Positions 1 through 54,813 of a stretch of 54,813 nt of DNA are shown here, one piece after another. The position numbers and the translations under genes were made by a program. The DNA is from Bdellovibrionia bacterium. GTDB lineage: Bacteria > Bdellovibrionota > Bdellovibrionia > Bdellovibrionales > UBA1609. The notes under the pieces are model-generated. The model was not told the origin of the DNA. It did no database searches and was given only the letters and a program-made list of their open reading frames with translations. Positions within the stretch are counted from its first letter, which is position 1; every line of letters begins with the position of its first letter. The stretch is from contig JAUILT010000006.1 of NCBI GenBank assembly GCA_030432925.1, forward strand, positions 1-54,813. The letters run 5' to 3'.

Positions 1-360
1 TTCAGATGTCTTCTTTTTTTTCTCCTTGGTGTTTTCAGCCACCCTTTGACCCTCGGGGTTTTCATTGAAGGAGAGCTGTTCCCTTTGATTGTCAGCCAGC
101 TGCTCAAAGGTTTTCATAGGTTCATCGGCACGAGGGCGTTTTCTTATTTGAGCGCGGGCCCGTCGGTTGACTTTTTGTGTCTTTCCCAGTTTTCCTTTTC
201 TAAAGTTTTGGGCAAAGGGCTTGATGTCCAAATCTGACAATAGGGCACTGATGCCACCATCACCTGACTGAGCCTTAAAACTCACTTTTTTAAAAGACTC
301 AAAAACAGCACCTAAGATGACTGTCAGAATCAATGCAACAATGACTTGTTTCTTATTCAT
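1..360 (-). CDS. Hypothetical membrane-anchored basic protein (partial, C-terminus outside window)
   Basis: The ATG at 360 is preceded by a clear AAGGAG Shine-Dalgarno seven bases upstream, and the frame stays open for 120 codons to the window edge, so the C-terminus is missing. Residues about 5-18 are hydrophobic (VIVALILTVILGAVF) behind a MNKKQ start, which suggests a signal anchor or signal peptide without an obvious cleavage site. The remainder is rich in Lys, Arg and Gln, and residues after about 90 look like a charged low-complexity tail. I do not recognise the family. The plus-strand frame over the same bases is a shadow. Confidence 0.7.
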   Translation of the reverse strand, partial: MNKKQVIVALILTVILGAVFESFKKVSFKAQSGDGGISALLSDLDIKPFAQNFRKGKLGKTQKVNRRARAQIRKRPRADEPMKTFEQLADNQREQLSFNENPEGQRVAENTKEKKKKTSE

Positions 361-593
361 GGCTGATCTCCTTGTCTATTTATAAGGCACAAGCTGTGCC
401 TGGAGCGGCCGTGTAAGATGTTGAAAATAAACAGGTTTTTAGAGTGCCAAAATCCCGTTTGTTGAGCCCTGTCCAGGTTTTGGACACCTCATCAATAGTT
501 TTAAAAAAGTATCGTGATTACATAGATTTGCGGATTGGGCGGACAAACAGTCGTAGAGGGTGAAAAGCGACAAAAATGGTCGTTTTTAACGGA
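361..593. other. Intergenic region without a recognisable gene
   Basis: This gap separates two minus-strand genes. I see only a short inverted repeat, TGTCC and GGACA, at 470-486 around a T-rich centre. It could be a weak operator or hairpin. No convincing terminator or promoter could be read. Confidence 0.4.
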
Positions 594-1568
594 TCACTGA
601 TACAGGCAGGCCAGGTCTAGCAACCCCTCAATGGCCAGATCGTTGGGGCTGGTGAAGGTCATGCTTTGGTCCTCTGAAAGAAATCCGGATTTGGGAGTTC
701 CATACACCAACATGGAATCCTCATCCACATACCTGAGACTCCCATCAATATTTTTATTCTCCTCACTGGAGGCGCGGGCCGCGACCTGCAGATAGGACTG
801 CAATCCTGAGGGCAACTGTTTTTTGCTGATGGCCTTCAGGCTGGACTTGGGCAGAAACCGTTGTTGTACCTCAAACCAGGCCGTGTCAGAGGCCCGGCGG
901 CGGTGGTGGCCACGAATCCACACAGGGTAAAAAGCCATGCGCGAACTCAAAAGCCGGTTCTCCAGGCGTGCTTCAATAATCAATGAATGATCCATCACTG
1001 TTTCGGATTGAGTGATCAACTCCAGAATCTCTGAATCGGTGAAGCGTTTTTCTCTCAGGTTGGAGAGCTTGTTCTCTATCCAGCGTTTTCGCTCGTTGAG
1101 AATTTTTAATTGTAGGGGCCACTCGTTTTTCAGCTGCCATTGAGTGAAGGTGCTTGGCTGTCTTTTTAAAATAGACTCTTGAGGCACATCTTTTATTTTG
1201 AGTTGCACTGCCTGAATATTGGCACTGACCTCTTTGAGTTCTACGGACCAATACAGTTGTTTTTTAACGATTTCATTTTGAAGTGGCTTTGGGAGCCAGG
1301 TGAACACAATGCGCTTGGCCCGGTACGCCGCCAATGTCTTCTTCAGGTTCCAGATTTTTGAAAAGGCAATCAGATCACTTTCTGATTGTAGGTTCTCTGT
1401 TTCAGAAAGTGTCTGATAGGTATTGGAGCCTTCGGGGGTGGGTTGGTTATTTTTGCCAATAAACTGACAGTACTCAGAGCGAGAGCGGAGAGAGGCTTTT
1501 CCTGTTTTATACTCAATAAAATCATTGGCCCCGATAGAGGTTCCGGTCAGAACTATTAGAAATGCCAC
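594..1568 (-). CDS. Hypothetical exported protein
   Basis: The frame starts at a GTG at 1568 and encodes 324 residues with no family I recognise. The first residues (MAFLIVLTGTSIGA) are hydrophobic and end in a plausible signal-peptidase site before ND, so export is likely. The mature part is mixed alpha/beta in composition with several Trp and many Arg/Lys and no recognisable motif. The annotated GTG has a poor Shine-Dalgarno. An in-frame CTG ten codons upstream (1598) has a GGAG about eight bases before it and would add a positively charged n-region (RHFLQWKTT), giving a much better signal peptide. The true start is therefore uncertain. It stands alone, divergent from the FlaG-like gene. 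Confidence 0.65.
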   Translation of the reverse strand: MAFLIVLTGTSIGANDFIEYKTGKASLRSRSEYCQFIGKNNQPTPEGSNTYQTLSETENLQSESDLIAFSKIWNLKKTLAAYRAKRIVFTWLPKPLQNEIVKKQLYWSVELKEVSANIQAVQLKIKDVPQESILKRQPSTFTQWQLKNEWPLQLKILNERKRWIENKLSNLREKRFTDSEILELITQSETVMDHSLIIEARLENRLLSSRMAFYPVWIRGHHRRRASDTAWFEVQQRFLPKSSLKAISKKQLPSGLQSYLQVAARASSEENKNIDGSLRYVDEDSMLVYGTPKSGFLSEDQSMTFTSPNDLAIEGLLDLACLYQ

Positions 1569-1695
1569 GGTTGTTTTCCACTGTAGGAAGTGCCTCAGTT
1601 GTCCATCTCCACTGTTAACGAGTTGATAGAACTCCTAACAAACTCTTAAGGTTTATCGGCGACTTCTCTGTGATTCTAGAGTATTATGCGGCGCA

Positions 1696-1722
1696 TAAAG
1701 TTTTAGGACGAAAGTCCGATAC
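1696..1722 (+). promoter_or_regulatory. Sigma-28 (FliA) type promoter of the first FlaG-like gene
   Basis: TAAAGTTT (1696-1703), an 11-base spacer and TCCGATAC (1715-1722) match the classical enteric FliA consensus TAAAGTTT-N11-GCCGATAA almost perfectly. The -10 ends only seven bases before the ATG at 1730, so transcription would begin at about the start codon. A near-palindrome TATGCGGCGCAT (1685-1696) abuts the -35. Confidence 0.8.
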
Positions 1723-1729
1723 GGGCTCT

Positions 1730-2071
1730 ATGAGCGTCAGTTCTATCGGACCATTTCAGTCTGTTTCGATGCGGGATCTTCCTGACATCGATAATATCAC
1801 TGACGAGATCACTGAATCCTCCAAGGCTACTTCCGGCGTCAAACCGGATGCGGAAGCAGATGACTCCACACAGGATCAGGACAACAGAGGGTTTATTCAG
1901 ATCCTGGATTACATGGCTCGCCAGGAGAAAAAGAAGCAGAGGGAATCTGCCCACCATATTTTGTTCAATGACAGCCGCAAAAGAGAGCGGGTCATTTTGA
2001 AATACCATTCCCTCAATCACTTTGAAGATGACCTGGCTGAGCGGGGTCAAGTCCTCAATAAAGCTGTTTAA
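1730..2071 (+). CDS. Small FlaG-like / flagellin-locus protein
   Basis: The product is 113 residues if translation starts at the ATG at 1730. A longer frame opens at a GTG at 1670, but the sigma-28 promoter lies inside that extension, so the extension is probably untranslated. The middle is acidic and low in complexity (Asp/Glu/Ser/Thr). The C-terminal half is basic and ends in GQVLNKAV. The same tail, GQLLNKAM, ends the second FlaG-like gene at 11704-12084 and resembles the G-x-L-hydrophobic-D/N-x-x-A ending of FlaG proteins. FlaG family members influence filament length. Assignment rests on the tail, the promoter and the position directly before flagellin 1, so it is tentative. No Shine-Dalgarno precedes the ATG. 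Confidence 0.55.
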   Translation: MSVSSIGPFQSVSMRDLPDIDNITDEITESSKATSGVKPDAEADDSTQDQDNRGFIQILDYMARQEKKKQRESAHHILFNDSRKRERVILKYHSLNHFEDDLAERGQVLNKAV

Positions 2072-2115
2072 ACCCCCTTTTCACTGACTCAAAAAGAGAA
2101 AATAATGCACTGGGC

Positions 2116-2142
2116 TAAAGTCCTGACGCGATGTGACGATAT
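2116..2142 (+). promoter_or_regulatory. Sigma-28 type promoter of flagellin 1
   Basis: TAAAGTCC (2116-2123), 11 bases, then GACGATAT (2135-2142). The spacing is identical to the FliA consensus, with one good and one moderately degenerate hexamer core. It implies a leader of roughly 95 bases before the ATG at 2246. Confidence 0.65.
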
Positions 2143-2192
2143 GCATTGTGACTGCTGAAATGAATCTTGTCTGTGGGCCCCATTTTCGCTGT

Positions 2193-2240
2193 CACCCCAA
2201 TGGCTTAAGGGGTGGTGGCGGGAACGCCATTAAAGGAGGG
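2193..2240 (+). promoter_or_regulatory. Structured leader with GGA-loop hairpin over the flagellin 1 ribosome binding site
   Basis: Two consecutive hairpins can be read. CACCCC (2193-2198) pairs with GGGGTG (2209-2214), and TGGCG (2216-2220) pairs with CGCCA (2225-2229) around a GGAA loop. The Shine-Dalgarno AAGGAGGG follows at 2233-2240. A GGA in a hairpin loop close to a second GGA in the Shine-Dalgarno is the usual architecture of CsrA/RsmA targets. Binding by CsrA is inference. Confidence 0.5.
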
Positions 2241-2245
2241 TGCTC

Positions 2246-3070
2246 ATGTCTTTTAGGGTTAGTGCCAACACTGTCAGTCTGGCGGCACAGCGATACCTGT
2301 CTCATGCACAGCGAGAGGTCGAACGATCCCAGGTGGCCCTGGCGTCGGGCCGACGCGTGGTGAATGCCGGTGACGATGCTGCGGGCTTTGCCATCTCTGA
2401 AAGTCTCAGGGGTCAACTCTCTGGAACTCGTCAGGCCAAATTCAATGCGGAAAACGCCGTGTCTCTGATTCAGACAGCCGAAGGTGGTTTGAACGAACAA
2501 AACAATATTTTGGTGCGATTGCGCGAATTGGCGGTTTATTCCGCTTCAGACACCATTGGTGATGAGGAAAGGGAGTTTCTCGACAAGGAGTATCAGGCTC
2601 TCACTCAGGAGCTGGACCGTATTGCGAAGACCACTAACTTTGGAAACAAAAAGCTTCTCACCGGAACCGGTGAGGAGTTTCAGTTTCATGTGGGCGCTTA
2701 CAAGGGGCCCGAAAACACAATTGCCTTCAAACTGGATGCTGACACCACTTCATCCAATCTGGGAGTGGATGGTCTGTCTATTCAGGATCAGGATGAATCA
2801 CTGGACAATCTGGAATATATTGATACGGCCTTACAACAGGTGGCCGGTGCACGTGCTACCTTTGGGGCCATGCAGAGCCGGTTTCAACATGTGATTGATC
2901 ACCTGGGGGTTCAGGCAGACAACCTGGACCTGGCCCGTTCCAATATTGTAGATGTGGATGTGGCCAAAGAGGTGTCCAACATGGTTCAAAACCAGATTTT
3001 GCAGGAGGCAGGTATTGCGGTGCTGGCGCAGGCCAAGCAGGATGCCAAGCGGGTGGTCACACTTATTTAA
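2246..3070 (+). CDS. fliC: Flagellin 1
   Basis: This is a flagellar filament subunit of 274 residues. The N-terminal D0/D1 region shows SLAAQRYLSHAQREVERS and the hallmark VNAGDDAAGFAISESLRGQ. The C-terminal D0 helix carries VSNMVQNQILQEAGIAVLAQA. Short flagellins like this lack the variable D2/D3 domains. The start is the ATG at 2246, five bases after AAGGAGGG; an upstream in-frame GTG at 2240 overlaps that site and is not the start. The protein is more divergent from flagellins 3 and 4 than those are from each other, and ends DAKRVVTLI. It has its own sigma-28 promoter and a strong terminator directly after it, so it is a monocistronic unit. Exported by the flagellar type III system. Confidence 0.95.
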   Translation: MSFRVSANTVSLAAQRYLSHAQREVERSQVALASGRRVVNAGDDAAGFAISESLRGQLSGTRQAKFNAENAVSLIQTAEGGLNEQNNILVRLRELAVYSASDTIGDEEREFLDKEYQALTQELDRIAKTTNFGNKKLLTGTGEEFQFHVGAYKGPENTIAFKLDADTTSSNLGVDGLSIQDQDESLDNLEYIDTALQQVAGARATFGAMQSRFQHVIDHLGVQADNLDLARSNIVDVDVAKEVSNMVQNQILQEAGIAVLAQAKQDAKRVVTLI

Positions 3071-3124
3071 TAAAATCTGAAAACTTCATTCTCTTTACAA
3101 AACCCTCTTTAAGAAGGGCGGGCG

Positions 3125-3154
3125 GGGGACAGCTTTATGCTGTCCCCTTTTTTT
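3125..3154 (+). terminator. Intrinsic terminator of flagellin 1
   Basis: GGGGACAGC (3125-3133) and GCTGTCCCC (3139-3147) form a perfect nine-base stem with a TTTAT loop, followed by seven T (3148-3154). Confidence 0.9.
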
Positions 3155-3291
3155 ATGCGATATGCCATAAAGATATGCGGCGCATCTTCTCATGACTAAT
3201 CGCATAAAATTGATGTGAGGAGGCCGGGGAGTCTCATTTTTTTTAAAAATTTTGTTCAATTATCTTCAGCACAAGACGCGTAGCGTTTTAA

Positions 3292-3329
3292 AAACCTAGA
3301 CCAAAGGCCTAAAGAAACCTAGACCAAAG
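3292..3329 (+). repeat. Tandem direct repeat at the flagellin 2 promoter
   Basis: The 15-base unit AAACCTAGACCAAAG occurs at 3292-3306 and 3315-3329, a period of 23 bases or about two helical turns. The second copy runs through the promoter spacer. This could be an activator or repressor site; the core GACCAA(A)G recurs upstream of motA. Confidence 0.6.
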
Positions 3330-3336
3330 CCGAGAG
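3310..3336 (+). promoter_or_regulatory. Sigma-28 type promoter of flagellin 2
   Basis: TAAAGAAA (3310-3317), 11 bases, then GCCGAGAG (3329-3336). Spacing and the GCCGA core match FliA promoters. It predicts a start near 3343 and a leader of about 260 bases. Confidence 0.65.
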
Positions 3337-3342
3337 GTTACC

Positions 3343-3601
3343 TGAACACGTTGGAGCACCTTTTGGCGTGGGATTCATTTCGGCAGTCACCAAAATGTTT
3401 CCTGCTTTCCATTTCTCCGAAGATGTAAAGAGGGTCAGTCACCCCTCTTGATCTTCGGACTCCAACAAAAAAAGAGTTTTTGTTAAACAGACAGAATGTC
3501 CTTGTCTTGGGAATCCAATTTGCCTGGAAAAACTGTGGGCAGATCCCCAAGGTCTTGCACCCGTGCAACAGGAGTTTGCACAAGCACGTTGGAGGCTACA
3601 A
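3343..3601 (+). promoter_or_regulatory. Long structured 5' leader of flagellin 2 (possible RNA switch)
   Basis: No plausible gene lies in this 259-base leader. At its 5' end is TGAACACGTTGGAGCA (3343-3358). Its CACGTTGGAG core is repeated at 3585-3594, where the GGAGG is the flagellin 2 Shine-Dalgarno. Between them, 3416-3459 forms a long hairpin with outer stem TCCGAAGAT/ATCTTCGGA and inner stem AAGAGGG/CCCTCTT. It is followed immediately by CTCCAAC (3460-3466), which is complementary to GTTGGAG in both copies. The anti-Shine-Dalgarno can therefore pair either with the 5' decoy or with the real ribosome binding site. Confidence 0.5.
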
Positions 3602-4426
3602 ATGGGCTTAAGAATCAATACGAACATAGGTTCGATTTCTGCGCAAAGGACTTTGTCCAAGCAGCAGATGCGCCTGGAGCACGCACAGCAAGCGTTGTCC
3701 TCAGGAAAAAGAATTGTGAATGCATCAGATGATGCTGCCGGCTTGGCGATCTCTGAAAACATCAGAGGTCAATTGGGTGGTATTAAGATGGCAAGAAATA
3801 ACTCATTCAATGCTCAGTCGTTGATCCAAATTAGTGAAGGCTCTTTGAATGAAATTTCAAATATCATGATTCGTTTAAGAGAGTTAGGAGTCCAGGCGGC
3901 ATCTGATACCGTCAGTGATGTAGAAAGAGAGTTTCTAGATCGTGAAGCTCAGCAGTTAGTCGAAGAGTCCAATCGAATTGCCTTGAGCACACGTTTTGGT
4001 AATAAGGCCTTATTAGATGGTAACGGCGAAGAGCTAGAATATCACGTGGGCCCCTTTGCTGGTGAAGAAAATGTGATCAGATACAATATATCAGCAGATG
4101 CTACGACATCCGCTCTGGGGGTGGATGGGATCTCCATTTCAGATAAAGATGGAGCTAAGGATACGCTGGGAGCTGTTGATGAAGCCTTGGTTCAGCTAGG
4201 AAATATGCGAGCTGACTTTGGTGCTGTACAGAGCCGACTGCAGAGAACAACCAGTAACTTAGACATTCAGTTTGAAAACCTTTCGGCTGCAAAGTCTAGG
4301 ATTGCTGATGCAGACATTGCCTACGAGTCAGCAGAAATGACCTCTGCACAGATTCTGCAAAATGCTTCTGTTGGAGTTTTAGCGCAGGCCAACCAAAACG
4401 GCGCTGCAGCTCTGAAGCTATTATAA
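3602..4426 (+). CDS. fliC: Flagellin 2
   Basis: Filament subunit of 274 residues, starting MGLRINTNIGSISAQRTL at the ATG at 3602. GGAGG lies six bases upstream; the frame is open for 13 more codons, but they contain the leader. D0/D1 signatures are intact (VNASDDAAGLAISENIRGQ near residue 45, and ILQNASVGVLAQANQNGAAA at the C-terminus). It is closest to the canonical flagellin sequence of the four and could be the major subunit, which is inference. It is preceded by its own sigma-28 promoter and long leader and followed by a terminator, so expression is probably monocistronic and may be controlled at translation. Confidence 0.95.
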   Translation: MGLRINTNIGSISAQRTLSKQQMRLEHAQQALSSGKRIVNASDDAAGLAISENIRGQLGGIKMARNNSFNAQSLIQISEGSLNEISNIMIRLRELGVQAASDTVSDVEREFLDREAQQLVEESNRIALSTRFGNKALLDGNGEELEYHVGPFAGEENVIRYNISADATTSALGVDGISISDKDGAKDTLGAVDEALVQLGNMRADFGAVQSRLQRTTSNLDIQFENLSAAKSRIADADIAYESAEMTSAQILQNASVGVLAQANQNGAAALKLL

Positions 4427-4484
4427 ATAGTAGTTTTTAAAACAGCGAGTAACAAAAGAGCATTTTATTATTTATCTCTGTGTG

Positions 4485-4502
4485 AGTCCGGGCCTTCGGA
4501 CT
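4485..4502 (+). other. Hairpin in the 3' untranslated region of flagellin 2
   Basis: AGTCCG (4485-4490) and CGGACT (4497-4502) form a perfect six-base stem with a GGCCTT loop. No T run follows, so it is more likely an mRNA 3' structure than a terminator. Confidence 0.45.
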
Positions 4503-4589
4503 GGACTTGCACATTTAAGAATTTTTGAGTGCACAAAAGTTTTTAAAGGTTTGAGTAGTAGGCCCACAGACTAACTACTCTTAAGCCCG

Positions 4590-4622
4590 CCCTGGGGTCC
4601 CATCGGCCCCGGGGTTTTTTTT
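4590..4622 (+). terminator. Intrinsic terminator of flagellin 2
   Basis: CCCTGGGG (4590-4597) pairs with CCCCGGGG (4607-4614) with one G-T wobble, followed by eight T (4615-4622). Confidence 0.85.
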
Positions 4623-4727
4623 GAGAATTGCAAAAACGCTTTTCTATTTAATTTCAAAGATGTAACATATAGTATGCATGAAAATCACATCTAAAAACCC
4701 ACGGGATTTGACTATAGGATGAGCCCT

Positions 4728-5105
4728 ATGAAGATAATGATTATTGACGATGAGCAGATGAACCTTGACCTCTTTTCAGACCTTTTTGAAGACGAAGAAG
4801 CTGTTGAGGCTATTCAGTGTTTCAATAATGGACAAGAGGCCTTGGAGGCTTTGTCTGCATTTGCACCAGATGTTGTTATTTTAGATATTATGATGCCCAA
4901 CCTGAATGGGTTTGATGTGTGTCGCCAACTTCGGTCTCAGCCTGGAGTGAAACAGCCTCGTATCATTATGATCACAGGAATGTCTGGAGATGACGTGGAG
5001 TCTAAAGGGCTTGAGGCGGGGGCTGATAAACTTTTTCTTAAACCCCTAAATGTTAATATTTTATTAAACGAAGTCTTGACGACCCCGTCTGACTTGAAAG
5101 GTTAA
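4728..5105 (+). CDS. Single-domain response regulator (CheY-like receiver)
   Basis: A stand-alone receiver domain of 125 residues with no output domain. The acidic pair (IIDDEQ, residues 5-10), phospho-acceptor Asp53 (VVILDIMMPN), Thr in MITGMSGDD and Lys in FLKPLN are all present, so it should be phosphorylatable. I place the start at the ATG at 4728, which has GGATGAG upstream; an in-frame ATG at 4719 has no ribosome binding site. It is followed after about 80 bases by a membrane histidine kinase in the same orientation, and the pair sits between flagellins 2 and 3. It may act on motility or as a phosphorelay intermediate, but the target is not visible from the sequence. Confidence 0.85.
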   Translation: MKIMIIDDEQMNLDLFSDLFEDEEAVEAIQCFNNGQEALEALSAFAPDVVILDIMMPNLNGFDVCRQLRSQPGVKQPRIIMITGMSGDDVESKGLEAGADKLFLKPLNVNILLNEVLTTPSDLKG

Positions 5106-5187
5106 CACATAGAGCCTATGTGACAGTGGATGACTTTGCCATATCCAAGGTCCGTTGCCTCTCAATAAGCGTGGGAATGATGGTTGC

Positions 5188-6645
5188 ATGAAGAAATTGC
5201 TGTTTCGGGCACTAGGTGTATTCCGAGTTGGAGCGACCCCTCCCTTTAACTCGTCACAAAGTCGTTTGACAATTCTAACGAATGTTTTGGTGATTTGGGG
5301 CTTATTCACAGCTCCTACGATGAGTTCTCTTTTGAGGGATGCGGGAACGGATGCATCTATTTACCTACCTATATACTCCATATTGGCGGCTCTTTGTCTG
5401 ACAGGGTACTTTGCAAACGCATTGGGTAAAGTTAGGTTTGCCCAGTATGTAGTGGTGATTCTCATGAACTTCACTGGTTTTCAGGCCGCCTTATTTTACG
5501 GAAAAAGTTTCAATGGTTATTGGGGGGCTTATTTTATTGCAATTGCTTATACCGTGTTGGCGATGTCGCGAGAGCCTCGTTGGATATTTTGGCCTGCAGT
5601 TTTACTGACTCTTTGTGGTTTGCCCATTATTGATTGGCTCCATTGGCATCAATTGATTCCTATAACGGGCTTGAACTCCTCAGACTATCCGCTTTCAATA
5701 CTGTTGGCTGACACAATTGTATTTACATTTTTTCTGGCCACTATGCTCACCATAGAGAAGTCCTTTTATGATAGCTACGAAGATGAGTTAAAAAACCTCA
5801 ATGAGAATCTGGAAAGTATTGTTGAAAAACGAACACAGAAGTTAATGGAGGCTAAGGAAGAGGCTGTAGAGGCGAGTTTATTAAAGTCTCAATTTGTGGC
5901 CAATACATCTCATGAATTAAGAACCCCAGTGCAAGGGCTTGTGGGATTTGTGGAAATGGCTAAAAAGCGTCTTCTCAAACAGAGTTCACTGAGCCCGGAA
6001 GATGAAATCCTTAGGGAAAAAAGTTTGAAATCTCTGGCTTCAGCAGAACAGTCTTCAAGTCGATTGCTGGAGTTGATAGATACTTTATTAAAAATCACCA
6101 GAGCTGAATCCAGGGGCTTTGTTGCTAAGCCAGGACCATTTCAAGTCAAGAGTGTTATTGAAAATCTGATTTTAGATTCTCAGCAGGCATTTCCCGGTCA
6201 AGTGATTCATCTGCACCTGAAGGGAGATGGATCTGGGCAGGCTATCAGTGACTCCACTTTGGTTGCACAAGTGACAGAAAACCTGATTTCGAACGCTTTA
6301 CGATACTCTCAGAGTGGTTCTGAAATTCATGTGCACTTGGTGGGTGACCCTAATGAATTTCATGTTCATGTGATCAATACAGGGCCAGGAGTTTCTCCTG
6401 AAGATGTAGAAAGGATATTTGATCCTTTTGTGCAAGGGCAACGAACAGATCAACGAACTGGCGGAACGGGTTTGGGGCTGGCCCTTTGTCGTAAGTATGC
6501 CCGGGCTTTAAACGGACGCATATATTTAAAAAATCCATCTCCAGAGAGTACGGAATTTGTTTTTGACTTTCCAAGGTACTTTTCTGCCGATCCTCAAAAA
6601 TCTGGATCATCCAATGGTCTGGGAGACGGAAGTCCTGAAACTTAA
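5188..6645 (+). CDS. Membrane sensor histidine kinase
   Basis: A histidine kinase of about 485 residues from the ATG at 5188 (MKKLLFRALG); a TTG at 5155 would add 11 residues. The first ~195 residues hold about five or six hydrophobic segments with very short loops, so the sensor is intramembrane rather than periplasmic. A coiled coil (LNENLESIVEKRTQKL) leads into HisKA with His242 in NTSHELRTP. The HATPase domain has the N box (ENLISNALRYS), the G1 motif (INTGPGVS) and the G2 motif (GTGLGLAL). The C-terminal ~25 residues are a polar tail. Its likely partner is the receiver just upstream. A kinase-receiver pair inside a flagellin cluster is unusual. Confidence 0.85.
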   Translation: MKKLLFRALGVFRVGATPPFNSSQSRLTILTNVLVIWGLFTAPTMSSLLRDAGTDASIYLPIYSILAALCLTGYFANALGKVRFAQYVVVILMNFTGFQAALFYGKSFNGYWGAYFIAIAYTVLAMSREPRWIFWPAVLLTLCGLPIIDWLHWHQLIPITGLNSSDYPLSILLADTIVFTFFLATMLTIEKSFYDSYEDELKNLNENLESIVEKRTQKLMEAKEEAVEASLLKSQFVANTSHELRTPVQGLVGFVEMAKKRLLKQSSLSPEDEILREKSLKSLASAEQSSSRLLELIDTLLKITRAESRGFVAKPGPFQVKSVIENLILDSQQAFPGQVIHLHLKGDGSGQAISDSTLVAQVTENLISNALRYSQSGSEIHVHLVGDPNEFHVHVINTGPGVSPEDVERIFDPFVQGQRTDQRTGGTGLGLALCRKYARALNGRIYLKNPSPESTEFVFDFPRYFSADPQKSGSSNGLGDGSPET

Positions 6646-6686
6646 TGTCATTGGATTCTTTTCAGTTGATCTCAATTAACGAGACT

Positions 6687-6719
6687 ATGGTCCAGTTCCA
6701 ATAGGACCATGGTCCAGTT
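6687..6719 (+). repeat. Direct repeats and palindrome upstream of the flagellin 3 promoter
   Basis: ATGGTCCAGTT occurs at 6687-6697 and 6709-6719, a 22-base period. The second copy overlaps a perfect 12-base palindrome GGACCATGGTCC (6704-6715). The core GTCCAGTT recurs about 15 bases before the flagellin 4 -35 and next to the pseudopilin -35. Probable regulator binding site. Confidence 0.5.
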
Positions 6720-6733
6720 TTTCCAGACTCGAC

Positions 6734-6760
6734 TCAAGTCCACCTCGACCTCGCCGAAGG
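6734..6760 (+). promoter_or_regulatory. Sigma-28 type promoter of flagellin 3
   Basis: TCAAGTCC (6734-6741), 11 bases, GCCGAAGG (6753-6760). It is homologous over its length to the flagellin 4 promoter (shared GACCTCGCCGA). The leader would be about 220 bases. Confidence 0.6.
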
Positions 6761-6767
6761 GTGAGTT

Positions 6768-6987
6768 GCAAGCAGCAGTAAAATTCTACTGAAAGAATAA
6801 GAGAGCCAGAGTTGAGTGACTGCTTCTTTGGTTTTATGAAGCTTCTTTCAAAAGACCTTCCTGTTGCTCCAACGTGTTCAACAAAGCGCAAGGATGCTTT
6901 GCGATCAGCTTGTAGCCCTGTGGGTAGGGCTCGGGCTGGTGGGAAACCCAGAAAAAGGACTCCCGTCATAAAAAAAGGAGGACTCTA
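6768..6987 (+). promoter_or_regulatory. Long 5' leader of flagellin 3 with trans-complementary segment
   Basis: The leader contains TGCTCCAACGTGTTCA (6865-6880), the exact reverse complement of 3343-3358 at the start of the flagellin 2 leader. Ten of those bases are also complementary to the flagellin 2 ribosome binding site (3585-3594). Further short hairpins can be read: CAAAGC/GCTTTG at about 6882-6901 and AGCCC/GGGCT at about 6915-6932. The Shine-Dalgarno AAAGGAGG follows shortly before the ATG. A minus-strand frame across this region has no support as a gene. Confidence 0.45.
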
Positions 6988-7821
6988 ATGAGCCTTACTA
7001 TCACTACAAATGTAGCCTCACTGGCTGCACAAAAAACCATGGGTACTAACGCCCGCAATATACAAAAAAGCATGGCCCAGCTTTCTTCGGGAAGCCGGAT
7101 CACGAAAGCAGCAGATGATGCTGCTGGGCTCTCTATTAGTGAAACTTTAAAGTCCACGGTAAGAGGTTATACTCAGGCCAAGCGAAATGCCAACGACGGA
7201 ATCTCTATGGTTCAGGTGGCAGAAGGCGGGTTGAGTGAAATTAGTAATATTTTGACTCGCCTCAGAGAGCTTGGTGTGCAAGCAGCTTCTGATACGGTGG
7301 GCGACCTTGAACGAGAGTTTATTAACAAAGAGGTTCAGCAACTGATCAACGAGTCTGAAAGAATTTCGCAGGCGACACGATTTGGAACAACAGTTCTTCT
7401 TGATGGCAGTGGCGATACCTTTGATTTTCAAATTGATATTAATAACGATGATTTTGTAGACAGAATCTCCTTTGATGCCAGTCAACAGGATGCGACGACA
7501 GCTAATCTTGGTATTGATGGTTTCGACTATTCTGATAAAGGCAGCGCTCGAGAGGCTTTAGAGGTGTTAGAGGATGCACAACGGCAAGTGAATGGCTACA
7601 GAGCCAACTTGGGTGCGATTCAAAACCGATTGATCTCCACGTCTGAAAACTTGAGTGTAGCCGTAGAGAACTTCTCGGCAGCCAATAGTCGGATTCGTGA
7701 TACAGATATTGCTGAGTCCAGTGCTCATCTGGCGACAGCACAGATCCTGAACCAGGCTTCAGTGGGAGTATTGACCCAGGCGAATGCTCAGCCACAGGCA
7801 GCGTTGAGGCTGATTGGCTAA
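6988..7821 (+). CDS. fliC: Flagellin 3
   Basis: Filament subunit of 277 residues (MSLTITTNVASLAAQKTM) with an AAAGGAGG Shine-Dalgarno. It has the D1 hallmark ITKAADDAAGLSISETLKS and the C-terminal helix ILNQASVGVLTQANAQPQ. It is very similar to flagellin 4 in length and along its whole sequence, including the shared central INNDDF/INNNDF, DRISFDASQQ and LEDAQRQVNGYRANLGAIQ. The two genes also share promoter and 3' hairpin sequences, so they are a recent tandem duplication. Its own sigma-28 promoter and long leader suggest independent control of its share in the filament. Confidence 0.95.
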   Translation: MSLTITTNVASLAAQKTMGTNARNIQKSMAQLSSGSRITKAADDAAGLSISETLKSTVRGYTQAKRNANDGISMVQVAEGGLSEISNILTRLRELGVQAASDTVGDLEREFINKEVQQLINESERISQATRFGTTVLLDGSGDTFDFQIDINNDDFVDRISFDASQQDATTANLGIDGFDYSDKGSAREALEVLEDAQRQVNGYRANLGAIQNRLISTSENLSVAVENFSAANSRIRDTDIAESSAHLATAQILNQASVGVLTQANAQPQAALRLIG

Positions 7822-7891
7822 GTATTATTTTATCAGCTATTTAGGAATTAGGAGAAGGTTTGTTACTCCTTCCTTCTTCGGTACCTACCTA

Positions 7892-7913
7892 CCCGGAGGG
7901 TGTTCCCTCCGGG
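7892..7913 (+). other. Conserved 3' hairpin after flagellin 3
   Basis: CCCGGAGGG (7892-7900) and CCCTCCGGG (7905-7913) form a perfect nine-base stem with a TGTT loop, flanked by GGTAC and GTAC. The following T-stretch is weak. The hairpin and its flank GGTAC-x-TACCTA are conserved after flagellin 4, so it is either a Rho-independent terminator with a poor tail or an mRNA-stabilising or protein-binding structure. Confidence 0.6.
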
Positions 7914-7920
7914 GTACTTT

Positions 7921-8086
7921 CTAGACGGTCAAAAAGGCTGGGTAGCCAAGAGTCCATTAATATAAAGTCGGGTCGACCAATGTCGCTCGCCCTCTTTTAG
8001 TCCGGAAATGAGCCAACCTCAGGGCCTGATTTCAAGCCTTAAGTCCTAAAATAATATTACTTTTGTCCAGTTTCACTAGATCAGAC
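7921..8086. other. Intergenic region between flagellins 3 and 4
   Basis: No gene was found. A TTTGTCCAGTTT element at about 8063-8074 matches the repeated element upstream of flagellin 3 and sits 14 bases before the flagellin 4 -35. I see nothing else of note. Confidence 0.4.
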
Positions 8087-8113
8087 TTCAGTGGGGCCAG
8101 ACCTCGCCGATGG
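8087..8113 (+). promoter_or_regulatory. Sigma-28 type promoter of flagellin 4
   Basis: TTCAGTGG (8087-8094), 11 bases, GCCGATGG (8106-8113). The -10 is strong and the -35 weak. It is colinear with the flagellin 3 promoter. The predicted leader is about 150 bases and contains several GGA triplets. Confidence 0.6.
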
Positions 8114-8270
8114 ATGGGGTGTAAGGCGCAGGAAACCCGGACCTTAAATTAAAAAGCGGGCTTCTGCAAAACATAAAAACAACCGTGGCAAACAAGGCTT
8201 CGAAAGAAAAGCGAGTAGGTACGCCGGACTTTCAAGAATGGAGCCCTTTGTCCAAAAAAGGAGGAATACA

Positions 8271-9104
8271 ATGTCTTTAAGAATCGCAACTAACGTGGCT
8301 GCCGTGAACGCAAGAAAATCTATGGCAACTAATTCCAGAGCCATTCAAAAGAGTTTTGCTCAATTGTCTTCAGGGAGCAGAATTACAAAAGCTGCTGATG
8401 ATGCGGCAGGTTTGTCTATCAGTGAAACATTAAAATCTACAACTCGTGGATATCAACAGGCACAGCGTAACGCCAACGATGGAATCTCGATGGTTCAAGT
8501 TGCTGAAGGGGGCCTGGGTGAAATCAGTAATATTTTAACACGATTGAGAGAATTAGGAGTTCAGGCCTCTACAGCGACAGTGGGTGATGTCGAAAGAGGC
8601 TTTATCGATAAAGAGGTTCAGCAATTAAAAAGTGAAATGCAGAGGATTGCGGAATCCACTAGGTTTGGAAATGCTAAACTCTTGGACGGAAGTGGTGAGG
8701 AGTATGCCTTTCAGATCGATATTAATAACAACGATTTTCAAGATAGAATTTCATTTGATGCTAGTCAGCAAGAGGCCACAACGGAGGCTCTAGGAGTTGA
8801 CGGTTTTGACTTCTCAACAGCTGAAGGAGCTAGGGAGTCTTTGGAGGTTCTGGAAGATGCTCAAAGACAAGTCAATGGTTACAGAGCAAACCTAGGAGCT
8901 ATACAAAATCGACTGGTCTCCACGAGTGAAAATCTGAGTGTGGCTATCGAAAACTTTTCTCAAGCCAATAGCCGGATTCGTGATACGGATATTGCCGAAA
9001 GTTCTGCAACCCTGGCCACCAACAATATCTTGCAGCAAGCTTCTGTCGGGGTTCTGGCTCAAGCCAATCAGCAGCCCGCCGCTGCACTAAGATTGTTGAG
9101 TTAA
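8271..9104 (+). CDS. fliC: Flagellin 4
   Basis: Filament subunit of 277 residues starting MSLRIATNVAAVNARKSM at the ATG at 8271, seven bases after AAAAGGAGG. The open frame extends 11 codons upstream to 8238, but that extension includes the ribosome binding site. All flagellin D0/D1 signatures are present (ITKAADDAAGLSISETLKS; ILQQASVGVLAQANQQPA). It is the closest paralogue of flagellin 3. It is followed by the conserved 3' hairpin and then by an unrelated AT-rich gene, which marks the end of the flagellin series. Confidence 0.95.
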   Translation: MSLRIATNVAAVNARKSMATNSRAIQKSFAQLSSGSRITKAADDAAGLSISETLKSTTRGYQQAQRNANDGISMVQVAEGGLGEISNILTRLRELGVQASTATVGDVERGFIDKEVQQLKSEMQRIAESTRFGNAKLLDGSGEEYAFQIDINNNDFQDRISFDASQQEATTEALGVDGFDFSTAEGARESLEVLEDAQRQVNGYRANLGAIQNRLVSTSENLSVAIENFSQANSRIRDTDIAESSATLATNNILQQASVGVLAQANQQPAAALRLLS

Positions 9105-9173
9105 TTGATGAAAGAAATATGAAATATAAAAAGGGGGGGTGATTATCCTCCGCCCCTTCCGGTACATACCTAA

Positions 9174-9197
9174 CCCGGAGTGGCTCTTCACTCCGGG
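9174..9197 (+). other. Conserved 3' hairpin after flagellin 4
   Basis: CCCGGAGTG (9174-9182) and CACTCCGGG (9189-9197) form a nine-base stem with a GCTCTT loop. Arm sequences differ from the flagellin 3 hairpin by a compensatory-looking change at the loop end, while the flank GGTACATACCTAA is conserved. That pattern suggests the structure itself is selected. Confidence 0.6.
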
Positions 9198-9249
9198 ATA
9201 CTCTCTTATTGATCAATGGCTTTCTTTTAAAGTATTATAAAACATTCCT

Positions 9250-11514
9250 ATGCAAAAGTGGCTTTACAGACCCATCAATAAAAGCTTTTTTGAAGTCTGC
9301 ATTTATGCCCACTTAACCTTTCTTCTTTGTTTTTTAGTTCCTAGATTATTGGCTGTTTTTGATGGCCGAATGGGTTTATACGAAGGTGTGACTCTGTCTT
9401 GTTTAGGGTTAGCTACGGGATCTTTTCTTCAATTCTTTTGGGGGAATAGGGGCCATCAGCCAGCAAGATTTTTTCTTTTTTTAACAATGATCATGTTACC
9501 AGCATCTATTCATTTTATTTCAAATGAACATATATATTACTTTGTATTTTTTCTTATTTTACTTTGCCTTGGGTTTTTGACCTCTTCTGTTTTTAAAAAA
9601 GTTAACGTTTATCAAGCCATGTTCTATGATATGATTGGAGTTTTTCTTGGCATTTTAGTGATCTATTCATTGCCTTATCTAGGGGCCCAAAGACTTTTTA
9701 TTTTTTTGCTTATAATTTCGCTTCTTCCCTTTATTGTATATTCAAACTTTTTAAAGAGATTTTTTGTCATTTATTTATTTTTAGGACTCATTGGCTCTTT
9801 CTGGGTCCCTGAGAGAGCGATTGATATTTTACATATTGCTCATGATGTTCCTCAGCCTTATGTTGATAACGAAGATGTTCCTGTTCGCAATGGATTTAAA
9901 ATGATAAAATCTGGAGCCAAGCATGTAGCAACTCAGGTATCTTTTTACTCTCGTGTTGACGTTCTTAAAAGTTCGATAGAAAAATTTCCTGAATACCCCA
10001 TTTATTTTGATAATATTTTCTTTTCCGTAGTTTCTAATAAAGAAAATACTCACATTGGTAAACATATTGCAGTTCCTAAAAATGCTAAAACAGCACTGGT
10101 TCTTGGTGCTGGAGGAGGAAAGGATATCCAAGCTATTCAACCTCTGGTCGTTGAAAGGATTGATGCCGTAGAACTCAATGATTCTATGTATAACTTAATG
10201 ACAGGGAATGAGATTTTAAAGCGTGTGAGTGGTGATATATATCATCGAGCAAATGTAGTTTTGGGTGAAGGTAGGAAGTTTTTAGAGAGTACAAAAAATA
10301 AATATGATTATATTTCAATGAATTATACGGATACTATTTATGAGTTCAATATCCCTTTATTGCACTTAGAAAGTTATCTATATACAAAAGAGGCCATTCA
10401 GCTTTATTTTCAACACTTGAACCCCAGTGGCAATATGCTCATAGCTAATAAAATCCATGGAGGCGATATATTAGCTCAACCGGTTCTTCGAATGTTGCAA
10501 ACCATCGTAAGTGTTTTGAAGGAACAAGGCAAAAAACCACACAATCATTTGCTTTTTGAAATGCAAGATCGTTTTCAAAATAAAGGCAGTTTCAATGCTT
10601 CAATAATTATAGGAAACTCTGAGTTTTCTCATTCTGAAACTGAGAGGATCAAAAGTCTGAGTAAGAAAAAAGGGAATACTACTTTTATTTCTGGTGCCAA
10701 TTGTGCGAGTGAAGATCATCTTTTTTGTAAAGTTATAAATAACGACACATCTTTTTACAAAGAGTTGGATCGTCGTCAAGAGACGATATCTCCGATTTCT
10801 GATAACTGGCCTTTCTTATATTATTTTAACAAAGAGAAGTGGTTTAACATATCGGACTTCAATAAAATTTTATTGATGACATCGATTATTTTTTTATCTT
10901 TAGTTTTTTTATTTCTTAAAAAAATCAGATTTGATGATCACAAAGAAAAATTTTATTTGGAATCATTTTTAATATCGGCCTTTGGTTTTTTACTTGGGTG
11001 TTTACAGGGCCTTACTTTTATTAGCTTTTCCATTATTTTTTTGCAACCTATTGAGTCGTTGTTTATATATTTTTTGTCGGTATGCTTGTCTAATTTTATT
11101 TGTATCTTTAAGGGTGAAAAGATTATTCATAAAGCATATTCATTTGTGCTTATTTCATTAATAGCCACTTTTTTAATTATTGGTATTCCTGGAGCTAGAT
11201 ACTACATCTCAGATCTTCCATTTTTTTTAAAATTGATTTTAGTATTACTAACGGTTTTACCAATAATTATGATAGGGAGCATTAGTTTTTTAGTGATTAC
11301 CGATACACAAAAGAAAAGAAGTAAGGCTCTGGGTTCTTATTGTTATGGGCTTAGTTCGTTTTCTATTGTGATCGGTGCTGGAGTTATATGGAGCCTTATT
11401 CTTAGATTTGGGATTTTCAAATCTTGGATATTCGTCTTATTGGGGTACTTGATTGCGACGACTCTTATGGTTCAGTGGCAAGAGAGAAAAAGCCACTGTA
11501 CCGATCCGGTTTGA
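9250..11514 (+). CDS. Membrane-embedded spermidine synthase-like (class I SAM-dependent) protein
   Basis: A 754-residue polytopic protein. About seven hydrophobic segments fill residues 15-205. A cytosolic class I methyltransferase/aminopropyltransferase fold lies at about 270-520, with SAM motif I ALVLGAGGGKDIQAI, an acidic residue after strand 2 (IDAVELND) and an EGRKFLESTKNKYDYI segment typical of spermidine synthases. More membrane helices follow from about 535 to the end. Similar membrane-fused spermidine synthase-like proteins occur widely but their substrates are mostly unknown. The gene is much more AT-rich than its neighbours, has no Shine-Dalgarno at the ATG, and interrupts the flagellar locus between flagellin 4 and the second FlaG-like gene. 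It may be a horizontally acquired insertion. A role in modifying the flagellum or membrane is only inferred from position. Confidence 0.75.
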   Translation: MQKWLYRPINKSFFEVCIYAHLTFLLCFLVPRLLAVFDGRMGLYEGVTLSCLGLATGSFLQFFWGNRGHQPARFFLFLTMIMLPASIHFISNEHIYYFVFFLILLCLGFLTSSVFKKVNVYQAMFYDMIGVFLGILVIYSLPYLGAQRLFIFLLIISLLPFIVYSNFLKRFFVIYLFLGLIGSFWVPERAIDILHIAHDVPQPYVDNEDVPVRNGFKMIKSGAKHVATQVSFYSRVDVLKSSIEKFPEYPIYFDNIFFSVVSNKENTHIGKHIAVPKNAKTALVLGAGGGKDIQAIQPLVVERIDAVELNDSMYNLMTGNEILKRVSGDIYHRANVVLGEGRKFLESTKNKYDYISMNYTDTIYEFNIPLLHLESYLYTKEAIQLYFQHLNPSGNMLIANKIHGGDILAQPVLRMLQTIVSVLKEQGKKPHNHLLFEMQDRFQNKGSFNASIIIGNSEFSHSETERIKSLSKKKGNTTFISGANCASEDHLFCKVINNDTSFYKELDRRQETISPISDNWPFLYYFNKEKWFNISDFNKILLMTSIIFLSLVFLFLKKIRFDDHKEKFYLESFLISAFGFLLGCLQGLTFISFSIIFLQPIESLFIYFLSVCLSNFICIFKGEKIIHKAYSFVLISLIATFLIIGIPGARYYISDLPFFLKLILVLLTVLPIIMIGSISFLVITDTQKKRSKALGSYCYGLSSFSIVIGAGVIWSLILRFGIFKSWIFVLLGYLIATTLMVQWQERKSHCTDPV

Positions 11515-11685
11515 ATTTTTCCGTTTTTTGAAACAAACAGTCCTCAATGGGCCTTCTGGGAGCACCTCCGGCTGTTGGCTTAAAAATATTTTTTAATTTG
11601 TCTCCAGCTCAACTCCAAAAATCCTAAAAAATTCAAATCGGACTGGTATAAAAGTCTTGAAATTCTCATGAAACGGTCTTTTTGT

Positions 11686-11693
11686 TCCGATAG
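11686..11693 (+). promoter_or_regulatory. Sigma-28 -10 element directly before the second FlaG-like gene
   Basis: TCCGATAG at 11686-11693 is a strong FliA -10. The -35 at the usual distance (CATGAAAC, 11667-11674) is poor. The -10 lies ten bases before the ATG at 11704, so the transcript would have almost no leader, as at 1696-1730. Confidence 0.45.
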
Positions 11694-11703
11694 TGCGAAT
11701 AAG

Positions 11704-12084
11704 ATGAATATTAAAAGCGTCACTCCCAATATAATGCCCTTGGAAGGCCTTGGTAAGGCAGATTCTGGAGAAAAAGTACGCTTTAAAAAGGCAACAGATC
11801 GTGATGCCAATGGCCGTCAAGAGGGAGGGCAGGAGAAGCAAAAAGAACATCAGTTTTCTGATGGAGATTGGGCAGAGGCTTTGAAGAAATTAAAAAGTCT
11901 GCCAGCTGTGGTTAAAAATCAGCTAACAGTTGAAGCCTTTGTAGAGGGAGAAAAACGCTTTGTTCGCTTCTTAACCCTTGAGGGAGAGTGCATTCGACGT
12001 TTAACAGAAACAGACGTTTGGCAGTCTCTGAAAAATATTGATATTGAGCAACCAAAGGGGCAATTGCTTAACAAAGCCATGTAG
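11704..12084 (+). CDS. flaG: FlaG-like flagellar protein
   Basis: A 126-residue protein starting MNIKSVTPNIMPLEGL at the ATG at 11704. A frame open from 11668 would include the sigma-28 -10 element and is unlikely to be translated. The N-terminal half is polar and low in complexity (Lys/Asp/Gln/Glu rich). The C-terminal half (FVRFLTLEGECIRRLTETDV) follows the FlaG pattern of a strand, a GE-x-I-R-x-(I/L) turn and a helix, and the protein ends GQLLNKAM like FlaG tails. FlaG lies next to fliD in many genomes and affects filament length or stability. That neighbourhood is conserved here: fliD and fliS follow on the same strand. Confidence 0.7.
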   Translation: MNIKSVTPNIMPLEGLGKADSGEKVRFKKATDRDANGRQEGGQEKQKEHQFSDGDWAEALKKLKSLPAVVKNQLTVEAFVEGEKRFVRFLTLEGECIRRLTETDVWQSLKNIDIEQPKGQLLNKAM

Positions 12085-12191
12085 CTTGAAGGGTCGGGGG
12101 CATTCCGACTTTTGAACTGTCAATTCTGTGGCGGTTTTGACTGAATTCTTAATACGGTTACGTTTATAAGTGAGATATTCTTCCAAAGGTC

Positions 12192-12217
12192 TAAGCCATA
12201 TTATTGGCTCACGATAA
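12192..12217 (+). promoter_or_regulatory. Candidate sigma-28 promoter of fliD
   Basis: TAAGCCAT (12192-12199), 10 bases, CACGATAA (12210-12217). The -10 is good, the spacing one base short and the -35 partial. It is the only plausible motility promoter in the gap before fliD. Confidence 0.4.
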
Positions 12218-12274
12218 ACCTTGAAAATCTGAGACAATGAAAGAGTAAAGAGTGGCCATGTCAGGAGGACAGAA

Positions 12275-13648
12275 GTGGTTAATTTTGGCGGAATAGCATC
12301 AGGCTTACCACCTAATATCGTTGATCAGCTGATTGAAGCGGAACGTATTCCTGTCAAAAACCTTGAAAATCGTCAGGCTAAATCTCAGAGTCGATTAGAC
12401 TTGGTTACTGATTTAGAAACGAAATTAAGGGAGATGAGTACTTCTTTGCAAGGGCTGGCTTCAGCGCGTGGGTTCTCTGATATCAAACTGACTAGTGGAG
12501 ATCCTAATGTGATTCAGGGAGTGGTAGATCCCGAAGCAGGAGCTACGGGATCATGGAATATTGAAGTGGTTCAATTAGCTCAAAGGGCTGCAGCTATTAC
12601 CAACGGATTTCCAGATAAAGATCGAACTGAAATTGGTGTTGGTTATATTGAATTTGAAACTCCAGATGGGGCGAAAGAAATTTACATTAATGGCGACAAT
12701 AATACGCTTGAAGGTGCTGCAAATGCTATTAACCAAGCTGGGTTGGGCGTTCGAGCGACTGTGCTGAACGATAGAAAGGATCCAGATCGTCCTTACAAAT
12801 TAGTGATCAGTGGTGTGGACGTCGGGGGCGATAACAGGATCGAGTATCCAACGCTCTATTTTCTAGATGGAGATCAAGATATCTACTTTGAAGAAGAAAG
12901 AGAAGCGAATAATGGAATTGTCAAAGTGGATGGATTTGAGTTTGAAGTCGCTGACAATAAAGTTGAAGATGTTATTCCTGGAGTGACATTAGATTTAAAG
13001 CAAGCAGCTCCAGGCCGCTCCATCAATGTTAGTATTAAAGAAGATATGGAAGTGGTGAGTGGCAAGGTTAAGGACTTTGTTGACGGAGTTAATGGAGTTC
13101 TTTCGTTTATTCAACAGCAAAATGCATTAACTGCCGATACGGATACTTCGTCAACCCTCGGAGGAGATAGTTTACTGAGGAGTGTTGAGAATCGCATGCG
13201 ACGACTTATTCAAGGGCCACAGTTTGGGGTTAATGGTGGAATTCGACGATTAAACCAGCTGGGTATTGAGTTTAACCGAGGCGGAACCCTGAAGTATGAT
13301 GAAGAAAAATTTAATACAGCTCTCCTCAGGAACCCTAATGATGTTCGAAATTTTTTAGCTGGTGATGGATTTGAGGTCGGGTTTATTCCGTCCATTCGAC
13401 GTGAAGTATCTAGCCTTCTCGATGGAGTTTTTGGTCCAGTTTCTATAAGAAAGCGAGCCTTGCAAGATAAAATTCGACAAATGGATGATCGAATTGCCAA
13501 CAAAGAAAGACAGCTGGCTATTAAGGAACAATCGTTGCGTAGAAAATTTGCAAATTTAGAAACCCAAATGTCTCGACTAAAATCCCAGGGAGCAGCTGTT
13601 CAGGGACTTGGCGGAGGTGGTGGCATTCAAGGTTTGATAGGTGGTTAA
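12275..13648 (+). CDS. fliD: Flagellar filament capping protein FliD
   Basis: FliD/HAP2 forms the cap at the filament tip and catalyses flagellin folding and insertion. The 457-residue protein begins VNFGGIASGLPPNIVDQLIEAE, the typical FliD N-terminus (F-x-G-(I/L)-A-S-G-(I/L)-P-x-x-x-(I/L)-V-D-x-(I/L)). It ends with the expected heptad-rich C-terminal helix (about residues 390-445, DKIRQMDDRIANKERQL) and a Gly-rich tail. GTG start with AGGAGG eight bases upstream. Length is normal for the family. It is followed 107 bases later by fliS with its own promoter. Confidence 0.93.
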   Translation: MVNFGGIASGLPPNIVDQLIEAERIPVKNLENRQAKSQSRLDLVTDLETKLREMSTSLQGLASARGFSDIKLTSGDPNVIQGVVDPEAGATGSWNIEVVQLAQRAAAITNGFPDKDRTEIGVGYIEFETPDGAKEIYINGDNNTLEGAANAINQAGLGVRATVLNDRKDPDRPYKLVISGVDVGGDNRIEYPTLYFLDGDQDIYFEEEREANNGIVKVDGFEFEVADNKVEDVIPGVTLDLKQAAPGRSINVSIKEDMEVVSGKVKDFVDGVNGVLSFIQQQNALTADTDTSSTLGGDSLLRSVENRMRRLIQGPQFGVNGGIRRLNQLGIEFNRGGTLKYDEEKFNTALLRNPNDVRNFLAGDGFEVGFIPSIRREVSSLLDGVFGPVSIRKRALQDKIRQMDDRIANKERQLAIKEQSLRRKFANLETQMSRLKSQGAAVQGLGGGGGIQGLIGG

Positions 13649-13705
13649 GGGTTTAAGGAGCTATTTTAAAAAAATAAATTGTCCAAGTTATTTTTTTACA
13701 GGTCC

Positions 13706-13733
13706 TAAATGTATGAAATTGATATGCCGATAA
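13706..13733 (+). promoter_or_regulatory. Sigma-28 promoter of fliS
   Basis: TAAATGTA (13706-13713), 12 bases, then a perfect GCCGATAA (13726-13733), 22 bases before the fliS ATG. The spacer is one base longer than the consensus. Confidence 0.75.
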
Positions 13734-13755
13734 AGAGTAAGGAGCTAGTGAAGTA

Positions 13756-14148
13756 ATGAAGAGTGCTTATCAGAAATATAAAAATACCTCTGTACAAAGT
13801 GCCAGCCGAGAAAAGCTGTTATTGATGTTGTATGAAGGTGCTATTCGGTTTGTCAAGCAGGCTATTAAAGCCTGTGACGAGAGAAATATTGCAGACAGAG
13901 GTATGTATATTGGTCGAGCGTACGACATTATTTTAGAACTCAATAACACTTTAGATCATGAGGTGGGCGGGGAGATCGCCACTCGTCTTGAGCAGCTCTA
14001 TATGTTTATGACGGAACAGCTGACACAGGCAAATATCAGTGGTGAGAAGAAAAATCTAGAAGATGTTTTAAGGCTTCTCACCACTCTTCATTCGGGTTGG
14101 AAGGAAGCTATTGAAAACCTGAAAAAAGGGGAAGTTGTTAACAAATAA
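13756..14148 (+). CDS. fliS: Flagellin export chaperone FliS
   Basis: FliS binds the C-terminus of flagellin in the cytoplasm, prevents premature polymerisation and delivers it to the export gate. The 130-residue protein has the family signatures: the start MKSAYQKYKNTSVQSASREKL, LLMLYEGAIRFVKQA, and the I/V-L-x-x-L-x-x-x-L-D segment (IILELNNTLDHEVGGEIA), followed by the ANISGEKKNLEDVLRLL helix. It sits between fliD and a FliT-like gene as in most bacteria and is expressed from its own sigma-28 promoter. Confidence 0.93.
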   Translation: MKSAYQKYKNTSVQSASREKLLLMLYEGAIRFVKQAIKACDERNIADRGMYIGRAYDIILELNNTLDHEVGGEIATRLEQLYMFMTEQLTQANISGEKKNLEDVLRLLTTLHSGWKEAIENLKKGEVVNK

Positions 14149-14168
14149 TTCAATACCAGGGAGGGAAC

Positions 14169-14588
14169 ATGCAGGAAGTCATTAATTTACTCAATCAAAA
14201 AAATCAACACCTTGAGCGGTTTTATCGTCGGAACGAAGATGAGATACTGAATTTTACAGACGGTAACTTTGAAAACCTAGAAAGATTTTATCACTCGCGA
14301 GAGGTGATTTTAGATATGATTGGGTGTCTTGATCAAATGATCGAAGAGGCTCAGGGTCGGGTGGATGCTCAATTAACAGCTGACGAAAAACGACAGGCTA
14401 TAAGAGCTCTAGATAAAAAGAATGATTTAGTGACGCAAATTCTTTCTCAGGACTTACAGATTCTTTCTCTAATAGAAAGCGCAAAATCAAACATAATAAA
14501 AGAATTGAGTCAGGTAAAAGTGGCTAAAAAGGCTGTGGGCTCTTATAAAAGTGGTCAGCCAGAGCCCCAGTTGAATGAAAAAGCCTGA
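14169..14588 (+). CDS. FliT-like flagellar chaperone (putative)
   Basis: A 139-residue protein, almost entirely helical and charged, 20 bases after fliS with a good GGGAGG site. The size, coiled-coil character (residues about 1-25 and 40-115) and location directly after fliD-fliS match FliT, the FliD export chaperone, or the related FlgN group. Sequence identity in these families is low, so the call rests mostly on synteny. The C-terminal ~25 residues (after VAKKAVGSYKS) look disordered. Confidence 0.55.
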   Translation: MQEVINLLNQKNQHLERFYRRNEDEILNFTDGNFENLERFYHSREVILDMIGCLDQMIEEAQGRVDAQLTADEKRQAIRALDKKNDLVTQILSQDLQILSLIESAKSNIIKELSQVKVAKKAVGSYKSGQPEPQLNEKA

Positions 14589-14763
14589 TTGTATTGGGTC
14601 TGTATAACATAATGAATATCTCCCTTTTTACTTCGTTGAATTTGACAGGGCTTTGGTAAGAACAGTCAAAATTCTGTCAATTCGCAACTCCAAAACGGAA
14701 TCACGAACCCTACACCACTGGCATTACAGTTGCTCTTTTCTAGGAAAAATCTCCAAGGAGGAT

Positions 14764-15795
14764 ATGGTGGAGTCAGTGGACCAAGACAAATGTCTAATTC
14801 GATTTCCCCTCAAGGCACCCGTTGAGGAACAGACAAGCAAAACAAACTTCCGACTAGATGAAGATAGTCATGAAAATTCTTCGTTAGCAATGTCTATGAT
14901 TCCTTCCTTGGATGACCTGATTCAAAATGCGGAAGTACTTGTTCGTGCCAAAGACTTTGATCTTGCCAAAAATTTAGTAGGTCGTTCTCTTCAGTTTTAT
15001 CCCCGCAGTCAGAAATTACTTAACCTTTTAGCAGAGGTTTCTGTAATTTTAAAAGATTGGGATATGGTGGAAAAATCTTATCGTGCCCTTGTTGAAATGA
15101 ATGGATCTGAAGAAAATGTTTTAAAGTTTTGTGAAACTTTGCAACGAACGGGCCGGTACTCAGAGGCAAGACAGCAGTACTCAGACCTTTTGGCGAGAAT
15201 TCATCTTTCAGAAGAAAACCTTTTTCAGGTTTATAAGGATCTTGGAAACCTTTGCATGCGTGAAGATGATTTAGATTCGGCAGAGGAGTATTATAATAAG
15301 GCCTTTGCTATTGATCACTACTCAGATGCATTGCTCGTTAATTTCGGTACATTGGAGCTGAAGAAGGGGCAGACAGAAACAGCACTTAAAAGGTATCGCG
15401 AAGCGCTTGAAGTGAATTCTGAAAATTCTCAGGCATGGGTGGGGTTAGCATTAATCCATAGAGAGTACGGTGATTTTGAACTCTCTTACGCCAATGTTAG
15501 TTCTGCATTAGATCACGACCCTTTTAACATATCGGCGTTAAAGCTTTTTTCGGATTGGTCCGCAGCGGCAGGCCGTTCGCAAGCCGCAATTCAAAAATTA
15601 ATTGAATACCTGAAGACTCATGATCAGGATGAAGAAATTCTACTTATTCTTGCAAAAATGTATTTTGTTTCAGGTCAGGCCTCTTTGGCGGTGATTGAAG
15701 CAGAAAAAGTGTTTTCCCTCAACCCAGAGAATAGAGAGGCCTATAATTTTCTTCAAGTGATCATGGAGCATGCTCAAAGGAGTGAGAACACTTGA
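14764..15795 (+). CDS. TPR-repeat protein heading the glycosylation block
   Basis: About 343 residues, starting at the ATG at 14764 (or the GTG at 14767) behind a perfect AAGGAG; a frame open from 14653 lacks a site. After a ~45-residue polar N-terminus, residues about 50-340 hold seven or so tetratricopeptide repeats, for example LGNLCMREDDLDSAEEYYNK followed by AFAIDHYSDALL, and LKRYREALEVNSENSQAWVG. TPR proteins scaffold complexes, and in glycosylation loci they often partner or precede glycosyltransferases. It is translationally coupled to the next gene (the stop overlaps the TTG start). An inverted repeat TTGACAG/CTGTCAA at 14642-14680 lies upstream. No catalytic motif seen. Confidence 0.8.
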   Translation: MVESVDQDKCLIRFPLKAPVEEQTSKTNFRLDEDSHENSSLAMSMIPSLDDLIQNAEVLVRAKDFDLAKNLVGRSLQFYPRSQKLLNLLAEVSVILKDWDMVEKSYRALVEMNGSEENVLKFCETLQRTGRYSEARQQYSDLLARIHLSEENLFQVYKDLGNLCMREDDLDSAEEYYNKAFAIDHYSDALLVNFGTLELKKGQTETALKRYREALEVNSENSQAWVGLALIHREYGDFELSYANVSSALDHDPFNISALKLFSDWSAAAGRSQAAIQKLIEYLKTHDQDEEILLILAKMYFVSGQASLAVIEAEKVFSLNPENREAYNFLQVIMEHAQRSENT

Positions 15796-16430
15796 TTGAG
15801 TTCAAGATAGCCAAGGATGGTACAAGAATCTTCTCATGGCAAGGAAAGCTTATCTGCTCGGGAACTCGTCCTGGTGATGAGGCCAAAAAATGGGTTGAAA
15901 GGCATTCAAACCAGATTCGCAAATGTAAATCTATTATAGTTCTTGGATTAGCTAATGGATTTCATGTGGCGGAACTGGCTAAGAAGTTTCCTGGAATCAG
16001 AGTATGTGTAATCAATGACAATGATAAGTTTTTGGTTCCATCAACACAGGTACTTGATATTCAATCTTCGCTTTTTGAGGTAATTACCGTTCAGAGCGTG
16101 GAAGATTTAAAGTATGCCACAAAAATTAGAAAGATTTTGAATATGCCTTATGCTGTGATCAAATTTGCACCAGCCGTTGCCTTGAATCAAAAATTTTATA
16201 CACAAGTCGGTGAATTGCTATTGGGAAGAACTCAAGAGGCGCTTCGGTTTTGTTTGGCATGTCGAGGTGATGATTGGGCAGGCGTTAATGTAAATGGAAT
16301 TAAAGAGTCTTATCAAAAGCAAGGGCTTCAACTCATCAGCTTTAAAAACCTACAAGAATCACTTTTCAAAAGCAAAAGTGCTCATAGAACAAAAATCATG
16401 GGTCGAGTCCTTTCGGAGTTAATACGATGA
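15792..16430 (+). CDS. Maf-like (motility accessory factor) N-terminal-domain protein, putative
   Basis: 212 residues from a TTG that overlaps the preceding stop codon. The segment KSIIVLGLANGFHVAELAKK, followed by a strand ending VCVIND, resembles the Rossmann-like N-terminal part of the flagellin-modifying Maf glycosyltransferases, where a G-L-x-x-G-Y/F-H loop is conserved. The large central DUF115-type catalytic domain of full Maf is absent, so this could be a truncated or accessory form, or another Rossmann protein. Its stop overlaps the start of the first GT9 gene (ATGA). Position between a TPR protein and two glycosyltransferases downstream of fliD/fliS supports a filament-modification role, by inference. 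Confidence 0.45.
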   Translation: MIEFKIAKDGTRIFSWQGKLICSGTRPGDEAKKWVERHSNQIRKCKSIIVLGLANGFHVAELAKKFPGIRVCVINDNDKFLVPSTQVLDIQSSLFEVITVQSVEDLKYATKIRKILNMPYAVIKFAPAVALNQKFYTQVGELLLGRTQEALRFCLACRGDDWAGVNVNGIKESYQKQGLQLISFKNLQESLFKSKSAHRTKIMGRVLSELIR

Positions 16431-17866
16431 AAAGGCTTGCTGTTAGTTTATTGAGACTTGGAGATATTCTTATGCTTGTTCCTGCACTCCAGTCATTAAA
16501 AGTAATTCACCCTGACGACGAATTACATTTGCTCATCAACGAGAACTTCAAGCATATTGAGCCATTGCTTCCGTTTATAGATAAGATTCACTTTTTTCCA
16601 AGGGAGGTTTTACAACAGGATCTGAGTGATTCAGACACTCCAATTCTTGCAGCTTTTGATAAATTAGATCATTTTTTAGAAGATCTCAATCGTAATAATT
16701 ATCAGGAAGTGATTAACTTTACCCACAATACGCTCAGTGCTTGTGTGAGCTCACTCATTAAAGCTGATAGACGAGTGGGGCTACAGGTGGACGCTCAGGA
16801 TCAACTAATGATTCAAGGAAATTGGTTTCAAATTCTGAATCAGCCGGCCTCCAAAATGCCGTGGCACTTCTCTGAAGTCTATTTAAAGGCTGTGGGAGAA
16901 GAAGGATATCGACCTCCTATATTTCCGGGCGAAAATCAGAGGGCTGAGTCTCGCCTTTTGCTTCAGCCATTTACCAGTGAAGACAGAAAATTTTGGAGCC
17001 CTGACAATTGGAGGAAGTACTTAGGACCAATTCTAAAAGATAATATATTTAAGCAGTGTGAAGTCCTGGCAGCCCCCTTTGAAAAGGAAAAAGCAGAGAG
17101 ATTTATTCAAGAAATAAATTTACAAAATCACTCTATAGGTATTTATTGCTGTCATCTTGAAGAGGCTCTGGTTCGAATTCGGCAAAGCCAACTATTAATA
17201 ACGGTGGACACCTCTATAAAGCATTTGGCTGCAGGGACCAGAATTTCAATAATTGAACTTGCTTTGGGGGGGAGTCGAGCAGAGCATACTGGAGCTTTTA
17301 GGGATAATGTGCTTGTACTGTCATCACCTGAGAATTCTCCTCCAACTCAAGGGGTTTTTCATGTGACGAAAGGTTATTTGAAGAACCACCTATTGACAGA
17401 TTTAGGCTCATCTGCAAGCTGTGAGTGGGGTGAGTGGAGAGCTTCTGTATCTTGTTTAACAGATTCGGGCTCATGGACTCTGGTTCCTTTATATGACAAT
17501 CAAAAAGAGTCTGTTCTTGATGAACTTGGAAATTATATGGAGGCTTGTTTTCTACAAGACGAACAAGGAAAGTACTTGGGGAGTAGTGCTTTTAATTGTG
17601 TTGAGACTCTAAAGACTCACTTATCACCTTCACAGTGGAAGGATTTAGCTCGGCAGTTAGCAGAGAAAGAGAAAGACTGTGAAGAATCTCTTGATAGAAT
17701 AAGGAGCATGAGGACTCAGATCAGGAGCGAAATATCTGAATCTTCTGTTGTTGATTATTCTAAGGTTCAGACATTTAGTAAATGTATTGGAAAGTTAAAA
17801 AGAAAGCAGGAATACAATAGGAGGTTTCTGCGAACAGTAAAGTTACACGTGATGGAGATGCCATGA
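16427..17866 (+). CDS. GT9-family (heptosyltransferase-like) glycosyltransferase with C-terminal extension
   Basis: 479 residues. The N-terminus MKRLAVSLLRLGDILMLVPA is the GT9/ADP-heptose:LPS heptosyltransferase signature (R-x-x-x-LGD-x-(I/V)-x-x-x-P). The C-terminal Rossmann half has the expected nucleotide-sugar region (LLITVDTSIKHLAAGT, where GT9 enzymes have D-(S/T)-x-x-x-H-x-A-A). Residues beyond about 350 form an extra, partly coiled-coil tail not typical of LPS heptosyltransferases (about 350 residues). GT9-like enzymes in this context may glycosylate flagellin rather than LPS. ATGA overlaps with both neighbours indicate tight translational coupling. Confidence 0.8.
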   Translation: MKRLAVSLLRLGDILMLVPALQSLKVIHPDDELHLLINENFKHIEPLLPFIDKIHFFPREVLQQDLSDSDTPILAAFDKLDHFLEDLNRNNYQEVINFTHNTLSACVSSLIKADRRVGLQVDAQDQLMIQGNWFQILNQPASKMPWHFSEVYLKAVGEEGYRPPIFPGENQRAESRLLLQPFTSEDRKFWSPDNWRKYLGPILKDNIFKQCEVLAAPFEKEKAERFIQEINLQNHSIGIYCCHLEEALVRIRQSQLLITVDTSIKHLAAGTRISIIELALGGSRAEHTGAFRDNVLVLSSPENSPPTQGVFHVTKGYLKNHLLTDLGSSASCEWGEWRASVSCLTDSGSWTLVPLYDNQKESVLDELGNYMEACFLQDEQGKYLGSSAFNCVETLKTHLSPSQWKDLARQLAEKEKDCEESLDRIRSMRTQIRSEISESSVVDYSKVQTFSKCIGKLKRKQEYNRRFLRTVKLHVMEMP

Positions 17867-18042
17867 AAGACAAGAGGAAAGAGCTTGAGAGTGAATTGAA
17901 GCGATTGAATGAATCAACAAAGAGGCTCATACAGACAAGAGGGTACACCAAAGAAGTGGACAAATTAAAAATGTTAGAAGAGTTGATTAGGGAGCAGCTG
18001 GGTAATGAAAATTTTATTTGTTCAACTAGCACGACTCGGTGA
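17863..18042 (+). CDS. 59-residue coiled-coil protein between the two GT9 genes
   Basis: A short gene starting at an ATG that overlaps the stop of the first GT9 gene (ATGA), with GGAG seven bases upstream, and ending 38 bases inside the second GT9 gene. The product begins MKDKRKELESELKRLNEST and is almost wholly charged helix with Leu spaced like a coiled coil, followed by a short polar tail. Perfect coupling on the 5' side argues that it is translated. It could bridge the two glycosyltransferases or simply position ribosomes for the downstream start. Function unknown. Confidence 0.6.
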   Translation: MKDKRKELESELKRLNESTKRLIQTRGYTKEVDKLKMLEELIREQLGNENFICSTSTTR

Positions 18043-19465
18043 TATTTATCAAACTTGGCCCACGGTATTAGCCACACTTCGGCAAAACCCTGAAGCTGAA
18101 ATTCACCTATTGGTGAGAGAGAGGTTTTTAGGGGCTACGATAGGATTGCCAGAATCTGTACGAATACACACTCTTCCCTCGGCAGCGATACTGGGTCCTG
18201 TTATCCGTGATTTGAGAGATATAAATAGCTCTAAGGTAAGGCTGGATGAGTTTCTTGAGTCTTTAGAGGCTGAGAACTTTGATAGGGTTATCAACCTTTC
18301 ATTCTCTCCATTTTCTAGTTTTTTGAATCATTATCTGTGTGATTCAGGGGCTGAGTGTGTTGGTTATAGTCGACATAAAGATGGTTATTTTGATATGCCG
18401 GATGATTTGAGTGCTTATTTTTATGCTCAGGTAGGAGTAGGCCGCTGGAATCGTTATCATTTATCTGAGATTTTTGCATCTATGGCCGGTGTTCAACTGC
18501 AACCTGAAGACTGGACCATTCGCGGGCGCCTGCCATTTTTTGAAAGAGTTTTACCTTCAGAGTATATTGTACTCCATATTGGTGCCAGTCAGTCTGAAAA
18601 GTGTTGGAGGGGAGACCATTGGTCAAGTCTCATGGAACAGATCATGAAAAAAACACAGCTCAATGTGGTGTTAGTAGGCAGCCGTGATGAAGGCCACGAT
18701 GTGGAAAAAGTAGTGGAGAAACACAGGCAAAGAATTTTAAACCTAGTGGGGCGAACAAGAGTTTCGGATTTATTGTTTATCACTCAATGGGCTCAAATTT
18801 GTATTGGAGGAGATAGTGTTGTTATGCACGCAGCCTCTCTTTCGGGAACTCCCTGTTTGAACCTTAGCTGTCAGAAAGTTAATTTTTGGGAAACAGGACC
18901 TGTCAGTTTCGGTAGTGAAGTTATTTGGGCTCCAGGTATCAATGATATTTCAGTAAATCAGGTTTATCAAAGTATGGTCAATATGCTCGATGGACGAACG
19001 GGGGCTGAGGAAAATGCTCATGTTTCAGAGGGGCTGGGTGCAGTAAAGTTCACCTGGAGCAGTCAGGGAGGAACTCATTTTGAATGGGAACTTATACAGG
19101 CCATGTATTCTGGAGGAAAGGTTCCACTTTTGGATGACCCTGTTACTTTTCAGGCATTTTATCGACTGAGAGAGTTGACAGAATTGGCTCTTGAAAAATT
19201 TAACAATGCCAATGAGATGACTTCAGATTTTGTCGCTCTTCTTGACGGCGTTGATCAGGCCATTGAAAGAGTGGGACAATTGAATACAGCCGCGGGAATT
19301 TTAGCACGCTGGTTCATTACAGAAAAAAATCGTTTGAGTCCCCAAAGCTACCAGACTTTAGTCGATAAAACATACCAAATTTATCAAGATCTAAATAAAA
19401 TGTGTAGATTGTTTGTAGGCGATGAGTCCTATCAGTTTGAGCAGGGAGAGATTTATGCAGACTAA
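18005..19465 (+). CDS. Second GT9-family glycosyltransferase
   Basis: 486 residues, starting MKILFVQLARLGDIYQTWP, the same GT9 loop (R-LGD-I). The C-terminal nucleotide-sugar domain shows YIVLHIGASQSEKCW (the H/P-G-A-S-x-x-x-K-x-W motif of heptosyltransferases), then VVLVGSRDEG and ICIGGDSVVMHAASLSGTP (GxDS-x-x-x-H-x-A). A helical tail of about 100 residues (from about 385) exceeds the usual family length, as in the first GT9 gene, so both may bind a common partner there. It overlaps the small coiled-coil gene upstream and the next gene by 11 bases downstream. The acceptor is unknown. Confidence 0.85.
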   Translation: MKILFVQLARLGDIYQTWPTVLATLRQNPEAEIHLLVRERFLGATIGLPESVRIHTLPSAAILGPVIRDLRDINSSKVRLDEFLESLEAENFDRVINLSFSPFSSFLNHYLCDSGAECVGYSRHKDGYFDMPDDLSAYFYAQVGVGRWNRYHLSEIFASMAGVQLQPEDWTIRGRLPFFERVLPSEYIVLHIGASQSEKCWRGDHWSSLMEQIMKKTQLNVVLVGSRDEGHDVEKVVEKHRQRILNLVGRTRVSDLLFITQWAQICIGGDSVVMHAASLSGTPCLNLSCQKVNFWETGPVSFGSEVIWAPGINDISVNQVYQSMVNMLDGRTGAEENAHVSEGLGAVKFTWSSQGGTHFEWELIQAMYSGGKVPLLDDPVTFQAFYRLRELTELALEKFNNANEMTSDFVALLDGVDQAIERVGQLNTAAGILARWFITEKNRLSPQSYQTLVDKTYQIYQDLNKMCRLFVGDESYQFEQGEIYAD

Positions 19466-20066
19466 AAAATGGAGTTTCTCTCAAATCAAGAGTTGCTATT
19501 TGGAGTGTTTGAACCTCAAGTCATTGATCCAAAGAATTAATGAAGAATCTTGGAAGTCCGGGCAAGTTATTTGTGAGATCCGTTTGAATGGAAGGTTTCT
19601 CAGTGAGGAAGAGGAGATTGAACTAGGAGAGATGTCTGTTGAAGAAATACAAACTCTTGAAGTCACAACACAGTCTACAGATGAGCTTATTAAAAACTCA
19701 GTGCAGTCTTATTTACAGCTGATCCCACAAATAAAAAAAGCTGCTATTGATTGCTCGGAGGATTTTAGAGAATACAAAATGAAGGAAGGACAGACTCTTT
19801 TTACTGATGTTCTCGATGGTTGTCGATGGATGACCGATGCTTTGTTTTTATTGAAAAATAGCATGAAAGAGTGGGATGGGTTTCTTGAGCTAGGTCCGGA
19901 GTGGGCGCATTTGGAAAGTCAGTACTCAAATGTTGTTAATGAACTGGTTCAGGCCTATGAATCCAATGACACTTTACTGTTAGCGGATGTTCTTGAATAT
20001 GAACTCTCCAACAGTTTGGATGGATGGGCCAGCGTCTTCGTTAAAATTGATAGTAAAATTCTATGA
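19455..20066 (+). CDS. Hypothetical protein of the flagellar glycosylation operon
   Basis: 203 residues from the ATG at 19455, with GGGAGAG just upstream and an 11-base overlap with the preceding gene. It is acidic and largely alpha-helical, without signal peptide or membrane segment. The N-terminal ~75 residues look like an alpha/beta unit (CEIRLNGRFLSEEEEIELGEM) and the rest is a helical bundle. I do not recognise a family. The stop lies inside the following kinase gene (68-base overlap with its assigned start). Co-transcription with the glycosyltransferases and the kinase suggests a regulatory or scaffold role, but this is only context. Confidence 0.65.
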   Translation: MQTKKWSFSQIKSCYLECLNLKSLIQRINEESWKSGQVICEIRLNGRFLSEEEEIELGEMSVEEIQTLEVTTQSTDELIKNSVQSYLQLIPQIKKAAIDCSEDFREYKMKEGQTLFTDVLDGCRWMTDALFLLKNSMKEWDGFLELGPEWAHLESQYSNVVNELVQAYESNDTLLLADVLEYELSNSLDGWASVFVKIDSKIL

Positions 20067-22065
20067 CGACACAAAGAGTTTAAAAGTGAACAAAGAAGCA
20101 GCTGCCATCTTGATAAATGGAGATGTCTCTCCATCAAAAAAAAAACTTCTAGACCATATTTATGGTCTTTTTGAACTCTCTGAAATCAAAGAGCCCCAGC
20201 AACTTTTAAATATTCACCCTCTGACATCCAAATATGTATTTGTATCACTTGGGGCTAACTTTCTGAAAAACAATATTTGGGAGGAGTGGAGTAAGAAGTC
20301 CTCCAGGGCCATGCGATATATTTTTCTTCTTGAATCATTTGATAGTAAAGAAGTGGCCAGCCTGATTAATAACTTGGAGCCATTGGCTGTGCTGGGACCA
20401 AACTCTACTGTGCAAGAGTTGAATGAGATTTTAAATATGTCCAGGGAAAGTGCGCGTGATAGCGTGAAAAGCCGGGAAACCCTAGAAAAAGTCAAACAAC
20501 AGAATCGACAGTTAGAAATATTGAATCAAAATCTAGAGGCTCTTGTCAGAGATCGAACGAGGGACATTGAGGTTTCAAAAAATCAAATAGAGCTGAAAGT
20601 AAAAAAAGTCAGACAGTTGGTTTCGTTTGTGAAAAGCCTATCTACGGTTAGAAAAATTGAAGATCTTTTAACTATTATTCGTAATGAAATAAAAAAAGCA
20701 TATGGTAAGGGAGAGGCTTTTTTAGCCTGTGATACAGGAGAATATGGCCCATGGATTTTACACTTCCAAAGGGGAGAAACTGCAACTGTGCAGACAAAAA
20801 ACCGTTGGAATACAGGGGTTAAGCTTCGTATCAACGACAGGAAGGACCAGCAGTACCTGGCGAATACATTTTCTAGACCTTTTGGCAGAGTTGTGGCATT
20901 CCCCCTGCAATCAAAGGCCACTGATTCTAGAGATGTTGTATTGTTTGTCGAACATCAGCTGTCTTTAGAGCAAGTCGATGCTTTTATTGATTATATGGGA
21001 GAGCGGCTGCAAAGTTTGAGCCTCGCCCTCGACAGGTCTTTGTTAGAGGTGGATTTGAAGAGAGCCTCATTTTTATGGGAATCAACATTTGATAGCATTG
21101 ATGATCCAATTGCAATTTATAATAAAGACCATGAACTTATTCGATCGAATAAAGCTTTTTCTGAAATTATTGAAACAGTTCAAAAGGACAAAAGCTTTTC
21201 TTCTGAACTCATTGATACGTGTATTGAAAAAAGAGTTTCAGTCAGCCGGTCCTTTAGAGCCGAACAAAGGTTTTTTGATGCTCATTGTGATCCTATTTTA
21301 TTTCATGATGATGATAGGGCTTCTTCTGTGGTGGTTCATTTTGTGGATGTTACAAATTATAAAAACCTTCAGTCCACGATGATACAAAATGAAAAAATGT
21401 CTGCGGTAGGACATCTGGCAGGCAATATTGCTCATGAGCTCAATAACCCCCTGACAGGGATTCGTTCTTTGTGCCAAGTTTTAATTGCAGAACATTCACG
21501 GCGAGAGCAAGTTGTGAATGATCTCAAAGAAGTGGAGAAGGCAGCTTCAAGATCTCAGAAGATCATCAACAACTTATTGTCATTCTCACAATCTGCGACA
21601 GGGAGCGAGTTGAAACGAGTAGACTTGAATCAACTCCTTCAAATGACTCTTCCCTTGTTAAAATCAGTGACATCAGAGCATCGGCGCCATTTTAAATTTC
21701 ATGAAAAAGAAGTTCTTGTAAAGGTGGAGCCTCACTTGACTCAGCAGGTGATCTTTAATCTGATCAATAATGCCTGTCAGGCCATGGGGCAAGAGCCTGG
21801 AGACCTTGAGGTAAAAATTTGTGTGCAGGATAACTTTGCAAAGTTTTCTGTTAGGGATTCTGGTCCGGGAGTTTCTGAGGAACTGGGTAGTGGAATATTT
21901 GAACCCTTTGTCACGACCAAATCCAAGGTTGGGGGAACAGGCTTAGGGCTCAGCATGAGCCAGCGAGTCATTCGTAGTATGGGAGGCGAAATTGGCTTTG
22001 ATTCAAAGCTGGGTAAGGGAGCCTGTTTCTGGTTTCAACTACCGTTGGATGGGGAAACACAATGA
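19999..22065 (+). CDS. Soluble sensor histidine kinase with N-terminal pseudo-receiver, GAF- and PAS-like regions
   Basis: About 688 residues. No membrane segment is seen. Residues ~20-145 look like a degenerate receiver domain (IFLLESFDSKEVASL, then LAVLGPNSTVQELNEIL in the alpha5 region) without a clear phospho-Asp or Lys. A coiled coil (~150-205), a GAF-like region (~210-345) and a PAS-like region (~350-455) follow. HisKA has His479 in NIAHELNNPLTGI, the NtrB/ZraS-type box. HATPase motifs are NLINNACQAM, RDSGPGVS and GTGLGLSM. The start is uncertain: the ATG at 19999 has no good ribosome site and lies inside the upstream gene. The receiver gene immediately downstream (ATGA overlap) is its likely partner. 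Confidence 0.85.
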   Translation: MNSPTVWMDGPASSLKLIVKFYDDTKSLKVNKEAAAILINGDVSPSKKKLLDHIYGLFELSEIKEPQQLLNIHPLTSKYVFVSLGANFLKNNIWEEWSKKSSRAMRYIFLLESFDSKEVASLINNLEPLAVLGPNSTVQELNEILNMSRESARDSVKSRETLEKVKQQNRQLEILNQNLEALVRDRTRDIEVSKNQIELKVKKVRQLVSFVKSLSTVRKIEDLLTIIRNEIKKAYGKGEAFLACDTGEYGPWILHFQRGETATVQTKNRWNTGVKLRINDRKDQQYLANTFSRPFGRVVAFPLQSKATDSRDVVLFVEHQLSLEQVDAFIDYMGERLQSLSLALDRSLLEVDLKRASFLWESTFDSIDDPIAIYNKDHELIRSNKAFSEIIETVQKDKSFSSELIDTCIEKRVSVSRSFRAEQRFFDAHCDPILFHDDDRASSVVVHFVDVTNYKNLQSTMIQNEKMSAVGHLAGNIAHELNNPLTGIRSLCQVLIAEHSRREQVVNDLKEVEKAASRSQKIINNLLSFSQSATGSELKRVDLNQLLQMTLPLLKSVTSEHRRHFKFHEKEVLVKVEPHLTQQVIFNLINNACQAMGQEPGDLEVKICVQDNFAKFSVRDSGPGVSEELGSGIFEPFVTTKSKVGGTGLGLSMSQRVIRSMGGEIGFDSKLGKGACFWFQLPLDGETQ

Positions 22066-22421
22066 AGATTCTGGTTATAGATGATGAGGAGTTGGTGAGA
22101 AAATCTTTGGCTAGAGCGTGTCGGGCTCGTGGGTTTCAAGTGCTTGAGGCCTCTGGAGGTGCTGAGGGGCAGGAGTTATGGGAGAATGAGTCACCTGACT
22201 TAGTTTTTTTGGATGTTTTAATGCCTGATCTTAATGGACCAAAAGTGATTGAAAATCTTCAAGGAAAAATTACAAGTAAAATAGTACTTATGTCCGCTTA
22301 CACGGGAGGGTATGACCTTAACAAGGCTAAATCTCTTGGAGCAGACTTGTTTATTCCCAAGCCTTTTGAGAATATATTTGAAATTGTACAGGTTGCGGAG
22401 GCCCTGGTTGTCGGAAAATAA
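22062..22421 (+). CDS. Single-domain response regulator
   Basis: 119 residues, receiver only. Acidic pocket VIDDEEL (residues 4-10), phospho-acceptor Asp51 (LVFLDVLMPDLNG), Ser/Thr in MSAYTGG and Lys in FIPKPFEN are intact. Coupled by ATGA to the kinase upstream. Its 3' end overlaps the PilZ-like gene, whose start and Shine-Dalgarno lie within its last codons. Together, kinase, receiver and PilZ-like protein look like a compact signalling module joined to the glycosylation operon. Confidence 0.9.
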   Translation: MKILVIDDEELVRKSLARACRARGFQVLEASGGAEGQELWENESPDLVFLDVLMPDLNGPKVIENLQGKITSKIVLMSAYTGGYDLNKAKSLGADLFIPKPFENIFEIVQVAEALVVGK

Positions 22422-22791
22422 TTTTTCAGTCAAAGTCAAAAAAATTCAGCCTTATCCTTTTGAGGTTCGCATTGAGAGAGAAGGTAAAAAAGAAAAGGCG
22501 GAAGCTTTAAAGCTAGTTCTTCATGGACTATTGATAGACATCAAGGCGCTTGTTGTGAAAGTTGGTGAAAACCTTAAGGTAGAACTTTATCTTCCTGCAG
22601 ATCGTGGGGAGATTTTTACAGATGTTAAAGTGATAAAAACTTATGATCATTTTAAGGGAGGGGCAGAAGGTACGAAAGGGAGAAGAATAGCTGAAGTTCA
22701 CTTTCTTCGCCATCCCTTAGCAGAGAAGGATCGTTTAAAAGTGAAGGAATTTCTCAAAGATATTCAGCAGACGGGAACTCTCAAAAAATGA
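22408..22791 (+). CDS. PilZ-like protein (putative c-di-GMP effector)
   Basis: 127 residues from a TTG at 22408, seven bases after a perfect GGAGG (22396-22400). The open frame extends upstream to 22312, but only inside the receiver gene, so this TTG is the better start. The pattern of strands (VKVGENLKVELYLPADRG, then DVKVIKTYDHF, then RIAEVHFLRHPLAEKDRLKV and a final helix) follows the PilZ barrel, where G-x-x-v-x-l is followed by a gVeF-x-x-l...r-x-x-I-x-x-f ending. The diagnostic N-terminal RxxxR and D/NxSxxG c-di-GMP motifs are not clearly present, so ligand binding is doubtful. The stop overlaps the start of rsmD. Confidence 0.55.
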   Translation: MSENNFSVKVKKIQPYPFEVRIEREGKKEKAEALKLVLHGLLIDIKALVVKVGENLKVELYLPADRGEIFTDVKVIKTYDHFKGGAEGTKGRRIAEVHFLRHPLAEKDRLKVKEFLKDIQQTGTLKK

Positions 22792-23342
22792 GAATCATTG
22801 CCGGGCGATTTAAGGGTCACCCACTAGTGGCCTTTAAGGCCTCTCATATCAGGCCGACTACAGATAGAGTTAAAGAGACTATTTTTAATAAGCTGATGGG
22901 GCAGCTCCCAGGTGCCCACGTGTGGGATTTGTACGCTGGCACTGGAAACCTTGGTTTAGAAGCGCTCTCTCGAGGAGCAAGCCATGTCACATTTGTGGAG
23001 AGTCATCGAAAATCTTTACAGATTCTCCAACAGAATATTCTTAAACTGAGGGTTCAAAGTGAGGTGATTGTCCACAAAAGTGACGTCTTTCAGTTTTTAA
23101 AATCCGTAGGCCAGGAAAAGGCTCCAGATATTATTTTTGTGGACCCACCTTTTACACGTGAGTTGGCACATTCCTCTATGCAAGCACTGCAGGAAGCGGA
23201 TGTAACGAATTGTAAAATAGTCATAGAGTCTAAAAAGCAGGAACGTATTGATGATAATTATGGGATGCTCCAACTGTTGGATAGAAAGGGTTTTGGTGAT
23301 AAGACTTTATCAATCTTTTATGCAAAGGATAAAACGGAATGA
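22788..23342 (+). CDS. rsmD: 16S rRNA (guanine966-N2)-methyltransferase RsmD
   Basis: 184 residues, a normal length. RsmD methylates G966 of 16S rRNA in the 30S subunit. The family start MRIIAGRFKG is followed by RPTTDRVKETIFN, SAM motif I VWDLYAGTGNLGLEALSRGA, the acidic residue in VTFVESHRKS, and the catalytic DPPF box (IIFVDPPFT, about residue 120). It overlaps the PilZ-like gene upstream and coaD downstream by ATGA. The rsmD-coaD pair is one of the most conserved bacterial gene neighbourhoods. Confidence 0.95.
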   Translation: MRIIAGRFKGHPLVAFKASHIRPTTDRVKETIFNKLMGQLPGAHVWDLYAGTGNLGLEALSRGASHVTFVESHRKSLQILQQNILKLRVQSEVIVHKSDVFQFLKSVGQEKAPDIIFVDPPFTRELAHSSMQALQEADVTNCKIVIESKKQERIDDNYGMLQLLDRKGFGDKTLSIFYAKDKTE

Positions 23343-23836
23343 GCCCAAAAGTCCGTAAAGCTATTTACCCAGGAAGCTTTGACCCCATAACTAATGGACA
23401 TGTGGATACTATCCGTCGTTTGGTAAGTCTTTATGATGAGTTAATAGTTCTTGTAGCTAACTCCAGTGACAAAAAATATTTATTTTCTGCAAATGAAAGA
23501 GTGGAGTTAGTGAAAAGGTCTCTTCAAGCTATTTCTGGTGTGAAAGTGAACTCTCACAATGGTTTGACCGTGGAATACGCTAAAGAAGTTGGAGCTAGTG
23601 TGATTATTAGGGGGTTGAGGGCTGTGGCAGATTTTGAATATGAAATGGCTATGGCCAATATGAATAAACACTTAGATCGAGAGATTGAGACTTTGATAGT
23701 ATTTGCTGACCCCCAATATACTTTTGTTTCATCTCGACTTGTCAAAGGTGTTTCCGCTCATACTATTGAAAAGCTAGAGGGCCTTGTGCCATCAGCAGTC
23801 CTTGAAGCCATGAAAAATAAAGTCAGAGGTACATGA
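23339..23836 (+). CDS. coaD: Phosphopantetheine adenylyltransferase CoaD
   Basis: 165 residues. CoaD transfers AMP from ATP to 4'-phosphopantetheine, the penultimate step of coenzyme A synthesis. The nucleotidyltransferase signature YPGSFDPITNGHVDTIRR (residues ~9-26, T/HxGH type) is intact. So are IIRGLRAVADFEYEMAMANMN around residues 87-107 and the C-terminal SSRLVKGVSAH. Cytosolic hexamer in known homologues. Its stop overlaps the aminotransferase start (ATGATG). Confidence 0.96.
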   Translation: MSPKVRKAIYPGSFDPITNGHVDTIRRLVSLYDELIVLVANSSDKKYLFSANERVELVKRSLQAISGVKVNSHNGLTVEYAKEVGASVIIRGLRAVADFEYEMAMANMNKHLDREIETLIVFADPQYTFVSSRLVKGVSAHTIEKLEGLVPSAVLEAMKNKVRGT

Positions 23837-25032
23837 TGCTATCAAAAAGAGTGAGTTGTCTTAAAGGGTCTCCCACCTTAGCATTGGCTGCGAAGGCCAA
23901 AGAACTGAAGGCCGCAGGCAAGGATGTTATATCTTTGTCTGTGGGTGAACCCGACTGGGACACATTTGCTAGCATTAAGAGAGCAGGCATTGCTGCCATT
24001 GAAGGTGGCCAGACGAAGTACACGCCCGCAGGGGGAACTCTTGAGTTGAAAACAGCCATTGCGAGCCAGACATCTTTGGACTTGGGTTTGAAATGGACCC
24101 CGTCAGAGGTGACAGTTTCTTCTGGTGGCAAATATGTGATATTCAGCGCTTTACAGAGCTTGCTGGACCCTGAAGATGAAGTCATAATACCGGCTCCCTA
24201 TTGGGTTTCTTATCCGGATATGGTTCAGTTAGCTGGAGGGGTTCCTGTCATTGCTACGGCAAATAAGTCGACGGATTTTAAACTCAATGGCGATACGCTT
24301 TGTCGCTCAATCACCAATAAAACTAAACTTTTGATTTTAAACTCTCCCAGTAACCCCACCGGAGAGATGTATTCAAAACAGGAGCTGGGTGAGCTGGCAG
24401 AAGTGCTCTCTGCTCACCCTCGTGTGGTTATTTTATCTGATGATATATACAACCGACTTGTATTTAACGATGAGGGGTTGGCCCCCCACCTCTTACATGT
24501 GGCTCCCCATCTGAAAGAGCGAACAGTCATTATTAATGGTGTTTCTAAAACTTATTCTATGACGGGCTGGCGGTTGGGTTGGGCTTTGGGGCCTGCTGAA
24601 CTGATTGAGGCTATGGGGAGGTACCAGTCGCAAAGCACCAGTTGTGCATCTTCGATCACTCAGGCGGCGTCTGTACAGGCTATTGAAGGAGCTGGTCCTG
24701 AATTAAAAGAGGCTCTGAAGCTTCTAAAAAATCGTAGAGATTTTGTCTTCAATAAGTTAAGTGCTCTTGAGGGGGTAGAAGTCACTAAGCCCCAGGGAGC
24801 CTTTTATATTTGGCCGGATATTTCTTCATTTTTTGGTAAGTCTTTTCAAGGTCGAACAGTCAGTGGATCCCATGATTTCTCTCAGGCACTTTTAGAGAGT
24901 GAAATGGTTGTCACGGTTCCGGGAAAGGACTTTGGGCTCGAAGGCTACTTAAGACTTAGCTACGCATTGGGAGAGTCTCGAATGCAGGAGGCTATTGATC
25001 GCCTGCAAAGGTTCACTGCAAGTCTTTCATGA
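23833..25032 (+). CDS. Class I/II aminotransferase, aspartate aminotransferase type
   Basis: 399 residues, PLP-dependent fold type I. Substrate-binding N-terminus (VISLSVGEPDWDT), YTPAGGTLELK, the NSPSNPTGEMYS loop, the DDIYNRLVF strand with the PLP-ring Asp/Tyr, and the Schiff-base Lys239 in GVSKTYSMTGWRLGW are present, as is the C-terminal carboxylate-binding Arg (LRLSYALG). The GVSKTYSMTGWRLG context is that of the thermophile-type aspartate/prephenate aminotransferases (AspC subgroup Ibeta), so Asp or prephenate are likely substrates. It is the last gene of the overlapping run that begins at 14764; an independent sigma-70 promoter follows. Confidence 0.88.
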   Translation: MMLSKRVSCLKGSPTLALAAKAKELKAAGKDVISLSVGEPDWDTFASIKRAGIAAIEGGQTKYTPAGGTLELKTAIASQTSLDLGLKWTPSEVTVSSGGKYVIFSALQSLLDPEDEVIIPAPYWVSYPDMVQLAGGVPVIATANKSTDFKLNGDTLCRSITNKTKLLILNSPSNPTGEMYSKQELGELAEVLSAHPRVVILSDDIYNRLVFNDEGLAPHLLHVAPHLKERTVIINGVSKTYSMTGWRLGWALGPAELIEAMGRYQSQSTSCASSITQAASVQAIEGAGPELKEALKLLKNRRDFVFNKLSALEGVEVTKPQGAFYIWPDISSFFGKSFQGRTVSGSHDFSQALLESEMVVTVPGKDFGLEGYLRLSYALGESRMQEAIDRLQRFTASLS

Positions 25033-25043
25033 CTTAGGTCCTA

Positions 25044-25073
25044 TTGTGCTGGGCCATGATCTGATCGTATAAT
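25044..25073 (+). promoter_or_regulatory. Sigma-70 type promoter of the DUF2802 gene
   Basis: TTGTGC (25044-25049), 18 bases, then a perfect TATAAT (25068-25073). Transcription from about 25080 favours the GTG at 25101 over the GTG at 25074 as the downstream start. Confidence 0.6.
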
Positions 25074-25100
25074 GTGGTTTTGGCAGGGAGGCTTAAGCCT

Positions 25101-26051
25101 GTGAGTGTTTGGGTTTTATTGCAGATTGTTTTGAATGTGCTTTTACTGCTTGGGGTCAGCATTCTCTGGCTACGGCTGAAACGTCCTCCGAAAGATGACC
25201 CTCGGCTGTCTCGTGGGCTCCAACTGCTACAGAGTAAAATCACTGTTCTTGAAGATCTTTCTGATCGTACGGACAAGCAGGTGAATCAGCTTACCAGTCT
25301 TCTAGATCAGAAGACCCGATTATTGCAATCAAAAATCTTTGATGCAGAAGCACAAATTCAAAAAGTTCAGGGATCTATGGATCGCTCCATGGAGGTGGCA
25401 GAGATCTTTCAAGATAAAATTCCTCATGATGAAATTATTGAAAGACAAAATACAGTGAAATATATCCGTGCGGCCCGATTAGCTCATGCTGGGAGTTCAG
25501 TAGAAAAGATTGTTGAAGAAGTGGGAATTCCCAAAGAGCAGGTAGAGTTTATTGTTAAAGTGAATAAAGACAAGCTTATGTTTGACGAGAGCCAGCTACC
25601 AGCCTGGGCGAGTAAAAAAAGCCAGGAAGAACTTGAAGTGGACCTTGAGATGAGTCCAGAGAGCAGGGTTTCAGAGGCTCAGAGCGAGGAGAATTTCACA
25701 AACCGTTATAACATGGATCCTTCTGCGTTTGATCTTCCTCAGGAAAACTATGATTCACTCAAAAGACTTGGCGATGAATTTCGTCAAATTTGTGAAACTT
25801 ACGAAGAAGAGTCTGAAGCTTTAGAAAAAACTGAAGCGTCTCTTAGGCAAAGTGAAACCCCCAGTCAGATTTATCAGGCTGCCAAAAAGGCCACTCGTAA
25901 GCTGGTAGACGGTGTCAGTGAGCTAATGCATGAGCCCTTTCATAATGAGAAGACACAGGTTGAGGAGACCAAGCCTCTCAATGCTAAAGAGCCGGTCAAA
26001 ATTCAAAAAGTGGTGTTTCCTAGAATTGATTTGGATGATTCATTAGGGTGA
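25101..26051 (+). CDS. DUF2802-type membrane-anchored coiled-coil protein
   Basis: About 316 residues from the GTG at 25101 (GGGAGG ten bases upstream); the longer frame from 25074 starts ahead of the predicted transcript. One N-terminal membrane helix (VLLQIVLNVLLLLGVSILWL) is followed by a long coiled coil (~35-105), then a small helix-turn-helix-like unit (YIRAARLAHAGSSVEKIVEEVGI), the conserved DUF2802-type element in which a short repeat proposes a LA-x-x-G-x-s-x-e-x-I pattern. The remainder is acidic. DUF2802 genes are often near motility or chemotaxis genes. The function is unknown. It is immediately followed by a small gene whose TTG start directly follows the stop. Confidence 0.6.
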   Translation: MSVWVLLQIVLNVLLLLGVSILWLRLKRPPKDDPRLSRGLQLLQSKITVLEDLSDRTDKQVNQLTSLLDQKTRLLQSKIFDAEAQIQKVQGSMDRSMEVAEIFQDKIPHDEIIERQNTVKYIRAARLAHAGSSVEKIVEEVGIPKEQVEFIVKVNKDKLMFDESQLPAWASKKSQEELEVDLEMSPESRVSEAQSEENFTNRYNMDPSAFDLPQENYDSLKRLGDEFRQICETYEEESEALEKTEASLRQSETPSQIYQAAKKATRKLVDGVSELMHEPFHNEKTQVEETKPLNAKEPVKIQKVVFPRIDLDDSLG

Positions 26052-26294
26052 TTGGCAGTGAAGCAGTTTTTAACTGGATTGAAGGTTGGAGACAGCGTTG
26101 TAGCTGAAGTGGTTGAAAGTACTGGTGGCCATGACTTCATTGTGAATTTTCATGGAGATTTAATCCGAGTTGCAAATAGGTCTAGTGAGGCTCTGAAGGT
26201 AGGGCAAAAGGTTTCTTTGATTGTCACAGCGATCAGCCCATTTTCATTTAAGCTCAGTCATTCACGGCAAAAAATTTTTGATCGACGGGTATGA
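26052..26294 (+). CDS. Small all-beta hypothetical protein
   Basis: 80 residues, starting at a TTG directly after the preceding stop (or at the GTG at 26058). The sequence LKVGDSVVAEVVESTGG, followed by FIVNFHGDLIRVAN and ALKVGQKVSLIVTAI, reads as a five- to six-stranded barrel like OB/S1-type folds or the N-terminal domain of FliK-like hook-length proteins. No catalytic residues are visible. Close coupling to the DUF2802 gene suggests a shared role. I cannot name the family with confidence. Confidence 0.6.
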   Translation: MAVKQFLTGLKVGDSVVAEVVESTGGHDFIVNFHGDLIRVANRSSEALKVGQKVSLIVTAISPFSFKLSHSRQKIFDRRV

Positions 26295-26321
26295 AGGCAC
26301 TGGTCGAGACACTGGTCCAGT

Positions 26322-26348
26322 TAATGTCTCTGACTTCAGGTCCGATAC
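26322..26348 (+). promoter_or_regulatory. Candidate sigma-28 promoter of the pseudopilin gene
   Basis: TAATGTCT (26322-26329), 11 bases, TCCGATAC (26341-26348). The -10 is identical to that of the first FlaG-like gene and ends six bases before the ATG. GGTCCAGTT (26314-26322), as found upstream of flagellins 3 and 4, abuts the -35. Confidence 0.5.
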
Positions 26349-26354
26349 AATATT

Positions 26355-26861
26355 ATGACAAAAAAACCATTTCACAACTGTAAGGGAATTAGCTTTCCCG
26401 ATGTGATGATTTTAATTTCGGTGCTTTGTGCTGGAGCTGCTTTTGCTTTGCCATACATTTTTCAATCGACGGCGGCTCCGGCGGCTATTGCAAAAGCTCA
26501 ATCAGACCTACAGATCATTGCTGACGCCGTGGCACAACTGGAGAAACACTCTAAAATCAAGGCTGGATACCCTGGCCCCAACCCTTGTGTCAATGACCCC
26601 GAATTTGCCAGTCTCGATACTTGTCGTCTGGGCTTAAAATGTAACGACGGAAAATATAAGGTTTGGAAAGGTCCCTATATTAAAGAGGTTCCTCTGGACC
26701 CTTGGGGACGAAAGTACTACATGGACAATGATTACTATCAAAATGGTGTGGTTTCTCGAGTACTAGGATCTAAAGGGCCTAACGGAGTTCAAGACTACGA
26801 CTCTTCTTCAGATGATATCATTCATGTCCTTTGCAGGGAAGAAAAGGGGCCGGGAGTATGA
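26355..26861 (+). CDS. GspG-like pseudopilin with atypical prepilin motif
   Basis: 168 residues. A short basic leader (MTKKPFHNCKG) is followed by ISFPDVMILISVLCAGAAFA, which fits the type III prepilin signal G|(F/I)xxx(E) cut by PilD-type peptidase. However, position 5 is Asp rather than the almost invariant Glu, and position 1 is Ile. The C-terminal part (GPYIKEVPLDPWGRKYYMDN, then DYDSSSDDI) matches the major type II secretion pseudopilin GspG, including the PxDPWG motif and the acidic calcium loop. It stands apart from any gsp operon, and the ATG directly follows a possible sigma-28 promoter. Its stop overlaps the next gene (ATGA). Confidence 0.7.
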   Translation: MTKKPFHNCKGISFPDVMILISVLCAGAAFALPYIFQSTAAPAAIAKAQSDLQIIADAVAQLEKHSKIKAGYPGPNPCVNDPEFASLDTCRLGLKCNDGKYKVWKGPYIKEVPLDPWGRKYYMDNDYYQNGVVSRVLGSKGPNGVQDYDSSSDDIIHVLCREEKGPGV

Positions 26862-27610
26862 ACCGGAAGGTCCTTTTATCTATTGTAATTCTGGTCGGTG
26901 CCTTGGGGCAGATGTATAACCATTACGTTAACGGAATTTCTTATAACAAGCTTGTTATTCGGGATTCATCTGGCTTTGTGGTTGATGGATTAAAAGTAAA
27001 GATCACCGCCTCTCAAGAAGACATGGAGGCTTATAAGAAACTCATCACTGGTGAGGTAGTCAAAGATATACAATCTCAGCTCAAGGATGTTGAGAAGCAA
27101 CAGCAAGAAATGATGAACAAGCTCGATGATATTGCGGGTATTGATGAGACGTCGACAAAAACCGTTGTCCCCCAGCAGAGCGCATTGCCTCCCTTGCCAG
27201 AGGATTTGACGGAGAGACAAGCACTGGAGGAGCCAATACATTCAGCGCCTCTGCTGGAAGAGGACAAAGAAGCATCTCCTGAGCCTGAGAAGGTAAGTCA
27301 GTTTGATCCCATCAAAGAGTTGGCTGCTAGAAACTTAATGTCTTGTAAAACTAAAAATTCTAAAGGGCGTATTCCTATACTGATCTGGAATTACATTGTG
27401 AGCAAATCATCAACGACAAAGTATGTGACGACAGGGAAGGAGACTCTCCCTCGAATTGCGGTCATTTTATTAAATGATGAAAGCTGTTGGCCCAAGCTTT
27501 GGAGCCAGAACCCGGCACTGGAAAACCCTTATGAAATTCCCTCTGGGCTGACAATCAGTGTGGTTCCAGATACGCCCCGTGTTCCAGCAAATTCTGAAAC
27601 TGCTCAGTGA
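26858..27610 (+). CDS. Hypothetical membrane-anchored protein coupled to the pseudopilin
   Basis: 250 residues from the ATG at 26858, which overlaps the pseudopilin stop. Residues 4-20 are a single membrane helix (VLLSIVILVGALGQMYN), so the bulk is periplasmic. Residues ~55-95 form a coiled coil (IQSQLKDVEKQQQEMMNKLD), ~100-150 are Pro/Glu-rich and probably extended, and the C-terminal ~90 residues look folded, with two Cys (SCKTK and DESCW) that could form a disulphide. Not a recognised Gsp component. Translational coupling suggests a functional partner of the pseudopilin, for example an assembly-platform or minor-subunit role, but this is inference. Confidence 0.6.
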   Translation: MNRKVLLSIVILVGALGQMYNHYVNGISYNKLVIRDSSGFVVDGLKVKITASQEDMEAYKKLITGEVVKDIQSQLKDVEKQQQEMMNKLDDIAGIDETSTKTVVPQQSALPPLPEDLTERQALEEPIHSAPLLEEDKEASPEPEKVSQFDPIKELAARNLMSCKTKNSKGRIPILIWNYIVSKSSTTKYVTTGKETLPRIAVILLNDESCWPKLWSQNPALENPYEIPSGLTISVVPDTPRVPANSETAQ

Positions 27611-27620
27611 CGACCGTTTT

Positions 27621-28331
27621 TTACTTTGTGCTTTCTCTGATGAAACGGGTCATGTAGTAGCGGATCAGGTAGTCCAAATTGATGGGTTTACCGTCATAGG
27701 TCCAGTTCAATTCTCCAAAAGCTCCCCATGAAGCCTTTAAAGTGTCACCATTTTCAGTAGCTTGAGACGGGGAGCCCTCTGCTTGAGGTTGGGGAAAGAA
27801 CTGATTGCCGATGGTGTTGAACCGGATACTTAAAATACCAGGGCCCAGCACTGTGAAGATGAGTTTGTAGCCATTGCGAAAAAGCATAAAGTCGGTAGCG
27901 GTATTGGAGATTCCATAGATCTTTACGGTGCCTAGTGTAGAGCCTTTTAATTGGTTGAAGGCGGCGGCAGATTCTACAAAAGCCGCTTTGAGATCACGCA
28001 TAAAGTCAAAAGTGGCTTCACTCAAGTGTTTGCCAGGGTCAAAGCCTGCGGTCACATCAATAACGCCAGACTCTTCCATGGCTTGCTCTGCTTTTACCAA
28101 GTCTTTAATCCACTCTATTTTATCCACCTGAGTCCCCCTGATAGAAACCACGCGTCCCCGAACAGCCATTGGTCTCAAACGCGTCACAGCATTATCCTTC
28201 CCTGACAGGAGGAAAAAGTCAAGAATCCGTAAGTGGCCCAAGGGGTCTGAGAGGGCTTTCTTTATAGGAAAGTCCAAATCCTCAATTTTCTTTGGTTTCT
28301 TCAAAATCCGGGTTTGACAATCAACAGTCAT
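27621..28331 (-). CDS. Hypothetical protein
   Basis: 236 residues on the opposite strand, convergent with the previous gene and divergent from pal, whose promoter overlaps its first codons. No signal peptide or membrane helix is seen. The protein has a basic N-terminus (RILKKPKKIEDLDF), an alpha/beta centre and a Trp/Tyr-rich end (WTYDGKPINLDYLIRYYMTR). The family is not recognised. The -35 of the divergent pal promoter (28314-28319) lies within its first codons, so the two genes may compete for expression. Confidence 0.6.
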   Translation of the reverse strand: MTVDCQTRILKKPKKIEDLDFPIKKALSDPLGHLRILDFFLLSGKDNAVTRLRPMAVRGRVVSIRGTQVDKIEWIKDLVKAEQAMEESGVIDVTAGFDPGKHLSEATFDFMRDLKAAFVESAAAFNQLKGSTLGTVKIYGISNTATDFMLFRNGYKLIFTVLGPGILSIRFNTIGNQFFPQPQAEGSPSQATENGDTLKASWGAFGELNWTYDGKPINLDYLIRYYMTRFIRESTK

Positions 28332-28341
28332 TTTTTACAAT
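28314..28341 (+). promoter_or_regulatory. Sigma-70 promoter of the pal operon
   Basis: TTGACA (28314-28319), 16 bases, TACAAT (28336-28341). It is the strongest housekeeping-type promoter I could read in the window, placed about 36 bases before the pal ATG. Confidence 0.75.
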
Positions 28342-28376
28342 CAAGGAGGTCTAATTTCATAGAGGAGATATTCATC

Positions 28377-28886
28377 ATGTTTCGATATTTACTATTAGTG
28401 GTTATGGCAGCAGCTCTTGCAATTTCAACGGGCTGTTCTTCCAAAAAGAAAGCTGAAGATGGCGTTAGTGCTGGAGACGTAGAGGGTGATCCCAGTGTCT
28501 CGTCAAAAGACCTTCAGTTTGATCCCATGGGCAGTGACAGCGGCAATATTGCTGGACTTTCCACAATCAACTTTGAGTATGATAAAGCGACTTTGACTGA
28601 GTCGGCCCAGTCAGATCTGGCAAAAAATGCAGAGTGGATTAAGTCCAACCCCAATGTGACTGTCCAGATCGAAGGGCATTGTGATAGCCGGGGTTCTGTG
28701 GAATACAACTTAGCTTTGGGTGAAAGACGGGCCAAGTCTGTGAAAACCTACCTGACCAATCTTGGAGTTGATGGCAAAAGGCTAACCATTATTAGCTATG
28801 GTGAGGAAAAGCCTGTAGCTACAGGTGACTCTGAGTCTATTTACGCTAAAAACCGTCGCGCCAATTTTGTACCTCTCCCTAACTAG
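28377..28886 (+). CDS. pal: Peptidoglycan-associated lipoprotein Pal
   Basis: 169 residues from the ATG at 28377 (AGGAG upstream). A lipoprotein signal with lipobox ISTGC puts the lipid-modified Cys at residue 20, followed by a linker and an OmpA-like peptidoglycan-binding domain: INFEYDKATLTESAQ, then VQIEGHCDSRGSVEYNLALG with the diaminopimelate-binding Asp/Arg pattern (GHxDxxG...N..LxxRRA). Pal anchors the outer membrane to the wall and works with Tol. tolQRAB are not in the window; here pal heads an operon with a DUF4398-like lipoprotein, cpoB, tsaD, rsmA and smpB. Confidence 0.93.
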   Translation: MFRYLLLVVMAAALAISTGCSSKKKAEDGVSAGDVEGDPSVSSKDLQFDPMGSDSGNIAGLSTINFEYDKATLTESAQSDLAKNAEWIKSNPNVTVQIEGHCDSRGSVEYNLALGERRAKSVKTYLTNLGVDGKRLTIISYGEEKPVATGDSESIYAKNRRANFVPLPN

Positions 28887-28906
28887 GCGAGAAGGAGAAG
28901 TCACCT

Positions 28907-29221
28907 ATGAAAGGGCTCGTTGTGACTTTTGTGGGAGCGGCCATGCTATTGGTCCTACCCCTTGGTTGCGCCGGGCCCAAGCCATATGAAGATCACGCCA
29001 TAGCCTATGTGGCACTGAGATCTGCAAAGCAAGCAGAGGCTTCCCGATACTCCCCTGGATACTGGTCCAAGGCAGAACGTCTTTACAGGGAGGGGCAACA
29101 GGCCTATAAGGACAACAGTAATGAAAAAGCAAAAAAACTTTTTCAACTGTCCAAGAGGTACGCAGAAAAAGCGGAGAATGTAACTCGCTTGAGAAAGTTC
29201 CAGACAGGAGGAGTGCCATGA
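28907..29221 (+). CDS. Small DUF4398-like lipoprotein
   Basis: 104 residues, with a GAAGGAG site. The signal peptide ends in the lipobox LPLGC, so the mature lipoprotein starts at Cys21. The rest is a two-helix hairpin (ALRSAKQAEASRYSPGYWSK and ERLYREGQQAYKDNSNEKAK), the pattern of DUF4398 proteins, which are small helical lipoproteins often near OmpA/Pal genes. The segment resembles a single TPR-like repeat. Its stop overlaps the next start (ATGA). Probably periplasmic face of the outer membrane, assisting Pal; this is contextual. Confidence 0.7.
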   Translation: MKGLVVTFVGAAMLLVLPLGCAGPKPYEDHAIAYVALRSAKQAEASRYSPGYWSKAERLYREGQQAYKDNSNEKAKKLFQLSKRYAEKAENVTRLRKFQTGGVP

Positions 29222-29880
29222 CTTGCAGATTGCTGGTAGCTGTACCAATGATTTCTTTTTTGCTCACGGGATGTCTTATGACTCGAGATCAGATTCGTGA
29301 GGGAGCTGCTGGTGCATCTTCTCCCTCCCAGGTTTCTCAGGAGCAGATTAAAAAGGCCGAAACAGCGGCTCGTGTGGATGACCTTGAGTCTCAGATTCGA
29401 TCCAATGTGGGCCGTATGGAAGTTCTTGAGAATGAAATCAATCAGATGAAGCGCCTGGAAATGGAAAAACAGGCTGGCGATGCGGGGGGGGCAGATATTC
29501 AAACTCGGTTTTCCATCTTTGAAGAGGCACTGAAAGGCCTTGAGAAACAAATGCAAGTACTGGCTGCTGAAGTGCAGTCATTAAAGTCTGCCTCTCATTC
29601 TAAGGGCGGGAACAAAATTAAAAAGAAGGGTAATTTTGCGGGGGCTCAAGACGCTTTTATAAAGAAAAATTGGAAGCGTGCTATTGTGGGTTATCAAAAG
29701 TACAGAGACTTGAACCCTAAAGGGAAGTGGTATCCTGAGGCCACGTATAAAATTGGTGTGTCTTTTCAAGAGTTAAAAATGTCCAGCGAAGCTAAGGCTT
29801 TTTTTGAAGAGGTGATCGTCAAGTACCCCAAAGATAAACATGCTCAAAAAGCGAAATATCGTTTAAAGAATTTAAAATGA
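29218..29880 (+). CDS. CpoB/YbgF-like TPR lipoprotein
   Basis: 220 residues. Lipobox LLTGC (Cys19), an N-terminal coiled coil (~45-125, VDDLESQIRSNVGRMEVLEN) and C-terminal TPR repeats (~140-220, AFIKKNWKRAIVGYQKYRDL and YKIGVSFQELKMSSEAKAFF). This is the domain order of CpoB (YbgF), which coordinates peptidoglycan synthesis with Tol-Pal constriction. It differs from Escherichia CpoB in being lipidated and in having fewer repeats. Its position after pal supports the call. The stop overlaps the tsaD start. Confidence 0.8.
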   Translation: MTCRLLVAVPMISFLLTGCLMTRDQIREGAAGASSPSQVSQEQIKKAETAARVDDLESQIRSNVGRMEVLENEINQMKRLEMEKQAGDAGGADIQTRFSIFEEALKGLEKQMQVLAAEVQSLKSASHSKGGNKIKKKGNFAGAQDAFIKKNWKRAIVGYQKYRDLNPKGKWYPEATYKIGVSFQELKMSSEAKAFFEEVIVKYPKDKHAQKAKYRLKNLK

Positions 29881-30932
29881 TTTACAAGAAAGTTTTGGCG
29901 ATTGAAACCAGCTGCGATGACACATCGGTGGCCGTTGTAGGTGGTGATGGTCAAGTTTTTGCTGTTGTTTCTGCTGATCAGGACTTGCAACACCAGCCCT
30001 TTGGTGGCGTTGTTCCTGAAATTGCCAGCCGTAACCATACGTTGCAGGTTCTTCCTCTTGTGGACCAGTGCTTAAGCTCCTGTAGGTTGCGCTTTAAAGA
30101 CATTGATGGCATTGCTGTCACATCGAGGCCGGGCTTGGTTGGTTCACTGATTGTTGGCGTAGTTTGCGCTAAAACACTGGCTTGGAACTATAACTTGCCT
30201 GTCGTTGGAGTGAATCACTTAGAGGGACATTTATTAGCTCCCTTTTTGAGGGATGAAAGTTATCAGCCCCCTTTGGGTTTTGGTTTTCCTTTTGTGGGTT
30301 TAGCAGTGAGTGGAGGGCATACACAGCTTTACCTTGTGAAAGGTGTAGGTGAGTATGAAGTCTTGGGAAAAACCTTGGATGATGCTGCAGGTGAAGCTTT
30401 TGATAAATTTGCAAAACTTGTGGGATTGGGGTTTCCTGGTGGAGTTGCCGTGGATCAAAAAGCCTCTTCAGGAGATTCGACAAAGTACTCCTTTCCAAGG
30501 GCTCTAAAAAATGATGGGACTTTGAGTTACAGTTTTTCTGGGTTGAAAACTTCAGCCCAAAAGGTGATTCAGCAAATGTCAGGTGATCAACTGCAGCAAG
30601 CTTTGCCAGATCTGTGTGCCAGTTATCAGGAGGCTATCGTAGAGGCACTCATGCACAAACTGAATCTAGCTGTAGATCAGCAAGGCGTGAGTCGTGCGAT
30701 TGTTACCGGAGGAGTCAGTGCCAACACTCGGTTAAGAAAGGCTGTTCAAGATTGGGCCGAGAAAAAAGGCATTCAGACAGTGGTTCCCCCTCTTCGGTAC
30801 TGTACAGATAATGCTGCCATGATTGGTTATGCCGGAATTCTTCGGCTGAATAGGGGAGAAATTTCTGGTCATGAGTTGACTCCGTCTCCGAGATCTTATG
30901 AAGAAGACTTTCGGTCTGGAGAGAGTCGTTGA
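29877..30932 (+). CDS. tsaD: tRNA N6-adenosine threonylcarbamoyltransferase TsaD
   Basis: 351 residues. TsaD (Gcp) transfers the threonylcarbamoyl group to A37 of ANN-decoding tRNAs. ASKHA fold signatures: VLAIETSCDDTSVAVV at the N-terminus, the metal-binding HxxxH (VNHLEGHLLAP), AVSGGHTQLYLV, LDDAAGEAFDKFAKL and the C-terminal GGVSANTRLR and CTDNAAMIGYAG. Length and motifs are canonical, so it should be active with TsaB/E partners elsewhere. Start overlaps cpoB by ATGA; stop overlaps the TTG start of rsmA. Confidence 0.96.
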   Translation: MIYKKVLAIETSCDDTSVAVVGGDGQVFAVVSADQDLQHQPFGGVVPEIASRNHTLQVLPLVDQCLSSCRLRFKDIDGIAVTSRPGLVGSLIVGVVCAKTLAWNYNLPVVGVNHLEGHLLAPFLRDESYQPPLGFGFPFVGLAVSGGHTQLYLVKGVGEYEVLGKTLDDAAGEAFDKFAKLVGLGFPGGVAVDQKASSGDSTKYSFPRALKNDGTLSYSFSGLKTSAQKVIQQMSGDQLQQALPDLCASYQEAIVEALMHKLNLAVDQQGVSRAIVTGGVSANTRLRKAVQDWAEKKGIQTVVPPLRYCTDNAAMIGYAGILRLNRGEISGHELTPSPRSYEEDFRSGESR

Positions 30933-31762
30933 GGGACTATGACCGGGAGTTAGCTATTAAAAAACTTCATGCGTTGGGGATCAGCCCCAAGAGGTCATTG
31001 GGGCAGAATTTTCTTATTGGCCGCTCTGTTATTGAAAAAATCATAGATCATATGAAAGGACTTTCTCCAAAGAGCCTTGTTGAAGTAGGGCCTGGGCTAG
31101 GAGCATTGACCGAACCGCTAATGGAAATGTCGACCTCATTGATGGTGATTGAGTTAGACCGGGTTTTTGCAGAAATGTGGAGAAAAAAAGGGTTGAAAGT
31201 GAGTGAAGGGGATGCTCTACGAGTGAATTGGAAGTCTTTTCAGCTTCAGGACGCAACTCTTATTAGCAATCTTCCGTATCAAATTTCATCAAGCTTGGTT
31301 GTGGATAGAAGTGTAAATCCCTATGGCATTCAAAATATGGTTTTGATGTTTCAAAAGGAAGTGGCTCAAAGAATTATGGCCTCCCCAAAAACGAAGGAGT
31401 ATGGTCTGTTAACAGTTATAGCACAGGCTTGCTGGGATATTCGTATGCTGCTAGAAGTGGGTCCTAATGAGTTTTACCCGTCTCCTAACGTGGCTAGTCG
31501 AGTCTTAAGTTTTCAGCGAAAGGCAGAAATACAGGGGGATCTTTTAAAATTTCTGAATTTGGTGAAAACCGGGTTTGCCCAGCGCCGGAAATTATTGCTA
31601 TCTAATCTGAAGCCCATCTATGCGGCGACGAACAGTCGCAGGGAGCAATGGGAAGTTTTATTGATCAGTCTGGGGTATACACCTGGTGTGCGGGCTGAGG
31701 AGATTTCAGTTCAGGACTGGTGGGCGCTTTACAATCGTTTTTTTGATTCAGGAAAAGGTTGA
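30929..31762 (+). CDS. rsmA: 16S rRNA dimethyladenosine transferase RsmA (KsgA)
   Basis: 277 residues from a TTG overlapping the tsaD stop, with GGAGAG six bases upstream. RsmA dimethylates A1518 and A1519 of 16S rRNA. It has SPKRSLGQNFL (family N-terminal motif), SAM motif LVEVGPGLGALTEPL, acidic IELDR, and motif IV ISNLPYQISSSLV (N-L-P-Y catalytic). The C-terminal helical domain is present. The GPNEFYPSPNVASRVL segment is also typical. Normal length. It lies between tsaD and smpB in a coupled operon. Confidence 0.95.
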   Translation: MRDYDRELAIKKLHALGISPKRSLGQNFLIGRSVIEKIIDHMKGLSPKSLVEVGPGLGALTEPLMEMSTSLMVIELDRVFAEMWRKKGLKVSEGDALRVNWKSFQLQDATLISNLPYQISSSLVVDRSVNPYGIQNMVLMFQKEVAQRIMASPKTKEYGLLTVIAQACWDIRMLLEVGPNEFYPSPNVASRVLSFQRKAEIQGDLLKFLNLVKTGFAQRRKLLLSNLKPIYAATNSRREQWEVLLISLGYTPGVRAEEISVQDWWALYNRFFDSGKG

Positions 31763-32217
31763 TGGGAATAAAAATTATCACTGAAAATAAAAAAGCCAGG
31801 TTTGACTATCATATTTTAGAAAAGTTTGAAGCCGGTCTTGTATTAACAGGCAGTGAAGTAAAGTCCCTTCGTAATGGGCAGGCCAACCTAAAGGACTCCT
31901 ATATAGCCTTTAAAGGAGATGAGGCTTTTTTACAAAAAGCCCACATTAGTGTTTATGCCGCCAGTAGTTATAATAATCATGAGCCCGAGCGGCTGAGAAA
32001 ACTTTTACTGAACAGAAAAGAGCTCAATAAAATATTTGGAGCGCTTAAGGAAAAAGGTCAAACTTGTGTTCCCTTGAAAATGTATTTTTCAAAAGGCAAA
32101 GCAAAACTAGAAATTGCTCTAGTAAAAGGAAAGGACAAGGGAGACAAGCGGGAATCTATCAAGAAACGTGACGCTGATCGAGCCGTTCAGAAGGCGTTGA
32201 AGCGCTCAAGGGACTGA
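31762..32217 (+). CDS. smpB: SsrA-binding protein SmpB
   Basis: 151 residues from the ATG that overlaps the rsmA stop (TGATG). SmpB binds tmRNA and rescues stalled ribosomes. OB-fold signatures: NKKARFDYHILEKFEAGLVL, GSEVKSLRNGQANLKDSYI, and the basic C-terminal tail KGKDKGDKRESIKKRDADRA needed in the ribosomal decoding site. No tmRNA gene was recognised in the window. The last 59 bases overlap the 3' end of the convergent HAMP-type gene on the other strand, which is unusual for two real genes. Confidence 0.95.
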   Translation: MGIKIITENKKARFDYHILEKFEAGLVLTGSEVKSLRNGQANLKDSYIAFKGDEAFLQKAHISVYAASSYNNHEPERLRKLLLNRKELNKIFGALKEKGQTCVPLKMYFSKGKAKLEIALVKGKDKGDKRESIKKRDADRAVQKALKRSRD

Positions 32218-32830
32218 TACTAGAGGAATCCGGTAATAGATGGAGCATGTTCAGTTGGGTCGCTTTTTCTTCAACCAATTCTTTCCAGGCCAACCAGGCG
32301 TCTCGATTCTGTGGGTCAATAGATAAAGACTGTAGAAGCTCTAAATCTCTCATCAGGTTCACTCGGAAAGAGTCATAAAAGTAATTGTAAGAGTCAATCA
32401 GGTCATGAAACTCATCGTCAGCTCTGATTTTTATAGGAGGCTGGTGCCATTGTCCGCGAGAGAGCCCTCGAATATGATTTTTTAGAATCTGAATGGGGCC
32501 AACAATGCGGCTGGTGAGCTTTAACCCCAGGTACCAGAAAAAACACAGTGTACCCACAGAGCCAGAAATTAAAACCATAGTCACCCAGGAGCGTTCTCTC
32601 TCCAGGTAGTCCAGAATTTGCGGAGCTTGTTCGTAGGCAAGGTCTACAAAAATTCGATAATTTTCAGTCAGAAAAAAATAGACAGGAAAAATAGTAATTA
32701 GAATTCCAATCAATGCGGCCGTCAGCACAACGGTTGTGTATTTGAGCTGAAATTCTCGATCAATAAACCGGGAGGTCCTAATGGCAAAACTGGGTGCTTT
32801 GGAGTGTTTGACCCCTCTATGAAAGAACAT
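32159..32830 (-). CDS. Two-TM HAMP-like membrane protein (FQLKY module)
   Basis: 223 residues from the ATG at 32830 (a TTG five codons upstream is possible). Two membrane helices (TVVLTAALIGILITIFPVYF and the VLISGSVGTLCFFWYLGL region) flank a periplasmic loop of ~35 residues. A HAMP-like segment follows (IVGPIQILKNHIRGLSRG, then IKIRADDEFHDLIDSYN), then a short helical tail with no kinase, cyclase or chemotaxis domain. The FQLKY start of the first helix and the RA(D/G)DEFH motif are shared with the C-terminal half of the LspA fusion at 47866-48867. Its role is unknown; it may bind a partner through the HAMP output. Its 3' end overlaps smpB. Confidence 0.75.
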   Translation of the reverse strand: MFFHRGVKHSKAPSFAIRTSRFIDREFQLKYTTVVLTAALIGILITIFPVYFFLTENYRIFVDLAYEQAPQILDYLERERSWVTMVLISGSVGTLCFFWYLGLKLTSRIVGPIQILKNHIRGLSRGQWHQPPIKIRADDEFHDLIDSYNYFYDSFRVNLMRDLELLQSLSIDPQNRDAWLAWKELVEEKATQLNMLHLLPDSSSISPLSASTPSERLDQRHVS

Positions 32831-33020
32831 CAGTGGCTCGTCCAAAAGGTCTTTTTGCGGTTTTACTTACTTTTTTTATCAGCTTCAATTTGCCTCTCCT
32901 TGAATGAGCCTCCGGTCCGTCTTGAGTTATTGTGAAATACTGTAAAAAGACCTTCCGGGTGAGTCATTATTCATTCTAAAGGTGTTTGAGTTTTCTCCAA
33001 AGCTCTTCTATCATTGCTAT

Positions 33021-33851
33021 ATGAACTCTCATCGTAGGTCAGACGGTAAAATTTTCCTTTTCTCTAAGGTGAACTTTGGAACTCAGGGGCTTCTGTTATT
33101 TGGTCTTGTTTTTGTGATGAGCTGTCAGACATCTAGCAGGACGAGAGTCTTGGAAGAGGATAACCCTGTGCGTTTTGCTCAGGAGTTGGACGAAGAAGTA
33201 TCCCTGAAGTCTGATCGAGAGAGATTCAATAAGATTCGCGAGTCTGTTCCAGGAGACAAGAAAGTATCTAATGACGAAATGGCCATGGATATGGAAATGC
33301 TGGTGCAGGCAAAAAAACCTGCTCACGAAATTCGAGGTGCTTTTCAGCTAAAAATTCGAAAGCTTCGACAAAAGTTTAGAGATAAATCTTCAAAAGTCCG
33401 AAAGAAGTTTCGTGATGTCCAAAAAAAGCAGCGAAATACTTTTCTCAAGGAGCTAAAAGAAGAGAGGGAAGACTTTCGGAGTCAACCAGTAGAAAAGAGT
33501 AAAACCAAGGAATTTTTTTCTGAGCAGGATTTAAAGAGAAAAGAATTTTTTTCTATTCAAAGAGAGCAGCGTAAAGAGTTTGAAGGTGAAATGCGTCAAA
33601 AGAGTAAAGACTTTCAGGGTAATATGAGAGAGCGTGTAAAGCAATTTAACGAACAGCTTCATCTTTACACTCAAAGGCAAAGAGAAAAGCGGCGTGAAGA
33701 AAAAAAGCAAGAAGAAGCTGAAAAATCTGCCTCCGAAAAGAGTTCGGGATCTATTTTTAAAAGAAATCAACAACTCGATGAAGAGACAAAAAAAATTCTA
33801 AAAGAGTTTGAAGATATGAAGTCTATGCCTGCTGAGCCACTGAGTCAGTAG
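33021..33851 (+). CDS. Lipoprotein with 11-residue Phe-containing coiled-coil repeats
   Basis: About 276 residues from the ATG at 33021. A long signal peptide (GLLLFGLVFVMSC) ends in a lipobox-like VMSC. Residues ~100-215 are a run of about ten 11-residue (hendecad) units of the form [RKTSV]-x-x-F-x7: RGAF, RQKF, RKKF, RNTF, REDF, then after a 13-residue unit TKEF, RKEF, RKEF, SKDF and VKQF. A Lys/Arg/Glu-rich tail follows. Hendecads give a right-handed coiled coil, so this is probably a long rod reaching from the outer membrane into the periplasm. No family was recognised. Convergent with the pseudouridine synthase gene (7-base overlap). Confidence 0.75.
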   Translation: MNSHRRSDGKIFLFSKVNFGTQGLLLFGLVFVMSCQTSSRTRVLEEDNPVRFAQELDEEVSLKSDRERFNKIRESVPGDKKVSNDEMAMDMEMLVQAKKPAHEIRGAFQLKIRKLRQKFRDKSSKVRKKFRDVQKKQRNTFLKELKEEREDFRSQPVEKSKTKEFFSEQDLKRKEFFSIQREQRKEFEGEMRQKSKDFQGNMRERVKQFNEQLHLYTQRQREKRREEKKQEEAEKSASEKSSGSIFKRNQQLDEETKKILKEFEDMKSMPAEPLSQ

Positions 33852-34708
33852 GGACTTTTTTTTCTGCGCGGGGAAGAAGTCTTTTTTTGAACATTTTTCT
33901 TTTTTGCGCTCTTCTTTTTTTGTTTTCGAGTATCGAGTCGTTTTTTGGTAGGGTCTTTCATCCACTTTGGTAATTCAAAAACTTTAGCTAGTCCTTGAGG
34001 CGTGATGTAGGCATGGCTTCCCTTGGGAAGGGCGCCTAAAGGAAGTGCACCAATAGCTACGCGGCGTAGTTTTTTAACATCAAAACCAATCTTTTCGAAC
34101 ATTCTGCGAACTTGGCGATTTTTTCCTTCAGCAACAGAGATTCTCACCCAATCATACTTATCAGAGCTTTTTTTCACCCTTTCTACAAAGAGTGCTTTCA
34201 CCTTGCCTCCAGGGATAGAAACCCCTCTTCGCAGTTTTTCCAATTGAGCCTCTGAAGGTTGTCCATCCAGTTTAGCCATATACGTTTTAGGAATTTCCTG
34301 GCTTGGGTGAATCACTGACTGAGCAAAGTCTCCGTCGTTCGTCATCAGTAATAAGCCTTCGGTATCCCAATCAAGGCGTCCTACGGGAAATAAACGAACT
34401 TTTAATTGAGGAAAATAGTCCTTAACTGTAGGGCGCCCTTCAGGATCAGATAATGTGGTCATTACGTGAGTGGGTTTATTAAAAGCTATATAAACTTGGT
34501 TTTGAGGTTTTGCTTTTAATACTTTTCCATTAATTTCAACTTTATCCTTTTTGGGGTTCACCCGAACGCCCAATTCATACACAGTCTTTCCGTTGAGTTT
34601 AACTTTGCCAGAATCAATCCATTCATCGGCCTTCCGACGGCTCGTCAGACCACACTCGGCAATGTATTTATTCAGTCTTATTTGGGTAGGGGACGCACTT
34701 TTTGCCAT
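33845..34708 (-). CDS. RluB/RsuA-family rRNA pseudouridine synthase
   Basis: 287 residues. N-terminal S4 RNA-binding domain (RLNKYIAECGLTSRRKADEWI), then the RsuA-family catalytic domain with the nucleophilic Asp in FPVGRLDWDTEGLLLMTNDG (GRLDxxTxG), KTYMAKLDG, and the late motif GKNRQVRRMFE. A long basic, Lys-rich C-terminal tail (from ~245) resembles the RluB extension, so 23S rRNA U2605 is the most likely target. The start overlaps the 3' end of the upstream gene by 31 bases on the same strand, which suggests coupling. Confidence 0.88.
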   Translation of the reverse strand: MAKSASPTQIRLNKYIAECGLTSRRKADEWIDSGKVKLNGKTVYELGVRVNPKKDKVEINGKVLKAKPQNQVYIAFNKPTHVMTTLSDPEGRPTVKDYFPQLKVRLFPVGRLDWDTEGLLLMTNDGDFAQSVIHPSQEIPKTYMAKLDGQPSEAQLEKLRRGVSIPGGKVKALFVERVKKSSDKYDWVRISVAEGKNRQVRRMFEKIGFDVKKLRRVAIGALPLGALPKGSHAYITPQGLAKVFELPKWMKDPTKKRLDTRKQKKKSAKKKNVQKKTSSPRRKKSPY

Positions 34709-35670
34709 GATTGAAAGCTGCCTTCCTGTAAGGATTTGGTGGACTTGTGAGAGTTCAGCATATACTCAATATTAGTCACCAAAAGCAAGAGAAGCTTATC
34801 TTTATGGAAGATATTCCTTAAAGCCACTTGACCTTTTTTGACAATGGCAGGAGCCACCTGATGGCCTCGAGGGTCTCCACTGGAGATCAAATGATAAGCT
34901 TGTTCCAGTTGGTCAATAAGTTCGTTATAAAAAGGGTCAGACTTTGGATCAATAAAATGTTTTTCCAGAGCTTTGAGACCGTAGAAGATCTCTGGCACTG
35001 AAGAAATTTCTTTGGTTTGAAGAGAGCTGGCCGTTTGAAAGTGATGCCCTTGAATGGTCAGCCCAAAGTAAGAGTCCTCCTCTAGTGTGAAGTGGGCGGA
35101 GCGCAATCCGTCCAGATCCAGGCTTTGAAGGCGGCCAGGCATGAGCTCCATGTAAGAGGTATACTCTAAGTCTGTGGCAGGGGCTAGAGGTTGAAGAGCC
35201 CCTTCTCTGATCATAAATAAGGGGGAGTGACATGTGATGCGTAGGCCTCCTGAAGTCAATAGACGCATCACCATTAACTGATTGTTATTTATAGATATTA
35301 CTCGATGTTGGGTTTCTAAAATAGAAACTTTTAGGTGATTATTGAGGGCTTTTAACCTTTCTGTTTCGTGATTTAAAGCAATCACCTGCAGAGTTTTCAA
35401 CCATTGGAACTTTTCTAGAGAATCATCCACAAGACCGTGACTGTGTAGCTCTTCAATGATGGAAAATAGCTCTGAGGCAAGAAGGGTCTGCTTTTCTCTC
35501 CAATAAATAAATTGAAGGCAGGAGCCCAGAAATCGTTCGGCCAATGTCACTCGGAAAGGGGTGCTTAAGTCACAGGCATTTTTTAGAAAGTGATAGAGAG
35601 TGAGTCGTACCAATGTCTTTTGAGGATTTGAGCGATACAGGTACTGGGTAATTTGAGTGACAGAGGCCAT
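34678..35670 (-). CDS. Hypothetical protein upstream of the pseudouridine synthase gene
   Basis: 330 residues, no signal peptide or membrane helix. The N-terminal ~140 residues are helical (YLYRSNPQKTLVRLTLYHFL), the centre (~115-225) is beta-rich (HRVISINNNQLMVMRLL), and the end is helical again with IFHKDKLLLLLVTNIEYML. I do not recognise the family. It overlaps the pseudouridine synthase gene by 31 bases and probably shares its transcript. Upstream it is divergent from the coiled-coil gene at 35758. Confidence 0.65.
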   Translation of the reverse strand: MASVTQITQYLYRSNPQKTLVRLTLYHFLKNACDLSTPFRVTLAERFLGSCLQFIYWREKQTLLASELFSIIEELHSHGLVDDSLEKFQWLKTLQVIALNHETERLKALNNHLKVSILETQHRVISINNNQLMVMRLLTSGGLRITCHSPLFMIREGALQPLAPATDLEYTSYMELMPGRLQSLDLDGLRSAHFTLEEDSYFGLTIQGHHFQTASSLQTKEISSVPEIFYGLKALEKHFIDPKSDPFYNELIDQLEQAYHLISSGDPRGHQVAPAIVKKGQVALRNIFHKDKLLLLLVTNIEYMLNSHKSTKSLQEGSFQSWQKVRPLPK

Positions 35671-35723
35671 GGTTTAACGATAGATTTAAAGTGTTTGCTG
35701 CGTCTAGTAGTAAATAGGGTTCG

Positions 35724-35743
35724 TTACTCGGTGAGTAATTTTT
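35724..35743 (+). other. Small hairpin followed by T run before the coiled-coil gene
   Basis: TTACTC (35724-35729) and GAGTAA (35733-35738) form a short perfect stem followed by five T. It lies 15 bases before the start codon at 35758, so it could be a weak attenuator or a ribosome-site structure; the stem is AT-rich and weak. Confidence 0.3.
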
Positions 35744-35757
35744 GAAGAGGAGAGAGC

Positions 35758-36306
35758 ATGTCTCGTGAAATCAACAAGGAGTTGTTTGGAGTTCAGGGAG
35801 TAGCGTCGACTTTTGACGACAGAAGAGCTTCTACTGAAAGGAGACCACAAGCTCCAGTGTCCTCTTTGGATGTGGGTTTTGAGGTGCGTGAAGAAGACTG
35901 GCGTCTTCTCACGCACCAGGTGGAACAACTAAGGCGTCGAAATAAAGAGCTTGAGGCTAAAATAGAATCAAATAATTCTCGTATGGATGACTTATTGAAA
36001 GCAGCAAAAACCCGCATTGATCGTGTGGGAGCTGCTACTCAGAGATTGGAAGAAATGTCGAAAATAAAATTTCAGGAAGTAACGGCCAAAATCTCCACCT
36101 TGGCTGGAAAAGTGACCGAAAGAAAGGTCACTGATACCAAAATTGAACAGATGGTGGCTCGTTACAACCAATCTTTGCAGAGTTTTGAGCTGCGGACACA
36201 GCAGTTGCAAAAACTAATTTCTGAACAAGAAATGCAAATTCACAATTATAAATCGGCTTTGAATGAAGCACAAAGAGAGATGGCTCTCTTGAAGCATCGT
36301 ATGTAG
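35758..36306 (+). CDS. Cytosolic coiled-coil protein
   Basis: 182 residues with a good AGGAGAG site. The N-terminal ~45 residues are polar and probably disordered. Residues ~48-180 are almost continuous coiled coil (DWRLLTHQVEQLRRRNKELE; TKIEQMVARYNQSLQSFELR). No membrane segment or enzymatic motif. It could be a structural filament or an adaptor protein. It stands alone, ended by an exceptionally long hairpin terminator shared with the convergent dsbD. Confidence 0.7.
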   Translation: MSREINKELFGVQGVASTFDDRRASTERRPQAPVSSLDVGFEVREEDWRLLTHQVEQLRRRNKELEAKIESNNSRMDDLLKAAKTRIDRVGAATQRLEEMSKIKFQEVTAKISTLAGKVTERKVTDTKIEQMVARYNQSLQSFELRTQQLQKLISEQEMQIHNYKSALNEAQREMALLKHRM

Positions 36307-36378
36307 AAGCGGTCTCAAAAATACCACCTGCTACAAAGCCGACTGGCTTCGTAGCAGGTGGTATTTTTGAGACCGCTT
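36307..36378. terminator. Long bidirectional hairpin terminator between the coiled-coil gene and dsbD
   Basis: Arms 36307-36340 and 36345-36378 are complementary over 34 bases with a single mismatch and a GACT loop. A-rich and T-rich stretches lie near both ends, so it can terminate both converging transcripts. It starts one base after the coiled-coil gene's stop codon and ends five bases before the dsbD stop. Confidence 0.85.
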
Positions 36379-36383
36379 TTAGA

Positions 36384-38012
36384 CTAATTTGATTGTTTCG
36401 GATGACTTTTCACTTTTTCTAGTCTTTGTAGAAATCTATCTACGTTTTCAAAACCTGCCAAAGTTAAGTCTTTTAGATGCTCTCCTGTGGACGAATAAAA
36501 CACAAACCAAGGAAGGCCTGGGATTTCGTACTTTTTCTGAAGAAACTTAAAATCCTTGGTAGAGGTATCTGTGGCATCATATTTGATCCAGATAAACTGA
36601 TCCTTTATGGCTTGAATTTTTTTATGGGAAAAGGTCTTCACCTCCATTTCTATACAAGCGGCGCACCAGTCTGCATAAAAATCTATAATCACGGGTTGGC
36701 CTTTAGATTTGGCTTTCGCGAAAACCTCTACGCTGTATTTCTCCCAAGGAATATTGGGGGTGCTCGCCTTTTTATCGATAAGTGATGTCCCAAAAAAATC
36801 ATCTGGCAAAATGGGTTGAATATAAAAGAAAGACAGGGCCAGCATGGCCACGCCCATTCCGATTTTGACCCCTACCATCCAGTGTCCGGCTTTGGGGAGT
36901 TTGTTGAGGGCTTGGCTGAAAGTTCCAATCACTAGAAAGATCTGCCCCATTCCAAAGGCAAAGGTGAATAAAAGGAAAAAACCAAGAGTCAGATTTTGTG
37001 ATTTTGCAACGTAGGCCAATAGAGCAACAAGCACTGGTCCCACGCAAGGGCTGGCTAACAAGCCTGCCACCTGTCCAGTGAAAAAGGCCCCAAGGAAGCC
37101 CCCTTTGGTTTTATGAAGGCCCAGCTTATTTTGCAAGGTGAGTGGAATTTGCACTTCAAATAAGCCAAACATGCTTAAGGCCATAACAAAAAATAAAAGG
37201 CCCAGGCTTACAGCCACAGCTGGATGACCGAGAAAGCTTCCAAAGAGTGCTCCTGTGGAAGCCGCTACTAGGCCTAGTACTGAATAGGTAATGGCAATCC
37301 CCATCACATAGCTCAGAGAAAGGCCGAGCCCGGCAATTTTACCACGTTCTTCAGAGCGTGCACCGAGTACGGCCATAGTGATGGGAATCATAGGAAAAAT
37401 ACAAGGAGTTAAGCTGGTCAGGACTCCAGCAATAAACACGATTAAAAATGTCAGCCAGGTGCTTTGGCTGAGAAGCTCTTCTATTTTAGACGATGAGGAG
37501 ACATCGTTGATATTATTGACCTGAGAGGTCCATGTCGATGATCCGCCAGTCACTTTGAACTCTACCTCCAGGGGAACCTTCTTGGGTAATAAGCAGTACT
37601 TTTTAGTACAGGCTTGATACACAAGCTCCAGTTGAACTCTATGATTTCCTCCAGGAGCGGACTCTTTGATGCCAATGACGGAACGAAGAGTAGAGCTTCC
37701 TCCGCCAATACCTTTTTTATTTTTCTTGCTGACGGGATCAAAGAATTCTGTCACAGGGTCTACGGTGGGCACGGAGATTTGCAGCCATTCCACATTGCTG
37801 AGTATGCGAAACTGAGACTCGTAGGCATGGTGTTTTTCTGCCAACTCTACACTTATTTGGATGCCCGTGTTCGCCCCCACGGGAAGCTGAGGGTGCTCAA
37901 GGGTGGTAGAGATCACGCGCAGAGGGTTCTTATTGAGGATGACCTCTCCTTGCGCATAACAGAGTGTGGATACTAAAGTAGCTATTGTTAAAATAGTGGA
38001 GAAAAAAATCAA
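36384..38012 (-). CDS. dsbD: Thiol:disulfide interchange protein DsbD
   Basis: 542 residues with all three DsbD parts. A signal peptide ends at CYAQG. The periplasmic alpha domain carries the redox pair in YQACTKKYCLLP (about residues 133-138). The eight-helix membrane domain has the two buried Cys in TSLTPCIFPMIP and LLASPCVGPVLV. The C-terminal thioredoxin-like gamma domain has the WCAAC motif in DFYADWCAACIEME. DsbD carries electrons from cytosolic thioredoxin to periplasmic DsbC/CcmG. TTG start with GAGG upstream. It is full length and appears functional, convergent with the coiled-coil gene. Confidence 0.93.
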   Translation of the reverse strand: MIFFSTILTIATLVSTLCYAQGEVILNKNPLRVISTTLEHPQLPVGANTGIQISVELAEKHHAYESQFRILSNVEWLQISVPTVDPVTEFFDPVSKKNKKGIGGGSSTLRSVIGIKESAPGGNHRVQLELVYQACTKKYCLLPKKVPLEVEFKVTGGSSTWTSQVNNINDVSSSSKIEELLSQSTWLTFLIVFIAGVLTSLTPCIFPMIPITMAVLGARSEERGKIAGLGLSLSYVMGIAITYSVLGLVAASTGALFGSFLGHPAVAVSLGLLFFVMALSMFGLFEVQIPLTLQNKLGLHKTKGGFLGAFFTGQVAGLLASPCVGPVLVALLAYVAKSQNLTLGFFLLFTFAFGMGQIFLVIGTFSQALNKLPKAGHWMVGVKIGMGVAMLALSFFYIQPILPDDFFGTSLIDKKASTPNIPWEKYSVEVFAKAKSKGQPVIIDFYADWCAACIEMEVKTFSHKKIQAIKDQFIWIKYDATDTSTKDFKFLQKKYEIPGLPWFVFYSSTGEHLKDLTLAGFENVDRFLQRLEKVKSHPKQSN

Positions 38013-38080
38013 AGGGCCTCTTTTTGGTTTTTTATGAGTCAGGTATAGACCTTTTCGACATTATATATGAAAAGTTACAT

Positions 38081-38145
38081 TCGACCAAGGTCGAGGGTAA
38101 AAAATGAGTGCTTTATAGATAAGATTTGTAGTGGACCAAGGTCGA
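38081..38145 (+). promoter_or_regulatory. Twin palindromes upstream of motA
   Basis: TCGACCAAGGTCGA (38081-38094) and GGACCAAGGTCGA (38133-38145) share the 10-base palindromic core GACC-AA-GGTC, at a spacing of 51 bases (about five helical turns). They lie 80-140 bases before the motA ATG and probably bind a dimeric regulator. A possible weak sigma-28-like element overlaps the first copy (AAAAGTTA-N12-GTCGAGGG). Confidence 0.55.
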
Positions 38146-38221
38146 GAATCTCTCTGCATAAGGTGAGAATGGTTAATGCTCCACAGGCAAAATACCGAAT
38201 CCTTCTACAGAGGTAACATAT

Positions 38222-39088
38222 ATGGGATTTGTAGGAGCATTAGTAGTTGTAGTGACGGTATTTGGTGGTTATGTCGCCGCCGGCGGAAAACTAATGGCTG
38301 TGTTTGCGCCACTGCTTCTTGAGATCGTAATTATTGGTGGAGCCGCTGTTGGGGGTTACATTATTTCCAGTCCCATGGGAACTCTTAAGTTGGGTGTGAA
38401 AATGTCCATTGCAGCCTTCACAAAGAGCCCTCCCTCCAAACAGGATTATGTCGAACTTCTTCAAATGCTTTTTCAGCTTTTTCAGATCTTTCGAAAAGAT
38501 GGTCCACAGGCGGTGGAAAAGCATATTGAAGAACCTCAAAGTAGTGAAATATTTAAAGCCTATCCGAAATTTTTGAAGAATCACCACGCGGTGGATTTTT
38601 TATGTGACACCATGAAGATTACGCTGTCAGCGGACTTATCCCAATATGATGTGGATGACCTTTTGGACGCAGATATCAAAGTGGCTCACGAAGAGGAGCA
38701 CGCGGCTCAACATGCTATTCAAGCTGTAGCCGACGGTCTTCCGGGGTTGGGGATTGTGGCTGCGGTTCTTGGTATTGTGAAAACTATGGGATATTTAGAT
38801 GCAGGGGTTCAAAAAATTGGTTCTCTTGTGGCTGCGGCCCTTGTTGGAACTTTTTTTGGAGTTTTTGCTTGTTATGGTTTTGTAGCACCTATTGCCGCAA
38901 AAATGGCTGCTGATATTGATGGTGAGGGTCGTTATCTTTCAGTAATGAAAGCCGCTTTGGTATCTCTACAAAGAGGGGCTCCTCCTCTTGTATGTGTAGA
39001 ATTTGCTCGACGAGCGATTTATCCTTCTGAACGACCGACTTTTGATGAACTAGATAAGGCGACAAAAGAAGCCAAGAAAGCCGCGTAA
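38222..39088 (+). CDS. motA: Flagellar motor stator protein MotA
   Basis: 288 residues, the proton-channel subunit of the stator. Four membrane helices: two near the N-terminus (residues 3-48) and two at ~165-220. The conserved GLPGLGIVAAVLGIVKTMG and the LVGTFFGVFACYGFVAPIA region form the channel-lining helices. The cytoplasmic loop (~60-160) contacts FliG. The length is close to enteric MotA (295), so this is the proteobacterial long form. It is followed 16 bases later by motB. The two palindromes upstream suggest separate regulation. Confidence 0.93.
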   Translation: MGFVGALVVVVTVFGGYVAAGGKLMAVFAPLLLEIVIIGGAAVGGYIISSPMGTLKLGVKMSIAAFTKSPPSKQDYVELLQMLFQLFQIFRKDGPQAVEKHIEEPQSSEIFKAYPKFLKNHHAVDFLCDTMKITLSADLSQYDVDDLLDADIKVAHEEEHAAQHAIQAVADGLPGLGIVAAVLGIVKTMGYLDAGVQKIGSLVAAALVGTFFGVFACYGFVAPIAAKMAADIDGEGRYLSVMKAALVSLQRGAPPLVCVEFARRAIYPSERPTFDELDKATKEAKKAA

Positions 39089-39104
39089 GTGAAAGGGATT
39101 TTAA

Positions 39105-39977
39105 GTGGCTGAACGTGAACCCATGATCGTTATTAAAAAAATCAACGTGGTTGCCGGGGGTGGCCACGGAGGGTCGTGGAAAGTGGCTTTTGCAGATTTC
39201 ATGACTGCTTTGATGGCCTTCTTTCTGTGTATGTGGTTGTTAGCTCAGAGTGAAGAAGTCAAAAAAGAGGTGTCAGATTATTTTTCTACTCCAAGCGTAA
39301 TTGAGTATAACTTTTCCAACTATGGTGTTGAGTTGACTCTGGAAAAGCTCTTTTTAGACCTCATCAATGAGCCTCTGAAAATATTTAAAGACTTCATAAC
39401 TCCAGCAGACTCTACACCTAACTTTCTAAGAATGGGTACCAAGAAAATAGTGATGTACCACCTGGCCGATCAATTGGGGGATATTGCATCCAATGTACAA
39501 GTGAATCCAGATGAAATTGTGCTGGAGATTCCTACTAACGAACTATTTCGTGGAGATACGGCTCGTACAACTACAAAATTTCGTCAGGTGATGGACAAAG
39601 TTCAGGGGATCACCATGGGTTTGGAGGATGCCAATGTTTTTATTGACTCTAATATCTACTGGCACTCTATGAAAGGAGGCCGCTCAGCGGCTGAAAACGT
39701 GGGTGAAGAGCGTTTGGACTATATATTAAATCAAATAGAGAGTCAGTTAGAGCACCCCTCCGTGGATCTATTTGGTAAAGTGAACGCCAACCAGGGAGAG
39801 CGGGGCAAAGATCGCGGCACGATTAAGTTTCGAATCAAGCAAAAAGATAGACTGTCCGATGGCTCTCATCCGAAAAAAATGGAAAGCATGTTTGGTGATA
39901 AAGATGAATCTATGAGTGTTTACGATAATTTTGTAAAACAGGTTTCCGAACAAAAGAAAAAGTCCAAAACTGAGTAA
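39105..39977 (+). CDS. motB: Flagellar motor stator protein MotB with degenerate OmpA-like domain
   Basis: 290 residues from a GTG. The N-terminal part is nearly identical in pattern to enteric MotB: GSWKVAFADFMTALMAFFLC with the essential proton-carrying Asp31, followed by a plug-like segment. The C-terminal half aligns by position with the OmpA-like peptidoglycan-binding domain, but the usual GHTD...N..LS..RA residues are missing (the region reads NVFIDSNIYWHSMKGG). The wall anchor may therefore use another partner, or the stator may bind conditionally. Stop lies four bases from the stop of the convergent RND gene. Confidence 0.88.
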   Translation: MAEREPMIVIKKINVVAGGGHGGSWKVAFADFMTALMAFFLCMWLLAQSEEVKKEVSDYFSTPSVIEYNFSNYGVELTLEKLFLDLINEPLKIFKDFITPADSTPNFLRMGTKKIVMYHLADQLGDIASNVQVNPDEIVLEIPTNELFRGDTARTTTKFRQVMDKVQGITMGLEDANVFIDSNIYWHSMKGGRSAAENVGEERLDYILNQIESQLEHPSVDLFGKVNANQGERGKDRGTIKFRIKQKDRLSDGSHPKKMESMFGDKDESMSVYDNFVKQVSEQKKKSKTE

Positions 39978-39981
39978 ATTA

Positions 39982-42900
39982 TCAGATCCGAAAAGCCATG
40001 CGAAACAGATAGCGAATATCATCTACAATTCGTACAAAGCTAGGAAAGAATATGGCTGTCAACAATGAGCCAAAGGCCATTCCCCAGCCCAGTGAGAGTG
40101 CAATAGGGACAATAAAGGGATCTCCTCCTCCAATGCCAAATACTTTATAGAGTGTTTCACCATAGGCCGTGGGTAAGAGGCCACAGACAGTCGTTAGAGT
40201 TGTAAGCACAATGGGGCGCAATCGGGTGCGTGCTGCTCCAGTGATAGAGTCCTCTTCACTTTTACCTCGTTTTCTTTCTGAATTGACGAAGTCTGTAAAA
40301 ACAATGGAGTTGTTGACAATGACGCCGGCCAAGGCAATCACACCGAGCATGGCCATAAAGCTAAAGGGTCGGTTGTGTGCAAACATGGCAAAGGCAACAC
40401 CCATGAACCCAAGAGGTATTGATGTTAAAACTAAAAGAGGTTGTAAAAGATTTTTAAAAGTTACAATTAGAAGTGCAAAAATAATAAAGGCAGCAAATAA
40501 AAAGGCGCGACCCAATGCTGCAAAGGACTCTTGGGTGTCTTCGTCTTCTCCACCATATTTGACTTCGTAGCCGGGGTACTTTTTCATCATTTCTGAAATT
40601 TTTGGACCCATCTGTTTGATAATGGCTGAAGGTGTGTTTTTCTCTAGGTTCACTTCGGAGGAAATATTGTGAAGTCTTCTATACTCAAGGTGAGTGATAG
40701 CACTTCGTGCTGTGGCTTCTTTGAAATCAGCTACTTGGTTTAAAGGAATGAGGTTTCCAAGTTGATTCCCTACCCGAAGTTGACGTAACTGATCCAGAAC
40801 ACCTCCTTGCCTTTCCTCTAAACGCACCCGAATATCTACCTCCTCATCCAGTTCGCGAATACTAGAGGCCACAATTCCCTCAAAGGCTGCTCGTACACTC
40901 TGACTGATTTCGAGTGCTGTCAGCCCTGCTATGGCTGTTTTTTTGCCGTTAGGAATCACCTGGTATTCTTCTTTACCTGGAAGAAAACTACTGCGCACAT
41001 CTTCAACACCTTCAATAGATTTTAGCTCAGCCATGATTTCATCGCCCACTTTTTTTAAAACTTCAAAATCTTGGCCAAGTATATTCAGCGAAATGGGTCT
41101 TCCTTGTGGTGGTCCTTGTCGAGCTTCTTCAAAGCTGATTTTTTCAATGCCTTCTGGTAGACCAATGTCTTTCCTTAGCTGTTCAATGATTTCAGAGGCG
41201 ATACGGCTCCTACGGTTTTGTGGAGAGAGGGCCACACGGATCTGAGCATAGTGAGAGCCTCTTCGAGTTTGCGGATCTGTTTGATCTTGTTGAATAATGC
41301 CTGCTGATGAAACATAATCTTTCAACTCTCTATTGGGCAATTGGGCGACTTGCTGCTCAATGGGCTCAATCAGCTTCATAGTTTTTCTGAGCGTGGTTCC
41401 CATGGGTGTTTCCACCTGAATAAAAAACAGCTCCGTACCTTCTTTGGGGAAAAGGATGAATCGTCCCATAACTCCCAGAGAAACTCCGGTTCCTATAAGA
41501 AGAGCTAATGCCAAAGCCATGAACGCATAACGATAGCGGAGGCTGAACTGTACGTAACGGACGTATTTTTCGGTGACACCGTTAAACCAATGATTGTCTT
41601 TATAGGCTTTGATTTTTTTCTTTGAAGCCTCTGAGGTTTTTACCCACGATGTAAAATGAGACGGCATAATAACAAAAGCTTCGAACATAGAGAATCCCAG
41701 TGCCAGAATCACCATTAGGGGAATTTCAAAAACAAAGGCTCCAAAAATTCCTGTCATAAATAGCATGGGGCCAAACGCGGAGACAGTTGTCAGAATAGAG
41801 GCTAGCACGGGAGGAAAGACCTCTGCCGTTCCCTTGACAGCCGAATTGAAAATATCAAAGCTTTCTTCGTAATGGCGCCAGACATTCTCACTGACAACGA
41901 TGGCATCATCTACAAGCATACCGAGAACAATGATTAAACCAATTAGGCTGATCAGATTTAAAGAAATTCCAAATAGGTAGGCTGTCAATAGTGAGGCAAA
42001 CAGAGCTACAGGAATTCCTACTGCGACGACCAGAGCGACTTGCCAGGGGAGAAATAATGTTAAAACCAAAAGCACCAGAGCCAAACCAATAAGAAGGTTA
42101 GAGCTCAAAGCATCTAGTCGTTTGGATAAGTAAGTGGATAGATCATTGGAAAACCCTAACTGAATGTCTTGGGGCACTTTCCTTTGAAGCTTTGCAATCA
42201 ATTCCTTTACGCTAGCAATAAGTTCAAACGTATCGGCATTGGATTTCTTGGCCACAACCATATTTACGGATGGTTTTCCATTGGCTTTATAAAGTCGTTC
42301 AGGTTTGGCCAGTTGCTCTGTCACCCGAGCAATTTCGCCAATACGTGTTCCAAAGCCTGCCTCATTAGCTAGCATAACAGCTTTTTTAATATCATCGGGA
42401 GATTGGAATTCGGCCTCTGTTCGAATCAGGCGTTCATTGCCGTCATCAGAAATAGCATCTCCACCAGGAATGGAAACATTGCGTCCCTGAATGGTCGCAA
42501 TCATGGTAGATAATGATGCCCTTCTTTGAGACATTTTTTCTGGATCTGCGAAGACGACAAATTCTCTTTTGCGGTAGCCTTGTTTGGTGACACTGGCAAC
42601 AAGAGGCAGGCGGGAGACTTCATCGGCAACATCTTTGGCCGTATTTCGAATCAACATTTCATCTGTATTTTCTTTTCCAGCCACAGTGACTTCAATCACC
42701 GGCAGACGGTCTGTTTCTATGACTTTGACCAAGGGTTCCTCAGCTGTCTCTGGGAGATCTTCGACTCGGTCCACGGCTTGTTGAATATCTTGGTTGGTTT
42801 TATTGGGATCCCTAGAGTCAGGGTCTAGCTGAAGAACTGTGACACCTACATTTTCAGTGGCCGTGGAAAAGACCTTATCTAACCCTTCCACTTCGCGAAT

Positions 42901-43113
42901 GGCCTCTTCTATGGGGTTGAGTACTAGTTTTTCCACCTGCTCTGGAGAGGCTCCGGGAAGGGAGGTTGATACAACTGTTACATTAAAGTCTACATTGGGC
43001 CAGATATCTCTCCTCATGCTGTTGAGAGCATAGGCACCAAAAAAAATAATAACGGCTGTTAGCAGGTTTCCAAAAAGATGTTCGCGAGCAAAAAAACGAA
43101 TGATGGCATTCAT
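39982..43113 (-). CDS. RND-family efflux transporter (inner-membrane pump)
   Basis: 1043 residues with the RND layout: twelve membrane helices and two large periplasmic loops (~40-335 and ~560-865). Proton-relay helix TM4 contains LGMLVDDAIVVSENVWRH (the paired Asp of AcrB). In TM10 the position of AcrB Lys940 is Asn (GVIVNNSIVFTDF). This Asn variant occurs in RND subgroups other than typical AcrB. No membrane-fusion or TolC partner is next to it, so it is an orphan in this window. Substrate unknown. It converges with motAB. Confidence 0.9.
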   Translation of the reverse strand: MNAIIRFFAREHLFGNLLTAVIIFFGAYALNSMRRDIWPNVDFNVTVVSTSLPGASPEQVEKLVLNPIEEAIREVEGLDKVFSTATENVGVTVLQLDPDSRDPNKTNQDIQQAVDRVEDLPETAEEPLVKVIETDRLPVIEVTVAGKENTDEMLIRNTAKDVADEVSRLPLVASVTKQGYRKREFVVFADPEKMSQRRASLSTMIATIQGRNVSIPGGDAISDDGNERLIRTEAEFQSPDDIKKAVMLANEAGFGTRIGEIARVTEQLAKPERLYKANGKPSVNMVVAKKSNADTFELIASVKELIAKLQRKVPQDIQLGFSNDLSTYLSKRLDALSSNLLIGLALVLLVLTLFLPWQVALVVAVGIPVALFASLLTAYLFGISLNLISLIGLIIVLGMLVDDAIVVSENVWRHYEESFDIFNSAVKGTAEVFPPVLASILTTVSAFGPMLFMTGIFGAFVFEIPLMVILALGFSMFEAFVIMPSHFTSWVKTSEASKKKIKAYKDNHWFNGVTEKYVRYVQFSLRYRYAFMALALALLIGTGVSLGVMGRFILFPKEGTELFFIQVETPMGTTLRKTMKLIEPIEQQVAQLPNRELKDYVSSAGIIQQDQTDPQTRRGSHYAQIRVALSPQNRRSRIASEIIEQLRKDIGLPEGIEKISFEEARQGPPQGRPISLNILGQDFEVLKKVGDEIMAELKSIEGVEDVRSSFLPGKEEYQVIPNGKKTAIAGLTALEISQSVRAAFEGIVASSIRELDEEVDIRVRLEERQGGVLDQLRQLRVGNQLGNLIPLNQVADFKEATARSAITHLEYRRLHNISSEVNLEKNTPSAIIKQMGPKISEMMKKYPGYEVKYGGEDEDTQESFAALGRAFLFAAFIIFALLIVTFKNLLQPLLVLTSIPLGFMGVAFAMFAHNRPFSFMAMLGVIALAGVIVNNSIVFTDFVNSERKRGKSEEDSITGAARTRLRPIVLTTLTTVCGLLPTAYGETLYKVFGIGGGDPFIVPIALSLGWGMAFGSLLTAIFFPSFVRIVDDIRYLFRMAFRI

Positions 43114-43240
43114 AAAAATCGTCCTGAGAAGGGTAAAGACTCAAAGTTGTTACATTTGTATGAGAGTCTACTCCAGAGATAACTGTAGTGTTTTAATTTG
43201 GCTCTTGTCAAATTGAGACAGAAAACATACAACCTGAAGT

Positions 43241-44074
43241 ATGGGATTGCCTGAAACTGCCTGGAAAGACCTATCCTTTGTGGCCTTTGATACAGAAACC
43301 ACTGGAAAGTACCCATTGGAGTCGGAGATCTGTGAAATTGCCGCTGTGAAATACAGGGGTGGGGCTATTGTGGATGAGTATCAAACGCTTCTCAAGCCCT
43401 CGCGGCCTATGTCTCAAATGGTGATTGACATTCACCACATTACTAATGAAATGGTGGAAAAGGCTCCGACGATTCAGGAGAAAATTTTTGAGTTTCACAG
43501 GTTTATTCAAGGCAGTGTTTGCCTGGCCCATCATGCGCCATTTGACCTTGGATTTATCTCTGTGGACTTAGAGAGTGCGGGACTGCCCACTCCCGAAGAG
43601 CCAGTGGTATGCACGAGCTTGTTGTCGCGAAAAATGATTAGGGAATCCAGTAATCATAAACTTCAGACTTTGATTCAACTGTTAAATATTGATGGTGGTC
43701 AGGCTCACCGGGCTTTGGACGATGCCAAAGCCTGTCTGCAAGTGGCATTGGAGTGTTTTCACCGTGTAGGGGAAGACGCTTTGCTGAAAGATATTCTTCA
43801 AGCACAAGGAGGGGCTCTTCAGTGGAGCCAGTACTCTATGAACGACTTATTGGAGGAGTCTCGCTTTCAGCATTTAATCAGGGCTTCTAGAGAGCGATTG
43901 GCAGTGGATATGGTCTATGACGGAGGTTCTAGGCCTGGAAAAAACCGTGTGGTGGAGCCTATTGGAATTGTCAGAAATCCCAACGGAGACTTTCTTGTGG
44001 CTATTGAAAATGGGAGGCTTCCTCCCAAACGCTACTTTTTGAATAAGATCTCTGAAGCAAAAATCAAAGGCTAA
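43241..44074 (+). CDS. DEDDh exonuclease (DnaQ-like) fused to a WYL-like domain
   Basis: 277 residues. Residues ~10-175 are a DnaQ/epsilon-type 3'-5' exonuclease: Exo I FVAFDTETTG (Asp17, Glu19), Exo II LAHHAPFDLGF, and Exo III with HRALDDAKACL (His and Asp of the DEDDh set). The C-terminal ~65 residues (ERLAVDMVYDGGSRPGKNRV, then EPIGIVRNPNGDFLVAIENG and RYFLNKI) follow the strand pattern of WYL domains, which bind nucleic-acid or nucleotide ligands and sense DNA damage. It is not the polymerase epsilon subunit (no polymerase-binding tail). Possibly a ligand-gated DNA or RNA repair nuclease. Monocistronic, divergent from the RND pump. Confidence 0.8.
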   Translation: MGLPETAWKDLSFVAFDTETTGKYPLESEICEIAAVKYRGGAIVDEYQTLLKPSRPMSQMVIDIHHITNEMVEKAPTIQEKIFEFHRFIQGSVCLAHHAPFDLGFISVDLESAGLPTPEEPVVCTSLLSRKMIRESSNHKLQTLIQLLNIDGGQAHRALDDAKACLQVALECFHRVGEDALLKDILQAQGGALQWSQYSMNDLLEESRFQHLIRASRERLAVDMVYDGGSRPGKNRVVEPIGIVRNPNGDFLVAIENGRLPPKRYFLNKISEAKIKG

Positions 44075-44285
44075 GGCTCTCTTGTGAAGCTATATCTTTT
44101 TATGCTAGTAAAGAGTTTCTATTGCTTAAGTTTTAAGCCAGTTTTATGAGTTTTTCCAGTACTTCTAAGGAGAGAGTATATTAATTTCTTTAGTGAATAT
44201 TTATTTTTTATAGAAGTTTTAAATAACTTATGATTTCTTTAATGCATAAAAAATCTTGAAGTATCCTTCTGAATTTATTGTGTAA

Positions 44286-45461
44286 GTGGAGCTTGTTATT
44301 GGTAAACTGAACTCACGGAAAAAATGTAAGGCACCATGGAGTTTGATGACAATTTCTCCTGGTGGTAGATTGTCACTTTGCTGTTATTCTGCACGGTTTC
44401 CAATTGAAAATATTGAGAACATTGAAAGTTTAAAAGGTTTTTTCAATGGAAAAAAATACGGCAAAATTCGTAAATCATTTGTTGAAGGTAATTTTCCTGA
44501 AGAATGTAAAATGTGTGATTCCAGTCAAAACCCACCAATGAATGGAAGTTTTATACAGGGGCTTCCTGCGCAGGATAACTTCTTTGAAAAAAAAGATGTT
44601 CTCGTTTTAGAGTTTACTTCAAGTAACTTATGTAATCAGACATGTGCAACCTGTGGGAGTAATTTTAGTAGTAAATGGAAAAAATTTGACCTCCAAGCAA
44701 TAGAGTCAGGTTTAGATTTTAGAAAAGAAAGTGTGTACGTGGATCTTTCTGAAAAGGAAAAAATTCCGTCAAAACAATTAATTTGTAAAGTTCTTGAGGT
44801 TTTGCCGACACTGAAAACCATAGTCTTTAAGGGAGGAGAGCCTCTTGCAGATAAGTGGAATAAAGTTGTATTGAGTGAGGTCGCTAAAAAACAGTATGAA
44901 ATGAATATTATTATAGTTTCAAATTTATCTTTAGTAAATGATGAGTGGGTAAGTCTTCTAGAGTTGTTAAATAGAAAAAATAAACTTTATATTACAGGCA
45001 GTATTGATGGGACTGAAGATGTTTTTGAGTGGATTCGAGGGGCTAGCTGGGAAAAGGTACTAGGTGCAGCCCACAGAATTGAAAGTATTATTGGAGAAAT
45101 GTTTAAGTTGAATATCACAGTATCTATTTATAATTTTTTTACATTAAAAGATGATTTAAAATATTTAGATAAAGTGGGAATTTTTAAGGAAGTACGGTTT
45201 GTAGTAGTTAAAGACCCTTGGTACACATCTATTGGAGTATTGGATCCAGTAGTAATAAAAAGTGAAGTTAAAAAAATTGAAACGACAGTGAACGCTTGTA
45301 AAAATTTAGATATTTCTAATTTCAATACTCTTTATGAGCTTAATTGCAACTATTCCTCGAGGGGTTTGCAAGAGGTCAAATGCTGGATTGATTACGTAAA
45401 TAAAATGAGAAAAGAAGATATTTTGAATTTAGTACCTGAGTTGAAAAAAACTTTAATTTAA
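44286..45461 (+). CDS. Twitch/SPASM-type radical SAM protein
   Basis: 391 residues from a GTG immediately after an in-frame stop codon; no clear Shine-Dalgarno. The radical SAM cluster motif is CNQTCATC (CxxxCxxC, Cys116/120/123). An auxiliary Cys set lies N-terminal to it: Cys14 (CKAPWSL), Cys32/33 (LSLCCYS) and Cys74/77 (CKMC), the arrangement of twitch-domain radical SAM proteins, where C..PW....p.G....CC is typical. The GGEP motif is present (VFKGGEPLAD). Enzymes of this group modify peptides or small molecules through radical chemistry; the substrate here is unknown. The gene and the next three are clearly more AT-rich than their surroundings and look transferred as a group. Confidence 0.8.
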   Translation: MELVIGKLNSRKKCKAPWSLMTISPGGRLSLCCYSARFPIENIENIESLKGFFNGKKYGKIRKSFVEGNFPEECKMCDSSQNPPMNGSFIQGLPAQDNFFEKKDVLVLEFTSSNLCNQTCATCGSNFSSKWKKFDLQAIESGLDFRKESVYVDLSEKEKIPSKQLICKVLEVLPTLKTIVFKGGEPLADKWNKVVLSEVAKKQYEMNIIIVSNLSLVNDEWVSLLELLNRKNKLYITGSIDGTEDVFEWIRGASWEKVLGAAHRIESIIGEMFKLNITVSIYNFFTLKDDLKYLDKVGIFKEVRFVVVKDPWYTSIGVLDPVVIKSEVKKIETTVNACKNLDISNFNTLYELNCNYSSRGLQEVKCWIDYVNKMRKEDILNLVPELKKTLI

Positions 45462-45612
45462 AGCGAGTTGATATAAACTTTATTGACCCTTGAGTGAGGT
45501 CCACTCTACTATGAAAAGAAAACTTATTTAATTCGGGCGAAAGTGCTGTCTGGTGTAGAATATGGAACTTCAAAATTAAAACTGGTTGATAGAGTTCATC
45601 AAGGAGAGTTTT

Positions 45613-46407
45613 GTGCATACTTTGGAAAGAGACACCCTTTATCATGGTACTACACATGTTCATGTCGAAAAAGAAGTTGTTTATGATTCTACTGATGGAA
45701 TGAGAACAGTTATTCCTTATAATAGTGATTGGAAAAAACTACTGATTCAAGCCTCTGGCGGACTTGACAGCACCCTTATGCTGTATCTCACCCTAAAAAC
45801 CTTTAAAGAATTAAACTCGAAAGTTTTTATTCAACCCTTCAGTATGGAGATTCCCACAAAAGCAAAAAATTTGAGCAGTGTAAGAGCTGTTTTACAAAAA
45901 GTGCGTGAACTTATTGACTATGAATATTTATTGCCAGGTTTAGAAGTTCAAATGCCTATGGATCATACGGAAAAAGGCAAGAAAGACCGTTTTTTTAATG
46001 ATACCATTGTGAATCTATTTGAAACCGACGCCGTCAGTTTTGAGTTTAATGGAGACACTAAAAATCCATCTGAAGAAGCAAGGCGTTTTTTCCCTAACGA
46101 TGAGTTCAGAGAATTCAAGCGAGATCACCGAACTACAATTTATAATGCCACTATTAGCGCAAGCCCTCATGCCTTTAATGATAAAAAAGGAATCGTCTTT
46201 TTGTACAAAAAAGAAGGAGTTCTTGATGAGTTGGCTCCATTGACAATTTCTTGTGATATTAACCTGGCGGAGGCAGAGAGAAGGCATCTATCAATTCCCT
46301 GTGATCACTGTTGGTGGTGCTATGAGAGGCGGTGGGGATTTACCTCCAATGGCATCACAAATGAAGAGTTTGAACAAAAGTATAAAGGTCATTTTGTTGA
46401 TCGATAA
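45613..46407 (+). CDS. PP-loop ATP pyrophosphatase, QueC-like
   Basis: 264 residues from a GTG at 45613, six bases after AAGGAG; a TTG at 45586 is less likely. The PP-loop signature SGGLDS (residues 48-53) binds ATP and activates a substrate by adenylation. Near the C-terminus CDHCWWCYERRWGF gives a CxxCxxC cluster followed by Arg, reminiscent of the zinc site of QueC (7-cyano-7-deazaguanine synthase). The rest of QueC is not well conserved, so the substrate is probably different. It follows the radical SAM gene by 150 non-coding bases and is followed at 17 bases by a small membrane protein. Confidence 0.7.
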   Translation: MHTLERDTLYHGTTHVHVEKEVVYDSTDGMRTVIPYNSDWKKLLIQASGGLDSTLMLYLTLKTFKELNSKVFIQPFSMEIPTKAKNLSSVRAVLQKVRELIDYEYLLPGLEVQMPMDHTEKGKKDRFFNDTIVNLFETDAVSFEFNGDTKNPSEEARRFFPNDEFREFKRDHRTTIYNATISASPHAFNDKKGIVFLYKKEGVLDELAPLTISCDINLAEAERRHLSIPCDHCWWCYERRWGFTSNGITNEEFEQKYKGHFVDR

Positions 46408-46423
46408 GCCCACGAAAAGATTT

Positions 46424-46918
46424 ATGAAGAATTACCGATTAAGAACTGCTTTTTTAAGTTTTCTTTTACTTTTTTTAATAGGGATGGCTCCCTACTCTAG
46501 GTTTTATATTCATAATTTTTTTACGTATTGGCCTTACTTCAATTGGGAGCTTGGATTTGGCTCGATCCCTTATAAGAAACGGCTGCAGATTATTTACATT
46601 GATCAAATTGATGATGAAGTATTTAGCCCACCCATTCCCTTGAATGATTATATTCTGAATAAAGCAAAAAGAAAACTCTATTGGATTCCTACTCAACACT
46701 ACAAAATGCAGACAATGCTGACTCAGGCGAATCATAAAAAAGATCTTGATGAGATAAAGCGTGTTAAGAGCCTTATATATAAGTATTGGTTCCAGCCAAT
46801 TTCAAAGAGACTGGTGAAATATCACTTGGCCATTATTGAAATTGAGCCCATGCAATATCAAAAAGATGGAACAATTTTATTTAAAAGGGTGGTTTTAGAA
46901 GATGTTTTTCATAAATAA
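46424..46918 (+). CDS. Small membrane-anchored hypothetical protein
   Basis: 164 residues from the ATG at 46424; the frame is open further upstream, but only across the PP-loop gene. A short basic leader (MKNYRLRT) and one membrane helix (AFLSFLLLFLIGMAPYSRF) are followed by ~130 residues predicted outside, rich in Tyr, Lys and Ile. No conserved motif was seen. It overlaps the HTTM-like gene by 17 bases and probably forms a complex with it. I do not recognise the family. Confidence 0.65.
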   Translation: MKNYRLRTAFLSFLLLFLIGMAPYSRFYIHNFFTYWPYFNWELGFGSIPYKKRLQIIYIDQIDDEVFSPPIPLNDYILNKAKRKLYWIPTQHYKMQTMLTQANHKKDLDEIKRVKSLIYKYWFQPISKRLVKYHLAIIEIEPMQYQKDGTILFKRVVLEDVFHK

Positions 46919-47876
46919 CGCCTTAAGAAAGGCAAGACATTTTTTTTCCACTTCGCCTGTATGTCACGCTACTATTTTTGAGCAACAGACATCCACTTTT
47001 TTTAAAATTCAAAAGCTAATTCCTCTTATTCTTATTGTTTTTTCTTATTTTGCATTTTTACAAGTGAGACATAAGGTCTACTTGTTGGACTCGGCCAATT
47101 CGCCGGGTCTCTTTTTTTACATAAAGTATATGAATGAATTTTTTTATTTATTTTTTAGATGGCTTCCTGCCCCCTTGCTTTTAATAGCCGCTTACTTTTC
47201 TAACCTTCGTTGGCTAAGAAATATCGCTTTATTTTCTTTTATTCAACAAGGAGCCCTTGTTAATGCTATAGACGTCAATGAAAATATGTATCGACCTGCA
47301 ATTTGGTTGGCAGTAGCTCTTTTATTTCTTCCAAAAATAAGTGACGATAGTTCACGTATTGAAAGAGCAAAATATATTTCTCATTTTTGGTTTAGCTTGT
47401 TGTTTTTTTCTTTTGCGTATTATGTTGCTGGCTTTTGGAAAGTGGCATGGGGATGCATCTATCAGCCCTTTATGGAAAACAACTTAGGGTTTTGGAATAT
47501 AAATGCGATGAGCTATACAATTACAGAGTATTTACTTCGTACTGCGACTGTGGGTAAGTACCCCATTGCAGAGTGGGCCATTTCTGTTCCAACACTTGGA
47601 TGGGCTTTACTGTTAGCGGCAGCCTACGCGGAAGCTACTCTATGGATTGTTTTCTTTCGTCCCTCTTTATGGAAGACCTACGGGGTTTTGATGATACTGC
47701 TCCACACAGGATCAAAAATGACTCTTAATATAGGCTTTGAAGCTCAATATATATTAACGGGCCTTCTTTTTTTTCTCAGCCCTTTTGCCGTGGAAAAAAA
47801 TTTTTTTCAAACTATTGTTGAGATGCCAGGGATTTACTTTTTTTATAAAAAATTGAGACGTCACATTAGTTCGTAG
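46902..47876 (+). CDS. HTTM-like (vitamin K-dependent carboxylase N-domain-like) polytopic membrane protein
   Basis: 324 residues with about seven or eight hydrophobic helices. The pattern of aromatic-rich helices with YYVAGFWKVAWG in the middle resembles HTTM proteins, which are related to the membrane part of gamma-glutamyl carboxylase and to the DoxX group. HTTM proteins are often found with oxidoreductases or radical enzymes. No clear catalytic Lys/His set was identified, so activity is uncertain. Last gene of the AT-rich cassette; its 3' end overlaps the convergent LspA fusion gene by 11 bases. Confidence 0.65.
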   Translation: MFFINNALRKARHFFSTSPVCHATIFEQQTSTFFKIQKLIPLILIVFSYFAFLQVRHKVYLLDSANSPGLFFYIKYMNEFFYLFFRWLPAPLLLIAAYFSNLRWLRNIALFSFIQQGALVNAIDVNENMYRPAIWLAVALLFLPKISDDSSRIERAKYISHFWFSLLFFSFAYYVAGFWKVAWGCIYQPFMENNLGFWNINAMSYTITEYLLRTATVGKYPIAEWAISVPTLGWALLLAAAYAEATLWIVFFRPSLWKTYGVLMILLHTGSKMTLNIGFEAQYILTGLLFFLSPFAVEKNFFQTIVEMPGIYFFYKKLRRHISS

Positions 47877-48867
47877 AGTTTCGCCCTAAAGCCTTATCTC
47901 GTTTGCTAATAGCAAGATCTTCAATTTCTTCTGTGATTGTTGCAGATGGATTGCCAAGAACCTTATCGTTGGCTTGAAAATTGGTCTTGAGTTTTTCTCT
48001 GACCATTTCAGCCAGTTCCTGGAGATGATGAAACTCATCTCCAGCACGAAGTTTCAATGAACGGTCCTTGCCATGGAGAACATCCTCTAAAAATAGTTCA
48101 AAGGCGTAGAGTGGCCCTGCCGTTCTGTGAGAAAGAATTCTACCAATTAAAAATAGTGTGACCATAAATCCAAGAGATATAATGGCGTAAACCTCAAGAA
48201 ACGGAATCAGAAATTTTTTCTGAAGCATTTCTGAAGGACCGATAACGATGTCTTCAATAGTGATAACAATATAGGTATAAGAAAATACTCCAGCCACAAT
48301 AGAAAAACCTAAGCCAATAAAAACTAATATGGCACAGTACTTTAATTGAAAACGGGGGTTCACCCAGATTTTCTTGCGTTCATTTTCATTGGGCCAAATC
48401 TGTGCGCCTTCTTTGAGTAATGAGTATACAACCATAAAATATCCCACCCACTGAATGGCATCAGCAAAATTGAAGGCTGGAGAGGCTATTTTGGGTGTAC
48501 CAATTAATAGAAAGTCCACAACACTGCCAGAAATAATTCTATCTGTGACGTTACCGAGAATTCCTCCAAGTAGCAGAGACATGCCTGAGCGTAGAATGAG
48601 AGACTTTCTGGGTAAAAGGTATTGAATAGCACCATAAATAAAAATAAGAAAAGCGCCTCCGGTAGAAAGAGATACGACTCTCAAAAGAGGAGGGAGGCTT
48701 GAGAAGGCACCTAAGATAGCTCCGGGATTTCTATGCAGAACGAGTCCAAAGGGTCCATAGAACTGCATTTCAGTGATAAATTGGAGGGCAAGCCACTTGG
48801 TGATCTGATCAATCCCCCAAGCTCCAACAAGTAACGAAATTATCAATAACCAGCTACGTTTATTCAT
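47866..48867 (-). CDS. lspA: Lipoprotein signal peptidase LspA fused to a two-TM HAMP-like module
   Basis: 333 residues from the ATG at 48867 (a longer frame from 48990 is not needed). Residues 1-155 are a complete LspA: four helices, the catalytic Asp109 in GNVTDRIISG and Asp136 in FNFADAIQW, and VDF between them. LspA cleaves prolipoproteins at the lipobox. Residues ~171-300 add FQLKYCAILVF, two more helices, a HAMP-like linker (RTAGPLYAFELFLEDVLHG) and LRAGDEFHHLQEL. This module is paralogous to the protein at 32159-32830. LspA is normally ~165 residues, so the fusion is real and unusual. GGDEF gene upstream, 46 bases away. Confidence 0.9.
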   Translation of the reverse strand: MNKRSWLLIISLLVGAWGIDQITKWLALQFITEMQFYGPFGLVLHRNPGAILGAFSSLPPLLRVVSLSTGGAFLIFIYGAIQYLLPRKSLILRSGMSLLLGGILGNVTDRIISGSVVDFLLIGTPKIASPAFNFADAIQWVGYFMVVYSLLKEGAQIWPNENERKKIWVNPRFQLKYCAILVFIGLGFSIVAGVFSYTYIVITIEDIVIGPSEMLQKKFLIPFLEVYAIISLGFMVTLFLIGRILSHRTAGPLYAFELFLEDVLHGKDRSLKLRAGDEFHHLQELAEMVREKLKTNFQANDKVLGNPSATITEEIEDLAISKRDKALGRNSTN

Positions 48868-48913
48868 AGCTACAATGATAGCAGTGCTCTCTTGCAGAGC
48901 CAATGTCTTATAC

Positions 48914-49825
48914 TTAATCCTTTTGGGTATCTGCCTGATGCCGGGTTGTTCTGTTACGACCCTGACCTTTGGACAGATACATGGCTGCATCAGCTTTTTG
49001 AATCAGGTCCGACGCAGAGCCAGAGTCTTTAGGGTATACTGCTATACCAAGGCTTGCTGTAATAAAGGCATCTCGGCCAGGGCCCACAAGTGGGGTTTCT
49101 GCAAGGAGCTTTCTTAAGTTTTCGGCAAATGTCATGGCGTACTTATCACCTGCCTTTGGCAGGATAATGGCAAACTCCTCCCCGCCATAGCGAGACGCGG
49201 TGGCAGGAAGCTTTACTTGAGCTTTCAGCATTTCTCCCATCTGAGCTAGAAGTCGGTCTCCCTCGGGATGGCCATAGCGGTCATTGAAGGATTTGAAGTG
49301 ATCAACGTCTAGCATAATCAGAGCGACTTTATCGTTTTGTTCCAAGCATTTTTTCAGTTCATCTTGAAAAAAACGATGGTTCATAAGACCTGTCACAGGA
49401 TCGGTCAATGAAAGGTATTTAAAATGAGTTTTTTCTGAAAGGTTGATATGGGTTTGTACGGCCTCATGGATCTGAAGTTTGAGGTAGTCATTTTCCCAGG
49501 GCTTAAGAAAGAAGCGATGAATTTCAGCAGAGTTAATGGCATGAGAGAGTTCATTAATATCAATTTGACCAGAGAGAATAGTGCGAGCCGCTGTAGGGCA
49601 AAGTTGCTTCATATGACGTAAAAACTCTACGCCATTCATTCCTGGCATTCGGTAATCACTAACAACAACGGCTAGGTCTAGGTGGTTTTTGGCAATCTCC
49701 AGGCCTTGTTCCGCAGTGGGAGCCGTGAAAACCTCAAAATCTTTTTTCAAGAGACGAGACAGTGACTCGAGAACACCTGCTTCATCGTCCACACAAAGGA
49801 CTTTTGCTTTACCATTTTTGCTCAT
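48914..49825 (-). CDS. Receiver-GGDEF response regulator (PleD-like diguanylate cyclase)
   Basis: 303 residues. An N-terminal receiver (CVDDEAG; VVVSDYRMPGMNG with the phospho-Asp at ~56; FLKPWEN) joins a GGDEF domain by a helical linker. The active site is RYGGEEFAIILP, with the GGEEF core and the metal-binding DVDHF, so it should make c-di-GMP. The RxxD inhibitory site that normally precedes by five residues is KLPA, so product inhibition is probably lost. Followed by the lspA fusion on the same strand, 46 bases later, which could be co-transcribed. The PilZ-like protein at 22408 is a possible effector. Confidence 0.92.
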   Translation of the reverse strand: MSKNGKAKVLCVDDEAGVLESLSRLLKKDFEVFTAPTAEQGLEIAKNHLDLAVVVSDYRMPGMNGVEFLRHMKQLCPTAARTILSGQIDINELSHAINSAEIHRFFLKPWENDYLKLQIHEAVQTHINLSEKTHFKYLSLTDPVTGLMNHRFFQDELKKCLEQNDKVALIMLDVDHFKSFNDRYGHPEGDRLLAQMGEMLKAQVKLPATASRYGGEEFAIILPKAGDKYAMTFAENLRKLLAETPLVGPGRDAFITASLGIAVYPKDSGSASDLIQKADAAMYLSKGQGRNRTTRHQADTQKD

Positions 49826-50028
49826 TTTTTGATTATATCCAAATGCAGTAAGGGTGAGTAGTCTCCATTCATGAATGGGGTATAGTTTTTAGTGCCCCTA
49901 TAAAGCTAAGAAAAACAACAATGCACTGCGCCGACTGCCTCCTGTATTTATTAAATAGCTGTTACACTCTTTCAAGTTGGGTCGAAGCTCTAAGTTATTA
50001 CTATTACCAATGGATTGGGAGATTTCTG

Positions 50029-51498
50029 ATGAAACATTTCCTATTGATTTTGTTATTCGCATTGGGAATCGTCTCTCAGGCCAAAGGAGATGAAAGGTCT
50101 GTGGCGAAGAATTTTAAGGCGGCCATTAAGGCTTCAGGCATTAAAATGGAATCACTGGGCTTGTATGTTTCTATTGGAGAGAAAAACAAGACAACTACGG
50201 TCTTTGAGAATAACTCCAAGAAGCCAATGATTCCAGCGTCTCTAAGTAAAATGATCACCGCTGGTGCAGCGTTGTCGGAGTTACGTCCAGGAACTCGATT
50301 CACCACGGAGTTGGCGACGACAGGTTTCATTGAAAGCAATATTCTTAAAGGTGACCTGTATTTAATTGGTGCCGGAGACCCTGGGTTTGTGTCAGAGTCA
50401 ATGTGGAATCTCGTCAATGAATTCATACGAAATAATATCCATATTATTGAGGGGGATTTAGTTGTTGACGACACCTGGTTTGATCAGGTCCGTCAGGACC
50501 CCAGCCGCGAGGACTCCGGTGTGGACCGAGCCTATAATTCTCCCATTGGTGCTATGTCATTTAACTGGAATTCCGTAAATATTTTTGTACGTCCAGCAGC
50601 TAAAAAAGGGCAGCGACCACAGGTTTTTGTTGATCCTCAAAATAATTATATTCGGGTGATCAACAATGCTCAAACGGTAGATAAAAATAAATCAATAAGT
50701 GTACAGGTTAAGAGAGTGAAAAATCCAGATAAAACCTTTTATGGAAACACTCTTCGGGTGACAGGAGGGATGCCCGTGGGTGCGAGTGAAAAAGTATTTT
50801 ATCGAAGCATTACTGAACCAGATATCTGGAGTGGTTATAACCTGAGGGCTTTCTTGGAAAGACGGGGTATTGAAGTCACTGGTAAGGTTAGAAGGGGCCG
50901 ATTTCCTCAAGGAAGTAAAACAGTCCTTGCTGACGTGGAGAGCTACAGTGTGGAAAAAATGGTCAAAGATATGATGAAGTTTTCCAACAACTATGTGGCA
51001 GAAATGTTGGTCAAGCAAATCGCTGCTACCAAAGTGGCACCTCCTGGTTCAATTCCTAAAGGAATGAACCGGGTTCGTCAGTTCCTTGTTGAAAATGGCA
51101 TTGATCAGGGGATCATCATTGAAAACCCTTCGGGCCTAACTCGAAAAAATAAGTTTCAGCCGAAGGCCTTGCATGATTTTTTGATTTCCATGCGTGGTCA
51201 TTTTGACCTTTTTGCTGAAAACCTCAGTGCTTATCCGTTGGCAGGTGTGGATGGCACACTGGAAAAGAGAATGCGAGGCACTCTTGCAGAAGGCTGGGTT
51301 CGAGCCAAAACAGGTCTGCTCAGTGGAGCGATTGGGCTTGCAGGGTTTGCAGGGCGGCGAGATGGTCAGACTTACAACTTTGTGTTTCTGTTTAATGGCG
51401 CTTCAAACAAGGTCTGGTCGGCTAGAGATTTATTTGATCAGCTGGCGGTGATTCTTGCCAGTGCGGGATCTCCTTTGGCCGATAAAGGTGGTGAATAA
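50029..51498 (+). CDS. dacB: D-alanyl-D-alanine carboxypeptidase/endopeptidase, PBP4 (DacB) type
   Basis: 489 residues from the ATG at 50029, which starts a typical signal peptide (MKHFLLILLFALG, cleaved near SQAKG). An upstream open frame from 49921 is not used. Peptidase S13 motifs: SxxK at Ser71 (PASLSKMITAG), SxN (KFSNNYVAEM) and KTG (RAKTGLLSGA). These enzymes cut D-Ala-D-Ala or DD-crosslinks in peptidoglycan. Predators of the Bdellovibrio type are known to use PBP4-like DD-endopeptidases on prey wall, but nothing here shows which job this copy has. The next gene (MltD-like) starts directly after its stop. Confidence 0.93.
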   Translation: MKHFLLILLFALGIVSQAKGDERSVAKNFKAAIKASGIKMESLGLYVSIGEKNKTTTVFENNSKKPMIPASLSKMITAGAALSELRPGTRFTTELATTGFIESNILKGDLYLIGAGDPGFVSESMWNLVNEFIRNNIHIIEGDLVVDDTWFDQVRQDPSREDSGVDRAYNSPIGAMSFNWNSVNIFVRPAAKKGQRPQVFVDPQNNYIRVINNAQTVDKNKSISVQVKRVKNPDKTFYGNTLRVTGGMPVGASEKVFYRSITEPDIWSGYNLRAFLERRGIEVTGKVRRGRFPQGSKTVLADVESYSVEKMVKDMMKFSNNYVAEMLVKQIAATKVAPPGSIPKGMNRVRQFLVENGIDQGIIIENPSGLTRKNKFQPKALHDFLISMRGHFDLFAENLSAYPLAGVDGTLEKRMRGTLAEGWVRAKTGLLSGAIGLAGFAGRRDGQTYNFVFLFNGASNKVWSARDLFDQLAVILASAGSPLADKGGE

Positions 51499-52947
51499 GT
51501 GCAAGCACTCTTTTTACTGATAGTGACACTTTTCAGCGCTTCTGTGGTTGCCATGGCGGACTCTACTGAAGAAGACACTCCAGTGACCCTTCAGGATTTT
51601 TTTGGCTCTGTGGATATGTTTAAAGCCAGGGACTTTGCTCCTCCGATTTATTCAAGTCAGGAGGGGCGTATTGGATATTTTGAAGGGGTTTTCGGTGTGC
51701 CTACCGGAATGGAAGAGCGGGTGTCTTTTTGGCTCGATATTTATACAAAGTATACCACAGACCAAGGGCTCCTTCATGACAGTGAATATGTTCACCTGGT
51801 GTATGAAGATGTGGATTTTCGGTCAATAATGAAAGATGCCAGTTTGACAGACAGTCAGAAGAGAAAAGCTCGTCGAAAACTGGTTAAGGAAGCTAAAAAA
51901 AGAATTCGAAGACGGCTATTGAAGCTCTCCAAGTTGAAGAGTCCAGCGGGGCTTGAAGGAGAGGATCTCCGTTATTGGTATTTATTTAAAAATGTCGAGG
52001 GCAAGAATAAGTTTCGAAAAGCCTCAAGAAAGGGTCGGTTGAGGTTTCAACTAGGGCAGAAAGACCGCATGATTGAGGGTATCTATCATGCTGGTAAATA
52101 TATTGATCAAATGGAGGAGATTTTTCGAGAGTACAATTTACCCAAAGAATTGGTGAGGATGGTATTTGTTGAGAGTTCCTTTAATCCAAAAGCCGTGAGT
52201 AAAGTGGGCGCGAGTGGAATGTGGCAGTTCATGCGTTACACTGCCAGACAATATATGAAGGTCAACTGGTCTGTAGATGAAAGAAATGACCCTCTTACAG
52301 CCACGAGGGCGGCGGCCAAAAAGCTTCGAAACAATTACAAGATGCTGGAGTCATGGCCATTGGCTGTTACTGGGTACAACCATGGTCCCAATGGTGTTCG
52401 CAGAATGGTTAAGAAGTATAAGACCACAGATATTTCTGAATTGACAGATGTCCGGCGGGGAAGATTTGGATTTGCATCGGCAAACTTCTATGCCACATTT
52501 CTTGCAGCTCTTGAGGCTGAAAAAAATGCCACAAAATACTACGGCAAGCTTAAGACAGCTCACCCGTTAAAAAGTGAAAAGCTTAAATTGGATAAAAACA
52601 TTGATTTGAAAACCATGTTAAAGTTTTTTGATGGAAATATTGATCTAGCAAAAGAGTTCAATCTGCATTTGAGGCCTCGATTTTGGAATGGAAAAACGCT
52701 GATTAAAAAGGGCCATTTCGTTCGTGTGAAAGCCGAAAAGCTGGAGTTGGCAAGAGCGACAATTTCTGAAATGAAAGTGCTCAAAGGGCCTGTTGCCAGC
52801 GGGGATATGCATAAGGTGCAACGAGGGGAGACGCTCAGTGAAATTGCCCTGAGGTTTGGTGTTAGTCTTCGTGCCCTGAAAGAGGTCAATGAAATCAGCA
52901 ACCCTCGACGTGTGCGAGCCGGTCAGAAACTGATCATTCCCCAGTAG
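51499..52947 (+). CDS. mltD: Membrane-bound lytic murein transglycosylase D-like with LysM
   Basis: 482 residues from a GTG directly after dacB. A signal peptide ends at about SVVAMA with no lipobox Cys. A charged helical region (~50-190) leads to an SLT lytic transglycosylase domain at ~200-330, with catalytic Glu in FVESSFNPKAVS and the GASGMWQFM and GYNHGP motifs. A single LysM at the C-terminus (HKVQRGETLSEIALRFGVSL) binds glycan strands. Coupled to dacB, the pair forms a wall-remodelling unit. MltD in enterics has more LysM domains and is a lipoprotein. Confidence 0.92.
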   Translation: MQALFLLIVTLFSASVVAMADSTEEDTPVTLQDFFGSVDMFKARDFAPPIYSSQEGRIGYFEGVFGVPTGMEERVSFWLDIYTKYTTDQGLLHDSEYVHLVYEDVDFRSIMKDASLTDSQKRKARRKLVKEAKKRIRRRLLKLSKLKSPAGLEGEDLRYWYLFKNVEGKNKFRKASRKGRLRFQLGQKDRMIEGIYHAGKYIDQMEEIFREYNLPKELVRMVFVESSFNPKAVSKVGASGMWQFMRYTARQYMKVNWSVDERNDPLTATRAAAKKLRNNYKMLESWPLAVTGYNHGPNGVRRMVKKYKTTDISELTDVRRGRFGFASANFYATFLAALEAEKNATKYYGKLKTAHPLKSEKLKLDKNIDLKTMLKFFDGNIDLAKEFNLHLRPRFWNGKTLIKKGHFVRVKAEKLELARATISEMKVLKGPVASGDMHKVQRGETLSEIALRFGVSLRALKEVNEISNPRRVRAGQKLIIPQ

Positions 52948-52949
52948 CG

Positions 52950-52969
52950 CTAATGTAACGTCACATTAG
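52950..52969. terminator. Short inverted repeat between convergent mltD and hpt
   Basis: CTAATGT (52950-52956) and ACATTAG (52963-52969) form a seven-base AT-rich stem with an AACGTC loop. It could be a weak bidirectional terminator; the T run is poor. Confidence 0.4.
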
Positions 52970-53496
52970 TTCATATTCTGAACCTGCGCAATATAAGGCA
53001 GGTTTCTGTAATAGCCCTGGTAATCCAGTCCATAGCCAACGACAAAGTCATTGGCTATTTCAAATCCAACAAAGTCTACGTCGCACTCTTCTTTTAAAGC
53101 CTCTGGTTTTAGGAGTAGAGAGGCTGTAGACAGGCTGGCAGGGCCCCGTTGTCGTACATGGTGTTTGAGAAAGTTCATGGTCAGGCCGGTATCGACAATA
53201 TCTTCAACCAGCAGTACATGTTTGCCCTTGAGGGGAGTGCGGCAATCGAGGGTCAGCTGGCACTCGCCAGAGGACTTCATTCCGGCGTAACTGGAGGCAC
53301 CCATAAAGTCGCAGTAAATATCCATGTCAATGGCTCGAATCAGATCGGAGTAAAACATAAAAGAGCCTTTCAGGATTCCGACCACAAGCAGCTCTTTGCC
53401 ATCAAATTTTTTACCGATGTCCTCACCCAGAGCACAGACTTTTGTTTGAATGTCGTCTGCGGAAATGAGCTGGGACAATTTCATACTGTCAATCAT
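52966..53496 (-). CDS. hpt: Hypoxanthine phosphoribosyltransferase
   Basis: 176 residues; ATG with AAAGGAG seven bases upstream. Salvages hypoxanthine (and guanine) to IMP/GMP using PRPP. PRPP-binding motif HVLLVEDIVDTGLTM, the flexible loop region SSYAGMKSSGE, and the purine-site FVGFEIANDFVVGYGLDYQG are standard for bacterial Hpt. Length is typical. Separated by 13 bases from tdk upstream, so the two salvage genes probably form one operon. Confidence 0.94.
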   Translation of the reverse strand: MIDSMKLSQLISADDIQTKVCALGEDIGKKFDGKELLVVGILKGSFMFYSDLIRAIDMDIYCDFMGASSYAGMKSSGECQLTLDCRTPLKGKHVLLVEDIVDTGLTMNFLKHHVRQRGPASLSTASLLLKPEALKEECDVDFVGFEIANDFVVGYGLDYQGYYRNLPYIAQVQNMN

Positions 53497-53509
53497 GGTG
53501 GGCTCCTTT

Positions 53510-54151
53510 TTACGTCGAAACAGTCTGATCTATATCAAAGGATTTTATTTTTTTCGACGATAATCTTTCAAGGCGCACGCTCAGTTCAGGGTCAAAGTGA
53601 GTTCTGCATCGAGCCTCATAAGCTTCTGTGGACCCAACAAGAATGTCACCCTGCGCCGCTACCCGTCTCTGGGTGCGTGATGCGGGCTCTCCACAGACCA
53701 TACAGATGGCGTGCTGTTTGCGGACAACCTCAGCGATAGCCATGATATTGGGGATATGACCAAAGGGGCGTCCTTTCCAGTCAGTATCCAGTCCTGCCAC
53801 CAGTACGCGTTTACCGGCACTGGCGAGGACGGTGACAACCTCTACCAGGTCTTCATCAAAAAACTGTCCTTCGTCAATTCCCACAACCTGGGTGTTCTGC
53901 TTCACATTTGAGAGAATTTCATAAGAGGACTTTACGACCGTTGATGGAAACATTGTCTGATTGTGCGAGGCCACATGGTCTTTTGAGTAGCGATCATCGA
54001 TCTGAGGCTTGAACACCTGGATTTTTTGTTGGCCATACTGGGCTCTTTTCAATTGTTTGATGAGCTCTTCTGTTTTTCCACTGAACATGCAGCCGACGAT
54101 AACCTCAATCCAGCCTGGATTGATTTTGTGTCTTACAAACCCCTCTGACAC
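53510..54151 (-). CDS. tdk: Thymidine kinase (type II)
   Basis: 213 residues from a GTG with AAGGGGG upstream. P-loop GCMFSGKTEEL, the DEGQFF motif holding the catalytic Glu, and the zinc-binding lasso with ICMVCGEPAS and YEARCRTHF (CxxC...CxxH) mark the TK1-type fold. Phosphorylates thymidine for DNA synthesis. Common in organisms that take up nucleosides from the environment or host. Its start follows directly on the stop of a doubtful small frame. Confidence 0.93.
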   Translation of the reverse strand: MSEGFVRHKINPGWIEVIVGCMFSGKTEELIKQLKRAQYGQQKIQVFKPQIDDRYSKDHVASHNQTMFPSTVVKSSYEILSNVKQNTQVVGIDEGQFFDEDLVEVVTVLASAGKRVLVAGLDTDWKGRPFGHIPNIMAIAEVVRKQHAICMVCGEPASRTQRRVAAQGDILVGSTEAYEARCRTHFDPELSVRLERLSSKKIKSFDIDQTVST

Positions 54152-54358
54152 TCATTGCCCCCTTTTCAAAACCATAACTCTATACCCCAAAGGATAGAGT
54201 TGGCCAGTTTTTGCCAAGATCTTTTTTGATATTTTCTCAGGTGGAGACCCTTGGGTTGGTTTGAGTTGGCTCCTAGCCTCTGAATCGTTTTTAAAAGGCC
54301 TGTGAATCAAGCTTTCTGCGGCTATCCATGAATTGACAATGGTCCACTCTTCCCTCAT
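54152..54358 (-). CDS. Doubtful small hypothetical protein before tdk
   Basis: 68 codons whose TGA stop immediately precedes the GTG start of tdk, which could mean coupling. Composition is ordinary (MREEWTIVNSWIAAESLIHR, then a Lys-rich end). There is no Shine-Dalgarno at its ATG, no family similarity that I recognise, and it fills the gap where the divergent tdk and bcp promoters would be expected. I keep it at low confidence; it may be chance. Confidence 0.28.
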   Translation of the reverse strand: MREEWTIVNSWIAAESLIHRPFKNDSEARSQLKPTQGSPPEKISKKILAKTGQLYPLGYRVMVLKRGQ

Positions 54359-54394
54359 AGCATGGCAGAGCCAGTAGACAATGAGGGAGGCCCA

Positions 54395-54813
54395 GTGAGC
54401 AAAAAGAAGATAACAAAAAAAGTGACTAAAAAAGTAGCAAAAGTGACCAGCTTGAAAGTTTATAAAGCCAAAACGGCTGTGGGCAAAAAAGTACCGGCCT
54501 TCAGCGTGCCACAGACTGGAGAGTCCGTATTTAAGTTATCAGAGCATAAGGGAAAAAAAGTAGTGATCTATTTTTATCCTAAAGACTCCACGCCAGGTTG
54601 CACTGTAGAGGGACATGACTTTACAAAGCTCCATAAAAAATTCAAAGCGGCAGGTGCAGAGGTGTTTGGCGTCTCCCGAGACTCCATACGTTCCCATGAA
54701 AATTTTAAAGACAAGCAGAGTTATTCTATTGAACTACTCAGCGATGAAGAGGAAAAAATGTGTGCCATTTTTGGAGTGATTAAACTCAAAAACATGTACG
54801 GAAAAAAAGTTCG
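54395..54813 (+). CDS. bcp: Peroxiredoxin of the Bcp/PrxQ family (partial, 3' end outside window)
   Basis: A GTG at 54395 behind AGGGAGG opens a frame that runs to the end of the window (139 codons). A Lys/Val-rich extension of ~25 residues precedes the thioredoxin fold. The peroxidatic Cys lies in FYPKDSTPGCTVEGHDF. The usual resolving Cys five residues further on (CTVQAC in Escherichia Bcp) is His here, so this is a one-Cys type or resolves with a distant Cys. Bcp detoxifies hydroperoxides in the cytosol. The final residues seen (IKLKNMYGKKV) match the family. The C-terminal part is missing. Confidence 0.9.
   Translation, partial: MSKKKITKKVTKKVAKVTSLKVYKAKTAVGKKVPAFSVPQTGESVFKLSEHKGKKVVIYFYPKDSTPGCTVEGHDFTKLHKKFKAAGAEVFGVSRDSIRSHENFKDKQSYSIELLSDEEEKMCAIFGVIKLKNMYGKKV

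Follow-up and report, generated by a model that had tools for sequence, protein, structure and literature searches.

In translational riboswitches the 3' strand of helix P1 can itself be the anti-Shine-Dalgarno sequence. Kissing-loop antisense pairs are known from CopA/CopT and Sok/hok, and the rare cases of mRNA-mRNA pairing or of leaders acting in trans include SreA-prfA in Listeria and irvA-gbpC in S. mutans. Most of the known trans-acting RNAs of bacteria are dedicated small RNAs. For flagellins, the leader of Campylobacter jejuni flaA is part of a dual-function mRNA of the CsrA-FliW network; it is 45 nt long and titrates protein through GGA loops (PMC4894983).

The locus described here lies in a contig of 54,813 nucleotides from a Bdellovibrionia bacterium of the order Bdellovibrionales; the whole stretch is called the window. 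Like a translational riboswitch, the leader of its flagellin gene fla2 is predicted to form a 5' domain of several helices, the closing helix of which would form first during transcription and exchange a strand with the ribosome site. Unlike the riboswitches, it has no indicated small-molecule ligand and no Rfam match (the window has none at the gathering threshold, the leader no meaningful one at a relaxed threshold), and its conserved loops and 5' strand have their complement in another mRNA. With C. jejuni flaA it shares that it is a flagellin leader with a sigma-28 promoter and conserved hairpins in a bacterium encoding both CsrA and FliW, and it may likewise act beyond its own translation. 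It differs from flaA in its length of about 250 nt, its three-way junction and its complementarity to a second flagellin mRNA. The loop-loop contact proposed between fla2 and fla3, followed by a longer duplex, resembles CopA/CopT and Sok/hok, and one leader acting on another mRNA would resemble SreA-prfA and irvA-gbpC. In contrast to these four systems, the two partners here are the leaders of separately encoded structural genes that are paralogues, and the pairing is kept, with covariation, throughout an order.

Two mRNAs that code for paralogous structural proteins appear to read each other via their leaders, with order-wide covariation in both the kissing loop and the long strand. For APsRNA3, an orphan among the attack-phase small RNAs of the most studied predatory bacterium, this provides a homology, a candidate target and an anatomy, and the question of how bacteria with several flagellins order their filament subunits becomes testable.

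The fla2 leader and its junction

The features of the locus are collected in Table 1. Genome G004 was identified as Bdellovibrio bacteriovorus HD100; the published merRNA coordinates contain a c-di-GMP-I riboswitch, and the fla2 orthologue contains the sites of the published fliC1 RT-PCR primers at 562,157 and 562,615.

Table 1. Coordinates of the flagellin genes, promoters and leader elements in the window
Feature	Position	Strand	Basis or remark
FliA (sigma-28) type promoter of the fla2/fliC1 leader, TAAA-N15-GCCGAGAG	3310..3336	+	Pattern search
5' end of the fla2 leader, TGAACACGTTGGAGCA; holds the P1 5' strand and the putative target of the fla3 leader	3343..3358	+	16-nt perfect complement of 6865-6880
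P1 5' strand, GTTGGAG	3350..3356	+	Covariation of the closing helix
P2 hairpin, 8-nt loop GCAGTCAC, CAGTCAC at 3384-3390	3376..3397	+
P3 hairpin, 8-nt loop TCAGTCAC, CAGTCAC at 3436-3442; best-supported candidate kissing loop	3416..3459	+	Loop covaries with the partner loop
P1 3' strand, CTCCAAC, the anti-Shine-Dalgarno	3460..3466	+	Covaries with the 5' strand order-wide and with the Shine-Dalgarno in the window's family
Small hairpin GACAGAATGTC at the position of the GGA-loop (CsrA-like) hairpin of relatives; GGA lost here	3490..3500	+
Shine-Dalgarno region of fla2, CACGTTGGAGG	3585..3595	+	Complementary over 10 nt to 6867-6876 of the fla3 leader
fla2, fliC1 orthologue, 274 aa	3602..4426	+	HD100 orthologue matches published fliC1 RT-PCR primers
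FliA-type promoter of the fla3 leader, TCAAG...GCCGAAG	6734..6759	+	Same element in the listed partner leaders
GTGACTG, complementary to the loops of P2 and P3; located in a fla3-leader hairpin	6816..6822	+
TGCTCCAACGTGTTCA in the fla3 leader	6865..6880	+	Perfect complement of 3343-3358
fla3, fliC2-type flagellin; leader with the pairing segments	6988..7821	+

A first-pass annotation had pointed to an exact repeat of CACGTTGGAG at 3347-3356 and 3585-3594, to CTCCAAC as the exact complement of the GTTGGAG in both copies, and to the hairpin at 3416-3459. These observations are confirmed, the arms of the hairpin being 18 nt long and 78% complementary. When 3343-3601 was shuffled 2,000 times with its dinucleotides kept, 4.7% of the shuffles had a 10-mer repeat, 5.6% a 7-nt triple of the A/anti-A/A type, and 0.3% both together. 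The annotation also had the predicted transcript begin at the segment with the first copy of the repeat. The published start of APsRNA3 in HD100 (561,854) is the equivalent of window position 3348, which places the start of the fla2 leader upstream of 3360. A FliA-type pattern, TAAA-N15-GCCGA, spans 3310-3333 ahead of the leader, and homologues have a FliA-type promoter at an equal distance from the fliC1 leader.

The same leader is present in relatives of the fla2 flagellin. A covariance model built from eight sequences, and later refined with 23, was used to search whole genomes belonging to the order and the class; it matched in 48/141 genomes at first and in 70/144 after refinement. In these blind searches nearly every inspected match was located directly upstream of a fla2/fliC1 orthologue. 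When genomes of the class and phylum were added, the junction gave only two borderline matches beyond the order (E 0.05-0.08), which is the level of chance. Judged by this distribution, the fla2 leader is a conserved, uncatalogued RNA across the Bdellovibrionales.

By covariation the leader is a three-way junction, with P1 (GTTGGAG:CTCCAAC) closing the hairpins P2 and P3. In 49 sequences two-sided changes were found in 33/35 pairs of the junction, including 11/11 pairs in P3. The cells of the junction were paired in 82.8% of the cases compared to 63.4% after shuffling (0/500), and a shift of the structure by one column made the score collapse. P1 occurs in the variants GTTGAAG/CTTCAAC, ATTGGAG/CTCCAAT, GTTGGGA/TCCCAAC and GTTGGTA/TACCAAC. 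The leader thus has the conserved, aptamer-like structure with covariation that would be expected of a translational riboswitch. The P2 and P3 loops are both NCAGUCAC, i.e., CAGUCA(C). CAGTCAC is found in the P3 loop of 40/45 listed homologues, and CAGTCA at the start of the P2 loop in 38/45. Leaders that have lost one of the loops keep the other: genomes G070 and G133 keep P2, while Bdellovibrio and G069 keep P3.

Some other properties of the leader were considered as well. Internal kissing between the two loops was rejected because CAGUCAC is not self-complementary. A likeness of the 5' end to the 3' end of 16S rRNA was judged coincidental, since the CACCUCC part is not conserved. The hairpin motif GGGNCAGTCACCCC does not define a regulon elsewhere in the genomes; its matches are mostly at the fliC1 leader. 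The leader of G132 (L063) is a natural minimal form where P2 and P3 are absent, while P1 (GTTGGAG...CTCTCCAAC) and a complementary Shine-Dalgarno are kept within about 60 nt. The fliC1 leaders of Bdellovibrio (L127-L140) display a second conserved stretch, ACGTTGNNGG...GGTAAGTGGTGCGACC, between the 3' strand of P1 and the Shine-Dalgarno; the window's family lacks this stretch.

Complementarity to a second flagellin leader

A weak antisense match of the covariance model at 6797-6878 led to the leader of fla3. The complement of the fla2 5' end at 6865-6880 is the only such match of at least 12 nt in the window besides the leader itself. Within it, CTCCAACGTG (6867-6876) is an exact complement of the repeated 10-mer and hence also of the Shine-Dalgarno copy, a third match that the first-pass annotation had missed. 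The annotation regarded 3350-3356 as a decoy for the anti-Shine-Dalgarno. This segment does pair with 3460-3466, but the description is incomplete, as the same segment also appears to be the binding site of the fla3 leader; this relation to a second flagellin's leader is more striking and better conserved than the cis switch.

The 15-mer GAACAYGTTGGAGCA has 11 extra copies in the genomes. Eight of these are found within another flagellin's leader in antisense orientation, about 75-125 nt ahead of an ORF start of that flagellin and with GTGACTG 46-74 nt further upstream. The other three (two in G128 and one in G137) lack both a kissing motif and a flagellin gene, and their number is close to the approximately 1.6 copies expected by chance in 140 genomes. 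Leaders of the fla3/fla4 type were fetched from 52 genomes in eight families; G115 and G038, with no such leader in the fetched region, were excluded. A conserved complementary partner, as would be expected for a trans-acting base-pairing RNA, was found in all of them, the partner leader complementing the fliC1 5' end of its own genome in 52/52. The mean pairing energy was -24.0 kcal/mol for own and -18.8 kcal/mol (sd 0.44) for swapped partners (0/20,000 permutations); this and the other permutation tests treat genomes as independent and do not fully correct for relatedness, while the compensatory changes are independent across families.

Compensatory changes in the partner were found in the strand as well as in the loop, as for a trans-acting RNA with kissing loops. 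The strand pairs are GAACGCGTTGAAGCACTTG/CAAGTGTTTCAACGCGTTC, AGACACATTGGAGCA/TGCTCCAATGTGTCT, TTACTTGTTGG/CCAACAAGTAA, AATACGTT/AACGTATT and GTACACGTTGG/CCAACGTGTAC, and in G101 the complement extends over 20 bp. CAGTCAC is accompanied by GTGACTG in 41/41 consensus genomes as called, and in 42 after correction of G135, where the automatic call had picked a downstream CTGTCAC instead of the true P3 loop, TCAGTCAC. CAATCAC is found with GTGATTG in the HD100 clade and again in G101, which belongs to a different family, CTGTCAC with GTGACAG in G037, and CGTCAC with GTGACG in G001. The variant kissing motifs are absent from all the consensus genomes. The motif is unpaired in the local fold of 38/49 partner leaders, and the pattern of changes indicates that the loop covaries independently of the 5' strand. 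Taken as a relation between sequences, the trans pairing of the two flagellin leaders is well supported.

The gene at 564,214 of HD100, whose leader is the partner there, was identified as fliC2. In the window, the leader of fla4 (8271) also complements the 5' end of fla2, but more weakly (-17.7 kcal/mol), and the relative G127 contains more than one strongly complementary flagellin leader, so that several partners may exist in one genome.

The Shine-Dalgarno region and the order of flagellins

In the first-pass annotation the leader was proposed to be bistable, the anti-Shine-Dalgarno being captured either by the 5' copy (ON) or by the Shine-Dalgarno itself (OFF), with RNA folding and covariation of the three segments as the way to check it. 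The ON helix is real, in that 3350-3356 and 3460-3466 covary throughout the order as the closing helix of the junction. When the leaders are truncated, its probability is about 0.9 in almost all homologues and above 0.5 in 59/63, all structure probabilities given here being from thermodynamic models that do not include kissing loops. Folding of successive prefixes gives P1 at approximately 0.9-1.0 in most leaders until the Shine-Dalgarno emerges.

The OFF pairing is supported in the window's family but not as a general property. Among 23 leaders of this family (one of them from a neighbouring family), the anti-Shine-Dalgarno binds its own Shine-Dalgarno with -13.3 kcal/mol compared to -11.2 kcal/mol for swapped ones (0/20,000 permutations), and 12/15 genera go in the right direction (Wilcoxon p=0.015). 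It also fits the Shine-Dalgarno of its own fliC1 better than that of fla1 (p=0.002). Once the Shine-Dalgarno is made, the anti-Shine-Dalgarno is predicted to pair with it at 0.6-0.96 in 11/13 leaders, and the two pairings are near iso-energetic. Outside the family, own pairings do not beat swapped ones (p=0.15) and the full-length leader flips in only 3/44 cases. The covariation of 3460-3466 with the Shine-Dalgarno and the predicted flip are thus found in the window's family and are mostly absent elsewhere. The Shine-Dalgarno match is kept even where the match to the 5' copy is broken in G117 (CCTCCTA/TAGGAGG) and G094 (GCCCC/GGGGC), while in other lineages the reverse is seen. The bistable reading is thus partly supported, being right for the window and its family and not for the order.

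A switch working in cis only, where the decision is left to folding kinetics or to some protein or ligand on the junction and the match to fla3 is incidental, would agree with the two near iso-energetic pairings, with the covariation in the window's family and with the riboswitch-like anatomy. It is nevertheless improbable, as it leaves the covarying partner complements of all 52 genomes and the covariation of the loops unexplained, and as conservation of the OFF pairing is confined to the family.

The comparison of sequences supports the junction, the covarying complementarity in trans and, in the window's family, the covariation between the anti-Shine-Dalgarno and the Shine-Dalgarno. A reading that is given a slightly better than even chance of being right is that the fla3 leader kisses the fliC1 leader and captures its 5' strand, and that the released anti-Shine-Dalgarno shuts off fliC1. 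The fla2 leader would be a riboswitch-like three-way junction with a regulator that is probably another mRNA. During transcription the 5' strand GAACACGUUGGAGCA would pair with CUCCAAC and close the junction, leaving the ribosome site free. GUGACUG, located in a hairpin of the FliA-driven leader of fla3 (fliC2-type), might kiss the CAGUCAC loop(s), and UGCUCCAACGUGUUC of fla3 would then pair with the fliC1 5' strand. This capture would open P1 and release CUCCAAC, which in the window's family could cover the fliC1 Shine-Dalgarno and turn off FliC1 synthesis. As the mRNA of the second flagellin accumulates, the shut-off of FliC1 would amount to a handover between successive filament subunits.

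Cofolding of the two leaders of the window gives a gain of 21.1 kcal/mol over the separate folds. With the first 12 nt captured, as compared to P1 formed, the predicted accessibility of the Shine-Dalgarno goes from 0.47 to 0.07 (mean of 21 leaders from the window's family). From sequence and folding models we infer that the two RNAs would meet in the cell, with the above order of events and direction of effect. The arm pairing with the Shine-Dalgarno is found in the family only while the trans pairing is order-wide, so the effect in Bdellovibrio must be a different one, for instance on RNA decay, processing or fliC2. Both leaders have FliA promoters and are thus probably made at the same time, which counts against the proposed handover. 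A handover would, on the other hand, make sense in B. bacteriovorus, where FliC1 precedes FliC2 along the filament (PMC2791853). The wider idea of an mRNA-to-mRNA assembly clock throughout the Bdellovibrionales, with the second flagellin leader as the RNA 'ligand' that turns off the first gene and thereby has the subunits produced in filament order, is put forward tentatively, its chance being somewhat below even.

APsRNA3, CsrA and the promoter region

APsRNA3 of HD100 (561,854-561,981) is 128 nt long and has a FliA promoter (Karunker et al. 2013, PMC3627812). It is 191-fold up in the attack phase and was described as having no homologues elsewhere and no target (PMC3627812). Its ends enclose the fliC1 leader junction, the 3' end being just past it. 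Judged by its coordinates, the 'orphan' APsRNA3 is the fliC1 leader junction, with homologues throughout the order and a candidate partner. The published 5' end is about 5 nt inside the stretch complementary to the partner leader; either the start is processed or the complement is partly untranscribed.

That APsRNA3 was detected on its own in the attack phase, as an RNA of 128 nt with its end just past the junction, is what would be expected if the pairing mainly affects stability or location: a double-strand RNase could cut the duplex, the two mRNAs could be tied together for co-ordinated translation or decay, or APsRNA3 could act on fliC2. Duplexes of 12-20 bp, and a trans pairing that is order-wide while the Shine-Dalgarno arm is not, point in the same direction. 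The explanation is still rather unlikely, since pure decay models have no need for the selected anti-Shine-Dalgarno:Shine-Dalgarno arm in the window's family.

P1 begins about 2 nt past the mapped start of APsRNA3, which would suit a junction that only protects the 5' end while CsrA-FliW is the main regulator, CsrA binding a GGA-loop hairpin and the Shine-Dalgarno region as in Bacillus hag and Campylobacter flaA. As in control of the hag/flaA type, csrA and fliW are present (22/22 and 21/22 flagellated genomes, respectively) and located near each other. GGA is found in the Shine-Dalgarno of fla2, and 14/22 relatives have a GGA-loop hairpin past the junction compared to 3.4 in shuffles. This loop is, however, lost in the window's genus and present in few Bdellovibrio leaders, and the trans covariation would be left unexplained; CsrA-FliW as the main regulator is thus highly improbable. 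CsrA is compatible with trans pairing, and the presence of both genes and of the hairpin in relatives suggests that a CsrA layer may coexist with it. Control of the FlbT type known from Caulobacter was rejected, as flbT was found in 0/22 genomes while the Caulobacter control was positive.

APsRNA4 (562,984-563,081 in HD100; PMC3627812; L125) starts just past the fliC1 stop codon, and for this reason looks like the 3' UTR of the fliC1 mRNA rather than an independent small RNA.

The promoter region contains several repeated elements. Nearly all the listed fliC1 promoters share an imperfect palindrome, GACGCNNNGCGT (3275-3290 in the window), which precedes the transcript start by about 60-70 nt and is a possible operator or architectural site. 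AAACCTAGACCAAAG is repeated exactly at 3292-3306 and 3315-3329, with a spacing of 23 nt. CTAGACC is found in the spacer of the FliA promoter and again one period upstream in homologues. Palindromes of ATGCGGCGCAT are located at 1684-1695, at an ORF starting at 1670, and at 3175-3186, upstream of the fliC1 promoter, and similar half-sites are found in relatives.
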